From the NCBI GenBank assembly GCA_903913345.1, contig CAIWLA010000274.1:1-5124 (forward strand): a stretch of DNA of 5,124 nucleotides. The letters run 5' to 3'. Positions within the stretch are counted from its first letter, which is position 1; each line of letters begins with the position of its first letter. Below the pieces are notes generated by a model. The model had not been told where the DNA came from. It saw nothing but the letters and a program-made list of their open reading frames with translations, and did no database searches. Shown here one piece after another: positions 1 through 5,124 of this stretch. A program made the position numbers and the translations under genes. Source of the DNA: an uncultured Magnetococcales bacterium. Its GTDB lineage: Bacteria > Pseudomonadota > Magnetococcia > Magnetococcales > Magnetaquicoccaceae.

Positions 1-2
1 AA

Positions 3-1616
3 AATCTCCTCGCCAAGGTCAACAAATACTGGACGGATTTCAAGGAATTTCTCCAGCACACCCCCGACAAGGCCGGGGTGGCCACAGACACCTTTCGCGA
101 TATTGCCCGCGAGATTGAAACCACTTTGGACGCCCGTTATGTGCCGGGTATTGCCCAGTTTTATCTCGATATTCGCAAGGAGGAAAAGGACTATCTGCTG
201 CGCGGGGATGAAAAATATGTGACCAACGTCGGGAAAAAGGTGGATATCTTGATGCGGGAGGTCAAGGCTTCCGCCCTGGCGGATGGCGAAAAGGCCGCGC
301 TGATTGACATCACCAACCATTATCAACAAGATTTTCTGGCCCTGGTGGCCAAGAACAAGGAACTGGTCGAGATCACGGAAAAGATGCGGGTGGCGGTTCA
401 TGCCATTGAGCCGATCATCGACGCCATCGTCAAGGAGGCCACGGACGACATGGCCAGCACGGCCAAGGAGGCCAATGGTGCGGCCCACCGGAATGCCAAT
501 ACGGCGTTGGGGATCAGTGGCCTCATTCTCCTGTTGGGGGCCTTCTTTGCCTGGATCATTGGCCGGATGATTGCCACGCCGGTGCGTGCCCTGATGCGGG
601 TGGTGGAGGCCTTTGCCAATGGGGATGTGACCATCGTCAGCAATGTTCAGCAAACCGATGAAATTGGCATCATGGCGGCGGCCCTGGACCGCAGTTCCCT
701 CAAGCTGCGGGAGGTGATCGGCCAGGTCAAGGAGTCCGCCACTGAGGTGGCCCAGGGCAGCCAGCAACTCTCCGATGCGGCCCAGGTGTTCGCGCAATCC
801 TCCACCCAGCAGGCGGCGGGTATTGAAGAGACCTCGTCTGCCATGGAACAGATGACCTCCAGTATTCAGCAAAACAGCGACAACGCCAGTACCACCGAAA
901 AGATTTCCACCCTGGCGGCCAAGGATGCCGTGGAGACCGGGGAGGCCGTCACCCAGGCGGTGTCCGCCATGAAAGAGATTGCCAAAAAGATTTCCATTAT
1001 CGAGGAGATCGCCCGCCAGACCCCTCTGTTGGCCCTCAATGCCGCCATCGAGGCAGCCCGGGCCGGAGAACATGGCAAGGGGTTTGCCGTGGTGGCTGCC
1101 GAGGTGCGCAAGCTGGCGGAAAGGAGCCAGACGGCGGCCGGTGAAATCGGTTCACTGTCTGCCTCCAGTGTGCAAGTGGCGGAACGGGCCGGGACCATGT
1201 TGGCCAAACTGGTTCCGGACATCCAACGGACCGCCGAACTGGTTCAGGAAATTTCCGCCGCCAGCCGGGAGCAAAACCAGGGGGCGGGGCAGATCAATGG
1301 GGCCATTCAGCAGATGGATCAGGCCATTCAGCGCAATGCGGGCACCTCCGAGGAGATGGCGGCCACCTCCGAAGAACTCTCCGCCCAGGCCGAAACCCTG
1401 CAAAGTGCGGTGGCGTTTTTCAACACCGGGGCAGAGTCTCGCCATCGCGCGCCACCCGCCAAACGGACCCCTCCTGCCCCCAACCGGGTCGCAGTGGTTT
1501 CGGCGCGCAAGGCCGCTCCGTCCCTCAAGGGTGCGGCCAGGACGGCCTTGATGGACAAGAGTGGTGGTCCGGCGGGCAAGGGTGCCCATTCTGATAGCGA
1601 ATTCGAGGCGTTTTAA
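3..1616 (+). CDS. Methyl-accepting chemotaxis protein, 5' partial
   Basis: Transmembrane chemoreceptor that relays ligand binding to CheA/CheW and so to the flagellar motor. The frame is open to the left edge, so the true start, first membrane helix and part of the sensor domain lie outside; the GTG at 78 is only an internal codon. Numbering from it: residues 1-140 are an all-helical periplasmic sensor with an [12 protein letters not shown] stretch (about 36-47), as in HBM or four-helix-bundle sensors. A membrane helix lies at 143-165, HAMP at about 163-217, and the signalling coiled coil at about 218-449 with the conserved tip near 310-335 ([20 protein letters not shown]). After it comes a flexible Pro/Ala/Lys-rich tail of about 60 residues ending in EFEAF, which fits the aromatic pentapeptide pattern used to tether CheR/CheB. 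The tip reads QTPLLAL where QTNLLAL or QTDLLAL is usual. Family assignment is certain; the ligand is unknown. Confidence 0.97.
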
Positions 1617-1974
1617 AATCCTTTTCCGGGGGTGGGCGATTTGTCGCCCACCCTACTGAATCAAGTCCAAGCAGGCCCCACCAATCCTGTGCGGCGTGAA
1701 GAACGCGCACGATCGACACGCCATCATGGCGAGGCATGTAGAAAATCAGGAGGTTGTCAAAATCCCTGACGCGCCATTTTCGCATCCCCGCCAGATCTGG
1801 ATTCCGCAGCGTCAGCGGGGAACCAGACAATGGGCTGGAGGCCAATTCGTCGAAACTGGCCTGTGCGTTGGTCAGAAACCGCTCGGCGACATCCATGTCA
1901 GCGTTGTCTGCCAGATAGACAAAGTGTTCGATAAGATCACGCCTTGCCCGCTCGCGCTGATACACTGTTCGCAT
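1525..1974 (-). CDS. parE: ParE/RelE-superfamily toxin with C-terminal extension
   Basis: Toxin of a type II toxin-antitoxin pair. ParE proteins poison DNA gyrase, while RelE relatives cleave mRNA; the sequence does not decide which. Residues 1-103 match the ParE/RelE fold: an N-terminal Arg-rich strand and helix ([12 protein letters not shown]), the central SPLSGSP turn, the [16 protein letters not shown] strands (64-79), and the closing [11 protein letters not shown] (89-99). Relatives commonly read HAARD in that last motif; here Arg is replaced by Gln. The ATG at 1974 overlaps the antitoxin stop as TGATG, which sets the start. Family members usually end near residue 100, but this frame continues 46 more residues through a palindrome and into antisense of the chemoreceptor 3' end, stopping at 149 aa. 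The tail is Pro/His-rich with no recognisable domain, suggesting a lost stop codon. Confidence 0.85.
1630..1656. repeat. REP-like palindrome or hairpin between convergent genes
   Basis: A perfect 10-bp stem (GGGTGGGCGA at 1630-1639 and TCGCCCACCC at 1644-1653) closes over a TTTG loop 13 nt after the chemoreceptor stop. On the - strand the arm is preceded by GTAG (1656-1653), the tetranucleotide that precedes REP palindromes mobilised by RAYT (TnpA_REP) transposases. There is no T-tract after the stem on the + strand, so it is not a textbook Rho-independent terminator, although it could still protect or end the chemoreceptor transcript. It lies inside the extended reading frame of the toxin gene. 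Being a repeat is an inference from one copy. Confidence 0.5.
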
Positions 1975-2234
1975 CAACGCGGTGCCCTTCTGGATTCCAG
2001 AAGGGCAAGGGCCTCTTTGCGAAGGCTGATCCACTCTGTCGAACCCATCTCCCTTTCGGGGCTGTTCAATCCTTCCAACAGTTTTGCTTCAAGCTGTTCC
2101 TGGGCCTTGATCTTCTCATCCGCGCGAATCAACTCACGCATATATTCGCTGGTGCTGCTGTAACGCCCTTGGGCAATTTGCCCATCCACAAACTGCTTCA
2201 GGGGTTCAGGCAGGGAAATGTTCATGCTTTGCAT
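1974..2234 (-). CDS. parD: ParD-family ribbon-helix-helix antitoxin
   Basis: Antitoxin and probable autorepressor of the operon. It is 86 aa. Residues 4-43 form a ribbon-helix-helix DNA-binding domain (strand MNISLPEPLKQFVDGQ, then GRYSSTSEYMRELIR, the typical ParD pattern). A charged C-terminal helix (about 44-83) is the part that wraps the toxin in this family. The ATG at 2234 is chosen because GAGAGG sits 5 nt upstream; the next ATG at 2225 lacks a ribosome binding site, and the longer frame from 2309 would read through the operator-like repeats. The gene directly precedes and overlaps the toxin by one base, the normal antitoxin-first order. Its last codons form a hairpin that covers the toxin ribosome binding site. 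Confidence 0.92.
   Translation of the reverse strand: MQSMNISLPEPLKQFVDGQIAQGRYSSTSEYMRELIRADEKIKAQEQLEAKLLEGLNSPEREMGSTEWISLRKEALALLESRRAPR
1983..2007 (-). promoter_or_regulatory. Hairpin masking the parE ribosome binding site
   Basis: In the - strand transcript the arms TGCCCTTCTGG (2007-1997) and CCAGAAGGGCA (1993-1983) pair perfectly over a 3-nt loop. The 3' arm contains AGAAGGG, the only Shine-Dalgarno-like sequence before the toxin ATG, ending 10 nt upstream of it. The stem lies in the last codons of parD, so ribosomes finishing parD would melt it. This would couple toxin translation to antitoxin translation. The pairing is seen directly; the regulatory role is inferred. Confidence 0.6.
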
Positions 2235-2256
2235 GAGGGCCTCTCTCTTTGAGTGT

Positions 2257-2316
2257 TGTCCATGACGGACAGGATGCCATGAATGGCATAAAATGGCAAG
2301 AATGGTCATGATGGTT
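2257..2316 (-). promoter_or_regulatory. Probable ParD operator and parDE promoter region
   Basis: Upstream of parD lie a perfect inverted repeat, ATGCCAT-GA-ATGGCAT (2274-2289), and further same-direction copies ATGGCA (2293), ATGGTC (2302) and ATGGTT (2311), stepping by 10, 9 and 9 bp. A second inverted repeat, TGTCC-N5-GGACA, spans 2257-2271. Evenly spaced half-sites on one DNA face are what ribbon-helix-helix repressors bind cooperatively. A weak - strand promoter can be drawn (TTGCCA at 2299-2294, 17-nt gap, CATCCT), inside the array, but the -10 match is poor. Confidence 0.5.
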
Positions 2317-2445
2317 CACCGCCGGTGCCGCCGGTCTGGTCGTTTGTCCATGCACAACGTAACCGGAAGCCCGAAGAAGGATATGGGGGATGTCTTCGCT
2401 TTTCGCTTGCTTGTTGTCGGTCAATGTGTGATGATCCGGGGGGAT

Positions 2446-2474
2446 GCCACGGTCGGCGTCCAGGCCGCCGTGGC
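2446..2474. repeat. Strong hairpin after the small ORF
   Basis: GCCACGG (2446-2452) and CCGTGGC (2468-2474) are perfect 7-bp arms, with an inner GGC/GCC pair extending the stem over a short loop. It begins 8 nt after the stop codon of the small - strand reading frame. No T-tract follows on either strand, so it may stabilise an RNA 3' end or be a weak terminator. The function is not determined. Confidence 0.45.
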
Positions 2475-2481
2475 GACTGAG

Positions 2482-2574
2482 TTAGACTCTATTCAACAGA
2501 TCGACTATCCTGTCGATCGCATCCAGGAGCCGTATCAGCAGCTCCAGGATGGCCGTGATTAGCTGTTTCGTCAC
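2482..2574 (-). CDS. Putative 30-aa amphipathic helix peptide (TisB-like design)
   Basis: I do not recognise this gene by homology. A GTG at 2574 stands 6 nt after AGGAGG within AAAGGAGGTG (2588-2579), a near-complete match to the 16S anti-Shine-Dalgarno sequence and the best such match in the window. The 30-residue product starts MTKQLITAILELLIRLL and ends in LLNRV. About half the residues are Leu, Ile or Val. The charged residues E11, R15, D18, R22, D25 and R29 fall at 4-3-4-3-4 spacing and would form one stripe on a helix with alternating sign. Size and layout resemble TisB-type toxins that insert in the inner membrane. An in-frame ATG at 2634 would give 50 aa but has no ribosome binding site. 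The coding bases also fold into hairpins (2499-2518, 2521-2550), so a structured RNA is the alternative. Confidence 0.45.
   Translation of the reverse strand: MTKQLITAILELLIRLLDAIDRIVDLLNRV
2499..2550. repeat. Two tandem hairpins inside the small ORF
   Basis: GATCGAC (2499-2505) pairs perfectly with GTCGATC (2512-2518) over 6 nt. Two bases further on, ATCCAGGAGC (2521-2530) pairs with GCTCCAGGAT (2541-2550), with one A-A mismatch, over 10 nt. Together with the hairpin at 2446-2474, three stems sit within about 105 nt. They could be mRNA structure limiting translation or the body of a non-coding RNA. Confidence 0.5.
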
Positions 2575-2701
2575 GGCGCACCTCCTTTCCGCGATCCAGT
2601 TGATGGACGATCGCACTGGCCGGACCGCGTGCATGTTGCACAGTGCGACCGGCGGGGTGGAGGGAGAGAAACCCCTTGGAAGGTTGAGCTTCCGTCAGGG
2701 T

Positions 2702-2758
2702 ACCAAAAAAACCCTCGGACAGAAATGTTTGAGGGTTTTTTGTTTGCGTTTTTTTGGT
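2702..2758. terminator. T-rich bidirectional terminator with alternative pairing
   Basis: AAAAAACCCTC (2706-2716) pairs with GAGGGTTTTTT (2731-2741), giving a stem followed by T-runs on both strands, a classic bidirectional Rho-independent layout. A second, exclusive pairing is possible between ACCAAAAAAAC (2702-2712) and GTTTTTTTGGT (2748-2758). No recognised gene ends here: the nearest + gene upstream ends at 1616 and nothing on the - strand lies between here and nadA. It may insulate nadA, or end a small + strand RNA that covers the leader of the small - strand ORF. Confidence 0.65.
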
Positions 2759-2830
2759 ATCCTTCGGCCCCCGACCTGTCGCCATCGTTGTTCATTGTCA
2801 TTTGTTACCCTGCCATATCCCATGAGGACG

Positions 2831-2844
2831 AAGGTTGCAACCTT
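2831..2844. promoter_or_regulatory. Perfect 14-bp palindrome upstream of nadA
   Basis: AAGGTTGCAACCTT is fully self-complementary with no spacer and lies 40 bp before the proposed -10 box of nadA. That size and position suit a dimeric repressor or activator. NAD biosynthesis genes are controlled by NadR, NrtR or NadQ in different bacteria, but I cannot match this site to any of their known operators. Confidence 0.35.
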
Positions 2845-2860
2845 TCCCACGCAAAGACTC

Positions 2861-2889
2861 TTCCCGTTCCCGCCATAACTTGGTAGAAT
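2861..2889 (+). promoter_or_regulatory. Candidate nadA promoter
   Basis: TAGAAT at 2884-2889 matches the sigma-70 -10 box in five of six positions. Seventeen bases upstream the -35 candidate TTCCCG (2861-2866) matches only three of six, so an activator may be needed. Transcription would begin near 2896 and leave a leader of about 40 nt before the nadA ATG. Confidence 0.4.
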
Positions 2890-2938
2890 TTCCCATCCTT
2901 TGCACTTCACCCCTTTTCGGCCTGGGAAACAGGATCCA

Positions 2939-4036
2939 ATGACCACTTCACCGCCGGTGCCGCTGGAGCCGCTTTACGCGCTGTCTGACGAGGTGCTGCA
3001 ATCCCGCATCCAGACCGCCAAGGAGAGCCTGGGCGACCAGTGTGTCATCCTGGGCCACCACTATCAGCGCGAAGAGGTCTATCACTTTGCCGACTTGACC
3101 GGCGATTCGCTCAAATTATCCCGTCTGGCCTCCCAACGGACCGAGGCCCGGTATATCGTCTTTTGTGGCGTCCATTTCATGGCCGAAGTGGCCGATATTC
3201 TCTCCGCACCCGCACAGACGGTCATCCTCCCCGATCTGGCTGCGGGCTGCTCCATGGCCGATATGGCCGATCTGCCCAACGTCGAGCAGGCGTGGCGCGA
3301 CCTGGGGAAGGGGCTGGATTGTGAGCAAACCATCATCCCGATGACCTACGTCAACTCCACCGCCGACCTCAAAGCCTTTTGCGGCGACCATGGTGGGGCG
3401 GTCTGCACCTCCTCCAACGCCGAAAAAATGTTGACCTGGGCCTTCTCGCAACGGGAAAAGGTGCTGTTTTTCCCGGATCAACACCTGGGCCGCAACAGCG
3501 GCCATCGCCTGGGCATCCCCCTGGAGGAGATGGCCCTGTGGCAACCCGGCCTGCCCAACGGCGGCTTGACCTCGGCGGAGATCCATCGGGCACGTATTCT
3601 GCTTTGGGACGGCTTTTGCTCGGTCCACACGATGTTCCAACCCGCCCACATCGCCCTGTTTCGCCAGCGCATCCCCGGCGTTCAGGTGATCGTCCACCCG
3701 GAATGTTCCTTCGATGTCTGCCAACAGGCCGATTATCGAGGCTCGACCGAGCAGATCCAGGATCGGGTGCGGGCGGCTCCGAGCGGTTCCCAATGGGCCA
3801 TCGGCACCGAATTGAATCTGGTCAATCGCCTGAAAAAGGAGATGCCGGACAAGGGGATCTTTTTTCTCTGTCCCACCGTCTGCCTCTGTGCCACCATGTT
3901 TCGCATCGATCTGGCCCACCTGTGCTGGGTGATGGACAATCTGGTGCAGGGCCATGTGGTCAATCGGATTGCCGTTCCAGCGCGAGAGGCCGCCTCGGCC
4001 CGACGGGCGTTGGAACGGATGTTGGCCGTGGTATAG
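2939..4036 (+). CDS. nadA: Quinolinate synthase NadA
   Basis: Cytoplasmic [4Fe-4S] enzyme that condenses iminoaspartate (from NadB) with dihydroxyacetone phosphate to make quinolinate for de novo NAD synthesis. It is 365 aa, a normal family length. The pseudo-threefold architecture shows GHHYQREEVYHFADLTGDS (39-57), AAGCSMADM (101-109, cluster Cys104), the MTYVNS (135-140) and VCTSSNA (155-161) substrate loops, FPDQHLGRN (178-186), HPECSFDV (253-260, cluster Cys256), IGTE (288-291) and CPTVCLCATM (311-320), which holds the third cluster cysteine. The ATG at 2939 has AGGA 4 nt upstream and begins a family-like N-terminus; an in-frame TTG at 2900 is less likely. No nadB or nadC is visible. Two HD-domain genes follow closely, in an apparent operon. 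Confidence 0.97.
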   Translation: MTTSPPVPLEPLYALSDEVLQSRIQTAKESLGDQCVILGHHYQREEVYHFADLTGDSLKLSRLASQRTEARYIVFCGVHFMAEVADILSAPAQTVILPDLAAGCSMADMADLPNVEQAWRDLGKGLDCEQTIIPMTYVNSTADLKAFCGDHGGAVCTSSNAEKMLTWAFSQREKVLFFPDQHLGRNSGHRLGIPLEEMALWQPGLPNGGLTSAEIHRARILLWDGFCSVHTMFQPAHIALFRQRIPGVQVIVHPECSFDVCQQADYRGSTEQIQDRVRAAPSGSQWAIGTELNLVNRLKKEMPDKGIFFLCPTVCLCATMFRIDLAHLCWVMDNLVQGHVVNRIAVPAREAASARRALERMLAVV

Positions 4037-4041
4037 CCCCC

Positions 4042-4072
4042 ATGGCCACCCTGGAACGTGCCCTGTTTTTTG
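4042..4072 (+). other. Apparent +1 frameshift at a T6 run
   Basis: The ATG at 4042, 5 nt after the nadA stop, begins MATLERAL, the usual start of this small HD family. It then runs into TTTTTT (4066-4071) and leaves the frame. The frame that carries the rest of the domain is shifted by one base; five T's instead of six would give a continuous MATLERALFLAVTAHLGQ. This is either an indel error in the sequence, a real mutation, or a slippage site. Confidence 0.75.
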
Positions 4073-4489
4073 GCCGTCACCGCCCACCTGGGTCAGGAGG
4101 ACAAGGTGGGCGCGCCCTATATTCTCCATCCCCTGCGCCTCATGCTGCGGGCGGATGGCGAGGAGGCCCGGATCATCGCCCTGCTGCATGATACGGTGGA
4201 GGATACGGCGATCACCCTGGAGCAGTTGCGCGAGGAGGGCTTCTCGGAAACCGTGCTGACGGTGCTGGATCGGCTGACCCATCGCCCGGAACACTCCTAC
4301 CAGGAATATATCGAACGGGTGCTGACCCATCCCCTGGCGGTGCGGATCAAATTGCTGGATCTGGCAGACAATATGGATGTGCGCCGCCTGCGCCCTCAAC
4401 TCAGCGACAAGGACCGGCGGCGGCTGGAAAAGTATACTCATTATCAGGCGGTCTTGCAGGCCACTCTCCCGGTCGATTCCGCGCCATGA
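4058..4489 (+). CDS. Small RelA/SpoT-type HD hydrolase, start region frameshifted
   Basis: Single-domain HD phosphohydrolase resembling the hydrolase half of RelA/SpoT and Mesh1-type small alarmone hydrolases, which remove the 3' pyrophosphate of (p)ppGpp with Mn2+. In frame-corrected numbering (148 aa) the visible motifs are AHLGQEDKVGAPYILHP (14-30, metal His29), LLHDTVEDT (47-55, His49-Asp50 and Glu53-Asp54) and IKLLDLADNM (102-111, metal Asp106). There is no synthetase or TGS domain. As given, the continuous frame starts only at GTG 4058, which lacks a ribosome binding site and drops the first family residues; the catalytic residues all remain. It lies directly after nadA, and its TGA overlaps the next ATG (ATGA), so the three genes are probably co-transcribed and coupled. 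Alarmone specificity is inferred from the family; other nucleotide substrates are possible. Confidence 0.82.
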   Translation: MPCFLAVTAHLGQEDKVGAPYILHPLRLMLRADGEEARIIALLHDTVEDTAITLEQLREEGFSETVLTVLDRLTHRPEHSYQEYIERVLTHPLAVRIKLLDLADNMDVRRLRPQLSDKDRRRLEKYTHYQAVLQATLPVDSAP

Positions 4490-5124
4490 GCCATAAAGTC
4501 TTCCGGGATGCGGTGCACAACATGATCTCTCTGCACCGCGAGACGGAGGGACCGGCTCCTGATCCGGTCGATTGGGGGGATGCCCTGCTGCTGGATCTGG
4601 TGGATACCCCGGAGATGCAACGTCTGCGGCGGATTCGCCAACTGGGTCCGGCGGATCGGGTCTATCCCTCGGCGGAACATTCCCGTTTTTCCCATGCCCT
4701 GGGCACCCTCCACCTGGCCAAGCGCATCCTGGCCACCCTCTTGAACCGGGCTGCGGCCCCCCTGGATCGGGAGACCATCCTGCAAATCAAGGTGGCGGCC
4801 CTGTTGCATGATGTCGGCCACGGTCCCTATTCCCATGTGTTTGAACTGATCGCGCCCCCGGTCGTGCGGCATGAACAACTGGGCTGGCGCATGGTGGAGC
4901 GGGATGGCCCTTTGCGGCAGACCATCCACCGCCATTGTCTCCGGCTCCATCTGGAGGGGAACCGTTTTCTCCAGGGACTGAAGTCCTTGCTGGGGGCCGA
5001 TGTGGCGTCTGCCCCGCCGCTCTTCGGGCGGCAGGTGATCTCCAGCCAACTGGATGCGGATCGCATGGATTATCTCCTGCGGGATGCCCATTTTACCGGG
5101 GTCTCCTATGGCCATTATGACCTG
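4486..5124 (+). CDS. HD-domain phosphohydrolase, dNTPase (SAMHD1/COG1078-like), 3' partial
   Basis: Predicted metal-dependent deoxynucleoside triphosphate triphosphohydrolase; 213 residues are visible and the frame is open at the right edge. Landmarks: QRLRRIRQLG (45-54, Gln52 at the position of the substrate-contacting Gln149 of SAMHD1), HSRFSHALG (65-73, metal His70), LLHDVGHGPYSH (106-117, metal His108-Asp109) and SSQLDADRMDYLLRDAHFTG (186-205, with Asp192, Tyr196 and Asp200 matching SAMHD1 Asp311, Tyr315 and Asp319). This full set argues for dNTPase activity over other HD roles, as in the bacterial COG1078 enzymes. The ATG at 4486 overlaps the previous stop as ATGA, so translational coupling is likely. 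Allosteric-site residues and the C-terminal half are outside the window. Confidence 0.92.
   Translation, partial: MSHKVFRDAVHNMISLHRETEGPAPDPVDWGDALLLDLVDTPEMQRLRRIRQLGPADRVYPSAEHSRFSHALGTLHLAKRILATLLNRAAAPLDRETILQIKVAALLHDVGHGPYSHVFELIAPPVVRHEQLGWRMVERDGPLRQTIHRHCLRLHLEGNRFLQGLKSLLGADVASAPPLFGRQVISSQLDADRMDYLLRDAHFTGVSYGHYDL

What the first reader, a model, noticed from the sequence alone, without database searches (positions are those of the whole stretch)
2482..2588. Unannotated 30-residue helical peptide with a near-perfect Shine-Dalgarno and a single charged stripe
AAAGGAGGTG precedes a GTG frame whose product is a Leu/Ile-rich helix with E11, R15, D18, R22, D25 and R29 at exact 4-3-4-3-4 spacing and alternating charge. 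TisB, a 29-residue type I toxin, has this size and a narrow polar stripe, for which a charge-zipper assembly was proposed. Features consistent with a type I module are strong RNA structure around the gene and a nearby type II system. I know of no named homologue, so function is inference.
Basis: partly seen in the sequence, partly recalled or inferred. Interest (0 to 1): 0.7.

Follow-up and report, generated by a model that had tools for sequence, protein, structure and literature searches.

The report
Scattered tiny-toxin cassette with knotted leader
This window holds one of 15 scattered copies of a roughly 330-base cassette found in four related bacterial genomes; each copy carries, intact or decayed, a gene for a peptide of about 30 residues predicted to form a helix, and most have an RNA leader with conserved crossing helices, predicted to form a knot, and a promoter-like site facing back across the gene, so the cassette is likely a toxin that the cell would hold in check with an antisense RNA.

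Summary
The 30-codon GTG frame (window 2482-2574, minus strand; SD AAAGGAGG at 2581-2588) belongs to a family of 15 dispersed copies (12 intact, 3 decayed) in 4 of 7 genomes of one Magnetococcales genus; none was recognised in the other 41 genomes searched in the class. The frame is under protein-level selection: no stops, in-frame indels, conservative replacements (0 of 500 shuffles as good). The polar stripe is kept in every intact copy, but the strict 4-3-4-3-4 alternation is special to this copy. The larger finding is the leader: two crossing helices (an H-type pseudoknot, or two exclusive hairpins) end just before the SD and are supported by compensatory changes; wobble pairs show that the peptide strand is the folded one. 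Behind the gene a positionally conserved, mostly weak sigma-70-like promoter faces back through it towards a terminator, as an antisense antitoxin RNA would need. The searches made of protein, RNA, plasmid, phage and viral collections gave no credible match. Best reading: a new type I toxin-antitoxin-like family, analogous to tisB and timP, whose toxin mRNAs also need a pseudoknot. Toxicity, transcription and the antisense RNA are untested.

The parts
2706..2741 (.). Terminator-like hairpin with an A-run on one side and a T-run on the other; could stop the antisense RNA and insulate the peptide gene from upstream transcription
   Evidence: (listed by the scanner on the + strand); by inspection a like hairpin is seen in 14 of 15 copies, not in G6_C148
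2697..2705 (-). TGGTACCCT, candidate extended -10 of the peptide mRNA
   Evidence: TGnTACCCT in 8 of the 14 copies aligned, near variants in 3 more; no convincing -35; weak, by inspection
2659..2669 (-). Pyrimidine tract predicted to pair with the SD
   Evidence: MFE fold; window SD unpaired probability 0.29-0.32 with the tract and 0.76 without it; a like rise in 4 of 13 copies, this one included
2641..2650 (-). Leader stem A, 5' arm
2620..2629 (-). Leader stem B, 5' arm, inside the loop of stem A
2609..2618 (-). Leader stem A, 3' arm
2590..2599 (-). Leader stem B, 3' arm, 1 nt before the SD; A and B cross as in an H-type pseudoknot
   Evidence: 127 of 130 arm positions pair over 13 copies, against 111 when arms are dealt between copies (0 of 2000)
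2581..2588 (-). Shine-Dalgarno AAAGGAGG
   Evidence: sequence; purine-rich SD region at the same place in the other leader-bearing copies, weak in G1_C198
2482..2574 (-). 30-codon peptide gene (GTG start, TAA stop), predicted amphipathic helix
2526..2545 (-). Hairpin inside the reading frame, GGAGC(tgctgatacg)GCTCC
   Evidence: RNAalifold consensus used for model R1; MFE fold
2446..2474 (-). GC-rich hairpin just after the stop codon
   Evidence: fold; by inspection present in the 14 copies aligned and in L087
2407..2435 (+). Promoter-like site facing the gene: TTGCTT-17-GATGAT with TG before the second hexamer; would start an antisense RNA of about 300 nt ending at the terminator
   Evidence: a TTG-17/18-nAnnAT site at the matching place is the top-scoring one in 13 of 15 copies; in this copy 33 of 500 shuffles score as high, and the simple scanner does not list it

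Best explanation
The peptide gene is one copy of a dispersed cassette that most likely works as a type I toxin-antitoxin-like module: its mRNA carries conserved crossing leader helices predicted to form a pseudoknot just before the ribosome site, and a promoter-like site on the other strand, conserved in place, would make an antisense RNA that blocks the message. Shown here: the coding frame, the polar stripe, crossing helices A and B on the peptide strand, the positionally conserved promoter-like site, and dispersal into mostly unrelated flanks. Inferred: (1) the primary transcript holds its SD in structure, in some copies by a pyrimidine tract; (2) a fold in which A and B coexist gives 30S or ribosomal protein S1 a landing place beside the SD and permits translation, as proposed for tisB and timP; (3) the antisense RNA, complementary to nearly the whole message, pairs with it and undoes that fold; (4) when antisense supply fails, the amphipathic helix enters the cell's own inner membrane and lowers the proton gradient.
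For: Family: 15 copies, 12 intact, in 4 of 7 genus genomes; among the flanks of 14 copies only a 44-nt stretch shared by G0_C364 and G3_C355, other local repeats and a pair of related EAL-domain genes match. Coding: 0 stops in 12 copies, pN/pS 0.62 (11 of 400 shuffles as low), replacements conservative (0 of 500), indels of 3 and 9 nt. Helix with a polar stripe in 12 of 12. Leader: stems A and B pair at 121 and 127 of 130 arm positions, against 73 and 111 for arms dealt between copies (0 of 2000 each); 31 G.U against 1 A.C, so the antisense strand would keep only 218 of 260 pairs. On an unadjusted MAFFT alignment of 12 copies: 88.9% of cells paired against 27-47% for slid partners, covariation score 0.248 against 0.186 +- 0.018 (0 of 500). 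Antisense promoter-like site at the same place in 13 of 15 copies. Two of three decayed copies lost leader and SD but kept the antisense half. Precedents: tisB and timP toxin mRNAs need a pseudoknot for translation (PMC7708055 abstract and passages; PMC11228461 passages; PMC11295053 part 1 of 2, nearly all of the text).
Against: No transcript, peptide or toxicity data. The antisense promoter is weak by sequence: shuffles score as high in 0 to 3 of 500 for only 5 of 15 copies and in 12 to 112 of 500 for the other 10, the window copy included (33). The sense promoter is only guessed. SD masking by the pyrimidine tract appears in 4 of 13 copies, one of them inconsistently. pN/pS 0.62 is modest, and codon-position differences (618, 457, 640 of 1817) are not strongly third-position biased. 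In one search two of five measures do not beat the shuffle (128 and 239 of 500). Arms were chosen by eye, in one copy a bulged base was left out, and the low shuffle value for stem A partly reflects two arm registers. Net charge is 0 to -2, whereas TisB is net positive (PMC8309996 passages), although 9 of 12 copies end with R or K within the last three residues.
Confidence: 0.66

Rival explanations
1. The folded RNA is the real product: the cassette makes a regulatory RNA and the short frame is incidental or only marginally used.
For: The leader arms are strongly conserved, the frame itself contains a conserved hairpin, and third codon positions vary little more than first positions.
Against: 0 stops in 12 copies against 6 to 37 in other frames, conservative replacements (0 of 500 shuffles), indels only in multiples of three, SD and start kept next to each other.
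Confidence: 0.08
2. A translated small membrane protein with a housekeeping or stress role, not a toxin, controlled by a structured leader; the facing promoter is incidental.
For: The peptide is amphipathic with near-zero net charge; the facing promoter is weak in most copies; no toxicity data.
Against: Several copies in some genomes and none found in 3 of 7 genus genomes, one of them 75% complete, decayed copies and placement next to varied genes fit a dispensable addictive cassette better than a housekeeping protein.
Confidence: 0.17
3. A small mobile or repeat element (MITE-like) whose spread explains the copies, with peptide and promoter as passengers.
For: 15 dispersed copies; the aligned ones have sharp ends and mostly unrelated flanks. 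No cassette hit lies on the nadA contig of the six other genus genomes, and the window's similarity to them begins only at 2850 or later.
Against: No terminal inverted repeats in the 3 copies checked, and protein-level selection on the frame. Dispersal does not exclude a toxin-antitoxin function. Target-site duplications were not examined.
Confidence: 0.06
4. A leader peptide or upstream frame serving the adjacent parDE operon.
For: parD lies downstream on the same strand in this window.
Against: A hairpin and about 240 bases separate them, and no ParD or ParE was found behind the other copies examined, whose neighbours vary.
Confidence: 0.02

Closest known systems
tisB/IstR-1 type I toxin-antitoxin (E. 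coli)
   Same: 29-residue amphiphilic helix with a narrow charged strip (PMC8309996 passages); translation needs a 5' pseudoknot (PMC7708055 abstract and passages).
   Different: No family-model match; in tisB the standby region lies about 100 nt upstream of the sequestered ribosome site and the antitoxin is encoded away from the gene, whereas here the crossing helices end next to the SD and the predicted antisense RNA would span the gene.
timP/TimR type I toxin-antitoxin (Salmonella)
   Same: Unprocessed toxin mRNA activated by a 5'-UTR pseudoknot supported by covariation; the antitoxin destabilises it (PMC11228461 passages).
   Different: TimP has 38 residues and TimR is divergently transcribed (PMC11295053); here the promoter-like site lies behind the gene and faces it.
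DinQ/DqlB (NCBIfam NF041473)
   Same: Short type I toxin family; 11 residues of one copy (G3_C122) align weakly.
   Different: 1 of 12 members, 16.2 bits against a cut-off of 35, E 0.0069: below membership.
Ibs and Ldr multicopy type I toxins (E. coli)
   Same: Several dispersed chromosomal copies of a very short hydrophobic peptide gene (copy number recalled, not from a call).
   Different: Ibs profile only E 1.3 in 1 of 12 members; no Ldr match (that Pfam holds an Ldr model is recalled).

Membership tests
Type I toxin-antitoxin systems (functional class) | Very short hydrophobic or membrane-active peptide under protein-level selection | tested here: met
   12 intact copies of 26-32 aa, selection and predicted amphipathic helix; membrane activity itself not testable
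Type I toxin-antitoxin systems (functional class) | Antisense RNA antitoxin transcribed at the locus | tested here: inconclusive
   Positionally conserved promoter-like site facing the gene and a terminator-like hairpin beyond it; scores modest; no RNA data
Type I toxin-antitoxin systems (functional class) | Structured toxin mRNA with hidden SD | tested here: inconclusive
   Conserved structured leader; SD masking by the 5' tract in 4 of 13 copies
Type I toxin-antitoxin systems (functional class) | Toxicity on expression, relieved by the RNA | not testable with these tools
   Needs an expression assay
Pseudoknot-dependent toxin mRNAs (tisB, timP) | Covarying crossing helices in the toxin mRNA leader | tested here: met
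   coexistence of the two helices not shown
Pseudoknot-dependent toxin mRNAs (tisB, timP) | Pseudoknot required for translation | not testable with these tools
   Needs arm-swap mutants and in vitro translation
TisB peptide family | Sequence homology to TisB | tested here: not met
   No Pfam family for the window peptide; only Ibs at E 1.3 in 1 of 12 members; that Pfam holds a TisB model is recalled
TisB peptide family | Narrow charged strip on one helix face | tested here: met
   polar residues clustered in 12 of 12 copies
DinQ/DqlB family (NF041473) | Score above the curated cut-off | tested here: not met
   16.2 against 35 bits, 1 of 12 members
Rfam antisense or toxin-mRNA families | Match at gathering score within the cassette | tested here: not met
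   0 in the window at gathering score; in L012, L024 and L042 at E up to 1, only hits far below cut-off over the terminator of L024 (mir-787 and ctRNA_p42d, 28.3 of 57 and 22.9 of 50 bits)

The most novel reading that the evidence does not exclude
A previously undescribed, dispersed family of type I toxin-antitoxin cassettes in Magnetococcales in which a pseudoknot abutting the Shine-Dalgarno sequence is the switch: the toxin message is read only when the knot forms, and an antisense RNA spanning nearly the whole message dissolves it. It would show that knot-gated toxin translation arose independently outside enterobacteria and is a general rule for such toxins.
Probability: 0.4. Interest if true: 0.76.

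Novelty: new member of a known kind. Interest (0 to 1): 0.62.

Why it matters
Pseudoknots that activate toxin mRNAs are shown for tisB and timP and predicted for zorO and shoB, all in enterobacteria; a commentary says that they may be more widespread and asks for genome-wide identification (PMC11295053). Here is an unrelated family, outside enterobacteria, with 13 leader-bearing copies whose crossing helices covary, including a largely rewritten second helix in this window's copy. It offers natural arm variants for testing knot-gated translation, and a set of 26-32 residue stripe peptides for testing how charge pairing governs membrane insertion. It also shows how easily such cassettes escape annotation: no protein or RNA family library searched here matched above its cut-off.

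Tried and rejected
Membership in known families: Pfam, NCBIfam and PADLOC scans gave nothing above cut-off, and the best of 4 PDB chains listed at E up to 10 had E 0.62. A protein search with the 50-aa frame that contains the peptide found no candidate. The one scan of genome contigs found 3 loci, all in the two MAGs that correspond to G003 and G006. Viral contigs: one exact DNA match (L069), rejected because the RNA model does not match it and no leader is seen; no match for one leader pattern and none by peptide alignment (14 pattern stretches, 0 confirmed). Plasmids and phages: no match, but only one 621-base piece of one copy (L012:280-900) was tried by blastn, so divergent copies there are not excluded.

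Wider spread: weak peptide matches outside the genus (3 genomes, loci read: 8 genomes at E 0.2 to 1, of which L021 was read) showed no cassette where read. The RNA model gave 33 weak matches (E 0.002 to 0.9) in 21 genomes of the class outside the genus. The 23 loci held, at least one from each genome, were tested for the peptide motif: 0 of 23, against 11 of 12 true copies; one (L052) had the leader motif alone. The antisense-promoter expression in that script was faulty (0 of 12 controls) and is not used. In 398 genomes sampled from the phylum (E up to 1e-4, stricter filters) the only hit outside the genus, G207 at E 5e-5, lies inside a long open frame and was rejected. G000:C95 and G003:C73 were rejected by reading them.

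The terminator as a generic genome-wide repeat: ACATTTCTGYC occurs 3 times in the own genome, the other two not as terminators; a similar terminator stands alone at L033 1766-1815. SD masking as a shared rule: not supported (4 of 13, G1_C198 inconsistent at 0.77 with the 5' end at -110). Neighbour scan: ORFs of 80 aa or more only, at E up to 1e-5; 40 of 42 chosen ORFs were scanned, the last two beside G1_C198 were not; G3_C211 was not examined for neighbours. mis-cut the G1_C198 peptide; repeated. The order flag for G3_C113 reads False because a short string also occurs earlier; the arms are in order by inspection.

Full report
What is there. The window also holds a chemotaxis receptor, a ParD/ParE pair, NadA and two HD-domain frames, one of them below its family cut-off. 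No Rfam family at gathering score and no tRNA was found.

A family of cassettes. Searching the own genome with the peptide found paralogues, the genus added more, and a profile of seven copies raised this to 13. A covariance model of leader plus gene, built from 12 copies, found a further divergent copy in a fourth genome at E 7.7e-18 and a fragment that proved to be a decayed copy. Totals are 15 copies: own genome G000 4, G003 8, G006 2, G001 1; 4 of 7 genomes of the genus; 12 intact and 3 decayed (G3_C412 and G3_C211 lost leader and SD, G6_C126 lost its stop). In the class search (48 genomes) the 41 outside the genus gave only weak matches; the 23 loci held from these, of 33 matches, had no such peptide. 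398 genomes sampled from the phylum added nothing credible.

The cassette. Aligned copies share about 330 bases and then stop being similar. In peptide orientation: a terminator-like hairpin flanked by A and T runs, a TGnTACCCT element in 8 of 14 copies, a pyrimidine stretch, crossing helices A and B, the SD, the frame, a GC-rich hairpin, and a block that on the other strand reads, in its commonest form, TTTTTGCTTG...AATTTGTGAnCAT. Flanks of 14 copies share only 44 nt between G0_C364 and G3_C355, other local repeats and one pair of related EAL-domain genes. In the six other genus genomes the window's similarity around nadA begins at 2850 or later, and no cassette hit lies on their nadA contigs; the G003 contig shows only about 330 bases before nadA. 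No terminal inverted repeats were found in three copies.

The frame is coding. In 12 intact copies there is no stop, while the five other frames hold 6 to 37; pN/pS is 0.62 over 25 ungapped codons against 0.88 +- 0.18 for shuffled columns (11 of 400 as low), and only 6 of 400 shuffles are free of stops. Replacements are conservative: mean BLOSUM62 -0.23 against -1.09 +- 0.24, 0 of 500. Internal length differences are multiples of three. Differences by codon position (618, 457, 640 of 1817) are only weakly third-position biased. The peptide is predicted as one helix, and polar residues cluster on one face in all 12. L12 and D18 are invariant, and I9, E11, L13 and L16 nearly so; R22, needed for the exact alternation, is found in this copy only.

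The leader. Stem A (window 2641-2650 with 2609-2618) encloses the 5' arm of stem B (2620-2629), whose 3' arm (2590-2599) ends 1 nt before the SD. With arms chosen by eye over 13 copies, A pairs at 121 and B at 127 of 130 positions; dealing 3' arms between copies gives 73 and 111 (0 of 2000 each; the low value for A partly reflects two arm registers). There are 31 G.U and 1 A.C, so the complementary strand would keep 218 of 260 pairs: the peptide strand is the folded one. On an unadjusted MAFFT alignment of 12 copies, which puts the window's stem B out of register, 88.9% of cells pair against 27.4-46.7% for slid partners, and the covariation score is 0.248 against 0.186 +- 0.018 (0 of 500), though two of five measures do not beat the shuffle (128 and 239 of 500). 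The window's stem B is largely rewritten and still pairs at 10 of 10 positions, two of them G.U. Whether A and B coexist or alternate is not shown.

The facing promoter. On the opposite strand a TTG-17/18-nAnnAT site at the matching place behind the gene is the top-scoring one in 13 of 15 copies (not G6_C126 or G1_C198), and 11 of those 13 have TG before the second hexamer. Individual scores are striking (0 to 3 of 500 base shuffles as high) in only 5 copies and ordinary (12 to 112) in the other 10, the window copy included (33). The simple scanner listed it in one of the three loci scanned, G3_C122, and not in the window. An RNA from it would cross the gene and leader and meet the terminator-like hairpin.

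Context. Type II toxin-antitoxin genes lie within about 1.5 kb of 4 of the 14 copies examined (window ParDE, ParE by G6_C148, TacA by G3_C113, HigB by G3_C412); other copies sit beside ordinary genes such as a type II/IV secretion ATPase, FlgK, FixS, a DegT-family aminotransferase and glycerol-3-phosphate dehydrogenase, or beside ORFs without a Pfam match. No background rate was measured.

Interpretation. A very short stripe peptide under selection, a structured leader with crossing helices beside the SD, a facing promoter-like site, several dispensable copies and decayed remnants together point to a type I toxin-antitoxin-like module. The papers consulted support the analogy. tisB mRNA needs a 5' pseudoknot for 30S and S1 binding (PMC7708055, abstract and passages). 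timP needs a covarying leader pseudoknot that its antitoxin destabilises (PMC11228461, passages). A commentary suggests that such knots may be more widespread (PMC11295053, part 1 of 2, nearly the whole text). The TisB strip, its net positive charge and the usual positive C-terminus are from PMC8309996 (passages); here net charge is 0 to -2, though 9 of 12 copies have R or K within the last three residues. Searches for 'Magnetococc' with 'type I toxin' and 'magnetotactic' with 'type I toxin-antitoxin' found 0 papers in the held library; that, and the lack of family matches, is the basis for calling the family undescribed. No paper held joins 'TisB' with 'charge zipper'.

Limits. No expression, toxicity or structure-probing data exist here. 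The sense promoter and transcript ends are guesses. SD masking by the pyrimidine tract holds in 4 of 13 copies, one of them inconsistently. Membership in the TisB, DinQ/DqlB and Ibs families was tested by family models and not met.

Noticed in passing
L042:1121-1204 (-): Rfam sRNA-Xcc1 (67.5 bits, gathering 53) about 200-300 bases behind the G001 copy of the cassette.
   Followed up: no
L023, L031 and L035 flanks (G003 C122, C113, C412): A different repeat of about 140 bases, up to 99% identical and also present inverted, lies near three of the cassette copies.
   Followed up: no
L033:1766-1815: A stand-alone terminator-like hairpin with the same loop (ACATTTCTG) as the cassette terminator, just behind the G3_C7 copy.
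   Followed up: partly
window 1651-2237: ParE/ParD type II pair on the minus strand, directly behind the cassette; similarity to the nadA region of relatives begins only at about 2850, just before nadA.
   Followed up: partly
window 2526-2545: The conserved core of the frame doubles as a GGAGC...GCTCC hairpin, so coding and RNA structure may constrain the same bases.
   Followed up: partly
window 2466-2476 and 2568-2578: An 11-base inverted repeat (91%) could pair the start-codon region with the stretch just behind the stop codon, a long-range lock of the kind recalled for other type I toxin mRNAs; not listed in the two other copies checked.
   Followed up: no
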